A stretch of DNA of 64,000 nucleotides from Verrucomicrobiia bacterium (GTDB lineage: Bacteria; Verrucomicrobiota; Verrucomicrobiia; Verrucomicrobiales; DEV007): the NCBI GenBank assembly GCA_030425385.1, contig JAUIAH010000012.1, positions 64,001 to 128,000 on the forward strand, read 5' to 3'. The notes below the pieces were generated by a model. It saw only the letters and a list, made by a program, of their open reading frames with translations, was not told the origin of the DNA and searched no databases. The position numbers and the translations under genes were made by a program. The first letter of the stretch is position 1; the number at the start of each line of letters is the position of its first letter. This document shows positions 1-64,000 of the stretch, piece by piece.

Positions 1-570
1 GATGACAAGCGGCTCTTCGGCTGAAGCAGGCATCGGCGCGTAATGAACATCGCCTATCTCGGGGAGCGCACTGACATTCGCCTCACCTGGGGTTCCTTCC
101 GGGAGCATAGCGTAGGCGTCCCCAGTGTCAGGGGCGATCAATCCGTAGGATTGGTCGGGCTGTTGAGGCGGAAACGTAGGGTCAAAGGCCTGCAGCACCT
201 CACCTGCAGGATCGAGCAAGGCGAGGTATTCCCCATCGCGATTCAATTGGAAAGCCGCGTGCAAAGGAAGCGTGGGATCCCGCCGGTCCTTCCCAGAAGC
301 AAAGACGACGAGATGTTCACCCGACGCGAGCATCACCTCTGGAAACTGAAATCGGATTGATTCTGGCGAATCTGTCAGTCCATAGCCAGCGAGATTCACC
401 GAAACATCGCCCCGATTCAGGATCTCAATCCAGTCCGAGGTGTCCCCATCCTCATCCGCAATCCCCATGCGGTTGGAGGCCATGAATTCGGAAATGACCA
501 CCTGTGCCGCGAGCGGTGAGAATCCCCCTAGAATCAGCGCAATGAAGACCAGTTCAACAACGACATTCAT
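1..570 (-). CDS. Secreted lamin-tail-domain (LTD) protein, N-terminal part only
   Basis: The reading frame is open from an ATG at 570 down to the window edge (190 codons, no stop), so only the N-terminus is visible. A hydrophobic signal peptide with LILGGFSPLAAQ ends near residue 23. A lamin-tail domain follows directly: it begins VVISEFMASN, continues DWIEILNRG and LAGYGLTD, and ends with the SGEHLVVFASGK strand typical of the fold. A GGTGAGG ribosome-binding site sits a few bases before the ATG. The later segment GEYLALLDPAGEV and PGEANV matches the LTD-to-next-domain linker of the four large CotH proteins in this window, so this is probably a fifth member. Whether a CotH domain follows cannot be seen. 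Confidence 0.8.
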   Translation of the reverse strand, partial: MNVVVELVFIALILGGFSPLAAQVVISEFMASNRMGIADEDGDTSDWIEILNRGDVSVNLAGYGLTDSPESIRFQFPEVMLASGEHLVVFASGKDRRDPTLPLHAAFQLNRDGEYLALLDPAGEVLQAFDPTFPPQQPDQSYGLIAPDTGDAYAMLPEGTPGEANVSALPEIGDVHYAPMPASAEEPLVI

Positions 571-646
571 GCCCTCACCATAGCGATTGCCAAGCGATTG
601 CGAAGCAAAAGGCAACACCAATGTCCCTTTCTATGCCCATGAACAT

Positions 647-678
647 CGGCCTTCCTTTAAAGCGGCCTTCCTTTAAAG
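647..678. repeat. Back-to-back 16-bp direct repeat
   Basis: CGGCCTTCCTTTAAAG occurs at 647-662 and again immediately at 663-678; the second copy is the beginning of the 96-bp tandem unit. It contains the palindrome CCTTTAAAGG where the copy is followed by G (670-679). Confidence 0.85.
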
Positions 679-855
679 GGACAGGAGAAATAATAAGAAA
701 GCAGTTGTCGAAGGCGACAGGTGGGTGTAGGTGCAAAGGATGAGGAAGCCTCGTCGCATGGCCTTCCTTTAAAGGGACAGGAGAAATAATAAGAAAGCAG
801 TTGTCGAAGGCGACAGGTGGGTGTAGGTGCAAAGGATGAGGAAGCCTCGTCGCAT
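664..855. repeat. Perfect 96-bp tandem duplication upstream of the transposase
   Basis: Units 664-759 and 760-855 are identical. Each holds the palindrome CCTTTAAAGG (670-679, 766-775), a hairpin with stem TGTCG/CGACA and loop AAGG (706-719, 802-815), and at its end the first codons of the RAYT gene (ATG AGG AAG CCT CGT CGC). In the first unit those codons run into TAA after ten codons, so the upstream copy is a dead 5' end. The hairpin next to a RAYT gene fits a REP-type recognition element. The duplication itself is directly visible; the REP role is inferred. Confidence 0.85.
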
Positions 856-1873
856 GATGTTAGTCAAAGGGCCGCAGTGTTTTCACGTCGTAGCACGTGT
901 CAATGGGCGGCATTTCCTGTTGGATGAGGAGGCGAAGGAGCGCTTTGCGACGCTGCTGCGGAAGGTGGAGCGCTTTGCGAACGTGACGGTGGTGACGTGG
1001 ACGATGCTGGACAATCACCTGCATTTGGTGCTGCAGGTGCCGGAGACGATTGGGGTGGATGATATGCCGGAGGAGGAGTTCTGGGCGCGGTTGAGTGCGT
1101 TGTATTCTCGGGAGGAGATGGATGCGATTCGGGCACGGATCGCGTCGTTTTATAAGCTGAATGGGGGCGCGACGGCGGTGGTGCAGGAGAAGGCGTATCG
1201 ACAGGACTTCGTGAATCGGATGCACGATCTTTCCGAGTTTATGAAGACGCTTATGCAGCGGTTCACGGTGTGGTTTAACAAGCGTCATGAGCGGGTGGGG
1301 CGGCTTTGGGAGCAGCGTTTTAAGAGTGTGGTGATTGAGGGTGGTTGGGACGCCTTGATGACGGTGGCGGGGTATGTGGATCTGAACGCGGTGCGGGCGG
1401 GGATGGTGGAGGATCCGAAGGATTATCGGTGGTGTGGGTATGCGGAGGCGGTGGCGGGGAAACAGGCGGCGCGTCGTGGGTTGGGCTTTCTGATGCAGGA
1501 GGAGGCGTTGCGCGAGGAGCGGGCGATTCCGAATTGGCGTGTGGTGGGTCGGGAGTATCGGCGGGTGTTGTTTGGGATGAGGGAGGCGCAGGTGACGGCT
1601 TCTGGAGAGGTGGTGCGGAAGGGGGCGTCTGCGGAAGCGGTGGCGGCGGTGCGTGAATCTGGAGGGGAGCTGTCGTTGGCGGCGCTGTTGCGGTGTCGGG
1701 TGCGTTATTTCACAGATGGGGTGGTGATTGGGTCGAAGGGGTTTGTGGATCGGTTCTTTGAGGCGAAGCGGGAGTACTTTGGGCCGAAACGGAAGGATGG
1801 AGGACGGAAGATGCGTGGTGGGGATTGGGGTGAGTTGCGGTCGTTGCGGGACCTGCAGGAACGGTTGGAGTGA
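836..1873 (+). CDS. REP-associated tyrosine transposase (RAYT, IS200/IS605-like Y1_Tnp)
   Basis: RAYTs are single-domain HUH/tyrosine nucleases that cut single-stranded REP hairpins. The HUH pair is H61-L62-H63 in DNHLHLVL. The probable catalytic tyrosine is Y180 in GYVDLNAVRAG, aligning with YIYINPVKHG of E. coli RAYT. The family block VGRLWEQRFKS is also present. At 345 aa it is longer than the minimal enzyme and has a C-terminal extension from about residue 215. The start chosen is the ATG in MRKPRR, a usual RAYT beginning; GTG at 827 is an alternative. Codons end overwhelmingly in G and the gene is unusually rich in GGG/GTG, unlike the neighbours, which suggests horizontal acquisition. 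It appears intact. Confidence 0.9.
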   Translation: MRKPRRMMLVKGPQCFHVVARVNGRHFLLDEEAKERFATLLRKVERFANVTVVTWTMLDNHLHLVLQVPETIGVDDMPEEEFWARLSALYSREEMDAIRARIASFYKLNGGATAVVQEKAYRQDFVNRMHDLSEFMKTLMQRFTVWFNKRHERVGRLWEQRFKSVVIEGGWDALMTVAGYVDLNAVRAGMVEDPKDYRWCGYAEAVAGKQAARRGLGFLMQEEALREERAIPNWRVVGREYRRVLFGMREAQVTASGEVVRKGASAEAVAAVRESGGELSLAALLRCRVRYFTDGVVIGSKGFVDRFFEAKREYFGPKRKDGGRKMRGGDWGELRSLRDLQERLE

Positions 1874-2366
1874 TAGGGAGCCTCGAATGAAGCCAAATCG
1901 AAGAGAGACGAGAGGGGGAAGCGTGAGGAACGCTGAAATAGAAGGCAGCAAGAAGAGAATGGATGAGAAGGCAGAAGGATGAGGAAGAGCCAGAGGCAGG
2001 CGGGAGCGAGAAGGCGTCATTCCCCACACATTGTGGCCATAGACGGTAAGGCCGCACACATGGCGAAGGGGAGGGCAGAGAGGCAACCCGAGCACAGCAC
2101 GTACTGCGAGAGATGAATGCTTTGATCTCAGTGTCACGCACCCTGCTTGCATAGGGGCGAGGAACGGCGAGGCTATTTGCGGTAACCGAGCCGAGTGCCC
2201 GAGTGGGCGTCTCTCTGGGGAGCTTAGTGCAGGAAAACTGCACGCAGGGGTCTGCGAGGTGGGCGCGCGGTCCCTACCCTAGTCTGCCTGTGAATGAAAC
2301 CCACGAGCACCTCTTCCGTCACCTGGTTCTGCTCTGCTTGAACCGGGGAATGGCCTAGCATCCTCC
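1874..2366. other. Non-coding flank between RAYT and the small membrane protein gene
   Basis: No convincing gene. About 1890-2010 is strikingly purine-rich on the plus strand and contains AAGGATGAGGAAG (1975-1987), the same 13-mer found at the transposase start (832-844) and in the upstream duplicate (736-748), possibly a relic of the element's other boundary. A small hairpin, stem GTGCAG/CTGCAC with loop GAAAA, lies at 2227-2243 without a T-run. Longer minus-strand frames here are antisense shadows or low-complexity. Confidence 0.5.
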
Positions 2367-2705
2367 TTATCCCACGAGCATCGCTCCGAACGCGCCGCCG
2401 ATGATGGCGGCGATGAGGGTTGATCCTAGCAACAACCATAGTCCAATGAGTGGGTTGTCTTCATCCATGCGCCCTTTCAAGGCCATGTAGCCGAGCGCAT
2501 GCGTGATGAGAAAGACGAGCGCCCCAGCCTTAATGCCCCAGGTCATCAATTGAAGCCGATAGGCTTTGTAGGCATTGCTTCCAGGCACCAACGCCGTCTG
2601 GTTACCCAGCGATCGCTCTCCAATCGCATCGCTCACATAAGCCGCGCCTCCCGTCGCTGCGAATAGAGCCATGAGATAGAGGAAGACGACTAGCAAAGCC
2701 CGCAT
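2367..2705 (-). CDS. Small integral membrane protein
   Basis: A 112-aa protein with three hydrophobic stretches: residues 1-25 (ending before SDAIGERSLG), about 53-75 (GIKAGALVFLITHALGYMAL) and about 86-110 (IGLWLLLGSTLIAAIIGGAF). Glycine and alanine density suggests close helix packing. The start codon lies two bases beyond the stop of the HerA-like ATPase, so the two are almost certainly co-transcribed and probably translationally coupled. No family is recognised. The pairing suggests a membrane partner or anchor for the ATPase, which is inference only. Confidence 0.7.
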   Translation of the reverse strand: MRALLVVFLYLMALFAATGGAAYVSDAIGERSLGNQTALVPGSNAYKAYRLQLMTWGIKAGALVFLITHALGYMALKGRMDEDNPLIGLWLLLGSTLIAAIIGGAFGAMLVG

Positions 2706-2707
2706 TG

Positions 2708-5173
2708 CTACGCATCGTCGGCGTCCTCGACGGGGAGCCAGCCTGGCTTGATCTCAAACTCGGACACCTGAATGTAAGGCAACCAGGCAAGGGCGAATCG
2801 CTGCACATTGATGTCCTTCTTGTAGGGAGCGATACGCACGCTTTCTAACGGAATGGTCAATGGATCGAGCGATTGACGCACCTCTTCCATCTCTTCCTGC
2901 AACTCGTTCTCCAGCTCTTCCAAAGCGACCTTAAGATCCTCGACCTTATCCTCGGCCAGGTCGGCATCACGTGCCTCTTTCGAACTCCGTGAGACGCCAC
3001 GGGCGGCGGTTGCGCCTCGCGAGACCGAGCCCATGCTCACGCGCTTTCGACCCAAGACCGCTGAGAGAATGGCTGACCCAATCGAGATGACCGATCCAAT
3101 CTTGGCACTGCGTGCTTGTTCGCGTTCTTTCTCCAGGGTCCGTTCAGCGGATTTCAATTGCCGCTCCTTCGTCTCCAGCTTACTCGCATATTTGTCGCGA
3201 AGTTCATCTAACAAAGCGTCCCGTTGCTCGCGCGCCGCCTGCTGGAGACGAATGCGAAAGTCGGCTTCCGTTTCGCCAATCCGTGAGAACGCCTTCAGTT
3301 CCTTTGCTTCGAAGATCTGCAACGCGCCTTCCGTGTAGAGCCAATCAGCAAAGGCCTTCTTCTGATCGGTGTAGTATTTGCTCTCTTGAGCGTAGTCTGG
3401 CAAGTGGGCCCGGGTCGCTCCGTCCACGGCCTCTTGCTCAAATCCGCGCCAGAGCTTGTTGAACGCGGTGCCGTCATCGAAGTCGAGCATCGCACTATCA
3501 GCGAAAGGGACGACCACGGTGAATGCCCGGGAACCATGAATGTCGTATTTGCTCCGACTGAACGATACTTCAGCGATGCCGAGAATCGCCGGGCGATACA
3601 CGACCTTGCGTTCTCCTGGCATTTGCGTCAGAGGCATGTAGACTTCATCGATCGATTTGGATAACTGATAGATGATCTGAGGTTCTTCCTTGGGCGCTGC
3701 TGCCGCTGCTGCCGCCGCGCCGGAGGGTGTTTCCTTCGGCAGTGTCGCCTTGATAGGATCCATCAGTTTCTTGATCTGGCGTCGGCTGAGAGGTCCGCGC
3801 AGATAGGACATGACCCACCGGACGTGAAAGGTCACGGGCCCATCTTCGTGCACATTATTCAGGAGGAAGACGCGGCTTCCCAGGCCTGCCAGCGTTTCCT
3901 CCATGGCTCGCCGGTTGAAGGTGCTCCCTTGAGATGCTGCAGCGCCTTCGAGACCATCTAAGACACGCGCCTTATCGCGGGCCGTCTGCAGGCGGCCAAG
4001 AAACCATGACCCAATGTTAGAAAGTGCCTTGTAGTCCAGGTCGACGGGGTTCTGGGTGGCTAGCAGACATCCCAATCCGAAGGCCCGTGCTTGCTTTAGC
4101 ATGGTGAGGAGCGGCTTCTTGGATGGCGGATTGCTCACCGGGGGCAGGTAACCATAGATCTCGTCCATGTAGAGGAGCGCCCGCAAACTAGAAGTTCCCG
4201 ATTGCGCCCGCATCCAGCTCAGCATTTGATTCAGGAGCATTGAGACGAAGAACATCCGTTCGCTATCGTCCAAATGGGCAATGGAGAAGATTGAGATCTG
4301 CGGCTTGCCTGACTCATCGTGCATCAGGCGCTTCACATCCAACGGCATTCCGTGCGTCCAGCTTTGAAATCCAGGAGAAGCTAACAGATTGTTCAATTGC
4401 ATGGCGAGAGCAAAGCGCTTCTTCTCGTCCATGAATGAGTCCACGGGCACCACACCGATCGTCTTGAAGGGTGGATCTTGAACCCGCTGAATGAGCTTGG
4501 GTAGGGTGAGATCTTCCTCGTCTCTCCACGCGTGCAGAAGGATCTGCGAGAAGAGGATGTGCTCTGGGCTTTGAATCGGATCGGCTTCAATGCCCATCAA
4601 CCCTAGCAAACTAGTCACAGTGTTCTCGACGCGGTCACCTAGCAGTTCGGGTTCGTCGAGAATCTCGAATGGGGGCGCATCGAAAGAACTCAGGATGGAA
4701 ACGGGAATGCCCGCGCGACTTCCCGGGGTGTAGACTTTGATTCCTACCTTATCCCGAAATGTGGCGACGCGTTCGCCGGTCTGTCCCCATTCCCCCAGGC
4801 CCTTCTTCCAGAGATCCGCCTGGCCCTGCGCAAAGTCGTCGGGTGATTTCCCTTTCTTCTTGGCATCATCCTCATTGATCCACGGCCGGAAATCGCTGCC
4901 CTGGAATTCAGGAAAGCTCAGCATGAGATTGGGAATGTCTCCCTTGGGATCGATCACGATTGCCGGGATGGAGTCCATGGCAGCCTCCTCTAGCAGGGCA
5001 ATACACAAGCCGGTTTTCCCAGAGCCCGTCATCCCGAGAACGACCCCGTGGGTGACGAGATCTTTGGAATCATAGAGAAGGAGATCCTCCTTCATGGACT
5101 TCTGGCTCAGATCATACTCGCGGCCCAGGTAGAAAGTGCCGAGCTTTTCGTAGACATCAGGGGAGACGGACAT
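2708..5173 (-). CDS. HerA/DUF87-like AAA+ ATPase with C-terminal coiled coil
   Basis: The 821-aa product has a Walker A GMTGSGKT (about 47-54) near the N-terminus, followed by AIVIDPKGDI, a Walker B ALLYMDE and the sensor-like ATQNPVDLDYK, the layout of HerA/FtsK-type P-loop ATPases that act on DNA or as motors. A second region (about 490-640) follows a run of eight alanines in GAAAAAAAAPKEE. The end is a long charged coiled coil (about 640-790) broken by IGSVISIGSAILSAVLG. The ATG at MSVSPDVYEKLG is chosen because family-like sequence starts there; upstream in-frame starts at 5209, 5218 and TTG 5266 are possible and none has a strong ribosome site. Such proteins are often just called 'ATP-binding protein'; the substrate is unknown. 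Confidence 0.8.
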   Translation of the reverse strand: MSVSPDVYEKLGTFYLGREYDLSQKSMKEDLLLYDSKDLVTHGVVLGMTGSGKTGLCIALLEEAAMDSIPAIVIDPKGDIPNLMLSFPEFQGSDFRPWINEDDAKKKGKSPDDFAQGQADLWKKGLGEWGQTGERVATFRDKVGIKVYTPGSRAGIPVSILSSFDAPPFEILDEPELLGDRVENTVTSLLGLMGIEADPIQSPEHILFSQILLHAWRDEEDLTLPKLIQRVQDPPFKTIGVVPVDSFMDEKKRFALAMQLNNLLASPGFQSWTHGMPLDVKRLMHDESGKPQISIFSIAHLDDSERMFFVSMLLNQMLSWMRAQSGTSSLRALLYMDEIYGYLPPVSNPPSKKPLLTMLKQARAFGLGCLLATQNPVDLDYKALSNIGSWFLGRLQTARDKARVLDGLEGAAASQGSTFNRRAMEETLAGLGSRVFLLNNVHEDGPVTFHVRWVMSYLRGPLSRRQIKKLMDPIKATLPKETPSGAAAAAAAAPKEEPQIIYQLSKSIDEVYMPLTQMPGERKVVYRPAILGIAEVSFSRSKYDIHGSRAFTVVVPFADSAMLDFDDGTAFNKLWRGFEQEAVDGATRAHLPDYAQESKYYTDQKKAFADWLYTEGALQIFEAKELKAFSRIGETEADFRIRLQQAAREQRDALLDELRDKYASKLETKERQLKSAERTLEKEREQARSAKIGSVISIGSAILSAVLGRKRVSMGSVSRGATAARGVSRSSKEARDADLAEDKVEDLKVALEELENELQEEMEEVRQSLDPLTIPLESVRIAPYKKDINVQRFALAWLPYIQVSEFEIKPGWLPVEDADDA

Positions 5174-5294
5174 GCGTTCGTGACTTTGTGTGGTGGTTGC
5201 CGTCAGCATGCCAAGCATTGGTGAAATTGAAAGCAGTTTCCTGCCATGAGCGATTCCGCTGGCCAAGTGGTCGCCGGGCCCTTATCACGAAAGC

Positions 5295-6803
5295 ATGAAA
5301 CACCTCCTTCCGATTCTCGTTACCCTAATCCTCGGCATCCCCCTTGCTGCGGGGCAGGAGCTTCGTGGCAGTCGCCCTAACATCGTCTTCATGATGGCGG
5401 ATGACATGGGCTGGGCGCAACCGGGATTTCATGGTGGCGACCCCAAGGTCACGCCGAACCTCGACAAGTTGGCAGGCGAGAGCATGCAGCTGACACAATT
5501 CTATACCCACTCGGTGTGTTCGCCCACGCGCGCCGCGCTGCTGACGGGGCGCTATGCCTTTCGCACGTGGATGGACTGGCGGACGGAGGACTTTGGTAAG
5601 CCAAGTTATCTGGCAAAGTTAGGACTCACACTGGCCCATAATGAAAAGGGCGAGCCTACTCGGCGGATTCATGCCCTCGATGAGAAAGAGCGCACGGTGG
5701 CCCAGGCTCTTAAGGATGCAGGCTACTTCACCGCCCTCGTGGGGAAATGGCATCTTGGGGAGTGGCTGAAAGAACACCTTCCCATGCAGCGGGGATTCAT
5801 GCACCAGTATGGGCATTACGCGTGGGGCATCGATTATTTCACCTATACGATTGAACACAATGCTCCCGCGCGATTCGCCGTCTATGACTGGCACCGAAAC
5901 GAGCAACCCTTGCAGGAGGAAGGATACGCCACGGATCTCTTTGCGGCAGAGGCGGAGCGTGTCATCGCGAAGCAAAGCGCGGACAAACCTTTCTTTCTCT
6001 TTGTGCCATTCAATGCGGTGCATGGCCCTCTCAACAAGCCGCCGCGCTACGGAGAGCTCGATGTGCGGGCTGCCATGTTAAAGTGCATGGATGACGCCGT
6101 AGGCCGCATTGTGCAGGCTGTCGATGACCATGGCTTCAAGGACAACACCCTCGTCATCTTCACCAATGACAATGGACCTGTGTTGGAAGCGATGAGCAAA
6201 CCCTTTCGCGGTGCCAAGAATACAACCTACGAAGGTGGAGTGCGCGTGCCGTGCCTCTTGCGTTGGCCAGGCAAGACCCAGGCGGATTCCCGAAATGACG
6301 GGATGATGTTTGTCGCGGATTGGTTCTCCACCTTGGTGACCTTAGCTGGTGGCAGTCTCAAACAGGAGCGCCCGCTCGATGCGCTCGACATGACGGACAT
6401 GCTCTTCGCTAACAAAGAAAGTCCGCGGGATGAAATCATCTTTGAGGTGAGTGGCAGCGTGCGCGTGCCCACGATCCGAAAGGGGGACTACAAGTTGATG
6501 GGGGATCTGCTTTATAACATTGCCACGGATCCTCACGAAAAGACCAACATTGCCGCCGAGCATCCCGAGATTGTCGCCCGCCTGAAGGCGCGGCTGGAGC
6601 AGGTGGGGCAAGAGCGCCCGCCTCTCGGAGACAAGCCACTGCTGATGGACCCGCCCTTGCCCTATATCTACGGCATTGATGAGAACAAGAATCCACCGAA
6701 GTGGTTGATCGATCACGTCGATGCGGTGCGTGCGAAGCAGCCGCAGACGTGGGCTCCAGGCAAGACACCCTGGCCGCAAGCACCCAAGGCTCCTACAGAC
6801 TAA
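5295..6803 (+). CDS. Secreted sulfatase (arylsulfatase family, formylglycine type)
   Basis: Sulfatases hydrolyse sulfate esters, here probably on sulfated glycans outside the cytoplasm. A signal peptide covers residues 1-20 (ends PLAAG). The metal-binding MMADDMGW (D36, D37) and the modification motif C75-S-P-T-R, where Cys becomes formylglycine, are both present, followed by ALLTGRY. VGKWHLG and FTNDNGP supply further active-site residues, and KPFRGAKNTTYEGG carries the sulfate-contacting lysine. Length (502 aa) is normal. Activation needs an FGE or anSME enzyme, which is not in this window. The substrate cannot be assigned. Genes on either side are on the opposite strand, so it is probably transcribed alone. 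Confidence 0.93.
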   Translation: MKHLLPILVTLILGIPLAAGQELRGSRPNIVFMMADDMGWAQPGFHGGDPKVTPNLDKLAGESMQLTQFYTHSVCSPTRAALLTGRYAFRTWMDWRTEDFGKPSYLAKLGLTLAHNEKGEPTRRIHALDEKERTVAQALKDAGYFTALVGKWHLGEWLKEHLPMQRGFMHQYGHYAWGIDYFTYTIEHNAPARFAVYDWHRNEQPLQEEGYATDLFAAEAERVIAKQSADKPFFLFVPFNAVHGPLNKPPRYGELDVRAAMLKCMDDAVGRIVQAVDDHGFKDNTLVIFTNDNGPVLEAMSKPFRGAKNTTYEGGVRVPCLLRWPGKTQADSRNDGMMFVADWFSTLVTLAGGSLKQERPLDALDMTDMLFANKESPRDEIIFEVSGSVRVPTIRKGDYKLMGDLLYNIATDPHEKTNIAAEHPEIVARLKARLEQVGQERPPLGDKPLLMDPPLPYIYGIDENKNPPKWLIDHVDAVRAKQPQTWAPGKTPWPQAPKAPTD

Positions 6804-6811
6804 CAGACCGT

Positions 6812-9800
6812 CTAAGGCGTTTCCAGATCAAGGTGGAGAATGACCTCGCCTTGGGCGTTCTCCAGCACGAGCGACTCGCCTTCGTCGCGCAAGCTGCCGC
6901 AGAATTCCCCGAGGAGGGCGTCCTCTGATCCGTAGGCTTGATGGAAAGCGGGTGCGTGACGGACGAGCACTCCCGTGCCCCGCGCGGGTAGCACGACATC
7001 ATGGAGGCGCACGCGGATACCCTCACGGATGCGCAAGCCACGCAATCGTACGGGCACTTGGCGCCTGTTCTGAATCCTCACATACTCATAAGCTTCCGCA
7101 TCCCCAGAGAGGACATCAGGATCCGCGTCGGCCTGGACGATGGCGAGATCGCCTGGAGCAACGGGACGCACACCGGGCTGGATGCGCAGGGCGACGGGTG
7201 CGCTCCAGCGCCCTTGATGAAGCGTGGCCGCACGAAGGGTAGTGGCCTGTGTGACGGCGATCGGTTTCTCATAAACACTCGCCGTTTCGGTGGGACCACT
7301 ACCACGGCGGTCCACGCGCATGAGCTCAGCATGCCAGAGGGCGTCGCTGCTGCTGCGTTCGCGGTTCAATCCATGAATGGCCAGCAGGTTCTCACCCTCA
7401 CGTAATGACGAAGCGAAGGAAGTGATGTCGAATTCCTCGCCCTGGATGGCGGCCCCATCATCGCGTGATCCTGTGGCGGCGGCCAACCAAGTCAAGCGCT
7501 CGGGAGCGTTCCGCCGCGCGACTTCCTTGCCGTTCACATAGGCGACAAAGCCATCATCCGCACGCATCTTGAGGACGAGTGATTCGTCTTCTGCTAGGGA
7601 GGCGGCTGGTAGGTGGAAGGGGATGCGAATGTAGCAACTCGTGAAGCGGTTCGCCATGGCGTCGACTGGATGATTGATGAAGGGGGCGAAGTTCGTATCG
7701 CCGCGCTCGTAGCCCACGCCGGCGCCTCCCTCGCTCCATTGATCCTTGTTAGGTGGATCGGCTAACTGAACCCAATCCATTTGCTGTAGCGCGGCCCCTC
7801 CATTGATTGGGGACGGAATGTGGACCTGTGCTCGGGCGGTTTGCGAGGAGAGGATCTGCGCTCGCTGTTCGCGCGCGATGCCGGGCGCGCTCCCATCGGT
7901 GGTATAGTAGATGGTGCCAGATTGCTCCGGTGGGAGTGTCAGGGTGAAGGTCTTTCCTTCGTCGTCGTGCTGAATGAGCGGTGTGCTCACGAACTGTGCA
8001 TCCAACCATTGTAGGCGGTTTGTCCACCACGACTTCAGCCATGCCACTTCGTCCGCATGCGAGCGACGCTCTTGAAAGCCTGGAGGATTGGGCCACACAT
8101 AGTTGCCAAGCACTGGCCAGCGTGCGAAATTCCGCGGTGCCGCCTCGGCGAGTGTGGTGGCATGGGCATCGATCCGCGCCATCAAGCGATCGGTCGCAAA
8201 GACCGTGCGCCGCAGTTCATGATAACGCTGTTCCCAACGTTGCTGGAAGGCGGGATCTTCAAATAATCTCGCAAACCAGGGGTAATCGTTAGGCGCAATG
8301 TTGCGATGATACCATCCTTGTGGATTGGCGCCGTTGCCATAGTTGACGTTGCCCAATGAAAGATTGTAATCCCAGACGGGCATCGCGGTGATCTTCCCAT
8401 AGCGATCCTTGGTGAAATAGGCGCTGATGCGAAAGCCATCGATCTCGCGGAAGATCTCGACCATCCAGTGAAGGTCGATGAAGGAATCCACATCCAGAAA
8501 GCTGGCGTAGCCGTGGTCGGGATCGGTGAAGGCGTCGCTATGGAGCATCCTCTCAAACGCATCAAGGTAACCTTTCAGATACGCCTGCTGGGCGTTGTCG
8601 GGATCTTTCGGGTAGACAAAGCCTAACTGATGGTTCTCGACGGCCGTTCGAAAGGTCACATCGTCAAAGAGTGCCTTGTCTTTCTTGAATAGGTAGCCGC
8701 CAGTGATGGTTTCCGGATCTTTGCCAGGTTTGCTGATATCAATCCGATCTTGGCCGCGTTTGTTCTTGTCGATGAGAAGGTAGACCCCTCGGTAGTCATC
8801 CATGCCGAGGCGACCATCGCCACCCTGGTCGAAGAACACTTCCACATACCGTGTCCGCACCGCCCCCTGTCGTCCGTAGAGTTCTCGTGCGCATTCGTAG
8901 GCGAGCACATTGCGCATGAGCGTTTTGTCAGAGTATGGGGCATGCAAGATCCAGTCCGCCTCTGCCGCCATTCCGAGCACGGGGACATCCTTGTCGTCAC
9001 CCCATTCATCGCGGATTTCCCACGCATACTGCTTCTTTGGAAATAGCTTGGCGGAACTGTTCCCGCGCACGTGCATGCCACCCAGGCCATAGATCGTTGG
9101 CGTGTCTGTGAGTTTCGCGCGTCCCGATTCAGGAGACACGTCCACCGCCGCCGCGAAGACAGGATAATGCGGGCGGGGAGACTCTGGTGCCCGATCGATG
9201 TCCAGATTCACACCGGCACTATCTGCGAGAAGGATAGGGAGATTGGATTCAAAGGCCTGCACCTCGGGGGCGAGAAACAGAAAGCTCCTCGTGCTGACGG
9301 GGCCGAGCAAATGCCCTGGCCGCCCGGCGCGAGCTCGAACGGTCACGGTGCGATCAATGGTTAGGGGACCAGTTAGGATGGGTGATGCCGTCGTCGGGAT
9401 CGTGCGGTCTAGGGTGTAGTGGATAGGAGCACCTTCAGCGGATAGCGTGAGAGTGATCGGCTCTGTGAGAACTCCGTCCTCGTGAGAGAAAGTGACAGGG
9501 CCAAGGGGTAATCTACGGGCTGCCGGGCCTCGATTGATCGCGCCAGGAGTCGGTACTTCATGATGGCGCCATTCACCTTCACGCCAACCGAAAGAATGGT
9601 CAGGCCTCGTCTCAAGGTAGGAAACTTCGTGGCCCTCAAGATGCAGGCTTCCAGATGAACCGAGCGTGAAGTTGGTATGCAATGAGCCTGTTTCGGCAGC
9701 GCGGTTCTTGCCAGAGGCCCACACCACCAGATGGTTGCCAGGAGCCAATGTGCGCGGAGGGAAAAGCCAGGTCATGGCTTCTGATGCCGATGATTCATAG

Positions 9801-10606
9801 CGCAAGGCTTTCCCTTCCAGGTTCATTGGAGTTTCTGTCGCATTGGCGATCTCGATCCAGCCATGGCGTTCACCATCCTCGTCCTTCGCGCCGTCCTCGT
9901 TGACTGCTAGAATTTCATTGATCCTTAATCCGGAGACTAACGAAGCCACGAGAGGTTTGGTTTCGACCCTGACATTATCTAGCAAGGGAGAGGATCGATC
10001 TCCAGCGGAGAAGGCAAAGCGATCGCCAGCGTGAGGAATCAGGCGTGGCACTGGCAAATCGTCAATAACTGATTGCTCACCCACGGAGAGACTCAGTTGA
10101 CCGTGCTCCCAACGCAAGCGCCATGAGTGGGCGCTGAGAGGAAAGGGAAAGTGGCCTCTCCACTGACCCTGACAAAACACGGTAACGAATCCTCGGGCTT
10201 CGATCTGTAAAGCTAAACCGTCGTCGAGTTCGAATCGGCGCACGATCTCGGGAGCCTCCTCGGGCAAGGGCCCAAAGTGAAAGACGAAATGACTGGGCGA
10301 AGGGCGGCGTCCTTCCCAATCGAGATCGAAGCGCGCTTCGAATCGGTCAATCGCATTGTTAGGATCAAGGTCCGGCAAGACATAGACGCCGGCGGCCTCA
10401 TCACGGTCCATCGGAGTGGGGCGCAAGCCGCCTTCAGCAACTATGAGGGCACCGTCCGGGTGACTCGAGATCAGGCTGGACCTGTCGCCCAAGTTCCGCG
10501 TTCCCTCCGGTTCCTCAAAGCGCTGGGGACCATACTCGCCAGCGGAGAGCCCCGCGGGAAGACCTAGAAACAACGTTATCCGAATCAAGAGAGGCCACAC
10601 CGTCAT
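6812..10606 (-). CDS. Giant secreted LTD/CotH-kinase protein
   Basis: A 1264-aa exported protein with signal peptide (MTVWPLLIRITLFLGLPAGLSAG), an N-terminal beta-rich region to about 210, a lamin-tail domain (about 225-345, LRINEILAVNEDG ... HGWIEIANAT), a chitobiase-like strand domain (HYTLDRTIPT), a CotH kinase domain (about 490-830, YRGVYLLIDKNKRGQDRIDI), a second chitobiase-like insert (IYYTTDGSAPG) and a C-terminal LTD-like tail. CotH proteins are atypical kinases. The metal motif that is usually DxD-x-x-x-G reads WDYNLSLG here, so the second Asp is Asn. ATG 10606 gives the cleanest signal peptide; an earlier in-frame start exists at 10642. It converges with the sulfatase 8 bp away. Confidence 0.85.
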   Translation of the reverse strand: MTVWPLLIRITLFLGLPAGLSAGEYGPQRFEEPEGTRNLGDRSSLISSHPDGALIVAEGGLRPTPMDRDEAAGVYVLPDLDPNNAIDRFEARFDLDWEGRRPSPSHFVFHFGPLPEEAPEIVRRFELDDGLALQIEARGFVTVFCQGQWRGHFPFPLSAHSWRLRWEHGQLSLSVGEQSVIDDLPVPRLIPHAGDRFAFSAGDRSSPLLDNVRVETKPLVASLVSGLRINEILAVNEDGAKDEDGERHGWIEIANATETPMNLEGKALRYESSASEAMTWLFPPRTLAPGNHLVVWASGKNRAAETGSLHTNFTLGSSGSLHLEGHEVSYLETRPDHSFGWREGEWRHHEVPTPGAINRGPAARRLPLGPVTFSHEDGVLTEPITLTLSAEGAPIHYTLDRTIPTTASPILTGPLTIDRTVTVRARAGRPGHLLGPVSTRSFLFLAPEVQAFESNLPILLADSAGVNLDIDRAPESPRPHYPVFAAAVDVSPESGRAKLTDTPTIYGLGGMHVRGNSSAKLFPKKQYAWEIRDEWGDDKDVPVLGMAAEADWILHAPYSDKTLMRNVLAYECARELYGRQGAVRTRYVEVFFDQGGDGRLGMDDYRGVYLLIDKNKRGQDRIDISKPGKDPETITGGYLFKKDKALFDDVTFRTAVENHQLGFVYPKDPDNAQQAYLKGYLDAFERMLHSDAFTDPDHGYASFLDVDSFIDLHWMVEIFREIDGFRISAYFTKDRYGKITAMPVWDYNLSLGNVNYGNGANPQGWYHRNIAPNDYPWFARLFEDPAFQQRWEQRYHELRRTVFATDRLMARIDAHATTLAEAAPRNFARWPVLGNYVWPNPPGFQERRSHADEVAWLKSWWTNRLQWLDAQFVSTPLIQHDDEGKTFTLTLPPEQSGTIYYTTDGSAPGIAREQRAQILSSQTARAQVHIPSPINGGAALQQMDWVQLADPPNKDQWSEGGAGVGYERGDTNFAPFINHPVDAMANRFTSCYIRIPFHLPAASLAEDESLVLKMRADDGFVAYVNGKEVARRNAPERLTWLAAATGSRDDGAAIQGEEFDITSFASSLREGENLLAIHGLNRERSSSDALWHAELMRVDRRGSGPTETASVYEKPIAVTQATTLRAATLHQGRWSAPVALRIQPGVRPVAPGDLAIVQADADPDVLSGDAEAYEYVRIQNRRQVPVRLRGLRIREGIRVRLHDVVLPARGTGVLVRHAPAFHQAYGSEDALLGEFCGSLRDEGESLVLENAQGEVILHLDLETP

Positions 10607-10693
10607 GGCAGGCACCCTATCGGCGTTCTCTGATCGCGGCAATCGTCCTTGCGAGAAACCAGGAGATGATTCCGCGTTCGAAGGAATGCGGCG

Positions 10694-11821
10694 CTACTTG
10701 TCGTCCACCGACTTGCGAAAAGCCTCGCGAAGCTTGAGGCTTTCATTCGCTTTTGTCTTATAGTCTTGGATCTGGCAGAACAGCGCGCCGGCCACGCCGG
10801 AACGAGGGTCTCCCCAGGTCAACGTGCCAGAGGATCCCGTGTGATGGAAAGAGCCATTCTCATCGAGCGCCCAGCCGAGCCCCCAACCAGGTGCTTGTTC
10901 GGTTAGCATGGTGCTCACGGATTCTTTGGAAAGGACTCTCCCATCGTTCTGGACGAATAGTTGAGTGAATTTGACAATATCTGCGGGGGTCGAGAACAGG
11001 CCTCCATCTGGCATCGCCATGGTCATCTGCCATTCGGGATCATATCGAAAGAAGATGGAATCTGGCTTTCCATCCTCACGTCGCACGACTTCAGCCATCC
11101 GATCGGCCACCGCTGCGGGGATGGCAAAGTAGGTATCGCGCATGTCGAGCGGGTCCAATAGGGTCAATTGGACGTATTGGTGATAGGGCATCCCGGAGCG
11201 CAGGGCAATGATGTGAGCCAATACATAAGGCGCGGCATTGCTATATTTCACGTTGCTCCCTGGTTTGAACAATAACGGTGATTTGGCAATCGCATTTGAG
11301 ATCTCACGGATTTCGCGTCGATACCAATCGGCTTCAAAGAAGAATGGGGGACGAAGCGGTGGATTAGACACAATTCCTGAGGAATGACTCATCAAGTGCC
11401 GTATCGTGATCGGATAGTGTTTCCCATCCAGTGCTTTCTGATGGGCAAACTCGGGCAAATGCGTGTCGACGGTGTCATCAAGGTTGAGTTTCTCCTCCTC
11501 AACGAGCTTCATGGCCGCGGCCGCGGTGATAGGTTTAGTCAGGGACGCGATCCAGCAAAGTGTTTGGGTCGACATCGGCTTCTTCAGCGCGGCATCCGCG
11601 TGCCCATACGCCTGCGCACGAAGCACACGGCCATTCTGAGAAACTAGGCCCACCGCACCCGGAACCTTGCCTTCCTCTACGGCAGCAGCGATCACGGCAA
11701 AGCTTGCATCGAGTGAGGACGCCTGAAGGGATTCGTCCGCCTGCCCTGAGGCGGCGTAGATTAAAAGAAGCACTGTCGCCAAGGACCGGGCTGCAAGAGG
11801 AAAGCGAAGATGGGGTGTCAT
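10694..11821 (-). CDS. Serine hydrolase, class C beta-lactamase/esterase family
   Basis: A 375-aa exported protein of the penicillin-binding/beta-lactamase fold. The nucleophile motif is S93-L-T-K96 in WIASLTKP, the second motif is Y-S-N in KYSNAAPYVLAH, and the third is HTG in HHTGSSGTLTWG, the usual replacement of KTG in esterase and peptidase members. A signal peptide occupies residues 1-27 (LATVLLLIYAASGQA). The start is the ATG directly before it; TTG at 11845 would add eight residues. The fold and catalytic residues are clear. Whether it acts as esterase, D-aminopeptidase or lactamase is not; a true resistance enzyme is less likely because of HTG. Confidence 0.9.
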   Translation of the reverse strand: MTPHLRFPLAARSLATVLLLIYAASGQADESLQASSLDASFAVIAAAVEEGKVPGAVGLVSQNGRVLRAQAYGHADAALKKPMSTQTLCWIASLTKPITAAAAMKLVEEEKLNLDDTVDTHLPEFAHQKALDGKHYPITIRHLMSHSSGIVSNPPLRPPFFFEADWYRREIREISNAIAKSPLLFKPGSNVKYSNAAPYVLAHIIALRSGMPYHQYVQLTLLDPLDMRDTYFAIPAAVADRMAEVVRREDGKPDSIFFRYDPEWQMTMAMPDGGLFSTPADIVKFTQLFVQNDGRVLSKESVSTMLTEQAPGWGLGWALDENGSFHHTGSSGTLTWGDPRSGVAGALFCQIQDYKTKANESLKLREAFRKSVDDK

Positions 11822-11876
11822 GAGGCGAGTATGGTGGCGATGCAACGTGGGTTCAATCCTTCATCATTTGCGAAGA

Positions 11877-12620
11877 CTAACGAAGATCCAGCATCCATGG
11901 AGTGGAGGGAAGTAAGCCTTTCCGTCCTGCCCAGGTGAGGATATCACTCGCGAGATTGAACCAGGGACGTCCACTGTCGAGAATTGCTGCGTCCGCCGTC
12001 GCGATCGCATCCTCACAGGCTTTCAGAATGGGATCGGGATCGGGCACCACCTCCACGCGCCAATCCGTGTGGGGGAGGCCAAGTCCGCCAATAGCTCCTC
12101 GAATCGCTTCTGCCAGACGTCCAGAGTTCGATACGGGCTGGTCTAACAAGATGGTGACGGAAGCGGCTTCCCACTGATGCAAGGCGTGTAAGAGTAAGCC
12201 CACCGCAGGCAGCGTCTCGGCGATCATGCGGTAGCCTCCATGCATGCTCGCCATGTCTCTCACCGCTCCATCACGGCCGCGCAGCAGCACGCCGCCAGAG
12301 AACAACACCTCCAACGTCGTCAGGACATTGAAGCCATCCACACGCACAGAAGCGCCACGCATGGCTGCAATCGATTGCTGTGTCGCCTGGCGGGCATCGC
12401 GTGCGGCGTCTCCACAAGCAGAGCGGCTCATGGCCGTGCGCTGGCGCGTTGTGAGTTGATAGCGATCACCCACCAGCTTGACCGATGATGGTGCCGCATA
12501 GCCCCGTGACCACAGCCACGAGAGATCATGGACGGCTTGACGAAGGCGGGCCTCACATGCTGGCGCAAAGAGGGTCGCATCTTCTGGGTGGGGCCCACGG
12601 TGACGTCGCTGTGTCGGCAT
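11877..12620 (-). CDS. DUF434 (and DUF5616-like) domain protein
   Basis: The N-terminal third matches the DUF434 pattern as remembered: DLSWLWSRGYAAPSSVKLVGDRYQL and LTTRQRTAMSRSACGD. The remainder (DGFNVLTTLEVLFSGGVLLRGRDGAVRDM, then an ASVTILLDQPVSNSGRLAEAI region) fits the associated C-terminal domain, which looks like a Rossmann-type or PIN-like nucleotidyl domain with acidic residues (VDGFN, LLDQP, AAILDSG). There is no signal peptide, so it is cytosolic. 247 aa is the usual size. The function of the family is not established to my knowledge. Flanking genes are unrelated. Confidence 0.8.
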   Translation of the reverse strand: MPTQRRHRGPHPEDATLFAPACEARLRQAVHDLSWLWSRGYAAPSSVKLVGDRYQLTTRQRTAMSRSACGDAARDARQATQQSIAAMRGASVRVDGFNVLTTLEVLFSGGVLLRGRDGAVRDMASMHGGYRMIAETLPAVGLLLHALHQWEAASVTILLDQPVSNSGRLAEAIRGAIGGLGLPHTDWRVEVVPDPDPILKACEDAIATADAAILDSGRPWFNLASDILTWAGRKGLLPSTPWMLDLR

Positions 12621-12681
12621 GTCTGATCACGTTGCGATTTCTTTGCGAGAGCCGCAAGCTCTGCAGTATCTTTGGCGTGGC

Positions 12682-13599
12682 CTAGGATTGTAGGTAGGCC
12701 AGAAGGAGCGGGATCGTGATCAGGCTGCCGATGGTGGAGTAGAAGACGGCACGTGAGAGGACATCAACGTTCCCACCGAAGAGTCGTGCGTAGATGATAG
12801 GAGCGATGGCGCATGGCATGCTCGCTTGCAGGATGACGACATCTCGCAACATGCCGGAGAGCCCCATAAGGGCAGCACTGGCAAAGGCGAGGAAGGGGGC
12901 AATCAAGAGACGGAGGATCACGATCCCGCACAGGTTCGGGCCAATGCGCCCAAACGACATGCGACCGATCTCCATGCCAACACAGGCCAAGGTGAATGGG
13001 ATGGCGGCCTGTCCCAGTGAGGTGAGCGGATCCATCACGAGTGGAGGGAGTGAGAACTGGGTGAGGCGGAAAGCGATGGCCAGGAAGAGCACCCATAGCA
13101 CTGGCATGCGGATCATGCGCTGGAGGGTCTCACGCGTCGACAAGGCGCCACGTGCCGCGATGAATATGCCCAGGGCATTGTGCGGGAGCGTGTTGGCGGC
13201 AATGAGCACACTGGCTAACAAAAGCCCTTTCTCCCCAAAGGCGAATGCGGCCATGGGGAAGCCTAGATTGAACCCGTTGAAGAGCGTGGTTCCCAGAACG
13301 ATGCTGCTGGTGGTGGCTCCGTCTTGTCGGCGCCATCTGGCGAAGCCGTAGCCTAGCAGTGCCATGCCTACGTAGATCAGCACGGTGAAGCCGAGGACCC
13401 GCAAGATGGTTTCCCCGTCGACTTGCACTTTCATCAATGACGTGAAAAGCAAGGGCGGTAGCAAGACATAGACATTCATCTTGCTCAATGTCTGCCGATC
13501 AAAGTTGAGACCTCGATCGGCGAGTGCTCCGACCACGCCGAAGAGAAGAACAGGGAACAGGGCTCCCAGCGCCACGCCTGCTACGCCAGTGAAATCCAT
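12682..13599 (-). CDS. AEC-family transporter (auxin efflux carrier-like)
   Basis: A 305-aa hydrophobic protein with about ten transmembrane segments arranged as two inverted halves of five, characteristic of the auxin efflux carrier family. It starts VAGVALGALFPVLLFGVVGALADR; family features include MNVYVLLPPLLFTSLM in helix two to three and the C-terminal half with ILQASMPCAIAPIIYARLFGGN. Bacterial members export or import small organic acids such as malate or amino-acid derivatives, but the substrate cannot be read from sequence. It lies 37 bp downstream of the aldo-keto reductase on the same strand and may share its transcript. Confidence 0.9.
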   Translation of the reverse strand: MDFTGVAGVALGALFPVLLFGVVGALADRGLNFDRQTLSKMNVYVLLPPLLFTSLMKVQVDGETILRVLGFTVLIYVGMALLGYGFARWRRQDGATTSSIVLGTTLFNGFNLGFPMAAFAFGEKGLLLASVLIAANTLPHNALGIFIAARGALSTRETLQRMIRMPVLWVLFLAIAFRLTQFSLPPLVMDPLTSLGQAAIPFTLACVGMEIGRMSFGRIGPNLCGIVILRLLIAPFLAFASAALMGLSGMLRDVVILQASMPCAIAPIIYARLFGGNVDVLSRAVFYSTIGSLITIPLLLAYLQS

Positions 13600-13636
13600 G
13601 TCGATCGTGGCGGCCGTGATGAGAAGGGGAGGCGAT

Positions 13637-14662
13637 TCACGCTTCGCTCGCCCACAAGGATGGCGGAAGCGTGATCTCGCTCAGAATGCCATCAATCTTG
13701 GCCTCTTCGTCGTCGGTGAAATGGGTGTTCCTCACGGCTTTCACATTCTCGCGAATCTGTTCTGGCCGACTGGCGCCGATCAGGGCGCTCGTCACGCCTG
13801 GATGACGCAAGACCCAAGAGAGAGCCATTTGCGCCAGGGATTGACCACGTTCCGCGGCGTGCTCATGCAACTTGCGAATGCCCGCGATCACTTGCGACTC
13901 CACCTCCTCTGGACGCAAGGGCGATCCGGGAATGGAGGCGCGTGACCCCGAAGGGATGCCTTGAAGGTATTTGTCGGTGAGCAGCCCCTGATAAAGGGGA
14001 CAGAAGGCAATGATGCCCATGCCCAATTCCTGACAGGTATCCAAGAGGCTCGTCTCGATCCAGCGATTGAGCATGGAATAGTTAGGCTGATGGATGATGA
14101 GCGGCGCCCAGTGATTCTCCTTACAAATACGCACGGCTTCGCGTGTCTGCTCGGTATTGTAGCTGCTGATGCCCACGTAGAGAGCTTTCCCTTGCTGCAC
14201 GGCGCTGTTGAGAGCCCCGAGTGTCTCTTCGAGAGGTGTGTCAGGATCAAAGCGATGGCTGTAGAAGATATCGACATAGTCGAGGTCGAGCCGACGCAAG
14301 GATTGATCGAGGCTGGCAGTGAGGTATTTGCGAGAGCCCCACTCGCCGTAGGGTCCGGGCCACATGTCATAGCCAGCCTTGGAAGTGATGACGAGTTCAT
14401 CGCGTGGGAACTCGCTTAACAGTTTTCCCACGTTTGCCTCCGCGCTGCCGTAGGGAGGCCCGTAGTTGTTCGCGAGGTCAAACTGGGTGATCCCACAATC
14501 GAAAGCCGTCTTCAGCATTTCTCGCTGCCGCTCAGTCGGAGCATCGCCGCCGAAGTTGTGCCAACAGCCCAGGGTGATTTCAGGTAGTTGAAGCCCCCAT
14601 TTGCCCGTGCGGCGGTAGGGCATGCGGCCGTCGTAGCGATTCGGATCCGGTGCGTCACTCAT
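13637..14662 (-). CDS. Aldo-keto reductase, L-glyceraldehyde 3-phosphate reductase type (YghZ/Gpr-like)
   Basis: A 341-aa NADPH-dependent oxidoreductase. The catalytic tetrad is visible: Asp and Tyr in QFDLANNYGPPYGSAE, Lys in LVITSKAGYDMWPGPYG, and His in DIFYSHRFDPDTPLEETL. N-terminal MPYRRTGKWGLQLPEITLG and the GYDMWPGPYG block resemble E. coli YghZ, which reduces L-glyceraldehyde 3-phosphate and other aldehydes, including methylglyoxal. The C-terminal LIGASRPEQIRENVKA is the cofactor-binding segment. The start is the ATG before SDAPDPNRYDG; the open frame extends upstream to 15289 but overlaps the tolC-like gene and is not credible. Transcribed divergently from tolC. Confidence 0.9.
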   Translation of the reverse strand: MSDAPDPNRYDGRMPYRRTGKWGLQLPEITLGCWHNFGGDAPTERQREMLKTAFDCGITQFDLANNYGPPYGSAEANVGKLLSEFPRDELVITSKAGYDMWPGPYGEWGSRKYLTASLDQSLRRLDLDYVDIFYSHRFDPDTPLEETLGALNSAVQQGKALYVGISSYNTEQTREAVRICKENHWAPLIIHQPNYSMLNRWIETSLLDTCQELGMGIIAFCPLYQGLLTDKYLQGIPSGSRASIPGSPLRPEEVESQVIAGIRKLHEHAAERGQSLAQMALSWVLRHPGVTSALIGASRPEQIRENVKAVRNTHFTDDEEAKIDGILSEITLPPSLWASEA

Positions 14663-14836
14663 GGTAATCTTGTCGGGACCCTGGCCCTGAGGGTGTTCTT
14701 CGTCGACCGGAAAAGCGCCTGCGGTCACCCGCGCGAGAGAAAGAGCATTGCCAAAGAGGACATTTCTCGTAACTCTTGTTAAGAAATCCAGATTACTAAG
14801 GTATCTATAGTTGTCACCTCTTCGATCCCTGTCGCC

Positions 14837-16429
14837 GTGATCCCCACTTGTCGTTCCCTCTTCCTCCAGTCTGCGCTCGCCTGGCTTTGCCTCGCTCCGG
14901 CCTGGGCGGAGCCGACTCCCACGGATCTTGGGGCTTACCTCGATCGGGTGCTCCGCTACAATGAGCAGCTCCAGGTCCAGGCCATGGACTACGAAATCAG
15001 TCGTCAGGTGGTCGTTGGGGCACGTGCAGCATTCGAACCAGAGTTGGTGGTGCGCGGTCAATACGACGACACCTTGCGGCCGAACAACGCTGAGGAATTG
15101 CGCAATCTTGGGGGCCTTCCCTTCTTCAAACAGCGTCAGATGCTTTATTCCGCGGCCGTGGAGACGCTTACCGCGACGGGTGCTCGGACGCGCGTGGGAC
15201 TGGATGTTCGCCACATCAACAACAATCTGCAGCCCTTCCGAGCGCTCGATCGCGAATGGAGCAGCTTCCTCGGGCTGAGTTTTGTCCAACCCTTGCTCAA
15301 AGGGGCAGGAAGGAATGTGAATCTCGCTGCCTTACGCGTCGCCGCATTGGAATCTGATCAGGCTTTTCAGGAGTATCGCCGTCAAACGATGGTGATCTTG
15401 ATAGGAGCCGAGATCGCCTATTGGAATCTCTTCTACGCTCAGGAACAGCAGCGCTTCTATGAGGAATCTCTTCGAACGGTGGGTGTGTTAGCCAATGATA
15501 TTGCCGAGCAGTACGCTGCGGGCAGGGCGACCAAGCTTGATGCTCTCAACGCTGAAGTTGCCTTGAAAGATCGGGAGGCGCGTTTGTCCGTCGCCCAACA
15601 AGCTCTCCAGGAATCACTCAATACGGCCAAGGGATTCACGGGCGAGGAGAGTGCTCCTGTTAGGGCTACTGCTCCTCCAGTGGCCGCCACCCTCGCCATG
15701 GATGTGGAGAGCTGTTTCGAAGCGGCACTACGTTCCAACCCTGAATACCTCGTGCGTGAGCGGCAGATTGCCATTGAGGGGTTGCGCATGGCGGTGGCCG
15801 AGAACCAGCGTAGGCCGTCGTTGGATCTGTCAGGAAGCCTTGGATTTGCTGGTCTGTCTGAGACCTTTGGAGATGCCATGTCAGACGTGGGCAATGCCCG
15901 CCATCCCACCTGGTCATTGGGAGTGGAACTGCGCATTCCGTTAGGTGGGGGCACGAAAGGCAAGAGTGATTTGGAAACGGCGCGCCTTCGTCGTTCGCAA
16001 GCGATCCGCCAACTTGGGGCGCTGCGCAGCCAGATGCGCGCGGCTGTGGAGAACGCGATCTTCAAGGTGCGCTCCGGGCACGCGAATGTCGCTAGTTTCT
16101 CTGAGTCCCGCAAATTGACGGAGACGCTGCTCGATACCGAACTGGAGAAGGTTGGCGCGGGAACCTCGTCTCCCGGCAAGGTCTTGGAGGCTGAGCAAGC
16201 GGTCTTCGAGGCGCGCAATGTGGAGTTGGAGAATCGGCTTGCCCTGCAGCGCGCTCTGTTAGAGCTGGATGTCGTCATGGGGGTGGTGTTAGAGAAGCGT
16301 GGTATTGATGCCTCGCAATCGCAGATGGCACAGAAGACTGCGGCCATGGTAGAGGTGAACAAGATTCCTCCAGCACAATTGGAAACCTATCGTCAAGCTG
16401 TCGAACCCATCATTGCCGAGAACCCATGA
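14837..16429 (+). CDS. TolC-family outer-membrane efflux protein
   Basis: A 530-aa exported protein beginning at GTG with a clear signal peptide (FLQSALAWLCLAPAWAEP). Two related halves of long alpha-helical hairpins, each headed by an amphipathic segment (LDRVLRYNEQLQVQAMDYEISRQ and CFEAALRSNPEYLVRERQ) and containing LSFVQPLLKG and LGVELRIPLGGG strands, identify the TolC fold: a beta-barrel in the outer membrane and a periplasmic tunnel. The stop overlaps the ATG of the next gene (ATGA at 16426-16429), so it is the first gene of an operon with two HlyD-type proteins. The 174-bp divergent gap upstream is AT-rich near 14770-14815 and probably holds the promoter. Confidence 0.93.
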   Translation: MIPTCRSLFLQSALAWLCLAPAWAEPTPTDLGAYLDRVLRYNEQLQVQAMDYEISRQVVVGARAAFEPELVVRGQYDDTLRPNNAEELRNLGGLPFFKQRQMLYSAAVETLTATGARTRVGLDVRHINNNLQPFRALDREWSSFLGLSFVQPLLKGAGRNVNLAALRVAALESDQAFQEYRRQTMVILIGAEIAYWNLFYAQEQQRFYEESLRTVGVLANDIAEQYAAGRATKLDALNAEVALKDREARLSVAQQALQESLNTAKGFTGEESAPVRATAPPVAATLAMDVESCFEAALRSNPEYLVRERQIAIEGLRMAVAENQRRPSLDLSGSLGFAGLSETFGDAMSDVGNARHPTWSLGVELRIPLGGGTKGKSDLETARLRRSQAIRQLGALRSQMRAAVENAIFKVRSGHANVASFSESRKLTETLLDTELEKVGAGTSSPGKVLEAEQAVFEARNVELENRLALQRALLELDVVMGVVLEKRGIDASQSQMAQKTAAMVEVNKIPPAQLETYRQAVEPIIAENP

Positions 16430-17151
16430 AGTGGCCCGCCTTTATCCTGACATTCTTCCTTCTCAATCATGTGAGCCTGGCTCAGGAAGGTGGTGGTGCG
16501 GCCTACAGCGGTATCACGGAACCAGCTGCGGATGCGACCCTGAGCTTTCCGGTCTCAGGTGTCCTCGCCCGTTGCGCGTTCCGTGAAGGGGCTTTTGTCC
16601 GGGCCGGAGAGGTGATTTGCGAACTGCGACACGAAGCCCAAAGACTTGAAGTCGAGCGTCGACGTCTGATCCTTACAAATGCGCGAACGGATCTCGATCG
16701 GACGCAACGTCTCTTCGATAAGACCGGTTCTGTCAGCGAGGAAGAACTCGACGAGAAGCGCGCCACAGTACACGTTGCGGAGGCGGAACTCGCCATCGCG
16801 GAGGAGCAATTGAAGCAGCGGCGTCTGGTCGCCCCCTTCGACGGACTCATTGCCGATCACCATGGTTTGGAGGTGGGTGAGGGCGCTGAGATTCTTCAGC
16901 CCATTGTGCGTCTGGTAGACACGCAACGCGGTGTCTTTGTGTGCAATCTGCCGGCGGCCGAAGCCACGCAGCTGCGAGCAGATAGCAATGCCGTCATCAC
17001 GGTGGGAGAGATCCAGTGTCCTGGCACGGTGATCTTTGTTTCACCTGTCATTGATCCCTCTAGCGGATTGTTGAAAGTGAAGGTCGCTTTTGACAATGCC
17101 GGAGGGCAAGTCATCCCGGGAGCCGCGGGTCAGGTGCGCTTTTCCAAATGA
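16426..17151 (+). CDS. Short periplasmic adaptor (HlyD/RND membrane-fusion type)
   Basis: A 241-aa exported adaptor: signal peptide (FILTFFLLNHVSLAQ), a split lipoyl-like domain (SFPVSGVLARCAFREGAFVRAGEVICEL and RLVAPFDGLIADHHGLEVGEGAEI), a short helical hairpin (about 70-125, EVERRRLILTNARTDLDRT) and a beta-barrel ending GAAGQVRFSK. It lacks the C-terminal membrane-proximal domain of full RND adaptors, so it is at the small end of the family. It overlaps tolC by four bases upstream and the GAF-HlyD gene by four bases downstream. It should bridge the TolC tunnel to an inner-membrane component. Confidence 0.9.
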   Translation: MKWPAFILTFFLLNHVSLAQEGGGAAYSGITEPAADATLSFPVSGVLARCAFREGAFVRAGEVICELRHEAQRLEVERRRLILTNARTDLDRTQRLFDKTGSVSEEELDEKRATVHVAEAELAIAEEQLKQRRLVAPFDGLIADHHGLEVGEGAEILQPIVRLVDTQRGVFVCNLPAAEATQLRADSNAVITVGEIQCPGTVIFVSPVIDPSSGLLKVKVAFDNAGGQVIPGAAGQVRFSK

Positions 17152-19016
17152 GTGCTTCGGAAGAGCACATCGAGATCCCGGCAGACCTCGGCGAGATCGC
17201 GGAGCAATTGGATCGGGTGGTGCAGACGGAGCAGCCCGTCGCTGCTTTCTGGGAAGAGTTGTTAGAGAGTTATTGCCTCCTTTGCGGTGCCTCACGCTCC
17301 ATCCTCCTTGTGCGCAAGTTCGGTGAGACGGCCTGGCGCAAGGCGGCCTATCATGAACACCAGTCAGGGGCACCGCAAGTGCCGCCGGTCCCTCAGGGCA
17401 AGTTTCAGCAGTGGGCGGCTCGCGCTGCGGCGCAGGTTCTGGAATCTCCCAAGGCGTTGGTGCCGGTGACGGAACACGGCCCCACCACGTTTCTCATCGG
17501 CACCCGGCTGCGCTTGCTGCAAGAGGACCACACCTGTGCCGCCCTCTTCCTCGTCGAGGGTGATCCCAGCACCCTGCGGAGCCGGATCGAACGCTTGCAA
17601 TTGGTATCGACCGCTCCAAGAACCTATCAAGCACACCAAGCTCGGGGGCAGCACTTGCAAGAGCAGGACACGTTCGGCAAAGTGCTCGATCTGCTCGTGC
17701 CCACTAATGAGGCGGATCGCTTTCTCGCGGCCGCCATGGCCTTGTGCAATGAGACGGCGACGGCCTACGGCTGTGAACGTGTCAGTCTCGGTTGGTGGGA
17801 GCGGGGATTTATCCGTCTGAAAGCGATTAGTCGGATGGAGAAGTTCAACCGCCAGATGGCAGCGGCGCAGGCCCTGGAAGCGGCCATGGATGAAGCGCTG
17901 GATCAGAACGCGGCGGTGGCTTGGCCCGCATTGGACGCGTCGATGATTGCCCGGGATCACGAGAAATTCTGTCAAACGCACCAAGTGGGACATGTCCTCT
18001 CAACGCCGTTGCGGGTAGGGGATTCGCCCATTGCCGTCCTCAGTTGCGAACGCGAGTCCGGTCCATTCACCGAGCTAGAACAGCAGCAACTACGCTTGCT
18101 CGCAGATCTCGCTGCGCCGCGTCTTGTCGATCTCCACCATCGCGACCGCTGGTGGGGGGCGCGCGCCGCCGACAGCGCGAAACAACGCTGCGCCTGGTTG
18201 CTCGGACCGCAGAATACCTGGGCCAAGATTCTCGCGCTTTTCTTAATGGTCTTGTTAGCTGTGCTGATCTTCGTCAAGGTTCCCTATCGGGTGGAGGGGG
18301 ATTTCATCGTGCAAAGCGAGGAGGTTGCCTTTCTCACATCACCCTTTGATAGTTACATTGAGGAAGTGCATCGGGAAGCCCCGGCTGAGGTGACTGAAGG
18401 GGAGCTTCTTCTTACTCTGCGGACAGACGAACTCCGTCTTCAGGAGGCTGCGGAACTCGCCAACGTTGCCGCCGCGAGCCGGCAGGCCGAACGTGCCCGC
18501 GCCGTCAATCAACTTGCGGATATGCGGATTGCCTTGGCCCAGGTACAGCAAGCGGAAGCCAGGCTCGCCATCGTGCGGGATCAGTTAGGCCAGGCAGAGA
18601 TCCGAGCGCCGTTCGACGCTGTCATCGTGGAGGGCGATCTCATGGAGCTTCGTGGCAAACCCATCGAGAAAGGAAGCCCACTCTTCAAACTAGCACAATT
18701 AGACAAGTTGAGCGTGGAGGCCAAGATCGATGAACGTGACGTGCACGAGGTGGCTCTCCAACAGATGGGTGAGATTGCCTTTGTGAGTCAACCCAAGGAT
18801 CATTACCCGATTCAAGTCACTCAGATGCAAGCGGCAGCTTTTCCAGAAGGCGAGGGGAATGTCTTTCGTTTAAAGGGCGTCTTTCAGACAACACCGGAAG
18901 CGTGGTTCCGCCCAGGGATGACAGGTGTGGCCAAGATCGATGTCGGCAAGCGGCGAATCATGTGGATCCTGGGCCATCGCACGGTCGATTTCTTTCGCAT
19001 GTGGCTTTGGTGGTGA
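17148..19016 (+). CDS. GAF-domain/transmembrane/HlyD-like hybrid protein
   Basis: A 622-aa protein with an unusual arrangement. The N-terminal 355 residues are cytosolic, with no signal peptide. They contain a GAF-like sensor fold from about 180 to 335 (DRFLAAAMALCNETATAYGCERVSLG ... VLSTPLRVGDSPIAVLSCER). One transmembrane helix (about 358-382, ILALFLMVLLAVLIFVKVP) leads to a periplasmic HlyD adaptor with lipoyl halves (YIEEVHREAPAEVTEGELL, GQAEIRAPFDAVIVEGDL) and an alpha hairpin of about 60 residues. It ends in RTVDFFRMWLWW, an amphipathic tail seen in adaptors that sit beside a membrane pump. The four-base overlap couples it to the short adaptor. It could let a cytosolic signal gate the export channel; that is inference. 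Confidence 0.85.
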   Translation: MSASEEHIEIPADLGEIAEQLDRVVQTEQPVAAFWEELLESYCLLCGASRSILLVRKFGETAWRKAAYHEHQSGAPQVPPVPQGKFQQWAARAAAQVLESPKALVPVTEHGPTTFLIGTRLRLLQEDHTCAALFLVEGDPSTLRSRIERLQLVSTAPRTYQAHQARGQHLQEQDTFGKVLDLLVPTNEADRFLAAAMALCNETATAYGCERVSLGWWERGFIRLKAISRMEKFNRQMAAAQALEAAMDEALDQNAAVAWPALDASMIARDHEKFCQTHQVGHVLSTPLRVGDSPIAVLSCERESGPFTELEQQQLRLLADLAAPRLVDLHHRDRWWGARAADSAKQRCAWLLGPQNTWAKILALFLMVLLAVLIFVKVPYRVEGDFIVQSEEVAFLTSPFDSYIEEVHREAPAEVTEGELLLTLRTDELRLQEAAELANVAAASRQAERARAVNQLADMRIALAQVQQAEARLAIVRDQLGQAEIRAPFDAVIVEGDLMELRGKPIEKGSPLFKLAQLDKLSVEAKIDERDVHEVALQQMGEIAFVSQPKDHYPIQVTQMQAAAFPEGEGNVFRLKGVFQTTPEAWFRPGMTGVAKIDVGKRRIMWILGHRTVDFFRMWLWW

Positions 19017-19138
19017 TGTGCGATGCAGGCGTTTCTCGCCACTGAGGAAATTGGATCAGGGCAGTGGACGCGCCAGGCGTGCGTGCTACCATTCTCGCCA
19101 GGAACATGCTCCCTCCGATGTTCCAGGAACCCGCCCCT

Positions 19139-21010
19139 ATGTATCAGCATTTGAAGACTCCGCGCATCGTCGTTGGGATCGCTTGCCTACTCAGCCTCAT
19201 TGGAGGGCTTCAGGCACAGACGTCCGATCCTACCCTCATGCTCCCAGAAGGCGTGCCCGATCCCTTGGAGCGGACAAATCGCATGATCTGGGAGTTCAAT
19301 CGTGTCGCCAATCGCTACCTGGGCCGTCCCGTGGGGCGTGCCTATCGCTTTCTCGTCCGCCAACCCGTGAGGAAGCGCGTGAGCAATGTCGCCTCCAATC
19401 TCACTTATCCAAAGCGGTTCGTGAACAACACGCTTACGGGCAATTGGAGCGGGGCCCGTGATGAGACCTATCGCTTTCTCCTCAATTCCACCGTGGGTGT
19501 GGGCGGGGTCTTCCATGCGAGTGATCACTGGGATATTCCACAGTCGAACCTCGGCTTTGGAGACACGTTGAGTCACTACGGAATGGGACCCGGCATCTAT
19601 CTCGTGCTTCCCCTCTTGGGACCGACCAATGTGCGTGATGGGGTGGGACGTGTCGGTGATCGCGCGCTCGATCCGCTCGCCTACTTCCCTGATCTTCGCT
19701 ACGCTCGCACCGCGTTTGGGGTGAACACCTTCTCTGATCGCATCGAAACCATCGACCGCTTCACGGAATCGGAGCCAGATGCCTATCAGAACACAAAGGC
19801 AATCTACGACTACCGCCAGCGTCGTGATGCCCCGCGCCTCTTGGGAGGGCCGCAACATGAGCCTTCTTTGGAAACGATGAAGGTCATCTATGTGCGTTTG
19901 CGAGATCCGAAGTTTCCCGAGCGTCGTGAGGATGCGACGATTAAACTGCAATTCTCCGGGAAACGTCTCGACTACACCTATTGGCTGCAGAAGCATCCGG
20001 CTCCTGTCGTTTATGTCTTGCCGGGCTTGGCGGCACACCGGCTTTCTTCTCCTAGCATTGCACTTGCCGAGATGGCGTACCGGAAGGGCCTCAGCGTCGT
20101 GGTTCTCAGTAGCGCTTACCACTCCGAGTTCATTCACGCTGCGTCCAGTACGGCGCTACCTGGACACACACCGACAGATTCCATGGATGTGCATCGCGCG
20201 ATCTTGGAGATCGATCGTCAACTGCGTGACCGCCATCGAGGTCGCCTGGGTAAACGTGCTGTCATGGGATATTCCATGGGGGCCTTTCACGCGCTAACCA
20301 TCGCCGCGGCGGAACAGCCTGCTTATCCAGAAACTGGATTCTGGCGTTATATCGCCATCAGCCCCCCGGTGCGGCTCACCTACGCAGCCGATCAGTTAGA
20401 TTCTTTCTACAATGCGCCGTTGGCTTGGCCCGAGAATGAACGTCTCGCGCTCATTGATAACACATTCCTGAAAGCAGTGCGATTGAGCAGTGGTCCTCCG
20501 CCAAATCCCCAATCAGCACCTCCTTTCAATAGCATCGAGTCTCGCTTCCTCGTGGGGTATGTCTTCCGTACCGCGCTGAGAGATATTATCTTCGCCAGCC
20601 AATCGCTCAACAACCTCGGCATCTTAGAAACGCCCTTGCGTGACGGTCATCGGCAAGAGGCCTATGCCGAGATCGCGCAGTATTCCTTTAAAGACTACTT
20701 TGAACAATTCGCGGCTCGCTACTTCTACGCCCAAGACATGATTCGTAGCCAGCGCCAGTTGGGTCAGGTCAATGACCTTCGCAACTATGCGGGGGCTCTA
20801 GCAAACAACCCACGAACGCGCGTCATTATCAATCGCAACGACTTCATCACGAGTCGCAATGATATCCGCTGGCTGCAGCGCACCTTTCGTGGCGATCGCC
20901 TCACGATGTTCTCAAAAGGTGGGCACTTGGGAAATCTTGGTAGTGATCAGGTTCGCCAAGCCGTGGAAGCACATTTAGAAGACCTCTTGGATATCACGTC
21001 CTCGAAATAG
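19139..21010 (+). CDS. MlaA/VacJ phospholipid-transport domain fused to an alpha/beta hydrolase
   Basis: A 623-aa exported protein. Residues 35-230 match MlaA: DPLERTNRMIWEFNRVANRYLGR, RPVGRAYRFLV, NLTYPKRFVNN, NSTVGVGG, FGDTLSHYGMGPGIYLVLPLLGP. MlaA extracts phospholipid from the outer leaflet of the outer membrane. Residues about 270-623 are an alpha/beta hydrolase with oxyanion region VVYVLPGLAAH, nucleophile G-Y-S379-M-G, acid D568 (INRNDF) and base H596 (GGHLG). The signal peptide (IACLLSLIGGLQAQ) lacks a good lipobox, unlike normal lipidated MlaA. ATG 19139 is preferred for that signal; ATGs at 19106 and 19118 are alternatives. No mlaBCDEF genes are near. A phospholipase or acyltransferase working on MlaA-delivered lipid is the obvious hypothesis. 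Confidence 0.88.
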   Translation: MYQHLKTPRIVVGIACLLSLIGGLQAQTSDPTLMLPEGVPDPLERTNRMIWEFNRVANRYLGRPVGRAYRFLVRQPVRKRVSNVASNLTYPKRFVNNTLTGNWSGARDETYRFLLNSTVGVGGVFHASDHWDIPQSNLGFGDTLSHYGMGPGIYLVLPLLGPTNVRDGVGRVGDRALDPLAYFPDLRYARTAFGVNTFSDRIETIDRFTESEPDAYQNTKAIYDYRQRRDAPRLLGGPQHEPSLETMKVIYVRLRDPKFPERREDATIKLQFSGKRLDYTYWLQKHPAPVVYVLPGLAAHRLSSPSIALAEMAYRKGLSVVVLSSAYHSEFIHAASSTALPGHTPTDSMDVHRAILEIDRQLRDRHRGRLGKRAVMGYSMGAFHALTIAAAEQPAYPETGFWRYIAISPPVRLTYAADQLDSFYNAPLAWPENERLALIDNTFLKAVRLSSGPPPNPQSAPPFNSIESRFLVGYVFRTALRDIIFASQSLNNLGILETPLRDGHRQEAYAEIAQYSFKDYFEQFAARYFYAQDMIRSQRQLGQVNDLRNYAGALANNPRTRVIINRNDFITSRNDIRWLQRTFRGDRLTMFSKGGHLGNLGSDQVRQAVEAHLEDLLDITSSK

Positions 21011-21018
21011 GTCGCGAG

Positions 21019-23961
21019 TCATTCGACTTTCTTCAGCCGAAAGAATTCACGCGCGGCTTTTCGCATCAGTGACAGGGTTCCTGTTCCGGGCACCGGCTCC
21101 CACGATTGGAGGTCGGTGGATCGTTCGACACGCTGATTGGCAGCTGTCCAATCCAGGTGAATGGTCTCCCCGGTGGTGCGGATGGTGAGACCGGGCCGCG
21201 TGGAAGCATTCAGTGAATTAGTTTCTCCCGGCGTGTCGGCGGCGACAAGGCCCCAAGAAGTGGGCTCATGGTTGGTGGCTGTGGGGTGTCGCAAGGCGAT
21301 CGTGTGATGCGTGCCGGCGGGAGAGGGCCAGGGAGCGCTGTTGGTAAAGGAGACATGATTGATCAAGCGACCCTCACGATCACGCAATTCAAGCGACTCC
21401 CCAGCGGCGTCCAGCCCAAATCCCAGATTGCCTACGCTTGGGACCTCGGAGTGCGTGGCTTGGAACTTCTCCTGATCCTGACAAAGGATCAGATATCCAA
21501 GAGGCGGCATTCGCGTGCCCTCTGGAATGGAGAAGCGATTTCCGCGACCGCCATCGTGAAAGGTCCACCCGCTCAGATCGATGGGCTGATCATAGCCGTT
21601 GTAGAGTTCGACCCAATCACCCGTGTCGTTCGCAGGATCGGAACGTGTGTGGATTTCGTGGAAGAGCACCGTGTTGAGCGCGTCAGGATCGGAGGCAAAG
21701 AGGGGAGAGGCTTCGGTTAGGGTGGCTGGATCCACGGAAATCGTCGGCGTGTTGTCTGGATGGCCTGCCCAGCCGATAAAGCGATAACCTGGCGCCGGGT
21801 AGGCAGTGAGCGTGATGGGCACTCCTGTGAAATAGGTGCCCGTCCATTGTTCTTGCTCGACCCACACGGAATTGACGAGGATGGAGCCCTGTTGCGGGTC
21901 GCTGGTAAGGGTGACATCGGTGAGCGGATTCAAGTCGAACTTATCGCGCACATGACCCAGAATGATGGGACCACGTCGTTCCAGAAAGGTCCGCACCGTA
22001 TCGATGTTCCGTTCCCAGGTGGCGATCGAGGGAATGCTTCCGCCTTCACGGCTCCAACGATCGATATGGAATGCGATCTCGGGCGCATAGGTCGATTGCA
22101 TGGTATCGAGGGCAGGAATAGCGCGGTCGGGGTGAAAGCGAGTATTGGCCAAGTCGGCAATGCGATTGGCAAAAGCGTGACGAAAGACGGCGCTTGTGGT
22201 GAGCCGGCGCATGATAAGAGTAGTCCAGCTGGGATTAGGCCATCCCGTGCCCCCGGGGGCCATGGCGTGACTTAACGTATCAAATCCAAAGCCGCTGTTT
22301 CCATCGAAGCCGAAGGAATAATCCAAGTCATACATCAACCATCGCCAGCGCCCTTTCTCGGTACGTGGCATCCAATTCTTATTGTTGTTGCCCGGCCAAT
22401 CGTAGTTGGAGAGATAGATTTGTGCGGCAGTGTATTCCAGGAAATTGTCCATATCCATCCATCGCTGGACTTCGGTATAAGCGTCAGGATCACTGAAGTC
22501 GTTGTTGGTTAGGAAGTCTTCGAAAGCCAAGAAACGATCAGCGTCGCCTTCAATCACGACTGGGTGTTGGCGTCTCCAATAGCGGCTGATCATATCGACT
22601 TCATCGGGGTCCACGGGATGGTGGCTTGCCAAATAGTCTTCATTCATCTTCTCGCGGATATTCTGAATGCCCCAATACTTGCCATTGAGGTAGACCACGG
22701 CTGGGCGGAACGCTTGAGCGTCAATATTCCTTCCTTGGAGGAGGCCCGAGGCAAAGGGATCACGAAAGAAGGTGCCGTTCCCGCGAGAATCGCCCCCGGC
22801 GGCGCGCAGGACGAATGACGAGAACTCAGTGAGAGAGAGATCCGGGAACAATGGGTAATCGATCTGATCGTGGCCGTAGCGATCGCGAAACATCACCGCG
22901 AGTGATTTCTGAGGATCCGAGCGGCTGCCCCATCCAAAGATGCGGAGTCCCGCATCCGCTTGAAAGCCGAGCGTTCCATCGGGTTCAAAGAACTCCACAT
23001 GTACGGGCCGCTCCCATGCTTGCCAGTAATTGGCCACGCGGGCGCTTTCACGCGCTCCGCTACCAGGGGTGTAGATTCCGAGATCGTCGTCCCATAGATC
23101 ATCGGGCTCCATGGTGAGGGAGATGACAGGCATGGTGAACGTCCTGCCTGTGAGATAGCTGGCCGTGAATACGGGGCTTGTCGCGTGCCCCTCACGGAAG
23201 CATTGTGCCTTGATGGTGCGATCACCACCAAAGAGGGCGACGATAGGCTTGGTATAAAGTTTTGAAGAAGCGTTAGGCATGCTCCCCGTCGTGGTGTAAC
23301 GGATCTCGCTTTGTGGATCAAGATGCGTGAGCGTGATGGTGGGCAAGCGCTCATAGAATCCGCCTGGTGGCGAGGCGGTGATGACATCCGTGTGGCCGGT
23401 GAAAGGGATCCCTATGTTTGCTTCCCCCGGAGTGGGCGTGGCCACGACGACCCATTGCGCGGGCTCTTCCGGACGACGCGCTAGGGCGTGATCGATCGGG
23501 ATGGGCCCCATTTCTAGGTAATCCACACGCAGGCCTTGAGGATCCGAAAGCACCAATTCCTCGCCGGTCCGCTTCAATTTGAAATTCGTATGAAGATAGT
23601 CCTCGTGCTTGTCTTTCCCGGAGGCGAAGACCACGAGATAGCTCTTGGGAGCCATGACGATCTCGGGGAAGGTCCATTTAAGTGGCTGTGCCACACTGTC
23701 AGACAAGCCATAACCATTCAACGATAGCGGATCGTTGGAGTCATTATAGAGTTCAATCCAATCAGGATATTCACCATCGTAGGGGGAAGGCCCCAAATCT
23801 TCATACCATTGTTCGCAATCGGGCACCGGGCAATTCTGCAAGTCCGCCTCCACCTCATCAGGCAACCCCCTCACATTGGAAGAGACAACTTCATTAATCA
23901 CAAGGTCCGCCCGGCCTAGGCAGGTAAGGGCGAATAGAATCAGAAACGTGAGAACCCTCAT
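21019..23961 (-). CDS. Giant secreted LTD/CotH-kinase protein with C-terminal LTD
   Basis: A 980-aa exported protein: signal peptide (MRVLTFLILFALTCLGRA), lamin-tail domain 1 (about 19-165, LVINEVVSSN ... YPDWIELYND), a chitobiase-like strand domain (about 195-270), a CotH kinase domain (about 320-640) with the canonical metal motif D-L-D in YDLDYSFG, a bacterial Ig-like repeat (about 695-770, YRFIGWAGHP), lamin-tail domain 2 (about 775-905, NTVLFHEIHTRSDPANDTGDWVELYN) and a tail RSTDLQSW ... REFFRLKKVE. It converges with the MlaA-hydrolase gene with 8 bp between stops. Domain order suggests an exported kinase-like enzyme tethered to a surface ligand; no substrate is apparent. Confidence 0.85.
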   Translation of the reverse strand: MRVLTFLILFALTCLGRADLVINEVVSSNVRGLPDEVEADLQNCPVPDCEQWYEDLGPSPYDGEYPDWIELYNDSNDPLSLNGYGLSDSVAQPLKWTFPEIVMAPKSYLVVFASGKDKHEDYLHTNFKLKRTGEELVLSDPQGLRVDYLEMGPIPIDHALARRPEEPAQWVVVATPTPGEANIGIPFTGHTDVITASPPGGFYERLPTITLTHLDPQSEIRYTTTGSMPNASSKLYTKPIVALFGGDRTIKAQCFREGHATSPVFTASYLTGRTFTMPVISLTMEPDDLWDDDLGIYTPGSGARESARVANYWQAWERPVHVEFFEPDGTLGFQADAGLRIFGWGSRSDPQKSLAVMFRDRYGHDQIDYPLFPDLSLTEFSSFVLRAAGGDSRGNGTFFRDPFASGLLQGRNIDAQAFRPAVVYLNGKYWGIQNIREKMNEDYLASHHPVDPDEVDMISRYWRRQHPVVIEGDADRFLAFEDFLTNNDFSDPDAYTEVQRWMDMDNFLEYTAAQIYLSNYDWPGNNNKNWMPRTEKGRWRWLMYDLDYSFGFDGNSGFGFDTLSHAMAPGGTGWPNPSWTTLIMRRLTTSAVFRHAFANRIADLANTRFHPDRAIPALDTMQSTYAPEIAFHIDRWSREGGSIPSIATWERNIDTVRTFLERRGPIILGHVRDKFDLNPLTDVTLTSDPQQGSILVNSVWVEQEQWTGTYFTGVPITLTAYPAPGYRFIGWAGHPDNTPTISVDPATLTEASPLFASDPDALNTVLFHEIHTRSDPANDTGDWVELYNGYDQPIDLSGWTFHDGGRGNRFSIPEGTRMPPLGYLILCQDQEKFQATHSEVPSVGNLGFGLDAAGESLELRDREGRLINHVSFTNSAPWPSPAGTHHTIALRHPTATNHEPTSWGLVAADTPGETNSLNASTRPGLTIRTTGETIHLDWTAANQRVERSTDLQSWEPVPGTGTLSLMRKAAREFFRLKKVE

Positions 23962-24003
23962 AGAGGGCGAGCCTAGGAAATTCAGGCGTCGCCGTCGAGT
24001 GGA

Positions 24004-24846
24004 TTAGAGGGTATTCGACTGGCCACCGCGAAAGAGTTCACGGATCTTCTCTAATTCAGCGGAGTTATAATCGGCAATCTCCGAGAAAGCGTCCTGAAAC
24101 ACGAATGATAGGAGAAAGAGAATGATTAGCGGCCAAAGAAAGTGCTTCGCTTGCAAGGGGGCGTGATGCACGTAGGTGCCCGCGGAGACATCCCAGAAAC
24201 TCCGTTTGTGTTTCTGGAGGAGATAGTAACCGAAGGGGAGGGCAATCATGAAGAGAAAGCTCACATAGCAGCCCATTCCTAACACAAATACTCCTAGCGA
24301 ACGTCTCATGGAGGGGCCGAAGCTCAAGCGATTCCGTTCGGCATCGGTGATCGTAATGCCGACGAGTCCTTTCCCTGGCGTGGTGCCCCATTGACTGATG
24401 AAGTAGGCCTCCATGATGTGCCATGCCGGAATGATGATGGGCAAGAGCTGCATGAGTTCGGTATAACTCAAGTCTGTCCATCCCAGAGCACGCATGCCGG
24501 AGAGGATTGCCACACAGAAGGTGACGAAGAAAGACCAGTCGAGGTTCCTAGCAAAGAAACGCGTCCATGGGCGAACTTCTGCTTTGGGGAGCGCAGCCGC
24601 TTGTTCCTTCTCAAAGGCAGCGGCGCGCGCGGCGGCTTTCCGCTTCCGCTCATCCTCCAATTCCATTTCTCGGCGGCGAAAGAAGCCTTCAAACGGAGCC
24701 AAATCTTTCAAGGGCTTCCATTTCTCAAGGCCATCATACCAGCCCAGATCCGTCTCCTCCAACTCGCCCGAGCGCAGGCGTTCCTCCACCTGAAACAAGG
24801 TGAATGGCCCCGTCTTCTCGTCATCAATGGCTAGAAAGATTTGCAT
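24004..24846 (-). CDS. RDD-family membrane protein with N-terminal GYF_2 domain
   Basis: A 280-aa protein. Residues 1-55 are a GYF_2 (DUF4339) domain: IDDEKTGPFTLFQVEERL and LGWYDGLEKWKPLKDL. A charged linker rich in R, K and A (about 56-100) precedes an RDD domain with three or four membrane helices (FARNLDWSFFVTFCVAIL, LMQLLPIIIPAWHIMEAYF, GKGLVGITITDAERNRLSFGPSM, LGVFVLGMGCYVSFLFMIAL). The first Arg-Asp pair of the RDD name is kept as RNLDW. Function of such fusions is not established; GYF_2 domains are thought to bind proline-rich peptides. It follows the LolC/E-like gene by 15 bp and is probably the last gene of that transcript. Confidence 0.85.
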   Translation of the reverse strand: MQIFLAIDDEKTGPFTLFQVEERLRSGELEETDLGWYDGLEKWKPLKDLAPFEGFFRRREMELEDERKRKAAARAAAFEKEQAAALPKAEVRPWTRFFARNLDWSFFVTFCVAILSGMRALGWTDLSYTELMQLLPIIIPAWHIMEAYFISQWGTTPGKGLVGITITDAERNRLSFGPSMRRSLGVFVLGMGCYVSFLFMIALPFGYYLLQKHKRSFWDVSAGTYVHHAPLQAKHFLWPLIILFLLSFVFQDAFSEIADYNSAELEKIRELFRGGQSNTL

Positions 24847-24861
24847 AAATTCCTCGGCTGA

Positions 24862-26229
24862 TCAGTCGGCACGAAGGGCTTTCGCCGCGTCTAATCGAGC
24901 CACTGCCCAAGCTGGGGGGATCGCCGCGACGGTGCAAGCGATGATCGCCCCTATCGCAATTCCGAGAATGCTACCGGGGATGATCTCGACCGGGAGCTCT
25001 GACAAGCCGTAAACATTCTGCGGAAAGGGATCGGCTCCGAATTTGCCAATGACCGCGCGAACCGTCTCCAACTGGTGCAAGAAGAGCAAGCCAAGGCCCA
25101 CGCCAAAGAGCACCCCACAGAGTCCCACAATCTGGCCTTGATGCACAAAGATCCTAACAATTTGCGACGTTTGAGCACCCACCGCCTTGAGCACCCCGAT
25201 TTCGCGTCGCTTCTGAACGGTGGTCACAATGATAGTGACGGTAACGCAGAAGGTGGCCACGATGACGATGATAAAAAGAATGACAGACATCATGCTGCGC
25301 TCCATGCGGATGGCCTCCAGGCGCGGGCGATTCTGTTCGAACCACGTGATGGGATTCCATCCCAACGGAAGGAGGGCATTGCTTTGCAAGCGGTCCTTGA
25401 TCTCTTTGACGCGATAGGGGTCTTCCACAAAGACGGCCAAGCCGTGCACTTGATCATATTCGTCTTTGCCAAATAATTCTTGCCCAATGAAGAGGGAGGG
25501 GATGATGAACTGTTGATAGAGGGGGGTGCTCACAATACCACTCACGCGGAGCTCCGTCGGAGTGGTGAGCGATTCCAAGTCGTCGAAGAAGGCATTGGCA
25601 TCGTCGCGGTCTTCCTCTGGCAATTCACGGTAATCGCGAATCTTGTCCAACACCTTGCGAGCCGTCACCGGAGAAAGCACAGAAATCACATCGCCCACTC
25701 GCAGCGGCCCGCCGTCCACGGGATCGTTGAAGCTGTCTGCAAGGGCCTGACTGACAATGACACTGGGATAGTGCTCGGTCGCTGAGATGTAATCTTCAAG
25801 ATCGAGTTCACCCGCTACAAGCATGTCTTGCTCTTTCAATTCCTTCAATTGCTGATCACCAGGCAGGATGGCTTTCATCAATGGGTTCTGCACTTGATTC
25901 CCTTTCTGCACCATGACATAGCCAGCCATGTAGGGAGATTGAGAAACGATGCCTGGCACTTTCTCCAAGGCTTCACCGATTTCGCGGTAAGTGGGCACCT
26001 CGGGGTCGGGAATGCCATCAGTTTGATCCCATACGGAAATATGAGGATCGAATCCTAAGAGTTTCCTTTGAAACTCATTCTCGAATCCTTTCATGACACT
26101 GAGCACGACGATCATCACGGCCACCCCTAGGCACACGCCCACGATGGTGAGCAAGTTGATGATGATCATGAAGAGTCCTTTCGGAATCAGATAGCGCTTT
26201 GCTAGGAAATAGCTAAAGTTTTTACTCAT
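24862..26229 (-). CDS. LolC/LolE-type lipoprotein-releasing ABC permease
   Basis: A 455-aa inner-membrane protein with the MacB-like layout: first helix (MIIINLLTIVGVCLGVAVMIVVLSVMKGFENEFQRK), a large periplasmic domain (about 65-320), then three helices of the FtsX domain (ILFIIVIVATFCVTVTIIVTT, IVGLCGVLFGVGLGLLFLHQ, ILGIAIGAIIACTVAAIPPAWAVARLDAAKALR). LolCDE extracts lipoproteins from the inner membrane for transfer to LolA; the ATPase LolD is not in this window. VQKRREIGVLKAVGA and PAWAVARLDAAKALR are family signatures. Start ATG 26229 gives the standard MSKNFSYFLAKRYL beginning; the open frame before it is not credible. The short 58-bp gap to the trans-sulfuration gene suggests read-through. 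Confidence 0.9.
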   Translation of the reverse strand: MSKNFSYFLAKRYLIPKGLFMIIINLLTIVGVCLGVAVMIVVLSVMKGFENEFQRKLLGFDPHISVWDQTDGIPDPEVPTYREIGEALEKVPGIVSQSPYMAGYVMVQKGNQVQNPLMKAILPGDQQLKELKEQDMLVAGELDLEDYISATEHYPSVIVSQALADSFNDPVDGGPLRVGDVISVLSPVTARKVLDKIRDYRELPEEDRDDANAFFDDLESLTTPTELRVSGIVSTPLYQQFIIPSLFIGQELFGKDEYDQVHGLAVFVEDPYRVKEIKDRLQSNALLPLGWNPITWFEQNRPRLEAIRMERSMMSVILFIIVIVATFCVTVTIIVTTVQKRREIGVLKAVGAQTSQIVRIFVHQGQIVGLCGVLFGVGLGLLFLHQLETVRAVIGKFGADPFPQNVYGLSELPVEIIPGSILGIAIGAIIACTVAAIPPAWAVARLDAAKALRAD

Positions 26230-26287
26230 GAGACGCCTTGGACGGGGACACCACTGGCCGTGTTCAATCGCAGGTGCAACCGATTGT

Positions 26288-27424
26288 TCAGACGCTCTCT
26301 TGAGACCACGCCATGTCCACATCGGCAAGGAGGTCATCAATGTGCTCGATGCCAATGGAGAAGCGCACCAGCGAGTCAGTGATGCCCACGGCTTCCCGCG
26401 TCTCCTTGGGAACGCTGGCGTGGGTCATGCTCGCGGGATGGCACACGAGGGATTCGATCCCGCCCAGGCTCTCAGCTAAGGTGAAATAACGGAGCCGATC
26501 GAGGAAGGCCTTCGTGCGATCTAAAGACCAGCCGAAGTCCGCCGTGACGATTCCTGAGCCGCCAGTCATCTGCTGCTTCGCAAGGGCGTGCTGCGGATGC
26601 GAGGGCAGAAAGGGGTAGCGCACCGTCGCCTCCGGATGGCGCTCTTCCACAAAGGTGGCGAAGGCGAGAGCGTTAGAGGCGTGGCGCTCCATGCGCAGCG
26701 CCTGAGTCTTCACCCCACGGGCGATCAGCCAGGAATCGAAGGGCGACGGCTGGAGTCCCAGCGCTTTCTGCGCAAAGATCATCTTGTCGTGCCACACGGG
26801 TGCATTCGTGCAAACGACGCCTCCAAGACAATCGGAATGCCCATTGCTGTACTTAGTGGTGCTCAACAATGACACATCTGCGCCCAGTGCCAGAGGTTTC
26901 TGAAAGTAGCTAGATGCGAAAGTGTTATCAACAATCAGGCTACTCCCAGCGGCTTTCGCCAAATCGGCAACCCAAGCAATATCAATGATCTTGAGTAGGG
27001 GATTCGTCGGCGACTCGATCCAGACGAGGGCCGGCTGTTTCTCTGTGATCACACGGCCACTCGCTTCTTGCGTCAAGTCGACGTATTCCACCGAAACGCC
27101 GAACTTGGCGAAGACTTGGGCGAAGAGGCGGAACGTGCATCCGTAGATATTCTCTTCCGCGACCACAAGGTCGCCTTGCTTCAGCGTGGAAACGACCGCC
27201 GTGATGGCCGAGACTCCGCTGGCAAAGACCGTGGCGTGGGCGGCTCCTTCTAGGCGGGCTAACTGATCTCCTAAGTTGTTGAAGTTAGGATTTCCCGATC
27301 GGGTGTAGTCGAACCCATCGGCATTGCCATGCGCAAAGGTCGACGTGAGATAGACCGGGGGAATGACTGCCCCGGTATCACCTTGATAACCCTGGCCTTC
27401 GTGAATCGCATCAGTTTCGAACAC
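26288..27424 (-). CDS. PLP-dependent trans-sulfuration enzyme (cystathionine gamma-synthase/lyase family)
   Basis: A 378-aa cytosolic Cys/Met-metabolism PLP enzyme. The cofactor lysine is K191 in STTKYSNGHSD; other marks are YTRSGNPNFNNL, FASGVSAITA (PLP phosphate site), YGCTFRLF, ESPTNPLLKIIDI and the aspartate in IVDNTFASSYFQKPL that binds the pyridine nitrogen. C-terminal ESLGGIESLVCHPASMTHAS and IRFSIGIEH-like VRFSIGIEHIDDLL are standard. Whether it is a gamma-synthase, gamma-lyase or beta-lyase cannot be separated by eye. No SAM or T-box riboswitch is visible; only 6 bp lie between its start and the DUF3500 stop. Confidence 0.92.
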   Translation of the reverse strand: MFETDAIHEGQGYQGDTGAVIPPVYLTSTFAHGNADGFDYTRSGNPNFNNLGDQLARLEGAAHATVFASGVSAITAVVSTLKQGDLVVAEENIYGCTFRLFAQVFAKFGVSVEYVDLTQEASGRVITEKQPALVWIESPTNPLLKIIDIAWVADLAKAAGSSLIVDNTFASSYFQKPLALGADVSLLSTTKYSNGHSDCLGGVVCTNAPVWHDKMIFAQKALGLQPSPFDSWLIARGVKTQALRMERHASNALAFATFVEERHPEATVRYPFLPSHPQHALAKQQMTGGSGIVTADFGWSLDRTKAFLDRLRYFTLAESLGGIESLVCHPASMTHASVPKETREAVGITDSLVRFSIGIEHIDDLLADVDMAWSQESV

Positions 27425-27430
27425 CGGCGT

Positions 27431-28468
27431 CTAATGCTCCTCCTCAAAGTGTTTCTTCAAAACGTCATCACCGAAGTCGCCATTCAAATCGCGATAGACG
27501 GCATGCACATGATTCGCATCATTCTGTGTGTTTGCATATTCCATGAGGAAATCAGGGCTTTGGATCCGATAGTAGTGCCCCTCGCCTTCCTTGGTGCCAC
27601 CAGCCCAGGCAAATGTGATCGTGTCCCAACCCGCCGTCTCGATGCGCTTCAGCTCACGCTTCGAAATGCTCGGACGTTGCTTCTTGAGGTATTGGTTGAC
27701 TAACGTTTGCAGCGTCTTCTGCTGGTCATCGTTCAGGCCCGCATAGGCGATGCCGGTGGGCTCGAGCTTCTTCACGTTGCGGTCTGCCGAGGTGATGATG
27801 TCCTGGGGAGCGTTGTCAGAGAAGATCGCCTTGGCGCGCTGCTCCTCATTCAGGCTGTTGATGAGTTTCCGAGCGATGTTCTCTTCACCCGCAAGCACCT
27901 GAGTGCCTTTGCGAGCACCTTTCAACACACGACCGGGATTGGTCGCGTAGAATGCGGGGGTGACCGCGAGTTCTTTGCCCTTTACCACCGTGTAATTGAG
28001 CGAAAGATGATGTCCTTCCAAGCGCCATCCCCACGTGCCCTTGGGGTCAGGCGTGCCAAAGACGCTGAGATAGTATTTACCAGGATCGCGCGTGGGGTTG
28101 TTGTCTTCTTTGAGAAATAACACTTTCTCTAAACTCATCACTTCTAAGGCCTGGCGATACCCTTGATGGCTCAGGCCAGTGACGATGAGTCCGTGGGCGA
28201 GGGCGCGTTGCGAGTCGTCCAGTTCCTTCAGTGCGATCCCCTTCCGATCGCGCGGGATGAAGTGCCAGTTCACGCGCTCCGTGTCTTTCCACTCGAAGGT
28301 GGCCTTCGCCTTCTGTTCCTCATTCAGATCCTGGAGAAACGTGTTACAAGCCTGTGCCATCTCTCGGACAGTGCCTGGATGTGCCTGGGCTGAGCATAAC
28401 AGCGAAGCCAAGCCGCAGGCGGCTAGGGCTGGAAGGAGAAAGGGCCGATCGTTGGGCATGCGATTCAT
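27431..28468 (-). CDS. Exported DUF3500 protein
   Basis: A 345-aa exported protein matching the remembered DUF3500 pattern: FLQDLNEEQKAKATFEW, NWHFIPRDRKGIALKELDDSQRALAH, the paired GKYYLSVFGTPDPKGTWGWRLEGHHLSLNY, and AGLNDDQQKTLQTLVNQYL near the end with FAWAGGTKEGEGHYYRIQSPDFLMEY. The N-terminal segment ends CSAQAHPG, which fits type I cleavage; LAAC at 15-18 could be a lipobox, but the hydrophobic stretch before it is short. The function of the family is unknown to me. It lies in a minus-strand series after the metalloprotease gene (55-bp gap). Confidence 0.85.
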   Translation of the reverse strand: MNRMPNDRPFLLPALAACGLASLLCSAQAHPGTVREMAQACNTFLQDLNEEQKAKATFEWKDTERVNWHFIPRDRKGIALKELDDSQRALAHGLIVTGLSHQGYRQALEVMSLEKVLFLKEDNNPTRDPGKYYLSVFGTPDPKGTWGWRLEGHHLSLNYTVVKGKELAVTPAFYATNPGRVLKGARKGTQVLAGEENIARKLINSLNEEQRAKAIFSDNAPQDIITSADRNVKKLEPTGIAYAGLNDDQQKTLQTLVNQYLKKQRPSISKRELKRIETAGWDTITFAWAGGTKEGEGHYYRIQSPDFLMEYANTQNDANHVHAVYRDLNGDFGDDVLKKHFEEEH

Positions 28469-28523
28469 CTAGGCAGGCTACGGACGTCCCGCTCGCCCGG
28501 TCAAGTGCGGATTGAGGCTCATC

Positions 28524-29585
28524 TCAGCGTCGACGTCGAGCCACGCAGCCGAGAAGAAGGCCTAACAGAATCCATGTGTGTGTGGGTTCTGGGACAGGAC
28601 GCGAGGCCAGGTCCCAGCCAATGACATCCAGCGCGAGGAGATCCCATTCACTGACGGGAATGGTGGCTCCGCGGGATAGAATAGGCTCGAAGTTTCCAAG
28701 ACCGGATCCCAGGCGCCAGTGGCTCGATTGATACCCATCACCGTGAATGGATCCGGTGGCCCAGTCGTTGGCAGCGTCGGTGAGGGGAGTGGTCCCACCA
28801 TCAATGGAGAGATACTTGGCTCGTCGATCCGCCGTCCAGTCGAAGTCTGCCCCAGCCGCTTCGCTGTCTTCCGAGAATCGAAGGAAATCGAGAGCACTGA
28901 CATAATCCAGAGAATCGTCAGTGAAATAGAATCCGTTGCTGTTGTAATCCAGCCAATCCACCCCACTGACAAACCCTAACGCATGGCCGAGTTCGTGCAC
29001 CAAGATCCCAGTAAGACTGTAGCGGTTGGCATCCACGCCATCACTGAGATCATAGTCGAATGGGAAGTTGCTATTGATGGAAATGGTAGCGTCGGTAGAA
29101 GGCGCATCGTTTGAAAGGACACCTAGTGCCTTGGCGTTGGCGCGAGTGAGCCGCACGACTTGGTTGTTGGGCCCGAGGTCGTCGTCCACATAGGGTCGAA
29201 CACTCCCTCGCCCATGCGGATTGTCTTCCGTGCGATTGATGTAAGGCGCAAAGGTATCACCCTGGGGTAAGGACGCCGTCATTTGCCTGTCAGCGGCTGA
29301 GGTGGCGTCCGCGGCCAACGCTTCAGACCATTCCGCATAACTAACATAGACATGCTCGGACTCGGCGCTCCCCAAGGTATTCCCTGGGAGCGGCTCGTAA
29401 CGAAGATCTAACTGAATCTCGACGGTGTCTGACCACTGACTGGACCAGAAATCGCGGGCCTGTTCGAAGCTTTGCCAGGCGGGGCTGTCCTGGTCCATCC
29501 CCCCAGATTCCTTGACGTGGAAGGTTAGGGCTGCGGAAGCCGTGGTGCTGAGGAGGATCGGCAGGAGAAGGGATCGGATCCACAT
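28524..29585 (-). CDS. Secreted zinc metalloprotease with PEP-CTERM anchor
   Basis: A 353-aa exported protein. Signal peptide 1-18 (WIRSLLLPILLSTTASA). The zinc site is H197-E-L-G-H201-A-L-G-F followed by VSGVD, a metzincin-like HExxHxxG pattern in which a downstream Asp is the likely third ligand, as in NF038122-type proteases. The C-terminus PVPEPTHTWILLGLLLGCVARRRR is a PEP-CTERM sorting signal: PEP motif, membrane helix and Arg cluster, handled by an exosortase that is not in this window. ATG 29585 is selected because it begins the signal peptide; the longer open frame to 29672 adds an implausible N-terminus. Confidence 0.9.
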   Translation of the reverse strand: MWIRSLLLPILLSTTASAALTFHVKESGGMDQDSPAWQSFEQARDFWSSQWSDTVEIQLDLRYEPLPGNTLGSAESEHVYVSYAEWSEALAADATSAADRQMTASLPQGDTFAPYINRTEDNPHGRGSVRPYVDDDLGPNNQVVRLTRANAKALGVLSNDAPSTDATISINSNFPFDYDLSDGVDANRYSLTGILVHELGHALGFVSGVDWLDYNSNGFYFTDDSLDYVSALDFLRFSEDSEAAGADFDWTADRRAKYLSIDGGTTPLTDAANDWATGSIHGDGYQSSHWRLGSGLGNFEPILSRGATIPVSEWDLLALDVIGWDLASRPVPEPTHTWILLGLLLGCVARRRR

Positions 29586-29622
29586 ACACCAGCACTGTAG
29601 GCGCGTTCTCTGTGCTGCCCAG

Positions 29623-31050
29623 CTATTTCCCCAGGACTCGATAAAAACGGCGTTTCTCTGCGACGCGATCAATGGCTTCCCAAGAGTCGCCGTCTGCTTT
29701 CAAAGTGATCGCTGGATCGCTTTGCCAAGGAGCTTGCAGATCATTGCTCCACTCCACCGCATAGGAAGCACCACGACCACGCCAGCGGAGAATGACTTGA
29801 TCCGTTTGGCGTTCGATGTGCCATTGTGAGAGAAGAGGCGCCGCGGTGGTCGTCTTGATTTCGAGATCAACGAAGACAAGTCGATGATCCGATGCGCCTC
29901 GGACACTGGTGCTGAGAGGGTGCGACCGTTCCGGCCAGAAGACTTCTGCATGAGTGATGGTGAGGCCCGAACGCGAGGGTAAGACATAGTCGGCGCGGAG
30001 ATTCTCCTGACTGAAATCCGCGGTGTCCTCCGCTGGATTGCCGCGATGATTGGCATCGGCGCCTTCTTTCCCTCCAGGACCTTGCGGAGCGGGGGAGGCC
30101 TGCACCAGTGGATGGTCTAATAGTTGGGCGATCGCGCCTCTTACACTGTCGCCATCATTGGGATCAGCGTTCAAGTCTCCGAGGATCACGAAGCGCTCGC
30201 CTTCGGCAAGGCCACCGAGAAGCCCGGAATCGTCGTAGTGATAGGTGGCCCGTCCGGGAGCGATGTAGTCTGCCCAGAAACGAATCTCGTCGTGGTTGCG
30301 GCGGCCATTGCGATCCTCGCGTCCATCGAAGACTGGTGGAGTCGGATGCGCCATGAGCACATGGAGGAGGGATCCATTGATCTCAATGGGTACGTCCCAA
30401 TGGCTCTTGGAAGAAAGTCGGAAACGGGCGCTCTCTTCGGCCGTGTACCAGTTGGGCGTGTCGTTGCTACCATCGGGCAGGAGCGCCTCTGGCATGTCTC
30501 GCCAGAGAAAAGTTTGGAAGGTGCGGATGAGTTCACTGCGGAGCGGATACTGGGAATAAAGCACCATCCCGTATTGGCCGGGAAACTGGCCAAACCCGAA
30601 AGCATCGCCCGCGTATTCATTGGAGCCAATGGTCGTGACGATCCGTCGATTGTTGTCGAGATCCATCTCCGAAGCGATCCCCGTATTGGAAGGCGCTGAG
30701 TAGCGGTGCGCATAAGCGAGAGGCTCTTGGTCACCTTGGCCGACGCTGAGGAAGTTCTCCTGGAACAGGCGCATGCCTTCTCCTGAAGGGTCGTGGTCGA
30801 ACTCGTTGAGCAGGACAATGTCAGGACGAGTGGCCTGCAAGATCTCCGCCACGCGTTTGACCTGGCGGGCACCGCTACGCGAGGGATCCCGGAGATCATC
30901 TAGCAGAGCGCCCTCTCGTGAACGGTTGAGAGAGGCGTTGAAGGTAGCGACGCGGATGGTGTCAGCAGTGAGAGCGCTCGTGAAGAGCGCCGTCAGACTG
31001 AGGACCAATGCTAGGCGTCGGCGTCGATGACGTAGAGGATGCGGCTGCAT
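29623..31050 (-). CDS. Exported endonuclease/exonuclease/phosphatase-family protein
   Basis: A 475-aa protein with an Arg-rich n-region then a signal sequence (LALVLSLTALFTSALTA). The EEP fold is marked by RVATFNAS, IVLLNEFDHDPSG (metal-binding Glu), HVLMAHPTPPVFDG, FVILGDLNADPNDGDS (the canonical GDxN) and a terminal SDHRLVFVDLE (catalytic SDH). The last 75 residues are a secretion-type tail (SYAVEWSNDLQAPW ... FYRVLGK). Substrates of exported EEP proteins include DNA, phospholipids and inositol phosphates; none is indicated here. ATG 31050 overlaps the upstream zinc-ribbon gene by 40 bp; a TTG at about 31000 would remove most of the n-region. Confidence 0.88.
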   Translation of the reverse strand: MQPHPLRHRRRRLALVLSLTALFTSALTADTIRVATFNASLNRSREGALLDDLRDPSRSGARQVKRVAEILQATRPDIVLLNEFDHDPSGEGMRLFQENFLSVGQGDQEPLAYAHRYSAPSNTGIASEMDLDNNRRIVTTIGSNEYAGDAFGFGQFPGQYGMVLYSQYPLRSELIRTFQTFLWRDMPEALLPDGSNDTPNWYTAEESARFRLSSKSHWDVPIEINGSLLHVLMAHPTPPVFDGREDRNGRRNHDEIRFWADYIAPGRATYHYDDSGLLGGLAEGERFVILGDLNADPNDGDSVRGAIAQLLDHPLVQASPAPQGPGGKEGADANHRGNPAEDTADFSQENLRADYVLPSRSGLTITHAEVFWPERSHPLSTSVRGASDHRLVFVDLEIKTTTAAPLLSQWHIERQTDQVILRWRGRGASYAVEWSNDLQAPWQSDPAITLKADGDSWEAIDRVAEKRRFYRVLGK

Positions 31051-31727
31051 TGTTCGCAATGCGTGATTTCTTGTTCGGCACGAGCCGCGTGGATCGTGGC
31101 GGTGGTGACCTTCATGTGGCACCCCCCACACATTCCCGATTGGTCGTCGAGGCGAACAATCACGTTGCTCTTGTTCTTGCGCATCCGGTCATAGAGAGAG
31201 AAGGCGTCGGGATCGATGCGCGACGCGAGGGTCTTGCGCTCGGCTAACAGTTCGTCAAGATTGCCCTGACAAACGCCTCGTCGTTGGTCCAGTTTGCCGA
31301 GTTCCTCATCGACGAGAGCTTGCGTGGCGGCCAATTTCTCCTTGGCTTCGTCCAGCACGGTCTTGAGACCATCGCCCTTTTCCATCAATTCGAGTTCCTG
31401 ATCCTCAAGCGTCTCGATCTGTTTCTGATAGCGCTCGATCTCGTGTCCGAGGGCGCTGAACTCCTCATTCTTGCGCGTCTCAAATTGCTGCGTCTTGAGC
31501 TTGGCGAGCGTGCCCTGGCAGGTCTCTACCTCTAGTTGCAGATTCTTGATGGCAACCTCGTTCTCCTGACAAGCTTTCTTGGCCGCATCGACGGCATTCT
31601 GATCGGAAGAAAGCCGTCCTTTCGCCTTCTCTTCTTCCAAGGGAATCCGATCGATGTCTTTGCGGACATCTCGAATCTTCTCATCGCGGTCCTGAAGGAC
31701 CAGCAGCTTCTCAAGTTCTGGTAACAT
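31011..31727 (-). CDS. Coiled-coil protein with C4 zinc ribbon (CdsZ/zf-RING_7 type)
   Basis: A 238-aa cytosolic protein. Residues 1-175 form a nearly uninterrupted antiparallel-type coiled coil (LEKLLVLQDRDEKIRDVRKD, LGHEIERYQKQIETLEDQEL, EAKEKLAATQALVDEELGKL). The C-terminus is a treble-clef-like zinc ribbon with CGGC and CEQC 23 residues apart (SGMCGGCH ... THCEQCSRIL). This matches the widely conserved family related to chlamydial CdsZ and H. pylori HP0958 (a flagellar/type III chaperone with RNA-binding activity). The start is the ATG in MLPELEKLL; earlier in-frame codons lie inside or beyond a strong stem-loop. It begins the minus-strand series that ends with the RDD gene. Confidence 0.88.
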   Translation of the reverse strand: MLPELEKLLVLQDRDEKIRDVRKDIDRIPLEEEKAKGRLSSDQNAVDAAKKACQENEVAIKNLQLEVETCQGTLAKLKTQQFETRKNEEFSALGHEIERYQKQIETLEDQELELMEKGDGLKTVLDEAKEKLAATQALVDEELGKLDQRRGVCQGNLDELLAERKTLASRIDPDAFSLYDRMRKNKSNVIVRLDDQSGMCGGCHMKVTTATIHAARAEQEITHCEQCSRILYVIDADA

Positions 31728-31737
31728 AGTGATGGGT

Positions 31738-31772
31738 GGCGCGTGCCAGAGCATGGTTCCCTCTGGCGCGCC
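31738..31772. promoter_or_regulatory. Strong stem-loop between divergent genes
   Basis: GGCGCG-TG-CCAGAG (31738-31751) pairs with CTCTGGCGCGCC (31761-31772): twelve base pairs with a two-base bulge and a nine-base loop. It ends 10 bp upstream of the zinc-ribbon protein's ATG on the minus strand and within the divergent gap before the glycosyltransferase. There is no T-run on either side, so a terminator is unlikely; an operator or 5'-UTR hairpin is possible. Confidence 0.5.
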
Positions 31773-31842
31773 TCGAATCAAGGAGGATTGATGGCAAGGC
31801 GGCATTGACCGGGCCAGCGCCCGTGCCCATGCTGTCGGCCAC

Positions 31843-32613
31843 GTGCCTCGATCGACACCGCCTCACATTCACCTTGTCATCCCGTGCTTTCACGAGAGTC
31901 GACGCCTGCCGCCTTTCCTGGAAGCACTGGTCCCAGCCCTCCAGGGGCTGCCACTGAACGTCACCATTCGGGTGGCGGATGACGGTTCGGGCGAGGCCGA
32001 GTTGGAACAGCTTCGTCCAGTGGTCAATGCCCTCCGTGAGGTGTATCCAGCCGTGCTGCTGCCTCTCTTGGAACGTCCTCACGAGGGGAAAGGAGGCACC
32101 ATCCTTGGCGGATGGCGAGCGGCTCCAGAGGAAACGACGCATTTCGCCTTCGCCGATGCCGATGGAGCTGTCAGTGCGGACGAGATTCGGCGTGTTTTCG
32201 GAGAGTTCTTTGCTAGTCCTGACACTGATCCGGCGACCTGTCTCTTCGCAATCCGCAAGAAGACGCCTTCGACGACGATCAAGCGAGAGCCTTCGCGGCG
32301 TGTGATCGGCTTGCTCTACTATCGGTTGGTGCGTTTCATCATGGATGCAGACATCTACGACCCGGCTTGTGGATTCAAGATGGTCTCTCGCGCCTTTTGG
32401 GAACGGTGTGGGGAGCTTCTTGAGGAGAAAGAGTGGGCCCTGGATATCGAATTGCTTGCCCGTATCCAATTTCACGGCTTCCCCCTACGTCAGATTCCTG
32501 TGAGCTGGGAGGAGAAGAGTGGTAGCAAGATTGTGAGAGCAGATATTGTCAGGATTCTCAAGCAAGTGATCGCGATCAAACAACGGTCGAATGATTGGAA
32601 AGCGGAGTCATGA
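31843..32613 (+). CDS. Family 2 glycosyltransferase (dolichyl-phosphate-sugar synthase-like)
   Basis: A 256-aa cytosolic or membrane-associated GT-A enzyme. Motifs in order: [22 protein letters not shown] (nucleotide-sugar entry), [37 protein letters not shown] (the DxD-type metal site) and [15 protein letters not shown], which resembles the acceptor region of polyprenyl-phosphate mannosyl/glucosyltransferases. No C-terminal membrane helices are present, consistent with the soluble bacterial type. The start is GTG 31843; no better in-frame ATG precedes it. Its stop TGA overlaps the ATG of uvrA (ATGA), so the two are co-translated although functionally unrelated. Confidence 0.88.
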
Positions 32614-35420
32614 GTGCGGGAGCCATTAAGATCAGCGGCGCGCGGCAACACAATCTGCAGAACATCTCTCTGGAGATTCCCCGCAACCAGTTGGTGGTGA
32701 TCACGGGGGTGAGCGGCTCAGGAAAGTCATCGCTCGCCTTTCACACATTGTATGCTGAAGGGCAGCGGCGCTACGTGGAGAGTCTTTCGGCCTACGCCCG
32801 CCAGTTTCTGGAGAAGCTGGAGAAGCCGGACGTCGATTTCATCGAAGGCCTGTCTCCGGCGATCGCCATTGAGCAACGCACTGCCTCAGCCACGCCGCGC
32901 TCTACCATTGCCACCGTCACGGAGATCTATGATTACCTGAGAATTCTCTATGCCGCTCTGGGACAGCCACATGATCCAGAAACGGGCCAAGCGATCCATC
33001 GGAAGTCCGTGCAGGACTTGGTAGGCGAGCTGATGACGTTGCCAGATGGGACGCGTGTGATCATCCTAGCTCCGGTCAATCTGTCAGATTATTCCAAGAT
33101 CGGCGAAGTGGCGAATAGCTTGCGGAGAGAGGGTTTTGTGAGGATTCGGATCGATGGCGAGATTCATGACCTCGAAGGTGAGTTCACCAAGAAGCGCTTT
33201 CCTGAAATGCCCGCAGCAGTGGAGGCGGTAGTCGATCGCCTCGTCGTGCGCGAGGATAGTGCTAGCCGTCTTACGGATTCGATTGAAACAGCGTTGAAGT
33301 GGAGTCGTCCTCGTGTGGCCTTTCTTGTCGCCTCGGAGGAAGGCGGTTGGGATTTCCGTGAGGAAACCACTGCCTTTGCCAATCCCGAAACTGGGTTCAC
33401 CTTGGAAACGCTGACTCCACGGCACTTCTCGTTTAATAGTCATCTCGGTGCCTGCGAGTCCTGTCAGGGACTGGGTTCGCTTTCCGTTGTGGATCCCGAT
33501 CTGATGGTGGCGAAACCTGGCGAGCCGCTCTTGGATGGAGCTTTCAAGAGCTGGTGGTCTGGACAGAAGAAGGTGCGCTTGCTGCACGAAGAGAAGATTC
33601 GAGAGTTGGCCAAGGCAATGAAGGCGGATCTTAGCAAGCCCTTTGAGGATCTGTCGGAAGCGTTCCAAGAGGCAGTGCTTTATGGGAGCGAGGATCATGC
33701 ATTCGAAGGGCTGGCACCGGAGGCAGCGCGTCTGTTAGAAGAAACGACGAGTCAACGGATGCGTCAGGCGCTCCAGGCGTTCACGAGCGACCAGACTTGT
33801 GGGGATTGTCAGGGCCAACGCCTCCGCCCCGAGATGCTGGCCGTGACCCTGGCGAATGCCGCTGGCGAGACGCTCAACATTGCAGAGTTCACAGGTCTGC
33901 CGATTGCGACGGCACTGCGTTGGCTGGAAGGCTTGTCCCTGACAGAGAAACAGGCGCATTTCATCGGGGATGTGCGATCCGAGATCACGAAAAGGCTCCA
34001 TTTCCTCGATCACGTCGGGTTGGGTTACCTCACATTGGATCGCGAGAGTCGAACCCTTTCTGGAGGGGAGTCCCAGCGGATACGGTTGGCCACGCAGATT
34101 GGTGCTGGCTTGACAGGGGTGCTCTACGTGCTGGATGAACCCAGCATTGGCTTGCATCAGCGCGATAATCAACGCTTGTTAGAAACCTTGCAGGAACTCA
34201 AGAGCCTTGGCAATAGTGTGATTGTCGTGGAGCACGATGAGGAAACGATTGGGGCGGCCGATCATGTCATCGATATCGGGCCGGCAGCCGGTCCCCAAGG
34301 AGGAAAGGTGATCGCGCAGGGAACGGTGGACGAGATCAAGGCCGATGAGAGATCCGCCACTGGGAAGTATTTGAGTGGGCGTTATGAGATCAACCTGCCA
34401 AAGGAGCGGCGATCTCCTCGGGGCTGGCTCACCGTTTATGGCTGTGAAGAGAACAACCTGAAAGGGATCGATGTCCAATTTCCCATCGGCTGTTTCACCT
34501 GTGTTACCGGGGTATCGGGTAGTGGCAAGTCAACCTTGGTCGACAAGATCCTCCGTCGCGCACTGTTTCGGCATTTCTTTCATGCCAAGGACAAACCAGG
34601 TGCCTTTGGGCAATTGTCAGGCCTGGATCAATTAGACAAAGCCATCGTCGTGGATCAAACGCCAATTGGTCGCAGCCCACGCTCCAATCCCGCGACCTAT
34701 GTGGGTGCCTTCAACGCCATTCGCGATCTCTTCGCGAGCTTGCCCGCAGCGAAGATCAGGGGCTACACTGCAGGACGTTTCAGCTTCAATCGGCCAGGCG
34801 GGCGCTGTGAGCATTGTCAGGGTGACGGTCTCATTCGCATCGATATGCATTTCCTCAATGACGTCTTTGTGACGTGTGAGACGTGTGAGGGCAAACGCTA
34901 CAATCGGGAGACGCTCGAAGTCACCTTCAAAGGGAGGAACATTGCCGAAGTGCTAGGTCTCACCATCTCGGAAGCGACGCGATTCTTTCGCAATGTGCCT
35001 GCCGTGCATGATCGCTTGGAGGCGCTGGAGAAGGTGGGGCTCGGTTATTTGAAACTTGGGCAACCGGGCACCAGTCTTTCCGGAGGTGAAGCCCAACGGG
35101 TCAAGCTGGCAGCAGAACTCGCCAAGAAAGCAACGGGGCGAACGTTGTATCTGTTAGACGAACCCACGACCGGTCTTCATTTCAGCGATGTCGACACCCT
35201 CCTGCGCGTACTCTACTCATTGCGTGACGCTGGCAATACCTTGGTCGTCATTGAACACAATCTCGACATGATCAAATGTGCCGATTGGCTCATCGATCTT
35301 GGGCCGGAAGGAGGCGAGGGTGGGGGACAATTACTCGGAGCCGGCCCGCCAGAGGAGATCGCAGCGTGCCAGGGCAGCCCGACCGGTGCCTATCTCAAAC
35401 GCGTGTTGAGACGATCGTGA
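32610..35420 (+). CDS. uvrA: Excinuclease ABC subunit A
   Basis: UvrA is the damage-recognition ATPase of nucleotide excision repair. The 936-aa product has both ABC modules: Walker [10 protein letters not shown] at 33-41 followed by [22 protein letters not shown], signature [14 protein letters not shown] and [17 protein letters not shown]; then a second Walker [14 protein letters not shown], signature [15 protein letters not shown] and [15 protein letters not shown]. Zinc cysteines are present as [16 protein letters not shown] and [16 protein letters not shown]. The UvrB-contact and insertion regions are full-length. ATG 32610 is chosen over an in-frame TTG at 32595 because it matches the family N-terminus and overlaps the preceding stop. 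No SOS box is recognisable inside the upstream gene. Confidence 0.97.
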
Positions 35421-35423
35421 ATC

Positions 35424-35446
35424 CGTCGCTCTCGCTCTACGCGACG
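35424..35446. terminator. Possible bidirectional hairpin terminator between convergent genes
   Basis: CGTCGC (35424-35429) and GCGACG (35441-35446) form a six-bp stem with an 11-nt loop in the 32-bp gap between the ends of uvrA and the MATE gene. No T-run is visible, so efficiency is doubtful. Confidence 0.3.
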
Positions 35447-35452
35447 ACGGCC

Positions 35453-36856
35453 TCACACGACTTGCTTCTTCCATCGTCCACGCATGAAACAGATGAGGGC
35501 GAGGATGGTCATGAGGCTATCAGCCAAGATCACAGCCCAAAGGACGCCGCTTGGACCCTGGCCTAAGGGAAATGCGAGGATCCAGGCGAGAGGGATTTGA
35601 ACGATCCAGAAGGCGATGAGATTGAGCCAGGTGGGCGTCATGGTGTCGCCTGCACCGTTGAAGGCTTGTGTGAGGATCATGCCCCAGCCATAGAAGAGGT
35701 AGCCATAGCCAAAGATCTGCAGAAAGCGGGTGCCGTAGGCAATGGGCTCTGCCTCGGTGGCAAAGAAACGCACCAGCGTTTCGCCTGCCAAGAGGAAGAT
35801 GATGACGATGCTGAGAAGAAACGCCATGTTGTAGAATCCGGTGATCCAAACGGCGCGTTCAGCGCGTTGAGGAAGCTTGGCTCCGAGGTGTTGACCGACC
35901 AGAGTGGCGGCCGCATTGGAGAGACCCCAGGCGGGGAGAATGGAGAAGAGGCAGATACGGATGGCCACCGTATACCCCGCGACGACATGACTGCCGAAGT
36001 GCGCCATCAGTCGCATCATGAAGACCCAACTGGAGGTGGCGATCAGCATTTGGGCGATCCCGCCGACGGATAGGCGCAGCAGACGCCACATGCGCTCGAA
36101 GTCGGGAGCCATCGTTTGGCGATGGAAACGAATGGCGCCGGATCCTCGACGAAGATGGTGAAGTTGATAGAGCACCGCTACCGTGCGTCCGATGACGGTG
36201 GCGATGGCGGCGCCCGTGAGTCCCAGGGCGGGAAAGGGACCCCAGCCGAAGATGAGGCAGGGATCGAGGACAATGTTGATCCCGTTCCCTAACCAAAGGG
36301 CGCGCATGGCTAAGGCTGGGTCGCCCGCGCCACGAAAGATGGCGTTGTGGAGAAAGAGAAGGAGAATGATGACGTTCGACGCTAACATGATGCGCGTGTA
36401 GCCCACGCCCAGATCAATGACGCTCGATTCCGCTCCCATGAGTGAGAGAATGTGAGGGGCGGCAAACCAGCACAGGATTCCTGTGAGCACCCCGATGCCG
36501 AGACCCAGGTAGACTGCTTGAGCACCCGCTTGAGCGGCCGCGATAGGATCTTTCTCTCCAATCCGTCGCGAAACCATGGCGGTGGTGGCAATGGAAAGCC
36601 CCACGGCGATCGCGTAGTAGAGGGTGAGGACAGATTCGGTCAGACCGACAGCGGCGGTGGCATCGCTGCCCAGACGGGACACCCAATAGATGTCGCAGAT
36701 AGCAAAGAGTGATTCCATCGACATCTCCAGGACCATGGGAATGGCCAGGAGGACGATCGCTTGGCTCAGCTTGCCTGTCGTGTAGTCGCGAGGCTCCCCG
36801 GAGAGCGCGGCTCGAAGGGTGCCCCACCACGAGCGGCGGGAAGGCGTTGACGTCAT
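35453..36856 (-). CDS. MATE-family multidrug/sodium antiporter
   Basis: A 467-aa polytopic membrane protein with twelve predicted helices in two homologous halves. Family features include IVLLAIPMVLEMSMESLFAICDIYWVSRLGSDATAAVGL in helices 1-2, RGAGDPALAMRALWLGNGINIVLDPCLIFGW in the first half and AFNGAGDTMTPTWLNLIAFWIVQIPLAW in the second. Such NorM/DinF-type proteins expel cationic drugs or other small molecules using a sodium or proton gradient. The ATG overlaps the folB stop (ATGA, 36853-36856), making it the last gene of kpsF-folB-MATE. Confidence 0.93.
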   Translation of the reverse strand: MTSTPSRRSWWGTLRAALSGEPRDYTTGKLSQAIVLLAIPMVLEMSMESLFAICDIYWVSRLGSDATAAVGLTESVLTLYYAIAVGLSIATTAMVSRRIGEKDPIAAAQAGAQAVYLGLGIGVLTGILCWFAAPHILSLMGAESSVIDLGVGYTRIMLASNVIILLLFLHNAIFRGAGDPALAMRALWLGNGINIVLDPCLIFGWGPFPALGLTGAAIATVIGRTVAVLYQLHHLRRGSGAIRFHRQTMAPDFERMWRLLRLSVGGIAQMLIATSSWVFMMRLMAHFGSHVVAGYTVAIRICLFSILPAWGLSNAAATLVGQHLGAKLPQRAERAVWITGFYNMAFLLSIVIIFLLAGETLVRFFATEAEPIAYGTRFLQIFGYGYLFYGWGMILTQAFNGAGDTMTPTWLNLIAFWIVQIPLAWILAFPLGQGPSGVLWAVILADSLMTILALICFMRGRWKKQVV

Positions 36857-37218
36857 GAGATGCGTTCGCGAAGCGGTCGCGTGAGGCTCACGCCAACGGC
36901 TCGAGTGCCTGGGACGATGAATTTGCGGAGTGTCAGAGAGACTTCGCTCAGAGGATAGCGATCAAGAAGGGCATGGGCGAGTTCGTCTCCAAGCGTCTCT
37001 AACAAACGTCTCGGCTCAGAAGCGGCTAACTGTCGGATGTCGAGACAGACCTGCGCATAGTCGACGGTGCGTTCTAGGGAATCCTCCAAGTTGGTGAAAT
37101 CGGCGCGGGGCGTGAGCACGGCGTCGATTTCCAGTGTCTGCCACTCCGCGCGTTCGGCGTCGGGAACACCGATGCGGACAGCGGTTTGCAGTCCCTCAAT
37201 ATGAATCTGGTCAGGCAT
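36853..37218 (-). CDS. folB: Dihydroneopterin aldolase
   Basis: FolB converts dihydroneopterin to 6-hydroxymethyl-dihydropterin and glycolaldehyde in folate synthesis. The 121-aa sequence has the family layout: IHIEGLQTAVRIGVPDAERAEWQ near the N-terminus, TVDYAQVCLDIRQLA, the substrate-binding Glu in LLETLGDELAHALLDRYP and the general-base Lys in LTLRKFIVPGTRAVGVSLTR (family consensus K-P is K-F here). Length is normal. It lies 15 bp after kpsF and overlaps the MATE start. No other folate genes are near. Confidence 0.9.
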   Translation of the reverse strand: MPDQIHIEGLQTAVRIGVPDAERAEWQTLEIDAVLTPRADFTNLEDSLERTVDYAQVCLDIRQLAASEPRRLLETLGDELAHALLDRYPLSEVSLTLRKFIVPGTRAVGVSLTRPLRERIS

Positions 37219-37233
37219 GCATCCAGAGCTTCG

Positions 37234-38205
37234 CTAGATCAGTTTCATCCGGCTCAAGTCCTGCGTGTCCAGGAGGCCGATGGGTTTTCCAGAGTCATCA
37301 ATCACAATGAGATCATCAATCCGATGCCGGTCCAATAATTGCAAGGCTTCCGTGGCGAGTTTCTCGCCAGGGATCGCAATGGGATCCTGCGTCATGTGAC
37401 GGGAGACGGGAGACTCCGCCAGCGCCTCCCCTGATTGAAAGCCCCTCACAAAGTCGCCATGGGTAAAGATGCCCGCAAGGGCTCCGTCGGGGCCACAGAC
37501 AATGGCAGCCCCTGTGCGACAAGCCGTCATTTGGCGAAGCGCTTCCTTCACTGGTGTGTCGGGACCGACGACCGCCAAAGCTTTCAGAGGGCGCATGACA
37601 TCGGAGACACGCGTCAGAAGGATGCGCCCCAGGTGGCCACTTGGGTGCAATTTCGCGAAGTCTTCACTCCGGAAGCCACGTGCTTCGAGCAGAACCATGG
37701 CGAGGGCATCGCCTAACACCAGCATCACCGTGCTGCTTGAGGTTGGCGCCAGATTGAGAGGGCATGCCTCTCGCTCCACACCCGTGTTGAGAACGATGTC
37801 ACTGTGGCGCCCAAGGGCCGATTCTGGTTTGCCCGTCATGCCGATCACCTTCACCTCGAAGCGGCGAACATAGGGCAAGAGATCGACAAGCTCTTTCGTC
37901 TCACCACTCTGGCTCATGGCGAGCACGGCATCGCCTGGACTCACCAATCCCAGATCGCCATGCAGCGCATTCTGAGAATTGAGCACCACCGCTGACGCTC
38001 CGGTGGAATTCAAGGTCGCGGCAATCTTGTGGCCGATATTGCCAGACTTGCCCACGCCCACCACCACGATCTTGCGGTGCTGGTCGATGGCGTCCTTGAG
38101 GATATCCACCGCTTGGCAGAAGGACTCGCCCAAGCGTGCGGAGAGACGCTGGAGTTCGTCGACTTCCAGCGCGATGACCCGCTTCGCTCGTTCGAGATAA
38201 TTCAA
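37234..38205 (-). CDS. kdsD: KpsF/GutQ-type arabinose-5-phosphate isomerase
   Basis: This 323-aa enzyme interconverts D-ribulose 5-phosphate and D-arabinose 5-phosphate, the first step toward KDO in lipopolysaccharide. The SIS domain spans about 30-180 (IVVVGVGKSGNIGHKIAATL, HGDLGLVSPGDAVLAMSQSGETKEL, GREACPLNLAPTSSSTVMLVLGDALA-like region). Two CBS repeats follow (about 200-323, VMRPLKALAVVGPDTPVKEAL and MTQDPIAIPGEKLATEALQLL, with IDDLIVIDDSGKPIGLLDTQDL). The catalytic His is in ALHGDLG. KDO genes are not in the window. It is the first gene of the set with folB and MATE. Confidence 0.9.
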   Translation of the reverse strand: MNYLERAKRVIALEVDELQRLSARLGESFCQAVDILKDAIDQHRKIVVVGVGKSGNIGHKIAATLNSTGASAVVLNSQNALHGDLGLVSPGDAVLAMSQSGETKELVDLLPYVRRFEVKVIGMTGKPESALGRHSDIVLNTGVEREACPLNLAPTSSSTVMLVLGDALAMVLLEARGFRSEDFAKLHPSGHLGRILLTRVSDVMRPLKALAVVGPDTPVKEALRQMTACRTGAAIVCGPDGALAGIFTHGDFVRGFQSGEALAESPVSRHMTQDPIAIPGEKLATEALQLLDRHRIDDLIVIDDSGKPIGLLDTQDLSRMKLI

Positions 38206-38239
38206 TCGTGATGGTATGCTAGGGAAGCGGGTCCGAGGC

Positions 38240-41200
38240 TCAAGGCTTCAGTTCGACGATCACGCGAAGATAGTTCCCGGCCACAGGCTCACTCGGATCC
38301 GACTTGATCGTGATCCGCTCGGTCGGACCATCCACGGGCGTGGTCTCGGCATTGGGATCGTTCACCGGGCTCCAGCTGGTGAGCTCAGCGCTCTGCTCCA
38401 CGCGGTAGATCAGATCGTCGGCATCGGTCCGCTGGAGGAAAGACACCCCGTAGCCTGACTCGGAAACGTGGATGGCTGAGCCCAGCGAGGCGTGCGGATC
38501 TTGATCAAAGGCATAGGCTAACAGATTGGCAAATCCGTCGCCATTGGCATCGCCTTCGGGACCGCTGATCGAGGCATCGGTGAGCTCGGCTGCGGAGAAG
38601 TGCGTGGTTTGCCACTTGGCATAGGTCATGCCATCGCCTGGCTGAGGATCGATGGGACCACCGGAACCGTCCAGAGAACCCGGAGTGCCGCCAGCCTGTG
38701 TGGACGTCTGCCAGCCCTCGGCCACATCCCATTGGTCAATCCCTTGAGAGGCGTCGACAACCTCTAACGAATGCCCTTCAGCGTCCGCTTCGGGCGACCA
38801 CTCCTGGTCATAGCTGAAGGAAACGATGTTCTCCTCACGCGTGTCACGCAGCACCACGCGTTCACCGCCATTGCTGAGAAAACCGTCATAGTCGCCTAAC
38901 ACAAGCACGTCCGTACCGTAGCGGCTTTCAAAAGCGGCACGATCGCTCACGACGACCCCCGCGGTCCCAGGAGCGAGCGTGGTGCCCTCCGCAAACATGA
39001 ATGAGACACCATCGGTGAACGCCAATCCCGAAAGATCGATCTCTGTGTCACCGATGTTTGTGATCTCGATGAACTCGAAAGACTTGGCTTCGTAGGGAGA
39101 GCCCGCATCGGGCGCGGCGGGAGCGTAGAGGATCTCCGTGATGCGAAGGTGGGCCTGGGCGGGGCTCGGATCGCCTTCGTAGGCGTATTCGGTGATGACA
39201 TTGCCTTCGGGGTCGAGGATTTGAATCATCTCACCTCGCGAAGAAAGCTGACCGCCATAGTTGCCCTGCACAAAGAGACGTTCCCCGCCTTTCGGGCTCT
39301 CGGTCCGGGCGCGGAACGCCTGGACGTCACGAACGAGATAGAGCTTCCCTTGGTCTGGGGAAAAGATGGTTCCTGACGGAAGCACCGTGCCGGGCTTGAT
39401 GGTATGCTCAATGGCACCCGTGACCTGGAAATGGGAAAGATCGACGAGTTCTCCCGTCTTGTTCTGAATGATGATATACTCCTCTTGCTGGTTGCCAGAT
39501 TCGGGACGGTACACCACTTCCGCAATTTCCAGATTGAACTGACTGTACGGCTTCTGCTCGTTTGGCAATTTGCTCAAGCCATAGATGTAGTCGCGGCGAC
39601 CAGGAATGTACTCGTCTTTGATCCGCGCCACGGCTTCGCGCATGGTGTCTTTGTTATCCCATCCATTGGTCTGATTAAACTTGCGCTCCATCTCTGGGAG
39701 ACCTTTCTCGTAATCGAGATCAGCATCGGAAACAACACCCTCGGGATCAATCAAGGCGACGAGTTCATCGAGACGGCGAAGCATGTAGTCACTCTTGGGT
39801 TCGCCACCGGGAGGCCCGTAGAAGTGATCGTAGAGCGTGCGGAGACGACGGTAAAGCATGTCGTTGAACAGACTGTTAGACATGAAAAGCTGCGCCAGAC
39901 GATTCCCGTGAATGTGGCCTTCGACGTCATTGGAAGTGGTCTGAATGGGATCGTAGAAGTAGTTGTGTGAGGAAATCCATCGGCGCCCTAACGAAAGATC
40001 CACGTCCCAAGGCAACTGAGTCCAGTCGCCCGTCCCCTCCGTATCGCGAAACACGTAGTAGTTCTTGTGCCCGTAATCCGTGTTGTTGATCGTGGAGTTC
40101 ATGGCCAAGAAATTGATCATGCTAGGGATGTCCACATGGTCGTAGATGTAGTCGAGTTTCTCGCTGCCTGAGCCAGTAGAAATCCCATCGATCAACGCCT
40201 GGACGTCATCCTTGCCTTCGTAGCGACGCGTCTTCTTCTCGGCGCCGTTGGCAGCGAAAGGGTCTGCGCTCCCAATGCCGTCTAACCGATTATACATCTT
40301 GTAGAGGGCACCGCCCGTACCCAAGCCCACCCGCTTCGTGAACAGGTCATCGCCGTCCTCCACCATGTCCCACGTGCCGAGAAACTCACCGTTCTGCTGC
40401 ACGCGAACGGCCTTGGCCCAGTGCCCTTTCACACCGCCAATCTCATACATCTCATAGGCCATCGTGTTACGCACCTTCGATTTGTCTGCCCAGTTCGTGA
40501 GCAGATTGAAGTCGCGGACCCGATCTTCCTCCTCGTCATACTTGAAACGGCGACCACTATTGAAATCGAAATCCCAACTCTTCTTGGGGAAACTCCGCGT
40601 GCTTTGACCGTGAATGTCGACATGAATGTTATCGTAGAATTCGCCCAGGAAGGCCACGCTGGCTTTCGTCCCACTATCATTGTCCGCGGCACTCGGACGC
40701 TCGATGAACCAGTGCAACACTTCCAAGTTGGTGGTTTCTAACGAAGCATCCAAAGCGACCGTTCCATAATACTCGTCCGCATTGCCAGGATCGTGAAAGA
40801 GCGGATCGCGCATCAGATTTCCCTGGTCATCCTCGGCCTCCACTCGCCAACGAACCATCTCGCCAGCGTCAATCTGAGAGCCAAAGATCGATGCCAAGCC
40901 GAACTCCGCGGTGTAGATGCCATCATTGGCGGTTTCGTCAGGAGCCTCGCCATCATCTTTCATCAGGCGACTGGCTTCCCCTTTGAACATGAAGCGGTAG
41001 TAGAGCGTCACCTTGGAGACAGGAAAGAGGCTCTCCTCGATCTCCGCTGTGATAACGATATTCTCCGTCGTCTCCACATCGGGTTGTCCTGTCACATTCA
41101 CCACATCGCGCACGTGAGGCCCGATGGCTCCAGTGTCTCCGTTGGGTTCACCTGGCGTTGGAACCGGGAAGTAGCCAGGATTGCCCTCCGCATCTAGGCC

Positions 41201-41656
41201 GTAGGAAACATTGCCTACTTGGCGGGGATACGCGTCCGCATACGCGTGGACAACGGTTTCACCATCGGGATCCACCAGAGCGAGGTATTCACCACTCGTA
41301 TCCAGGCGGAAATTCGTGTGGGTGGGTTTGATGGGATTCGACTGCTGAAAGATTGTTAGGGCACGGTGCTGATCCTTCTCCGAGGCAAACACCACAATCT
41401 GGCCCCCGGCCTTCACCTTGAGGCTTGGGAATTCCCACTTGTCCAACCGCGCCGGGTTGTCCGTGAGGAAATACCCCGCCAGATCGACGTCGGCATCGCC
41501 CGTATTCTGAATTTCAATCCAGTCGGGCGTGTTCAGTTCGTCGTCTTCGAGGATGTTCAAGTTGTCCGTCTGGAACTCGGAAATACGGAGTTCCGCTCGG
41601 AGTGCGGGCGTCAGCGCGAGGGATGCGCCGAGGAGGAGGCAATGGTGGATCTTCAT
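38240..41656 (-). CDS. Giant secreted LTD/CotH-kinase protein with three LTDs
   Basis: A 1138-aa exported protein: signal peptide (CLLLGASLALTPALRAE), lamin-tail domain 1 (about 22-170, LRISEFQTDNLNILEDDELNTPDWIEIQN), a strand-rich linker (VVNVTGQPDVETTENIVITAEI), the CotH kinase domain (about 320-680) with SFPKKSWDFDFNSGRRFKYDE and the metal motif D-V-D in LPWDVDLSLG, then LTDs 2 and 3 (about 725-860, YRPESGNQQEEYIIIQNKTGEL; and 865-990, LRITEILYAPAAPDAGSPYEAKSFEFIEITN). The C-terminal tail has GDANGDGFANLLAYAFDQDP, a dockerin-like calcium loop common in verrucomicrobial exports, and RVEQSAELTSW. Single ATG start at 41656. Confidence 0.87.
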   Translation of the reverse strand: MKIHHCLLLGASLALTPALRAELRISEFQTDNLNILEDDELNTPDWIEIQNTGDADVDLAGYFLTDNPARLDKWEFPSLKVKAGGQIVVFASEKDQHRALTIFQQSNPIKPTHTNFRLDTSGEYLALVDPDGETVVHAYADAYPRQVGNVSYGLDAEGNPGYFPVPTPGEPNGDTGAIGPHVRDVVNVTGQPDVETTENIVITAEIEESLFPVSKVTLYYRFMFKGEASRLMKDDGEAPDETANDGIYTAEFGLASIFGSQIDAGEMVRWRVEAEDDQGNLMRDPLFHDPGNADEYYGTVALDASLETTNLEVLHWFIERPSAADNDSGTKASVAFLGEFYDNIHVDIHGQSTRSFPKKSWDFDFNSGRRFKYDEEEDRVRDFNLLTNWADKSKVRNTMAYEMYEIGGVKGHWAKAVRVQQNGEFLGTWDMVEDGDDLFTKRVGLGTGGALYKMYNRLDGIGSADPFAANGAEKKTRRYEGKDDVQALIDGISTGSGSEKLDYIYDHVDIPSMINFLAMNSTINNTDYGHKNYYVFRDTEGTGDWTQLPWDVDLSLGRRWISSHNYFYDPIQTTSNDVEGHIHGNRLAQLFMSNSLFNDMLYRRLRTLYDHFYGPPGGEPKSDYMLRRLDELVALIDPEGVVSDADLDYEKGLPEMERKFNQTNGWDNKDTMREAVARIKDEYIPGRRDYIYGLSKLPNEQKPYSQFNLEIAEVVYRPESGNQQEEYIIIQNKTGELVDLSHFQVTGAIEHTIKPGTVLPSGTIFSPDQGKLYLVRDVQAFRARTESPKGGERLFVQGNYGGQLSSRGEMIQILDPEGNVITEYAYEGDPSPAQAHLRITEILYAPAAPDAGSPYEAKSFEFIEITNIGDTEIDLSGLAFTDGVSFMFAEGTTLAPGTAGVVVSDRAAFESRYGTDVLVLGDYDGFLSNGGERVVLRDTREENIVSFSYDQEWSPEADAEGHSLEVVDASQGIDQWDVAEGWQTSTQAGGTPGSLDGSGGPIDPQPGDGMTYAKWQTTHFSAAELTDASISGPEGDANGDGFANLLAYAFDQDPHASLGSAIHVSESGYGVSFLQRTDADDLIYRVEQSAELTSWSPVNDPNAETTPVDGPTERITIKSDPSEPVAGNYLRVIVELKP

Positions 41657-41814
41657 GAGCTGGGCAAATGGGGTTTGGGGATCCTACAATCTAAGAGGGC
41701 TCCGATGTCGATTCAATTCCGGAAATCTTCTCGGCACGGCCGTCGATCATATCGCGTCGTGGGATGCCGAAACGAGGGCGCGTTGCATTGGCCAATCCCG
41801 CTGGCCCATCCTAT

Positions 41815-41829
41815 CCTTCGCAGCGAAGG
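41815..41829 (+). promoter_or_regulatory. Palindrome abutting the cyclase start codon
   Basis: CCTTCGC-A-GCGAAGG, seven-bp perfect arms around one base, ends one nucleotide before the ATG at 41831. The right arm includes the only plausible ribosome site (GAAGG), so the element could be an operator or a hairpin masking translation initiation. Confidence 0.4.
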
Positions 41830-41830
41830 C

Positions 41831-43675
41831 ATGACAGCGAGCAATCAACGAGAATCCGCGGACGTGACGTATCCCTGGGAATTTGATTGGGAACCTGGAG
41901 ATTCCCCGGAAGAGCACTTCTGGACGACCGATCTCCGGTCCAGTCCCAAAGTGCTCTGGCCATTGTTGGCAGACACGAGTGCGGTCAATGCCAGGTTGGG
42001 CTTGCCGAAGATGGCCTTTGAGGAGAAGGACGGGCAATTGCATGGGGCCTCGGGTCGATGGCTCACTCGACAAGAATGGGTGGAGGTCCCTTGGGAATGG
42101 GAAGCGGAGAAAGCGCTGACGGCGGAGCGTCGTTACCGCAAAGGCTTCGCCACCGTCGTTCGCGTCCGTTACTTGTTGAGCGATCGCTGGGGAGGCACCC
42201 GTCTGACGGTCTATTTCGGGTGGATCCCAAGGCATTGGTGGCATCGCCCGTTGATCAGGAAATTGAATCGGTGGCTGGAGAAACGCTACGTTCGAGCGCT
42301 GGCGGACCTCGATGACCTGGCGCAATCCGACGATGCCAAGACAGCCCCATGGCCGTCGACGACTTCGGTCGCCATCAATGAGGCGAGACTCCAGAGCGGC
42401 ATCGCTCGACTCATTGATAGAGGGATCACACCCACCGAGGTCGACAAGTTAGCGGCCTACCTCCGCACCGCATCCGACGAGCACCTCTTTCGGATCCGTC
42501 CTAAAGTGCTCGCCTTTGACTGGGCGATGGCGTTGGAAGATGTCCTCACACTATTGCTACACGCCACTCAAGTTGGACTCTTATCGCTTTCGTGGGATCT
42601 CATGTGTCCGCATTGCCTGGGCGTTCGCAAGGAGGCGACGAGCCTGGGGGAGTTGCGAGAGTTCGGCCGCTGTGAAGTGTGCGACATTGATTTCAGTGCC
42701 ACCACGCAAGAGTCCATCGAGGTGGTCTTCAAGGTGCTGCCAGAAGTGCGTGAAGTGGAAGAAATCTATTACTGCTCCGCGGAGCCTGCCAAGAAACCTC
42801 ACATCATTCTCCAGCGACGGCTCGAACCTCAGGAAACCTACACGACCACCTTACATCTTCCCGAAGGGCGCTACCGTATCCGCCCAGCGGCAGGCACCAC
42901 CGGATTGGTTCACGGTGAGGTCGTCGAATGCGGAGGAAACGGTCTTTGGGAGTGGGCCACAGGGGATTCAGAGAACACGGTCCCAGTCTTGCTTGATCCG
43001 GAGATTCGGTTGAGACTGAAGAATGAACAGGACGACCCCTTCGCCGTCGTCTTTGATCGATTGGCTGTGGATCCCATGGCGCTTCGCCCTTCGGAATTGT
43101 TCGTCCTACAAGCTTTTCGCGACCTCTTCTCGGAAGAATCCATCGCCTCGGGGCTGAAGTTAGAGGTGGGACATCAGAATCTGTTGTTCACGGACATCGT
43201 GGGGTCCACCCAGCTTTACAGTCTGTTAGGCGATACCAAGGCCTTCAATGCGGTGCATGCGCACTTTGTGAGGTTGATGGACATTGTGAGAGGGCAGCAA
43301 GGCGTCGTCGTCAAGACGATTGGCGATGCCATGATGGCAGCCTTTCGTTCGCCGGTGGATGCGGTATGTGCCGCCGTGGCGATTCAGAAGGCCTTTGTTC
43401 CGGGGGCGCAGGATATTTCCCTTCGTGTGTCCGTCCACCGCGGCGTGTGTCTCGCTGTGCGGCTCGATGCGAACATTGATTACTTCGGGAACGCCGTGAA
43501 TTTCGCTGCGAAGATGCAGTCTGTTGCGGGAGCCGGTGAGATCGCGCTGTCCGAAGCGATCTATCACGTGCCCGGGATGCCGCGAAAAGCGGAAGCGCTT
43601 GGATTGGTGCTGAGTGTCGAGGAGATGCGAGGTGGTTTCGAGACATCTCGTGTGCTGTTAGGGCGCTGCCCATGA
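41831..43675 (+). CDS. Class III adenylate/guanylate cyclase with SRPBCC-like and DUF5939 regions
   Basis: A 614-aa soluble protein. Residues 20-160 look like an SRPBCC/START ligand-binding fold (VLWPLLADTSAVNARLG, TVVRVRYLLSDRWGGTRLTVYFG). The middle region matches DUF5939 and carries a zinc ribbon, C259-P-H-C262 and C281-E-V-C284. The catalytic domain (about 445-600) has metal aspartates D455 in LLFTDIVGST and D499 in KTIGDAMMAAF, base-selecting K495 and transition-state N557 in GNAVNFAAKM. The usual catalytic Arg four residues later is Lys, K561. No membrane helix is visible. It should make cAMP (or cGMP) in response to a bound ligand if active. ATG 41831 is preferred over distant upstream codons lying in the divergent CotH gene. 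Confidence 0.87.
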   Translation: MTASNQRESADVTYPWEFDWEPGDSPEEHFWTTDLRSSPKVLWPLLADTSAVNARLGLPKMAFEEKDGQLHGASGRWLTRQEWVEVPWEWEAEKALTAERRYRKGFATVVRVRYLLSDRWGGTRLTVYFGWIPRHWWHRPLIRKLNRWLEKRYVRALADLDDLAQSDDAKTAPWPSTTSVAINEARLQSGIARLIDRGITPTEVDKLAAYLRTASDEHLFRIRPKVLAFDWAMALEDVLTLLLHATQVGLLSLSWDLMCPHCLGVRKEATSLGELREFGRCEVCDIDFSATTQESIEVVFKVLPEVREVEEIYYCSAEPAKKPHIILQRRLEPQETYTTTLHLPEGRYRIRPAAGTTGLVHGEVVECGGNGLWEWATGDSENTVPVLLDPEIRLRLKNEQDDPFAVVFDRLAVDPMALRPSELFVLQAFRDLFSEESIASGLKLEVGHQNLLFTDIVGSTQLYSLLGDTKAFNAVHAHFVRLMDIVRGQQGVVVKTIGDAMMAAFRSPVDAVCAAVAIQKAFVPGAQDISLRVSVHRGVCLAVRLDANIDYFGNAVNFAAKMQSVAGAGEIALSEAIYHVPGMPRKAEALGLVLSVEEMRGGFETSRVLLGRCP

Positions 43676-43736
43676 GGTGACCCCACCCTGCGTTCTCGGA
43701 TAGACCTCGCCCTTCGAGCCGTGCTATCCTCTGCCC

Positions 43737-45260
43737 ATGTCCATGACCCCTGAGTACGCGAGTCGCCGTCGTTTCCTGAAGAGTTCGCTATCAGCCTCTG
43801 CTCTCGGCCTGGGCCTTCTGCGAGACTTGCCCTTGGTTTCCGCTGAGGAGACGCAGCCTCTGATGCGTCAAGTGCGCTTGCGCCCCGAGATCGAGCCCAT
43901 CGTGCGATTGATCGAGACCACGCCGAGAGAGCGGTTATTGGAAGAAGTGGGGACACGAGTGAAATCAGGACGCTTGAGTTATCAGCAGATCTTGGCCGCG
44001 CTCCAACTCGTAGGGGTTTGCAACGTGCAGCCCCGGCCTGTGGGGTTCAAATTTCACTCCGTGCTCGTCGTGCATTCCGCTCATCTCGCGAGTGTGGCGT
44101 CTCCCGATCAGGACCGGTGGCTGCCAATCTTCTGGGCCTTGGATTATTATAAGAAAGCGGAACAGGAAGATATCCATCAGAATAACTGGGCCATGGCACC
44201 CGTGGACGAGTCAGCGGTGCCACCCGCGCACCAAGCGAGAGAGGCTTTTGTCAGAGCCATGGAACAGTGGGACGTGTCTGCTGCCGATGCCGCTGTCGCT
44301 GGTCTGGCCCGGACGGCAAGTGTGGGTGAAGTGTTTGAAATCTTTGCTAGTCTCGGGTCGCGTGACTTTCGTGACATCGGTCATAAAGCCATCTTCGTGG
44401 CCAATAGCTTTCGCGCCCTCCACACGATTGGTTGGGAGCACGCGGAACCCATTCTGAGGTGCCTGGCCTATGCCTTGCTAGCTCATGAGGGGAGCAACCC
44501 TGCCGAACGCGATTCCGATTTGGATCGTCCCTGGCGAGAGAACCTCGAGCGCGAGAAAGCCATTCCCACGGCGTGGCGAGGCGGGGAACGGCGATCGGAA
44601 GCGGTGAGGGATCTGTTAGAAACCTTGCGCTACGCATCACCCGCGGAGGCCAGTGAAGCGGTGGTGGCGCATTTGAAAGGAGGAGTCTCGCCCCAGAGCA
44701 TGTGGGATGCCGGCTTCCAGTTTGCGAGCGAGTTGTTGATGCGCAATCCAGGGATCATCGCGCTTCACGCGGTTACGTCGGCGAATGCCATGTATCACGC
44801 CTATCAGGCCTGCAGCGAAGACCGCACGCGCCGCCTGCTCACCCTGCAACTGCCAGCGTTTCTAACGTTGTTTCGACAAGACCCTAAAGGGCTTGAGGCG
44901 AAGAAAGAGCGCATGCATCTGATAGAGCCAGCAGCCTTGCCGTCAGATGGGGATGAAGCGCTGGATCTCATCTTTGCGGAGCTAACAGGCAATCGCTACC
45001 AGGCGGCCGAGCGCGTTTTAAGCTTTTGTCAGAGGGACCCGGCGCACGCGCGACGCTTCATTGATCACGCCCGGCGGATGCTCTTTCTCAAGGGGACCAA
45101 TGCCCACGATTACAAATTCACCTCTGCCGTGTTGGAAGATTACTACCAAGTGTCGCCCGGCCTGCGAGACGCCTTCATAGCCGCCAGTGTCTACAACCTT
45201 CGGGGTGCAAGCGAGCCCGATAACCCCTTGGTTCAACGCACTCGCGCGGCTCTAGGTTAG
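43737..45260 (+). CDS. Tat-exported all-helical protein of unknown function
   Basis: A 507-aa protein with a twin-arginine signal (SRRRFLKSSLSASALGLGLL), implying export in a folded, probably cofactor-bearing, state. The mature part is helical with conserved-looking His-rich spots: FKFHSVLVVHSAHLASVASPDQDRWLPIFWALDYYKKAEQED, IGHKAIFVANSFRALHTIGWEHAEPILRCLAYAL, and NPGIIALHAVTSANAMYHAYQACSED. No CxxCH or Fe-S motif is present. No family is recognised; the spaced histidines could bind metal. Similar lengths and Tat signals occur in uncharacterised planctomycete and verrucomicrobial proteins. It follows the cyclase by 61 bp on the same strand. Confidence 0.75.
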   Translation: MSMTPEYASRRRFLKSSLSASALGLGLLRDLPLVSAEETQPLMRQVRLRPEIEPIVRLIETTPRERLLEEVGTRVKSGRLSYQQILAALQLVGVCNVQPRPVGFKFHSVLVVHSAHLASVASPDQDRWLPIFWALDYYKKAEQEDIHQNNWAMAPVDESAVPPAHQAREAFVRAMEQWDVSAADAAVAGLARTASVGEVFEIFASLGSRDFRDIGHKAIFVANSFRALHTIGWEHAEPILRCLAYALLAHEGSNPAERDSDLDRPWRENLEREKAIPTAWRGGERRSEAVRDLLETLRYASPAEASEAVVAHLKGGVSPQSMWDAGFQFASELLMRNPGIIALHAVTSANAMYHAYQACSEDRTRRLLTLQLPAFLTLFRQDPKGLEAKKERMHLIEPAALPSDGDEALDLIFAELTGNRYQAAERVLSFCQRDPAHARRFIDHARRMLFLKGTNAHDYKFTSAVLEDYYQVSPGLRDAFIAASVYNLRGASEPDNPLVQRTRAALG

Positions 45261-45413
45261 GCGACGTTATGAAAGCCTCAGCTCATCGTGGATAGCGAGT
45301 CCTACCAAAGAACGCTCTTCCGCCTCCCTGAGCCGACTGGTTCATGGTGCGAACTCCTAGGGTGCACACTTCGGGCTCGATCTCTTCGTCTCGGCGGCTG
45401 TAGGGTAGACTCC

Positions 45414-45656
45414 ATGAGTGGCGGTAATCCATCGGGACAGAAGATCGATCAAATGGTACTTGCGGCTTTGTGGCTCACGGCGCATCGCGAAGGGGAAGCG
45501 TCTGCTTGGCAGGCTTGGAAATCTTTGGACTGGGACGCACTGAATCGGTTACATAGGGCCGGGCTGATTGCGCAGCCGCGAGGCCGGAACAAATCCGTCA
45601 CGTTCACAGAAAAAGGGGCGGCGGCGGCCGAAGCCGCCTTCGAAGCCCTTTGCTAG
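45414..45656 (+). CDS. Small DUF6429-like winged-helix-type protein
   Basis: An 80-aa protein matching the remembered DUF6429 pattern: IDQMVLAALWLTAHREGE, then AWQAWKSLDWDALNRLHRAGLIAQPRGRNKSVTFTEKG. The tail shape (helix, LIAxPxGKxKSVxLTExG) resembles a small winged-helix domain. ATG 45414 is chosen; the frame is open upstream to 45288 but the added residues are not family-like. The next gene starts 24 bp after its stop, suggesting a two-gene unit. Function unknown. Confidence 0.75.
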   Translation: MSGGNPSGQKIDQMVLAALWLTAHREGEASAWQAWKSLDWDALNRLHRAGLIAQPRGRNKSVTFTEKGAAAAEAAFEALC

Positions 45657-45680
45657 GCGGAGCCTGACAATGTGGTGGCC

Positions 45681-45935
45681 ATGCCCGGCGTGGACATCAA
45701 TAGGGAACCACCAAAGCGCTTTCCCTTTCCTCCTCGGGCACAGGCCCTTTGGGATACCGTGCCGGAAGAGGTGAGGGATGACATTCTTGCCAAGGTATGG
45801 TGCGGCCATTGTCGAGACTCTCGGCGCATCGAAGATTTCACCGCCATCCCAGAGGAGCACAACGATCTCATCCTTCGCGGATTCTGTGCCACCTGCGGGC
45901 ATGTGGTGGTTCGCCTCCTGGAAACCGGTGGCTAG
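45681..45935 (+). CDS. Small zinc-ribbon protein
   Basis: An 84-aa protein with two CxxC knuckles, WCGHCRDSRRIEDF and GFCATCGHVVVRLLE, separated by about 30 residues including HNDLILRGF. It resembles short uncharacterised bacterial proteins in which the ribbon is followed by a V-x-R-x-x-E end. GTG at 45672 is an alternative start. It probably binds one zinc ion. Located between the DUF6429-like gene and the CRISPR region on the plus strand. Confidence 0.65.
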   Translation: MPGVDINREPPKRFPFPPRAQALWDTVPEEVRDDILAKVWCGHCRDSRRIEDFTAIPEEHNDLILRGFCATCGHVVVRLLETGG

Positions 45936-46063
45936 GCCGGCGCGTAATGCTAGATCAGAGGCAGAAGACCGGGCGAGAAGAGCTTGGAGGAGATGAAGAG
46001 ACGCTTTGACAGCGCAGATAGATTGAGCCCTTTCCTCTACTTCTCGTGACTCATCGGAAATAC

Positions 46064-46235
46064 ATGAATCAAGCCACTCCAGAACCGGGCGCCATCCACT
46101 CGGCTGCCGTTGAGATGCTCCTGTTTGTGGGGGACCAGCAACACTCCGTTGGCCAAATGGCCGCTGACTTCATCCTTCTGGAAGCGCCTCTCGCAGAGGC
46201 CATACCACCAGGCACCGCGGCGGCCCCATTGAAGC
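46064..46235 (+). pseudogene. Truncated small protein gene running into the degenerate CRISPR repeat
   Basis: From ATG 46064 the frame reads VEMLLFVGDQQHSVGQMAADF, then ILLEAPLAEAIPPG. This resembles the first half of short proteins with a strand pattern LLL-V-G-D ... Q-M-G-x-D-F-I-L ... P-P-G-x-A, from memory and not verified. After PPGT the frame enters the degenerate repeat at 46214 and continues only as repeat-encoded TAAAPLK residues into the array. The family resemblance therefore stops exactly where repeat sequence begins. It may alternatively be chance coding potential in the array leader. Confidence 0.4.
46200..46235 (+). repeat. Half-degenerate terminal CRISPR repeat
   Basis: Positions 46214-46235 match the last 22 nt of the array repeat exactly (ACCGCGGCGGCCCCATTGAA plus GC), while the first 14 positions (46200-46213) match at only a few bases. 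It is followed by a 39-nt spacer (46236-46274) before the first perfect repeat. Confidence 0.8.
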
Positions 46236-46274
46236 TGGCCGATCTTGCCCAGGAGCCCCGAGTCCACGTCCCGG

Positions 46275-47620
46275 CTCTCCGCCGCCTAACCGCGGCGGCC
46301 CCATTGAAGCCGAATTGGTCGATCAGCCGAGAAACATACTCAACGTCTCTCCGCCGCCTAACCGCGGCGGCCCCATTGAAGCGGTAGACCCCGGTCACGG
46401 GGGCAACGATGTCGGCGCTCTCCGCCGCCTAACCGCGGCGGCCCCATTGAAGCCAAAGGTTACGTGGTGGCGCAAGGCCAGCACGCGGATCTCTCCGCCG
46501 CCTAACCGCGGCGGCCCCATTGAAGCCTGACGGACTCATCCAGACCCACGTACCCTCGAGGTGCTCTCCGCCGCCTAACCGCGGCGGCCCCATTGAAGCA
46601 GCTTACACAGCTCCGCATAAAGAGCACGCAGCCCCCTCTCCGCCGCCTAACCGCGGCGGCCCCATTGAAGCTTCTGCCGTGCGGTTTCTTCATGCTTCGG
46701 GGGCTCATTCTCTCCGCCGCCTAACCGCGGCGGCCCCATTGAAGCGGAACAAGGAAATCGATCTCGGCGAGGAACTGGACATCCTCTCCGCCGCCTAACC
46801 GCGGCGGCCCCATTGAAGCTCCCGGTTCCTTGGCCAGTGATGCTGACATTGCCAACTTCTCTCCGCCGCCTAACCGCGGCGGCCCCATTGAAGCACTCTT
46901 TGGCAACATGCCAGAATCGCTCTCCCCCAACTCTCCGCCGCCTAACCGCGGCGGCCCCATTGAAGCTGCGTTGGTTGGTTGATATTGTCTAAAGTCATGA
47001 AAGCTCTCCGCCGCCTAACCGCGGCGGCCCCATTGAAGCTCCAAACTGGCGTGTCCCCGCTTATCCCATGTCCGGACTCTCCGCCGCCTAACCGCGGCGG
47101 CCCCATTGAAGCAAGAGAATGTGCTTGCGGGCTCTACCGCCCGTGTTGTGCTCTCCGCCGCCTAACCGCGGCGGCCCCATTGAAGCGCATCTACTGCGAC
47201 GAGACGGACACCTCTGGCGACTCTCCGCCGCCTAACCGCGGCGGCCCCATTGAAGCACCGCAACCATTGATTGGAACGTGTTGTCAGATTACTCTCCGCC
47301 GCCTAACCGCGGCGGCCCCATTGAAGCTGAAAACCCCGACTCTTTTACAACCTTCTTAGTTTTGCTCTCCGCCGCCTAACCGCGGCGGCCCCATTGAAGC
47401 TTGCGCTGCAAAGCATGCTTGATAGGTCTTCCCCGCGCTCTCCGCCGCCTAACCGCGGCGGCCCCATTGAAGCTCGCCGACGTTCTCCCGTCTCGTCTAT
47501 GAGCTGTTCCTCTCCGCCGCCTAACCGCGGCGGCCCCATTGAAGCCCCGCTCTGATCTAGGGAGCTTGTTAGTCAGCGTCACGTCTCTCCGCCGCCTAAC
47601 CGCGGCGGCCCCATTGAAGC
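46275..47620 (+). CRISPR. CRISPR array, 19 identical 36-nt repeats and 18 spacers (34-39 nt)
   Basis: Perfect repeats start at 46275, 46347, 46418, 46491, 46564, 46636, 46710, 46784, 46859, 46931, 47004, 47077, 47151, 47221, 47292, 47365, 47438, 47510 and 47585, each 36 nt. The repeat begins CTCTCCGCCGCC, has a GC-rich inverted core (GCCGC ... GCGGC around CTAACC) and ends GGCCCCATTGAAGC. The ATTGAAGC end resembles the 5' handle of class 1 crRNAs, which argues for plus-strand transcription. The degenerate repeat on the low-coordinate side would instead normally mark the leader-distal end. Spacers are all different. No cas gene occurs anywhere in the window, so the type cannot be assigned. Only 47 bp separate the last repeat from the end of the sugar-binding protein gene. 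Confidence 0.97.
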
Positions 47621-47667
47621 CTACACGGCTTTGAGACGCTATGCCTTGCTTCACCTTGATGCGCGCA

Positions 47668-48624
47668 TCACCACTGTTCGGCGATGCGGCTTTCGTCGTT
47701 CAGCGAGTCGTCGTAGTGATAGTGGGCGCAGGGGATGAGCGTCTTCTTCTCGATCGCTTCGCCAGCTAGGTAGTCGACAAAGGCTTGGACCGTGCCGACT
47801 GCCATCTTGCGCGGGAACTGCTGAGGGGTATCGATGATCTTCTTCTCAAAGACTGCTTGTTTGCCAGCGGGTGACGCATCAAAGGCGACGAGTGTGATTT
47901 GTTCTTGTTTGCCCGCGCGCACAACGGCGGCATGAGCACCGAGGGCAGAGGGATCGTTGATGGCGAAGATGCCCGTGATGTCTGGGTGTGCTTGCAGAAT
48001 GTCCGTCGTGACCGCGTAACCACCATCGCGGCTGCCCTTGCCGCTCAGTTCCGTGACGATCTCTAGAGGACTGTTTGCATCGGCTAGGGCCTTCTTGAAT
48101 CCATCCACACGGAGGATGCAGGAGCTGACTTCAGGTAGGGAAACGATGGCGACTTGGCCTTGGTTGCCTAACGCTTCCATCATGCTTTTCCCAGCGAGAA
48201 CGCCTCCTTGAAAGTTGTCGCTGCCAATGTGGGCCATGACGAGGTCTTGGGCCTCGGTGTCGCTCACTTGGACATCGAAGGTGAAGACGGGAATGCCCGC
48301 TTCATGAGCAGCTTTCACGCCTTGGCCAGCAGATTGCGAATCCACCGGATTAAGAAAGATGGCATCAACCCCTTGCGCCACGAAATCGGTGATTTGACTG
48401 TTCTGCTTGGCGGGGTCGTTCTCGCCGCTGAGAGCCGTGATGGCGTAGCCGTGTGTTGCCGCCTCCTCCGTCATCACGTTGGCAATAAGTTTGAAGAAGG
48501 GATTGGTGAGGTCCATGCAGGTCATGCCGATGCGACCTTGCGAAGCGGTGGTTTCCTTCTCTCCACAACCAGCTAGGATGAAGGGGAGGATCGAGACGAG
48601 GCTGAGGAAAGTCAGGCGTTTCAT
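47668..48624 (-). CDS. Sugar ABC transporter substrate-binding lipoprotein (RbsB-like)
   Basis: A 318-aa periplasmic binding protein of the ribose/galactose family (Peripla_BP_4). The start ATG 48624 gives a lipoprotein signal with lipobox LAGC in LPFILAGCGEKE; in-frame ATGs at 48636 and 48660 are less natural. Marks of the fold: GMTCMDLTNPFFKLIANVM, FVAQGVDAIFLNPVDSQS, AHEAGIPVFTFDVQV, AHIGSDNFQGGVLAGKSM and FAINDPSALGAHAAV. It should capture a pentose or hexose, identity unknown. It is the third gene of ATPase-permease-binding protein and its 3' end faces the CRISPR array. Confidence 0.92.
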   Translation of the reverse strand: MKRLTFLSLVSILPFILAGCGEKETTASQGRIGMTCMDLTNPFFKLIANVMTEEAATHGYAITALSGENDPAKQNSQITDFVAQGVDAIFLNPVDSQSAGQGVKAAHEAGIPVFTFDVQVSDTEAQDLVMAHIGSDNFQGGVLAGKSMMEALGNQGQVAIVSLPEVSSCILRVDGFKKALADANSPLEIVTELSGKGSRDGGYAVTTDILQAHPDITGIFAINDPSALGAHAAVVRAGKQEQITLVAFDASPAGKQAVFEKKIIDTPQQFPRKMAVGTVQAFVDYLAGEAIEKKTLIPCAHYHYDDSLNDESRIAEQW

Positions 48625-48656
48625 GAGGGACGCCATACGAGAGACGGAGCGAGGAA

Positions 48657-49979
48657 TCAAGCTCGCAGCCAGCGGATTCCCGTGCCCCCTTGACGCAACT
48701 TGTCGAGGAGGACGGCCACGAGAATCACAGCTCCAAGGACGACTTGCTGAAGATAGCTATCGAATCCGAGCAGGTTCATCCCATTCTGAATCACGGAAAT
48801 GATGAAGGCTCCTATCAACGTTCCCATGATCTTGCCCGTGCCGCCCGACAGACTGGTGCCTCCTACGACCACGGCAGCAATCACGTAGAGTTCAAACATC
48901 ATGCCGAGATTGGGAGCGCCAGAGCCTAACTGAGATGCCTGGATGCAGCCTCCGAAACCCGCGCACAGTCCGGCCACGAGATAGACAAAGATGAGCACGC
49001 CTTTCACCGGAACGCCAGAGAGTCGAGCGGCTTCTTCATTGCCGCCCACTGCGTAGATGTAGCGTCCCCAACGTGTCTGACTCATGAAAAGGTGCGCCAC
49101 GGTGTAGAGAACCATGAGGAGAATGACAGTGTTGGGAATCCCTAACGTTCGTCCTTGTCCTAGCCAGGTGAGGGAATCGGGAACCTGATAGATGGAGAAC
49201 CCACCGGTGAGGAGAAAGGCAAAGCCGCGGGCCATCATCATGATGGCTAGAGTCGTGATGAAAGGGGCAACTCTGAATTGAGCCACCAGGAAGCCGCCGC
49301 TCGCACCGATGCCTCCGCAAGCCATGGTGGCGGCGAGGAATCCTAACCAAACGGACCAACTCGGAGCGGTCAAGCCCCCTAACGCTTTCATGAGAAGAGT
49401 GCTGAGCACGGCGGCGAATGCGATCAGGCTGCCTACGGAGAGGTCGATGCCGCCGGTGAGGATGACGAGTGTCATGCCAATGGCAATGACAGCGATCACG
49501 ACGATCCGATCCACAATCGCCACGAGATTCGAGCCTTTGAGGAAATCGGATTGCCAACGTTCGCGGGGGCGCGTCCATGTGATCTCAGGATGACTCGAAC
49601 GGATACCTTCGAGGACGGTCCAGCTTTCCACATCTCCCGAGATGATGAGATGCTTTGGGGCGGGGGCCCCGTCCTCAGACCACGAATCCGCGAGCAGTTT
49701 CAAATCTCTCGGCGTGCCGACTAGCAAGGACACATTGGTCAGCCCTTTCGCTTCCAATTGGGGCTTCACCATAGCGGCTAGCGTTGATGAAGGCTTCTTG
49801 GCCGCGCCAATGACGAGAATCGCGTCCGAAGGAGAGGCCGATTTCTCCACCGTGGCCGCCACGCGCGCCGCGGCTGCCGATCCTGTGGCGCTCTGCTGCT
49901 TGAGCGTGAGCAGGCTAAAGAGGGCGCAGAGGAACAGCAGTACGAGAAGCATCCCGTATTCGCCTAACCATTTCTTCAT
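48657..49979 (-). CDS. Sugar ABC permease (RbsC-like) with an extra periplasmic domain
   Basis: A 440-aa membrane protein. The core from about residue 150 is a typical BPD_transp_2 permease with IGMTLVILTGGIDLSVGSLIAFAAV and the coupling segment RWGRYIYAVGGNEEAARLSGVPV. Between the first helix (8-26) and the second lies an insert of roughly 120 residues (about 29-148) with alternating strands and helices (DAILVIGAAKKPSS, VSLLVGTPRDLKLLAD, KHLIISGDVESWTVLEGI), absent from the classical ~320-aa RbsC. Its stop and the binding-protein gene are 32 bp apart, and its ATG overlaps the ATPase stop (ATGA, 49976-49979). Confidence 0.9.
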   Translation of the reverse strand: MKKWLGEYGMLLVLLFLCALFSLLTLKQQSATGSAAAARVAATVEKSASPSDAILVIGAAKKPSSTLAAMVKPQLEAKGLTNVSLLVGTPRDLKLLADSWSEDGAPAPKHLIISGDVESWTVLEGIRSSHPEITWTRPRERWQSDFLKGSNLVAIVDRIVVIAVIAIGMTLVILTGGIDLSVGSLIAFAAVLSTLLMKALGGLTAPSWSVWLGFLAATMACGGIGASGGFLVAQFRVAPFITTLAIMMMARGFAFLLTGGFSIYQVPDSLTWLGQGRTLGIPNTVILLMVLYTVAHLFMSQTRWGRYIYAVGGNEEAARLSGVPVKGVLIFVYLVAGLCAGFGGCIQASQLGSGAPNLGMMFELYVIAAVVVGGTSLSGGTGKIMGTLIGAFIISVIQNGMNLLGFDSYLQQVVLGAVILVAVLLDKLRQGGTGIRWLRA

Positions 49980-51490
49980 GCAGCGACCTCCTCCAGCATG
50001 GCAAGTTTAAGGATGGCTTCCTGCGTCACGTGGGCATCGTTAGGGACCTCTCCCGTGAGGCGTCCGCCGCGCATCACCAAGATGCGATCGCTCATGCCGA
50101 GGATCTCAGGGAGCTCGCTACTCACCATCACAATAGCCTTTCCTTGAGATGCCAGGGTATTCATGAGCTGATAGATCTCGAACTTTGCCCCGACATCAAT
50201 GCCACGTGTGGGTTCGTCAAAGAGAATGACATCCGCATGGCGGGCGAGCCACTTAGACAGGACGACTTTCTGTTGGTTGCCACCTGATAATTCACGCACC
50301 CGCTGGTCTGGAGAGTGGAGCCGTAAGCGGAGCTGTTGAGCGTATTGTGAGAATTCTTCACGCTCTTGGGCCGCTTGCAAGATTGCGCCTTTGCTGAAGC
50401 GCTTCAAATTGGGCAGGCCAAAGTTCTCCACGGCCGAGTGCATGAGCACGAGTCCTTCGCCTTTGCGATCTTCTGACAAAAGACAAATGCCCGCAGCAAT
50501 AGCCTCGCGAGGGCTCCGGAGAGAGAGTGCGTTTCCGTCCACCGCCACCACGCCGTGGTCTCGCGCATCAGCGCCCGCGAGCAGGCGCATCATCTCGGTC
50601 CGCCCAGCACCAACCAAACCGAAAACGCCGACCATTTCACCAGCTCTCACAGAGAAGTGAACGTCATGCACCACGCCGTCCCGGCTGAGCCCTTCGACAC
50701 GAAGCCGTTCTGGACCAAGACGGATGGAACGTGAGGGGAACTCATCCTCAAGCGGACGGCCTACCATCTTCTCAATAAGCTGCTCACGTGTCGCCCCTGC
50801 CACTGCCCCTTCAGCGACCGTCTCCCCATCCCGCAGTACAAGAAACTCACTAGCAATGGCATCGATCTCTTCAAGGCGATGACTGATGTAGATGATGCCA
50901 ATGCCCTCTGCCTGCAAATCGCGTACGATGGCAAAGAGTTTCGTCACTTCTTGATCGGTCAGGACAGCTGACGGCTCATCCATCACGAGGATGCGGGCGT
51001 CAAAGCTCAAGGCGCGTGCGATCTCAACCGCTTGTTGTTGCGCCACAGAGAAATCAGCACACTTGGTATCCGGATCGATCTTCAGTCCCAGACGGTCGAG
51101 CCATTGCTGAGCGAGCTGCCGCTCCCCATCATGATCCAGCCAACCAAAGCGAGTCCTTTCGCGGCCAAGGAACAGATTCTCGCGGATGGTCATCGCGGGC
51201 ACGAGATTGAACTCCTGATAAATCACGGCAATCCCAGCCTCCCGTGCCTCACGAGCGGAACGGATTCGGACCGCCCTGCCATCCAGGTGAATCGTCCCTT
51301 CGTCAGGCTCGTGCGCCCCGCCTAGCATCTTGATCAACGTGCTCTTGCCTGCGCCATTCTCTCCCAAAAGCGCCAGGACATCACCCCGGCGAAGCGTCAG
51401 ATGCACCCCTGTCAACGCTCGCACGCCAGGAAACTGTTTCCCAATGCCGCGCATCTCTAGAAGGGGCGCCTCTTGCTCTATCGGTTTCAT
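49976..51490 (-). CDS. Sugar ABC ATP-binding protein with two ABC domains (RbsA-like)
   Basis: A 504-aa cytosolic ATPase of the carbohydrate-uptake-2 class. First domain: Walker A GENGAGKST, signature-equivalent DFSVAQQQAVEIARAL, Walker B ILVMDEPSAVLTD. Second domain: degenerate Walker A GLVGAGRTEMMRL, as is normal in RbsA, signature LSGGNQQKVVLSKWL and ILFDEPTRGID. The ATG at 51490 is chosen; ATG 51496 lies inside the palindrome described separately and would add two residues. First gene of the sugar importer operon. Confidence 0.93.
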   Translation of the reverse strand: MKPIEQEAPLLEMRGIGKQFPGVRALTGVHLTLRRGDVLALLGENGAGKSTLIKMLGGAHEPDEGTIHLDGRAVRIRSAREAREAGIAVIYQEFNLVPAMTIRENLFLGRERTRFGWLDHDGERQLAQQWLDRLGLKIDPDTKCADFSVAQQQAVEIARALSFDARILVMDEPSAVLTDQEVTKLFAIVRDLQAEGIGIIYISHRLEEIDAIASEFLVLRDGETVAEGAVAGATREQLIEKMVGRPLEDEFPSRSIRLGPERLRVEGLSRDGVVHDVHFSVRAGEMVGVFGLVGAGRTEMMRLLAGADARDHGVVAVDGNALSLRSPREAIAAGICLLSEDRKGEGLVLMHSAVENFGLPNLKRFSKGAILQAAQEREEFSQYAQQLRLRLHSPDQRVRELSGGNQQKVVLSKWLARHADVILFDEPTRGIDVGAKFEIYQLMNTLASQGKAIVMVSSELPEILGMSDRILVMRGGRLTGEVPNDAHVTQEAILKLAMLEEVAA

Positions 51491-51493
51491 GAT

Positions 51494-51517
51494 CATCTCG
51501 TGGTTGCCCACGAGATG
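51494..51517 (-). promoter_or_regulatory. Perfect 10-bp inverted repeat at the sugar-operon start
   Basis: CATCTCGTGG-TTGC-CCACGAGATG: perfect 10-bp arms around four bases. On the minus strand the loop reads GCAA, a GNRA tetraloop, and the last arm contains the ATG at 51496-51494. The right edge coincides with the predicted transcription start, as expected of a repressor operator; an RNA hairpin at the start codon is the alternative. Confidence 0.65.
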
Positions 51518-51522
51518 GCACT

Positions 51523-51550
51523 TTTACAGAATCAGAGTGAGTCCAGTCAA
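51523..51550 (-). promoter_or_regulatory. Putative sigma70-type promoter of the sugar ABC operon
   Basis: On the minus strand TTGACT (51550-51545) and TGTAAA (51528-51523) are separated by 16 bp. They match five and four of six consensus bases. A start about seven bases on would fall at about 51516, inside the palindrome. Confidence 0.45.
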
Positions 51551-51848
51551 CGATTCACCGGGACTCTCCAGCACCAATGGTCAGATCGATCTTTAGAAGG
51601 GGGGGTGATCGCCAAGCCAAGTGTTCAAATCTAGGCTCACCTACCAGTCGACGTTCTCGAAACTCCCATCCGCATTCGCCTTACCGTGGCATCGGAACGG
51701 CGCTGGAAGGTCATCGCCAGCACGTCGAACCTTTCGAGCGAGAAGAATGAGAGCCCTACCAGCAGTGGTTTGGCTGAATGCTATCCCACCATAGCGAAGG
51801 CACCCGGTTTCTCGATGAACCCTCAGTGAATTCTCGAACCGCGAAGAG
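51551..51848. other. Gap between sugar operon promoter and tRNA-Gln
   Basis: No gene recognised. A minus-strand frame from about 51859 to 51641 encodes a 72-residue arginine-rich peptide overlapping the tRNA and resembles nothing known. No repeat or terminator stands out. Confidence 0.4.
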
Positions 51849-51920
51849 CTACCCCGCAAGGACTCGAACCTTGAATAACTGAACCAAAATCAGTTGTGTT
51901 GCCAATTACACCACGGGGTA
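51849..51920 (-). tRNA. tRNA-Gln (anticodon UUG)
   Basis: On the minus strand the 7-bp acceptor stem TACCCCG/CGGGGTA is complete, with G as discriminator base. The D arm contains TAATTGG, the anticodon stem AACTGA/TCAGTT encloses the seven-base loop TTTTGGT with anticodon TTG, and the T arm contains GGTTCGAGTCC. No CCA is encoded. 72 nt is a normal length. Confidence 0.95.
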
Positions 51921-52059
51921 AACAACGTGGAGGGTCTTAGCCTCGCTGTTGAGAGGTTTCAAGAGCTTGATTTGAAAAACTTGAGATCCCTCAGGGCACT
52001 GGGATCTCCGCTTCTTGGCTGTTGCCCCAAGTCTGCTCCATTCTTACCCTTTGAGTGCT

Positions 52060-52611
52060 ATGGATTGCTCATCAACTCGCCTTCGTCTCCTCGGTCTCTT
52101 GCTCTTTGCCCTTTGTGGGACCAGTGCTCAAGCCGATCGTTGGGCCACTTTGGCCGGTCTCGACGACAAACTCACCCTTGAGGAGGGTGAGACCGCCTTG
52201 ATCGTCTTCATTCCAGGAAGCCAGGCGAAACTCCTTTACCAGCGCCCAGGCGGCCCTGAAATCTCCTTTGACTTGGATGGAACGAATCGGGGATCGATCA
52301 ATGGGAACCGGGGTCAGGCTTCAGGAGTCTCGCCCATGCCGCTCGCAGGGCCAGCGACGGTCACGCTCAGAAATTCCACGGTCGTTGGCCTGCAAATCGT
52401 CTCTACCGAGATCACTGCGGCGTCGCCAACGTTGGATTCGGTGACGAGTCGACCGTCCACTGCCGTGGTCATCCCATCGGACCAAGAAGGGCCTGTTGAG
52501 ATCCTCATGGAATCGAGTTCCGATCTGATTACGTGGAATGCAGCCGCGCCAGGCACTTACGGGGCTGCCTCAACCAATCGCTTCTTTCGATTGCGTGCGG
52601 TGACCCCGTGA
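52060..52611 (+). CDS. Small secreted protein with verrucomicrobial C-terminal tail
   Basis: A 183-aa exported protein. The signal peptide is LRLLGLLLFALCGTSAQA after MDCSST. The mature part has strands (DDKLTLEEGETALIVFIPGSQ, MPLAGPATVTLRNSTVVGLQI) and ends SSDLITWNAAAPG ... TNRFFRLRAVTP, the tail type seen on many exported proteins of this group. Function unknown. An open frame 15 codons longer precedes the chosen ATG. It ends 51 bp before the DUF1549/DUF1553 gene start and could be its operon leader gene. Confidence 0.7.
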   Translation: MDCSSTRLRLLGLLLFALCGTSAQADRWATLAGLDDKLTLEEGETALIVFIPGSQAKLLYQRPGGPEISFDLDGTNRGSINGNRGQASGVSPMPLAGPATVTLRNSTVVGLQIVSTEITAASPTLDSVTSRPSTAVVIPSDQEGPVEILMESSSDLITWNAAAPGTYGAASTNRFFRLRAVTP

Positions 52612-52662
52612 CCGGCGGATTTGCCCAGTGAGACCCCGCCTCCACGGCAGGGTTCAAGTGGC

Positions 52663-54609
52663 GTGCGCTGCCTACGCCTACTCTTCGGCTTTCTTCTCTT
52701 CGCCTCGGCCGTTGCCGTGCGTGGTCAGGAACCGTGGGAAGCTGCCCAGGGCGTGCTGCATCAGCACTGCACCAAGTGCCATGGAGGTGTGAAACACAAA
52801 GGCGGGCTCGATCTGCGCGCTGTGGAGACCATCCTCAGAGGGGGAGACGCTGGGCCCGCTGTCATCGCGGGCGATCCCGATGCAAGTCTGCTGGTAGCGG
52901 TGCTGGATCCTGACTCAGACACACGTATGCCTCCGAAAGGCAAGCCGCTGACCAAGGTGGAGAAAGAACGGATCCGTGACTGGATCGAGAGCTTGAGTGC
53001 GGTTGTCAAAACTGAACGGCTCGACGTGCCGTCGGAGATGTCCGCGGTCACGGCGATCGATTTCTTTATTGCCAAGCGTTGGGCGGAACAGAGTGTCCAG
53101 CCGTCGATGCCGGTGAACGATGCGGAGTTTCTCCGACGAACTTCACTCATCTTGCTTGGCCGCATCCCGACGCCGTCTGAACGCAGGGCTTTTCTCGCGG
53201 AAACCCGTTCGTCCAAGCGAAGTGCCTTGGTGGAGCAGCTTCTCGGCCATCCTGAGTTTGCCCGGCACTTTGCCGAAGTCTTCGATGCGATCTTTCTCGG
53301 TCGTCGCCATGGACTCACGGGGCGCGCAAGGGCCCTGAAGCGCGGGGACGATTGGCACCGCTACTGGCACCGGGTCTTTCAACAGAATCGCCCCTGGAAT
53401 GTCGTGGCGCGCGAACTGTTAGGGTCCACGAGAGGAGAGGACGCCGAGGGTGCGCAGTGGTACTTGGCGGCTCATCGAGATGATCATGAGGCGTTGGTGC
53501 GTTCGTTAGCCCCGACATTGTTGGGAAAACAAATCGCCTGTGCGCAGTGCCACAATCATCCCTTGGTGCCTGAAATCGAGCAGCGGCATTACTGGGGCCT
53601 GGTCGCTTTCTTCACGCGCTCCTTCAATGTCGAAACCCCTCAGGGCCTACGGGTGGGGGAACGCGCTGTTGGTGGCGATTTGAAATTCAGCACGCTGGAA
53701 GGGGGGTCGCATCCTGCCACACTTGCATTCTTCTCGGGAGACGTGAGCGAACCTACGGAGACCCTATCAGACACACCAGAACTCTACCATGTGCCTCCCA
53801 GTGCCGCCTACTTCGACAATCTTGAGAAGCGCCCTGACAACGATGCTAAAAAGAAGCGCAAAGATACGGTGAAGATGGACGCGGCGCCGGTGCCCCAGTT
53901 CTCGCGCCGTGAGGCGTTTGCTGAGGTTGCGATCGAAGCTTATCCCGACTTTGCAAAGGCCATGGTGAATCGCCTTTGGGCCATGGTGTTCGGGCGCGGG
54001 CTCGTGCATCCCGTCGATCATCTTGATTCGGTGCATCCTCCCAGCCATCCCGAGCTCCTCGAGTGGTTAGGGGATCACTTTGCTGCTTCAGGCTACGACG
54101 TTCATGCGTTCGTGCGGACCTTGATGGCAACCAAAGCGTACGCGCTCTCGTCTCTCCCTGCGGGAGGAAAGCGCCCTCCAGCAGAGAGCTTCGCCTGTTG
54201 GTTAGTCACGCCTATGGGCGCCGAAACCCTTTACCGGTCAATGCTCGTTGCCGGTGGTCGCGTGCCAGATGCTCAGGGGCGATTTGAAGGGATGGACGAC
54301 GAACGCTTTCGCCACGCATTTGCCAGGGTCTATCCCGATCTCTTTCCCGAGATCTACTCGCCTCAGGTTGGTGAGGGGCTCTTCTTCTCAAATAATGCCA
54401 TGTTAGAAGAAATCATCGTGCCAGCAGGTGGACGTGGTTCTAGTACGGATACCGTCGAGGCCGCGTTCCAACAGGTGCACGGCCGATCACCTGATACGGA
54501 GGAGCGCGAGGCGGCCGAGGCGTTCCTGGGGAGTTCAGAGGAACTGTCGCGACAGCGCGCCTTGCTTTGGGCCTTGATCACCAGCGCCGAATTCCGTTTC
54601 ATCCACTAA
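52663..54609 (+). CDS. Cytochrome-c-like (PSCyt1) DUF1549/DUF1553 protein
   Basis: A 648-aa exported protein of the planctomycete-verrucomicrobial type. After the signal peptide (LLFGFLLFASAVAVRGQ) a haem site C36-T-K-C39-H40 heads a PSCyt1 domain with MPPKGKPLTKVEKERIRDWIESL. DUF1549 follows (AIDFFIAKRWAEQSVQPS ... RIPTPSERRAFL) with a second motif CAQCHNHP in IACAQCHNHPLVP. DUF1553 closes the protein (MVNRLWAMVFGRGLVHPVDH, HPELLEWLGDHFAASGYDVHAFVRTL). GTG 52663 begins the signal peptide; TTG 52621 would add 14 polar residues. The stop overlaps the DUF1501 start (TAATG). The biochemical role is unproven; redox or polysaccharide-related roles have been suggested. Confidence 0.88.
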   Translation: MRCLRLLFGFLLFASAVAVRGQEPWEAAQGVLHQHCTKCHGGVKHKGGLDLRAVETILRGGDAGPAVIAGDPDASLLVAVLDPDSDTRMPPKGKPLTKVEKERIRDWIESLSAVVKTERLDVPSEMSAVTAIDFFIAKRWAEQSVQPSMPVNDAEFLRRTSLILLGRIPTPSERRAFLAETRSSKRSALVEQLLGHPEFARHFAEVFDAIFLGRRHGLTGRARALKRGDDWHRYWHRVFQQNRPWNVVARELLGSTRGEDAEGAQWYLAAHRDDHEALVRSLAPTLLGKQIACAQCHNHPLVPEIEQRHYWGLVAFFTRSFNVETPQGLRVGERAVGGDLKFSTLEGGSHPATLAFFSGDVSEPTETLSDTPELYHVPPSAAYFDNLEKRPDNDAKKKRKDTVKMDAAPVPQFSRREAFAEVAIEAYPDFAKAMVNRLWAMVFGRGLVHPVDHLDSVHPPSHPELLEWLGDHFAASGYDVHAFVRTLMATKAYALSSLPAGGKRPPAESFACWLVTPMGAETLYRSMLVAGGRVPDAQGRFEGMDDERFRHAFARVYPDLFPEIYSPQVGEGLFFSNNAMLEEIIVPAGGRGSSTDTVEAAFQQVHGRSPDTEEREAAEAFLGSSEELSRQRALLWALITSAEFRFIH

Positions 54610-55934
54610 TGGCCACGTCCTCCCAACAAGCTGCGGATTGCGGCTCGCCGGATCACCCCATGCATCGGAGGCGTTTCTTGCAGGGTGCGGTGGCTTCTGG
54701 CATTTCCACCATGAGCTGGAGTGGACTGTTCTCCGTCCCGGCATTCGCAGAGGAAGTGAAGCGTTCGCAGAAACACTGTATCCTCTTGTGGTTGTGTGGG
54801 GGACCGAGCCAGTTCGAAACCTGGGACCCCAAGCCGGGAACGGAAACGGGAGGGCCTTTCGGCAGCATTCCCACGGCGATTCCCGGCGTGCACGTCAGCG
54901 AGTTGATGCCGAAATGTGCCTCGATCATGGATCAATTGGCGGTGATCCGTTCCATGAAGACGAATCAGCGGGAGCATACCCAAGCGATCAATTTGCTCAA
55001 CCGCGGTGACAATCCGCGCCCGCCTTTCACTCGCCCAACGTTAGGGTCTGTGCTAGCCCAGCAGTTAGGCCAACTCGATAGCGCCATCCCCAACTTCATC
55101 TTGTTAGATCCCTGCCCTGAAGGGAATGAATTCAAAGGATTCAAGGCAGGCAATTGGGCGGGTTGGCTGGGGGCCGAGTATGCCCCCGTGCGCGTGGGAG
55201 GGGAATTCACCATCGAAGATGCCGAACGCTTGGCGGGCGTGTCTCAGGTGGATCACGAAGAGCGGGAAGCGCTGCGACGGTTCTTTAGCAAGAAATTTGA
55301 GAACGAGCGTAAGAGTGCTGCCGCTGCTTCTTACAATGCGGTCTATGAGCGGGTGAAGGGCTTGATGAGTTGCTCTCATCTGTTTGATCTCGATCGGCTC
55401 CCTCAGAAAGATCGGGAGCGTTACGGCCCGGGCGCCTTTGGACAGCATTGCTTGCTCGCCCGATCGCTCGTGGAAGAAGGTGCGCCTTTCGTCATGGTGG
55501 CCAATGGCATGCCGTGGGACACACACGTCTTCAATCATGAAATCTATCAAATGGTGGTACCCGATCTTGATAATATCGTGTATCAGTTAGTCAATGATCT
55601 GAAAGACCGAGGTCTCGCGGAGAATACTCTGGTGGTGGTGATGGGAGAATTCGGACGCACACCCTGGATCAATGTGAAGCGGGGGCGCGACCACTATCCA
55701 GACGCCTGGAGTTTGGCCATGGCGGGTTGCGGTATCCAACCCGGAGCGGTCGTGGGATCGACGGATGCTTTGGGCGTCGAAGTGACGGACAATCCCTTCA
55801 ACGAGAAGAACCTCTTCGCGACCATTTATCAGGCCTTGGGAATCGATCCCTATGCGGCTTATGAACTACCGAACCTTCCGACCTTCCATCGTGTGGAAGA
55901 ACGCGCGGACCCGATCAAGGAGGTGCTGGCATGA
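54609..55934 (+). CDS. Tat-exported DUF1501 protein
   Basis: A 441-aa protein with a Tat signal (MHRRRFLQGAVASGISTMSWSGLF). DUF1501 resembles sulfatase/alkaline-phosphatase-fold proteins: CILLWLCGGPSQFETWDPKPG, FGSIPTAIPGVHVSELMPKCA, REHTQAINLLNRGDNP, LVVVMGEFGRTPWIN and the terminal DHYPDAWSLAMAGCGIQPGAVVGSTDALG. It overlaps the upstream cytochrome gene at TAATG and the downstream WD40 gene by four bases (ATGA). The three genes form the standard unit of this group and probably act in one complex. Confidence 0.93.
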   Translation: MATSSQQAADCGSPDHPMHRRRFLQGAVASGISTMSWSGLFSVPAFAEEVKRSQKHCILLWLCGGPSQFETWDPKPGTETGGPFGSIPTAIPGVHVSELMPKCASIMDQLAVIRSMKTNQREHTQAINLLNRGDNPRPPFTRPTLGSVLAQQLGQLDSAIPNFILLDPCPEGNEFKGFKAGNWAGWLGAEYAPVRVGGEFTIEDAERLAGVSQVDHEEREALRRFFSKKFENERKSAAAASYNAVYERVKGLMSCSHLFDLDRLPQKDRERYGPGAFGQHCLLARSLVEEGAPFVMVANGMPWDTHVFNHEIYQMVVPDLDNIVYQLVNDLKDRGLAENTLVVVMGEFGRTPWINVKRGRDHYPDAWSLAMAGCGIQPGAVVGSTDALGVEVTDNPFNEKNLFATIYQALGIDPYAAYELPNLPTFHRVEERADPIKEVLA

Positions 55935-56986
55935 CGCTAGCGGAACACAAAGAGATCAAGTTGCCCACCACGGTGCACGATGTGGCCTTGGCACCTGATG
56001 GGGAAACGGTATGGGCGGCAGGGCTTGACGGCATGATTCGCGGGGTGCACCTGGATTCGGAAGAGAGCGTTTTGTTAGGAGAACACCATCGCTATGCATC
56101 CGGGGTCCATGCCTTGCCTGATGGAGAAACCGTCCTTTCAGCGGGATATGATGGCAAGCTATTGTGGCATGATGTGGTGAAGGGATTGTGTTTCCGTCAG
56201 GTGCAGGCACACGATTTCTGGTCATGGCAGAGTGCGCTCTCACCGGATGGTAAGCGGATTGCTAGTGTCACGGGACAGTATTTGTGCGGGGACTACAAGT
56301 ACGAGCCCGCGCCCGAGAAAGAACCCACGGTCAAGGTCTTCGATACGAAGACGGGAGACCTATCGGCGGCTTTCAGCCTCCGCCCTCCGGTGCAAGCGGT
56401 GGCCTTCTCCAGGGATGGACGCCATCTGGCGGCGAGTAATCTGATGGGCGAGACGCGCGTCTGGGATCTTGATCGTGGTAAACTTGTGAGTGCATGGGCC
56501 ACGGGCGATTTCACGGGATGGGGCATCATCAAAGGGCATTACTACACCGGGGGTGTCTTTCGCGTAGCCTTTGGACCGGGCGATGACCTACTCTATTTGG
56601 TCGGCATGGGGAGCACGCGCGATCCGGCCGCTGGCAACGGGAAACAACTCTGGCAAGCCTACCACTGGCGCGAGGGAAATCCTGCCAAAGTGGCCGAAGC
56701 TTCTGGAGACGAGACGGGGCAGGGGTTGATGGAAGCCTTCGCCTTTCACCCCACGGGTGATTGGTTTCTCATGGCGGGTCGGCTGGAAAGTGGTCAATGG
56801 AACGCGGCGGCCTTTGATCGCGAATCGGGTGGTTTGCGAGCTTCCCATGATTTCAAGGGGCGTATCTGTCAGGCGCTGTTTCTCCCTGGAGGTGATCGCT
56901 GCCTACTTGCGGGTGGTGTTTCGCAAGGCGGATTGAAAGATGGCCAGTTTCGAGATTACGGTCGTCTTTGGCTCGCGGATCTCTAG
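55931..56986 (+). CDS. WD40-repeat protein of the DUF1501 operon
   Basis: A 351-aa beta-propeller protein. Blades are marked by VHDVALAPDGETVWAAGLDGMIRGVH, SGVHALPDGETVLSAGYDGKLLWHDV, VQAVAFSRDGRHLAASNLMGETRVWDL and ALFLPGGDRCLLAGGVSQGG, about five to six in all. No signal peptide is visible, so it is cytosolic or exported by another route. Its start overlaps the DUF1501 stop. It shares CTAG (56983-56986) with the stop of the convergent CotH gene. Confidence 0.87.
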   Translation: MTLAEHKEIKLPTTVHDVALAPDGETVWAAGLDGMIRGVHLDSEESVLLGEHHRYASGVHALPDGETVLSAGYDGKLLWHDVVKGLCFRQVQAHDFWSWQSALSPDGKRIASVTGQYLCGDYKYEPAPEKEPTVKVFDTKTGDLSAAFSLRPPVQAVAFSRDGRHLAASNLMGETRVWDLDRGKLVSAWATGDFTGWGIIKGHYYTGGVFRVAFGPGDDLLYLVGMGSTRDPAAGNGKQLWQAYHWREGNPAKVAEASGDETGQGLMEAFAFHPTGDWFLMAGRLESGQWNAAAFDRESGGLRASHDFKGRICQALFLPGGDRCLLAGGVSQGGLKDGQFRDYGRLWLADL

Positions 56987-59691
56987 GGCGACTCCAGCCG
57001 CGCCCGGAAGTAGGTTGCCCGCCGGGCCTCTACTTCGGGAAGGCGTAGGGAATGGATCTCCCCGTCTTGTCGGGTGAATCGCGCGCCTGGGCTCCATTCG
57101 CGCAAATTTGTGGAACGTTCCAAGCGGAAATCACCGGCGGCTTTCATTGTGATTTCCAAGACTAATTCATCCTCGTGCCAGCGTGCTGTGAGCCGAGGTC
57201 TGTCTGGCATTGTTACCAAGCTCGACCCAGTCCCTGGAGAGCCGCCAAGCGCACTCGCTTGCCAGGCGGCGGCTTGTCCCCAAGACTCTGGAGGACCCAT
57301 GGGGTCCCGAATGGCCAAAGCCTGACCGCCGCCATCGGTGCTCTCGATCCACGCATCATCATAAGGAAATGCTAGAATCGACTCGCCATAGGCGCCGGTG
57401 ATGGTAAGCCATTCGCCGGCGTTGTTCAAGCCGCCTTCGTAAGCGCCGAGGACCGGCAAGCCAGGGCCATAGCGCTCGGCAAAGGCCTCCGCGTGGCGCA
57501 CGAGCAGCCCATGGGCGCCTGGGGCTAACACTGTCCCGTCTTCAAAGGCAAATCGAATGCCGTCCGTAAACCGGACGCCGGTGAGCACGATGGGTTTCAG
57601 GCCAGCATTGACGAGTTCCACGTACTCGAAGTCCTCGGCATCCTCATATCCTGACAGGCGTTCATTTGGACTGGGCGCAGCGGGGTGATACATCACCTCA
57701 CTCACCCGTAGGGCTGGGATCTCCGTGTAGTAATCGGCCTCAACCAGTGGCGACCATTCCCGATCCCCAAAGATGCTTTGCAACAAGATCCGCGTGCGTA
57801 GATGCATGCTCGCGTTGATACTCAAGGGATCGGTGTATCCCTGCGCGACAGGCGAGGGAGCACCGCCCGGAGCTCGCGGATCGCTTCCGTCGGTGGTGAA
57901 CAGGACTTGCCGTGAGCCCGTTCCCCCCGCAATGACGAGCGTCGAGCCTTCATCAACACGTCCCGATCCCAGCGACAGGGTCGGCGGCGCCGTCTTTGGG
58001 TAGTAGCTTTCGTCTGCCAACGCATCGATCAAGCGGGCGGCATTGTCCGTCATCAGCTCATCGATCCGGTCCACCTCAGCTTGCCAGTCGACGGCCATCG
58101 TTCGTGGCTTTTCAGGTGAAAGGGCATCCCCCCAGCGTGCGGACTCCGCCAGGACGGCTTCGCGAACCTGAGCATTCAGTTCCTGCCACCGCCTCTTGGC
58201 TTGCGCATCTGTGAGAGCACCTCCTCCCGCGATGAGGTGTTGATAGGCACGATCCCCCACGGTTGTCATGAAATCACTATTCTGCCGGGCGCCATGCCAC
58301 AAACGGACCACAGGCGAACTGTTCGCCGCACGGTCACGACGGAACTCTGGAGCGACCCATGCGCGCCCAGGGGATTGGCCAAGGCCAAAGGACCATTCAC
58401 CGTCCCATGCGAAGAAACGCACGGGACCGGGCGGCTCTAACCGCATGCCTGCCCACCAGTTGTTCTGTGGCCAATCAGTTAGGTTCATGTACCAACTCAC
58501 CAGCAGGTAATCGATCAATCCAGCGGTGTCCACCGTCTGTGCGAAGGCAGCGTAAGTGTCAGGATCACTCAGGTCAGATCCTGCTGCTGCTAGCACCGCT
58601 TGCCACGCATTTCCCGCACCGCCTTGATTCCCTCCGTGACTGATGGCAAACCAGTCTTCCACTTCACCGCCGAAATGTTCGGAAGTGAACCACCGGTCCG
58701 GCCGTTCCGTGACGTTATAGAGTCCCCAGTAGAGGCCATTGATGTAGAGGTGCACAAAGGTGCCACGCGACCCGTAGCCCGACATGGCCAATTGCGTGGC
58801 GCGATACCATTCATCCATGGTGTAGGCAGTATTGCCAGGATTCCACGACCGTGCCCAACTGCGGTTGTTGCCAGCGCGAAGGATCAACCGATCGAAGCGG
58901 TCGGGCGTGTTGGTATCATTGTGAGGGGCTCGTTGCAACAGTGTGGTGGAGAACTTGGTGTCTCCGAACTCTTCCTTGAACTTCAATCGAAGCGAACGCT
59001 TCAACCGGTCGTGGCTATGGCCTTGAATGGCACCTCGTGCCTGCTCGCGGCGCTCTGGCTCATCTGGATACAAGACCTCGACTGCCACAGCCTCCTCCTG
59101 GTCTCCCCGATAGAAGCCACCCTCACCAGAGGCATTCCACATTGACGCTGGGTCCACTACTAAGCTCAGCGTGGGAATCGCTAGCAGACTTGCTACCATG
59201 GCCTCGGCCTCATTCCCTTCGCCCACCATACGCGGGTCCATCTCGTAATCGTGTCTCCCAGTGCCCTGACCGACACTTAGCGTGGGCCGGGGCCAGCCGT
59301 CGATGTCTGCCGGTTGGCGGATCACATCGTGCAGAAAGAAATAGCTACGGGTGTCAATGTTAGTGGGCTCCATGGCCTCACCGGGTGCCGGGAAAGCGCG
59401 CACGCGCAAGACGCTCGTACGCGAGATGGTGATTGGTTGCTCATAAAGCATGCCGACCGGACCGGAGAAGAGGCTGCCCGGGGAGGGGGCGCGCCCATCG
59501 AGCGTGTAGTAGATGGGCGCCTGTGGCGTCGCCGTAGTTAGCGCGACCTTCTGCGTGCTGTCGTAGAAGCCGCTATCGATCGAGATCTTGGTGTCGGCGA
59601 CCCGGGGCTGAACGGCATCTTGGGCCGGAACATCTGGCCCACAGGCTACGAGCCAACCTCCCACGAGGAGCCACCGGAAGAAACGGGTCAT
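56983..59691 (-). CDS. LTD/CotH-kinase lipoprotein
   Basis: A 902-aa protein with a probable lipoprotein signal (WLLVGGWLVACGPD; lipobox LVAC). Domains in order: chitobiase-like strand region (about 35-125, PIYYTLDGRAPSPGS), CotH kinase domain (about 170-560, RAGNNRSWARSWNPGNTAYTMDEWYR, LYINGLYWGLYNVTERPDRW), a second chitobiase-like domain (about 590-665), a lamin-tail domain (about 670-800, LRVSEVMYHPAAPSPNERL ... FEYVELVN) and a tail RSTNLREW ... YFRARLESP. The metal motif usually DxD reads WDGEWSFG, D-x-E, so kinase activity is uncertain. The gene is divergent from the LamG-type gene and convergent with the WD40 gene. Confidence 0.85.
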   Translation of the reverse strand: MTRFFRWLLVGGWLVACGPDVPAQDAVQPRVADTKISIDSGFYDSTQKVALTTATPQAPIYYTLDGRAPSPGSLFSGPVGMLYEQPITISRTSVLRVRAFPAPGEAMEPTNIDTRSYFFLHDVIRQPADIDGWPRPTLSVGQGTGRHDYEMDPRMVGEGNEAEAMVASLLAIPTLSLVVDPASMWNASGEGGFYRGDQEEAVAVEVLYPDEPERREQARGAIQGHSHDRLKRSLRLKFKEEFGDTKFSTTLLQRAPHNDTNTPDRFDRLILRAGNNRSWARSWNPGNTAYTMDEWYRATQLAMSGYGSRGTFVHLYINGLYWGLYNVTERPDRWFTSEHFGGEVEDWFAISHGGNQGGAGNAWQAVLAAAGSDLSDPDTYAAFAQTVDTAGLIDYLLVSWYMNLTDWPQNNWWAGMRLEPPGPVRFFAWDGEWSFGLGQSPGRAWVAPEFRRDRAANSSPVVRLWHGARQNSDFMTTVGDRAYQHLIAGGGALTDAQAKRRWQELNAQVREAVLAESARWGDALSPEKPRTMAVDWQAEVDRIDELMTDNAARLIDALADESYYPKTAPPTLSLGSGRVDEGSTLVIAGGTGSRQVLFTTDGSDPRAPGGAPSPVAQGYTDPLSINASMHLRTRILLQSIFGDREWSPLVEADYYTEIPALRVSEVMYHPAAPSPNERLSGYEDAEDFEYVELVNAGLKPIVLTGVRFTDGIRFAFEDGTVLAPGAHGLLVRHAEAFAERYGPGLPVLGAYEGGLNNAGEWLTITGAYGESILAFPYDDAWIESTDGGGQALAIRDPMGPPESWGQAAAWQASALGGSPGTGSSLVTMPDRPRLTARWHEDELVLEITMKAAGDFRLERSTNLREWSPGARFTRQDGEIHSLRLPEVEARRATYFRARLESP

Positions 59692-59802
59692 CTATCAAGA
59701 AGCTCATGGTTGAAGAGATCGTGCAAGCTTTCTCCCCAATCGATCGTTGCAGGTCAGTGAGCATCGATGCGGTGGGCGGTCGTAGAATTCTTAATGATCA
59801 AC

Positions 59803-59833
59803 AATCGTTTCATTCTTGATCCGTGAAACGATT
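59803..59833. promoter_or_regulatory. Perfect 10-bp inverted repeat upstream of the LamG-type gene
   Basis: AATCGTTTCA (59803-59812) and TGAAACGATT (59824-59833) with an 11-nt spacer, ending 35 bp before the ATG at 59869 in a 177-bp divergent gap. The AT-rich arms and position fit an operator for a repressor or activator; a 5'-UTR hairpin is possible. Confidence 0.55.
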
Positions 59834-59868
59834 TCGTCGCAGAGTCCTCGTCCAAACCCTACACACAC

Positions 59869-62736
59869 ATGATACGGATACGATCGCTGGTTTGGAGCCT
59901 CTTCATGGGGGCATTGATGCCTACTGCCTTTGCGCAGCAGAATGTGGTTCTGCAAGATGAACCTTCTATCTATTGGACAATGGGAACCTTGACGGGTCCG
60001 GGAGATGCCGTCATGGCGACCGTAGGTGAGGATATCAATGGTGCCCCGCTTGACGCGGTGTTGGAGGGTAATGGAGGGTTGCCTACGGTGGTTGAGGGCA
60101 TTGTGCCGACGGCGACGGATGGTGCCATGCTCTTCGATGCTTCCTTGGGGCAGTCGTTGTTTGTGGCGGATTCGCCTGCGACGAATGACACACCGGATAA
60201 CCTCGGCGTGACCAATCGCACGTACGAGCTTTGGTTTCAGGCGCGGAATCTTCCGGAGCCGGGTGCGGAGAATCGGCAGATTCTGTTCGAAGAAGGGGGC
60301 ACGACCCGCGGGCTTGCGATCTATTTGGATGGCACCCAGGCAGGCGATCCGACCGAGGCCGATCTCTATGTGATGACGACCAATCTTGCGGAAGAGCCGT
60401 GGGGTGGGGAGGCGGGCCCTGGTGCCACCGATCCCGAGTTTGCCGTGCGCGCGACGATTCAGAAGGGGGAAACCTATCATTTAGTCTACGTCATCGATAA
60501 GCCGGATAATGTGCAGACGGATTTGAATGGTGATTTGATAGGGTATCTCAATGGCGAGGAGTTTGATCGCGTGGAGAACAAAGCAGGTCTGTGGTTTGAC
60601 CACTCGGATGACACGGGCATTGGACGTCCTTATGCCGACACGGTGTTTCATGATGGCATTGTGCCAGGGGCGAATGCGAGCGGTCTCTATTTCTTTGATG
60701 GCATCATTGATGAGTTCGCGATCTATGATGGGAAATCCCTCACGGCGGAACAGGTGCGCGCCCATTACCTCGCTGGCATTGGCTCTGAAGAAATTGCCAT
60801 TGCGGATTTCATCTCAGACGTGCCGCGATCAGATGTGGGGCAAGCAGTGACCTTGTCTTGGGAAGTGAATGCGTTCGATATGCTCACGATCAGTCCTGGG
60901 GTGGGGGATGTGTCAGGGAATACGGCCAATGGCGAAGGAAGCGCCGTCGTGAACCCTACGGAAACGACGACCTACACCTTGACAGCGACTGTTGGAGGCG
61001 TGGAGCAGACGCGTACGGTTTCGGTCTACGTCGGGGGCCCGGAGATCACCAAGTTCGAAGTTTCCGGAGCGGCGACGATTCGCGCAGGTGGGAGCACCAC
61101 GCTCTTGTGGACGACTGATGGAACGACGATGGTGACGGTAGATCCTGATTTGGGTGAATTGACAGGGCAGAGCGCGGTCAATGTCAGTCCCGCGACAACG
61201 ACCACCTACACGCTGACCGCCTCCAATGAGTTCGGGTCCACCACGGCGGAGGTCACCGTGACGGTCTCGACCGATTTGGTGCCCGACCTTGGCTGGTCGG
61301 CGAACGATTTGGATGGAGGGGACGTGCTGGAGTGGTTGCCCTCGCAGAACAATACTAGCAATGATGGGATCTTGTGGGCTGGAGGAGACGGGGGGACGCT
61401 CGAAGGAGGGGTGAGTAATTTCGCCAACGTTTCTGCCTGGGTGCATGCGCCGGGGCTAGATCTCACCAGCAACCCCAATGATTCCTGGCAGGATGGCTTG
61501 GGCGGGGCCGTGACCCAGGCGAATGTGACCTGGGAGCTGGTCTTTCGGCCTGGTGATTATGAAGGGCTACACACCCTATTCAATACGGGTGGAAACGGTG
61601 ACGGAACGGCCTTTGTGCTAGAGGGGAGCCTGTTAGATTTCCGCTTCCAAGATGCTGACAGCGATGACCAGCGAGTGATTGTGTCGACCGATCTGGCTGC
61701 GATTGGAGGCCCGGAGAATTTCTATCACGTCGTGGGGGTGGCGGATGTGGACTCTGCTGCGAGTGGCACGGCGACGCTCTACGTGAATGGCGAGCGCCGC
61801 GGAGATCCGGTCACCAGCACGGGAACGATCAATGATTGGGACGGTGGTGATCTGGCTGAGTTAGGGAAGGGGAATAACATCCCGGGGGGCAACCCTTTCA
61901 ACCCTGATCCCTTTACCGGAGACATCGCTCTCTTTCACTATTACGAGGGGCTCTTGCTCTCGGACAGTCAGGTGGCCGATCTCTATCGAGCGCAATCTGG
62001 TGATACCGGATTTCAAATCATCGCGATCGAGCCACTCGCTGATGGCAGTGCGCTCCAATTGACTTGGGATTCCGCTCCTGGCCAATTCTTCGATGTGGAG
62101 GCTTCTCTTGATTTGGGTTCGGGTACTTGGCTGCCGCTCCTCCGTGCCATTCCTGCAGAGGCGGATCCTGCGGTGAGCACCTCAAGCATGGTGGAAACGT
62201 TAGCGGACGCCTCCATGCGTTACTATCGCGTGCGGCGGGTGGGGCCGCCGCCCTTCTTGGAAACGAGTTTTGAAGAAGGGTTAGGGCAATGGACGGTGGC
62301 AGGCGATGGGACTCCGTGGGAAGTGGGTGCCCCCACATCCGGTCCAGGAGTCGCCAAGACGGGAACCAACGTTGCTGGAACAGGATTGGACGGTGACTAT
62401 GCGGATGGTACCATGGTGCAGCTGCGCACGCCCGTCATTGATCCTGGTGAGGACGGCCGTGTGAAGGTGGAATTCTGGCACTATCTGCAAACAGCGGAAG
62501 GCGAGGGGGGGCAGATCAGTGTGTTAGAAGCAGATGGAACGGTCATCGAGCGTCTTGAGCCCTTCATAGGGGGGAGCGAAGGGAATACCGCGGATTGGAC
62601 TTCAGTGACGGTGCGTTTGCCTGCTCTGGATCCGCCTCGTCCTTTCATCGTGCAGTTCGCCTTATTGTCAGTAGATGATGGAAATCCTGACAATGGCACG
62701 GGGTGGCTCATCGATGACGTCCGCATCAGCAAATAG
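59869..62736 (+). CDS. Secreted LamG/Ig-like repeat protein
   Basis: A 955-aa exported protein: signal peptide (LVWSLFMGALMPTAFAQ), a LamG/concanavalin-like domain (about 60-305, YELWFQARNLPEPG ... GIIDEFAIYDGKSLTAEQVRAHYLAG), two Ig-like repeats each ending ETTTYTLTATV or ATTTTYTLTASN (about 310-480), a second LamG-like domain (about 490-705, TWELVFRPGDYEGLHTLFNTGG ... GDIALFHYYEGLLLSDSQVADLYR), a verrucomicrobial tail segment (DVEASLDLGSGTWLPL, MRYYRVRRVG) and a C-terminal jelly-roll (about 800-955, ETSFEEGLGQWTVAGDGTPW ... GTGWLIDDVRISK). It is likely a surface or carbohydrate-binding protein; no catalytic motif is visible. Confidence 0.85.
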   Translation: MIRIRSLVWSLFMGALMPTAFAQQNVVLQDEPSIYWTMGTLTGPGDAVMATVGEDINGAPLDAVLEGNGGLPTVVEGIVPTATDGAMLFDASLGQSLFVADSPATNDTPDNLGVTNRTYELWFQARNLPEPGAENRQILFEEGGTTRGLAIYLDGTQAGDPTEADLYVMTTNLAEEPWGGEAGPGATDPEFAVRATIQKGETYHLVYVIDKPDNVQTDLNGDLIGYLNGEEFDRVENKAGLWFDHSDDTGIGRPYADTVFHDGIVPGANASGLYFFDGIIDEFAIYDGKSLTAEQVRAHYLAGIGSEEIAIADFISDVPRSDVGQAVTLSWEVNAFDMLTISPGVGDVSGNTANGEGSAVVNPTETTTYTLTATVGGVEQTRTVSVYVGGPEITKFEVSGAATIRAGGSTTLLWTTDGTTMVTVDPDLGELTGQSAVNVSPATTTTYTLTASNEFGSTTAEVTVTVSTDLVPDLGWSANDLDGGDVLEWLPSQNNTSNDGILWAGGDGGTLEGGVSNFANVSAWVHAPGLDLTSNPNDSWQDGLGGAVTQANVTWELVFRPGDYEGLHTLFNTGGNGDGTAFVLEGSLLDFRFQDADSDDQRVIVSTDLAAIGGPENFYHVVGVADVDSAASGTATLYVNGERRGDPVTSTGTINDWDGGDLAELGKGNNIPGGNPFNPDPFTGDIALFHYYEGLLLSDSQVADLYRAQSGDTGFQIIAIEPLADGSALQLTWDSAPGQFFDVEASLDLGSGTWLPLLRAIPAEADPAVSTSSMVETLADASMRYYRVRRVGPPPFLETSFEEGLGQWTVAGDGTPWEVGAPTSGPGVAKTGTNVAGTGLDGDYADGTMVQLRTPVIDPGEDGRVKVEFWHYLQTAEGEGGQISVLEADGTVIERLEPFIGGSEGNTADWTSVTVRLPALDPPRPFIVQFALLSVDDGNPDNGTGWLIDDVRISK

Positions 62737-62773
62737 CACTGGTCACGCGCGGCTTATGCGGCGATAGACGAGC

Positions 62774-63538
62774 ATGAGCAAGAAGGCACTGATTGGTTGG
62801 GCTGTGATTCTCAGTATGGGAATCCTTGGCAATGGCTGTGTGGCTCCCCCCGGAGGCGGGGGCTTATCGCATGCGCGTGGAACTTCTCTCACCCTGGATC
62901 CGTGGGGGCATCGGCCTGGCCCCATGGGTTTTCATACGGTGATCATTGATGCTGGCCATGGAGGCAAGGATCCTGGGGCGATCTCTCGTACGACAGGTGA
63001 TCGCGAGAAGACCTTGGCGATGGACACGGCCAAACGATTGGCAAGAAAGTTAGAAGGATCTTTCCGCACTGTCTTCATCCGCAGTGGCGACACCTTCGTC
63101 GATCTCGATGATCGCGTGGCCATGGCTAGCCAACGGGATGGTGCGATCCTCGTGAGCCTTCATTACAATGCGAGCCCCAATAGCGGAGTGGCGGGCCCGG
63201 AAACCTATTACTGGCGTGTCGACAGCCATGGCTTGGCGACTCGAATCCAACGCGGATTGGAGAGCTTGAGTCCCAGGCGAGGGAGTCTGGGATTGCGGCG
63301 ACGTCGACTGCGCCTCACCAGAAATCCGCAAGTGCCCTGCGTGCTGGTCGAGTTTGGGTATCTGAGTAACCCCACCGATGCCCGGCGCTGCGCGGACCCA
63401 AGCATGCGCGAGCGCTTTGCCGAAGTGGTGGCACAGGCGATTCGCACCCAGGCTGCTCAAGGCGATGCGGGTACGGGACCCAAGCCACCCCCGCTCAATC
63501 AGCCGCTCAGTCGTCCCACCGATCCTCCCGGTAGCTGA
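62774..63538 (+). CDS. N-acetylmuramoyl-L-alanine amidase (Amidase_3), probable lipoprotein
   Basis: A 254-aa exported zinc amidase that cleaves the bond between muramic acid and the stem peptide. The zinc ligands and catalytic Glu are recognisable: H62 in VIIDAGHGGKDPGA, Glu in GPETYYWR, His in VSLHYNASPN and Glu in VLVEFGYLSNPTDA. The signal sequence ends NGCVAPPGGGG, with Cys at 22, so lipidation is likely though the lipobox is not ideal. The GGGG/PP linker leads to the catalytic domain. The proline-rich end (PPPLNQPLSRPTDPPGS) is low complexity. The DUF2891 gene begins 6 bp after the stop. Confidence 0.92.
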   Translation: MSKKALIGWAVILSMGILGNGCVAPPGGGGLSHARGTSLTLDPWGHRPGPMGFHTVIIDAGHGGKDPGAISRTTGDREKTLAMDTAKRLARKLEGSFRTVFIRSGDTFVDLDDRVAMASQRDGAILVSLHYNASPNSGVAGPETYYWRVDSHGLATRIQRGLESLSPRRGSLGLRRRRLRLTRNPQVPCVLVEFGYLSNPTDARRCADPSMRERFAEVVAQAIRTQAAQGDAGTGPKPPPLNQPLSRPTDPPGS

Positions 63539-63544
63539 TCTCCT

Positions 63545-64000
63545 ATGAAATGCATCCTGTCATTCGTTCTCGCCCTCACGCTAATGCCATTGGTGGCAGA
63601 TGAGACCAACGCTTTCCCCAAGGTTGGGCAGCGTCTCACCGATGCCCAAGTGGCGCAGTTTGCGCGCTTGGCCTTGGATGGGATGTTTCAAGAGTATCCT
63701 AACAAGCCATCAAATGTGATGCAATCGGCCGAGGGAGTGCGTTCCCCGCGTGAGATGCATCCCGTCTTCTATGGATGCTTCGACTGGCATTCATCCGTGC
63801 ACGGGCACTGGATGTTGATTCACTTGTTGAGGCACTATCCCGAGGCGGCAGTGGCTCAGCAGATTGAGGAAGCGTTGGAGACGCAATTTGATCCCAAGAA
63901 GATGCAAGGCGAGGCTGCCTATTTCCAGGAGAAGGGGAATGCCTCCTTTGAACGGATGTATGGCTGGGCTTGGGCCCTGCGCCTGGCGGCGGAATTGCAT
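63545..64000 (+). CDS. Exported DUF2891 protein, N-terminal part only
   Basis: The frame is open to the window edge (152 codons). After a signal peptide (ILSFVLALTLMPLVAD) the mature part matches the remembered DUF2891 pattern: FARLALDGMFQEYPNKPSNV, HPVFYGCFDWHSSVHGHWMLIHLLRHYP, then FERMYGWAWALRLAAEL at the edge. The family is an alpha/alpha toroid-like helical domain of unknown activity. Closely spaced after the amidase gene, so probably co-transcribed. Confidence 0.85.
   Translation, partial: MKCILSFVLALTLMPLVADETNAFPKVGQRLTDAQVAQFARLALDGMFQEYPNKPSNVMQSAEGVRSPREMHPVFYGCFDWHSSVHGHWMLIHLLRHYPEAAVAQQIEEALETQFDPKKMQGEAAYFQEKGNASFERMYGWAWALRLAAELH

Follow-up and report, generated by a model that had tools for sequence, protein, structure and literature searches.

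In Escherichia coli, the removal and the destruction of stray phospholipid are divided between the MlaA-MlaC-MlaFEDB system and PldA. Work on MlaA has treated it as the point where lipid enters a transport chain, and how and in which direction that chain runs has been disputed. One study describes the recruitment of MlaC by the C-terminal tail helix of E. coli MlaA and places the docking site of MlaC at the channel base (PMC10719372). No description of an MlaA-hydrolase fusion was found in the open-access full text searched, and the available parts of PMC10665443 (an Mla survey that mapped the components), PMC10719372, and PMC12436622 did not mention a hydrolase-fused MlaA. The component families are known, while the fusion architecture and its exchange with MlaC appear undescribed in the open-access literature searched. 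The window, meaning the whole 64,000-nt stretch of Verrucomicrobiia DNA that was analysed, carries a gene of this kind.

Gene structure and the MlaA half

The MlaA-hydrolase fusion gene was located at 19139..21010 on the forward strand (+) as a single ORF of 623 aa, stop included. An in-frame GTG at 19064 is an alternative start that would add 25 residues to the protein. An assembly or frame artefact was ruled out as the source of the fusion by 85 loci with one open frame. The protein is exported, with a signal sequence at about residues 1-26 (19139..19216, +); by inspection, its residues (...LLSLIGGLQA/QTS) are of the signal peptidase I type. No convincing lipobox was found in the window copy, as the preliminary description had also stated, while one was present in many relatives; these calls were made by eye without a predictor, and a lipoprotein signal is no condition of the Pfam MlaA family.

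The MlaA domain covered residues 40-228 (19256..19822, +) and was recognised by sequence, with a fold match in addition. The full PF04333 domain was matched at E 5.7e-53 with 179.9 bits (cut-off 25) over profile positions 2-193 of 195, which bore out the earlier assignment of the N-terminal half to MlaA. Solved MlaA structures 5nuo, 5nuq, and 8i8r were matched at E 1e-18 to 1e-19 in phmmer, and Foldseek aligned this half with 5nuo at TM 0.70 over about 195 columns, although model confidence for this half was low (pLDDT about 50-75), unlike that for the hydrolase half of the same full-length model. A very short linker (19823..19843, +) followed. By extrapolation from alignments, it lies about where the MlaC-recruiting tail starts in E. 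coli MlaA, so the hydrolase would begin at about that point. The charge of the MlaA tail past the domain boundary was uninformative, because the extrapolated boundary often falls beyond the end of the protein.

Fold and catalytic triad of the hydrolase half

The C-terminal domain spanned residues 236-620 (19844..20998, +). Pfam returned only matches below cut-offs for this half (Abhydrolase_6, 22.1 bits vs 26.3), and the PldA profile (PF02253) had no match in the window protein. The AlphaFold2 (AF2) domain model reached a mean pLDDT of 88.5 and a pTM of 0.90, with Z of about 21 to solved esterases and a thioesterase. The thioesterase DcsB (Z 21.4, 3.0 A over 243 residues) and the Pf2001 esterase (Z 21.2, 3.3 A over 240 residues) were tied as neighbours. 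On the strength of this model, the C-terminal half is a clear alpha/beta hydrolase despite its sub-cut-off Pfam scores.

The catalytic serine, Ser379, sits in a GYSMG nucleophile elbow (20273..20275, +) after the strand at residues 370-378 and was conserved in 100 of 100 aligned hydrolase domains. Asp568 (20840..20842, +) follows the strand at 560-565 and His596, within GGHLG (20924..20926, +), the strand at 588-591; where the column was present, these were conserved in 97 of 98 (one Glu) and 98 of 98 domains, respectively. G296, G377, G381, G594, and G598 were nearly invariant in the same 100 domains. In the model, the order Ser-Asp-His and the strand-end positions are canonical. The triad numbering of the preliminary description was therefore correct, and its expectation that the triad should assemble in a predicted structure agreed with a high-confidence fold in which the three residues lie at the expected strand ends. 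A degenerate hydrolase was ruled out by the invariant triad. A mostly helical insertion at residues 413-555 (20375..20803, +), defined by DSSP of the models, may serve as a lid over the active site.

Fold matches were spread over esterases, lipases, thioesterases, acyltransferases, and peptidases, and included the phospholipase 6i8w (Foldseek E 3.6e-7, 15% identity). Since this fold is common to many enzyme classes, the assignment of a substrate rests on context.

Distribution of fused and split forms

MlaA was present in 153 of 388 Verrucomicrobiota genomes. The hydrolase family was present in 106 of the 388, all of which (106/106) also had MlaA; the hydrolase search first scored at most 4 candidates per genome, and unlinked paralogues may escape it. 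The two domains were fused in about 94 of these genomes and encoded by abutting genes in 10, while 2 were ambiguous at contig ends. The loci compared comprised 85 fused (the window and 84 others), 12 split, 54 MlaA-only, and 3 hydrolase-only, one locus tallied as MlaA-only (L203, genome G269) being actually a fusion interrupted by a contig end.

All 10 split pairs of Verrucomicrobiota had mlaA followed by the hydrolase gene in the same direction, most of them at most 40 nt apart or overlapping, with the overlap of a few inflated by longest-ORF starts. Nearly all split hydrolases started with their own signal peptide. The domains are separate genes in some relatives, as the preliminary description had considered, but these genes are adjacent and co-directional, which supports a functional link.

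The fusion was also found in 10 of 149 genomes from the phylum of the Planctomycetota-labelled genome, so that the earlier proposal to look for it elsewhere returned a widespread architecture. The phylum of the Binatia-labelled genome had 1 fused case in 99 genomes, in that MAG only, and this may be a matter of binning. Two further genomes found via the Binatia-labelled genome (G600 and G562, loci L145 and L146) had the reversed order, hydrolase then mlaA, with a lipoprotein MlaA and a hydrolase carrying its own signal peptide; these are probably an independent pairing. Remote relatives of the hydrolase occurred without MlaA in two Planctomycetota-group genomes (L160 and L161).

Phylogeny of the two domains

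The MlaA-domain tree (142 rows) placed stand-alone copies on one side of a branch with an SH-aLRT of 86. Exceptions to this division were three long-branch or distant copies, the fused L156 and the split L145 and L146, as well as the contig-truncated fusion L203. The coupled MlaA copies formed two groups: group A, with split copies at its base and 34 fused copies nested inside, and group B, fused, which contained the window copy and Planctomycetota. The hydrolase tree recovered the same two groups. The median linker was 54 aa in group A vs 3 aa in group B. The different linker medians, together with split genes around the base of group A in both trees, point to a probable repeated origin of the fusion. 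Two fusion events are the simplest reading; both trees were unrooted and made by a quick method, and fission is therefore a possible alternative.

Neighbourhood of the fusion gene

Genes for TolC, HlyD, and GAF-HlyD proteins were located at 14837-19016, ending about 120 nt upstream of the fusion gene. The preliminary description had suggested that they may form one envelope lipid system with the fusion and had asked whether the fusion always follows them. At E 1e-6, homologues of the three were absent from all other loci, whether fused, split, or stand-alone, in a search that included 66 fused or split loci with at least 3 kb on both sides. Linkage to the trio was rejected on this ground, with no relative showing it, and the single lipid system was not upheld. 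Co-transcription of the trio and the fusion is possible in the window species and is no family property. The TolC, HlyD-type adaptor, and GAF/HlyD fusion genes follow one another, and no gene for an inner-membrane transporter adjoins them; it is unusual for a periplasmic adaptor to carry a GAF sensor domain. An FtsX/MacB-type permease of the LolC/E kind is encoded near the fusion gene at 24862-26355 on the reverse strand (-).

Exchange with MlaC

MlaC (PF05494) was sought genome-wide in 80 genomes. Of 23 genomes whose only MlaA was stand-alone, 22 had it (the exception being G272), against 0 of 56 with hydrolase-coupled MlaA only, the window genome included; MlaC is thus lost with the coupled form, with the reservation that a strongly diverged MlaC could escape a profile search. 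Fisher's exact test gave 1.2e-18 for this exchange, uncorrected for kinship, and since the MlaC pattern, like that of PldA below, follows lineages, the P values overstate independence. Genome G173 had both types of MlaA (L103 and L104), with MlaC adjoining the stand-alone copy in an mla operon and the fusion separate, so that nature provides both types for comparison in one organism.

The same exchange was seen at the level of loci. A family-specific MlaC profile found mlaC in the flanks of 49 of 54 MlaA-only loci and had no match in any fused or split locus. Stand-alone mlaA genes belonged to mla operons: mlaC was the immediate neighbour in 40 loci and mlaD lay close by in 34, and the identities of these neighbours were checked. 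This exchange, together with the hydrolase at the probable position of the MlaC-recruiting tail, leads to the reading of the hydrolase as a substitute for MlaC.

Two side observations were made on stand-alone loci. The MlaA of L025, from G272, lies on a long branch, and its genome has PldA and no MlaC. A gene for an MMPL/RND-like membrane protein adjoins mlaA and mlaC in L010, L015, L018, L020, L023, L027, L162, L201, and L202, an Mla variant beside which mlaEFD was not seen.

MlaEFD and PldA

MlaE was found in 361 of 388 genomes. The window genome had one MlaE and one MlaD; their genes form one row in the order mlaE, mlaF, mlaD, the last encoding 367 aa, far from the fusion. This row (L053, 6386-9392) is without mlaC, and its 375-aa mlaE ORF carries a long N-terminal extension of STAS/MlaB-like appearance. 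Only in two related genomes (L105 and L106) did the fusion lie near mlaEFD. Since MlaE is kept in most fusion genomes, products or lipids might still reach MlaEFD.

Nine fusion genomes had neither MlaE nor MCE/MlaD (G031, G058, G097, G144, G165, G201, G014, G233, and G332). Of these, the six named first group together as one clade of fusions (support 100 in the MlaA tree, 99 in the hydrolase tree), and MlaD was present in their relatives G016 and G189. Because the six fall in one clade, the absence there is unlikely to come from assembly gaps, and MlaEFD is not required for the fusion to be maintained. Three MlaA-only genomes also lacked both MlaE and MlaD. An enrichment of MlaE loss in fusion genomes was not borne out overall (9 of 106 vs at least 3 of 47 MlaA-only), with only the six-genome clade phylogenetically coherent.

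PldA was present in 28 of 388 genomes, none of which had the hydrolase (Fisher 1.1e-4), and was absent (PF02253) from the window genome. Its concentration in one family makes the exclusion of PldA and hydrolase suggestive only.

Proposed mechanism and alternatives

The reading that we favour, and hold to be fairly probable, is that of an outer-membrane module whose serine hydrolase has taken the place of MlaC as the partner of MlaA and degrades stray phospholipid in place. The MlaA half would reside in the outer membrane and, as in E. coli, let mislocalised outer-leaflet phospholipid through to its periplasmic face. On arrival, the lipid would encounter the tethered or co-encoded alpha/beta hydrolase and not an MlaC shuttle. 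The triad Ser379-Asp568-His596 would then cleave an acyl ester, as a phospholipase A or a lysophospholipase does, so that the stray lipid would be degraded locally and removal and destruction would be combined in one protein. Degradation on site by an attached hydrolase had been put forward in the preliminary description; it gains from the coupling of the domains, the adjacent split form, the invariant triad, and the absence of MlaC and PldA. The analysis shows the architecture, the invariant triad, the coupling in fused and split form, the loss of MlaC, and the dispensability of MlaE and MlaD; a lipid-conducting MlaA half, phospholipid as the substrate, and the acyl ester as the bond cut are inferred.

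The hydrolase could instead be an accessory that clears lysolipids or trims cargo while the MlaA half feeds a long, periplasm-spanning MlaD without MlaC. Retention of MlaE by most fusion genomes agrees with this, as does the MlaC-free row with a long mlaD in the window genome, and long MlaD has been proposed as an envelope bridge in other bacteria in the available part of PMC10665443. The distance of the fusion from mlaEFD at all loci other than L105 and L106 and the six-genome clade that retains the fusion without MlaE and MlaD make it unlikely, and the same part of that survey reports PVC MlaD proteins without the C-terminal barrel. It is similarly improbable that the triad transfers an acyl chain of outer-leaflet phospholipid to another envelope molecule such as lipid A, a lipoprotein, or glycerol in the manner of PagP: the acetyltransferase 2vat, which has this fold, ranked first in Foldseek for the full model and a helical lid probably covers the active site, but esterases, lipases, and hydrolases outnumbered transferases among the fold matches and no acceptor-binding feature was identified.

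That the MlaA half is just an outer-membrane anchor or address tag for a hydrolase acting on an unrelated ester, for example of a polysaccharide or nutrient, is more doubtful still. Identity of this half to E. coli MlaA is modest and the remote relatives in L160 and L161 do without MlaA, as such a role would allow. The strict exchange with MlaC and the conservation of MlaA positions across fusions nevertheless suggest that lipid passage is retained, and a plain lipobox, which many fusions have too, would be a cheaper anchor.

Local degradation by an MlaA-hydrolase module would amount to a second, MlaC-independent route to outer-membrane asymmetry, separate from retrograde transport, which Verrucomicrobiota and some Planctomycetota would have put together on more than one occasion; we give this wider proposal an even chance. 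Should phospholipid prove to be the substrate of the fused hydrolase, MlaA would have to deliver lipid periplasmically without MlaC or an ABC transporter, and bacteria with an enzyme as the partner of MlaA offer a clean natural test of the role of MlaA itself. The proposal also suggests a way in which Verrucomicrobiota and Planctomycetota, mostly without PldA and often without MlaC, could clear stray lipid, and the fusion could be a single-protein tool to read or alter outer-membrane asymmetry.

Comparison with known systems

The fusion protein shares with E. coli MlaA (VacJ, PF04333) the whole MlaA domain by sequence and, at low model confidence, probably the fold, a ring of helices around a central channel; it is exported, with a lipoprotein form in many relatives. 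It differs in the C-terminal hydrolase at about the MlaC-recruiting tail, in a genome without MlaC, and in a gene outside the mla operon. Set against the canonical MlaABCDEF pathway, the window genome has MlaE and MlaD and is without the MlaC shuttle (PF05494). PldA (PF02253) has Ser/His chemistry in common with the fusion, together with the proposed destruction of outer-leaflet phospholipid; however, PldA is a beta-barrel, whereas the enzyme of the fusion has a soluble alpha/beta hydrolase fold, and the two were never together in 388 genomes. PlaF, a membrane phospholipase A (PDB 6i8w), has the alpha/beta hydrolase fold and triad in common with the hydrolase half, to which it is 15% identical, but it is without an MlaA domain and works in another setting. 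The minimal MlaEFD of Veillonella parvula, as covered in the available part of PMC10665443, shares an Mla inner-membrane core without MlaC and a long MlaD; Veillonella is also without MlaA, whereas the Verrucomicrobiota fusion genomes keep MlaA, joined to a hydrolase.
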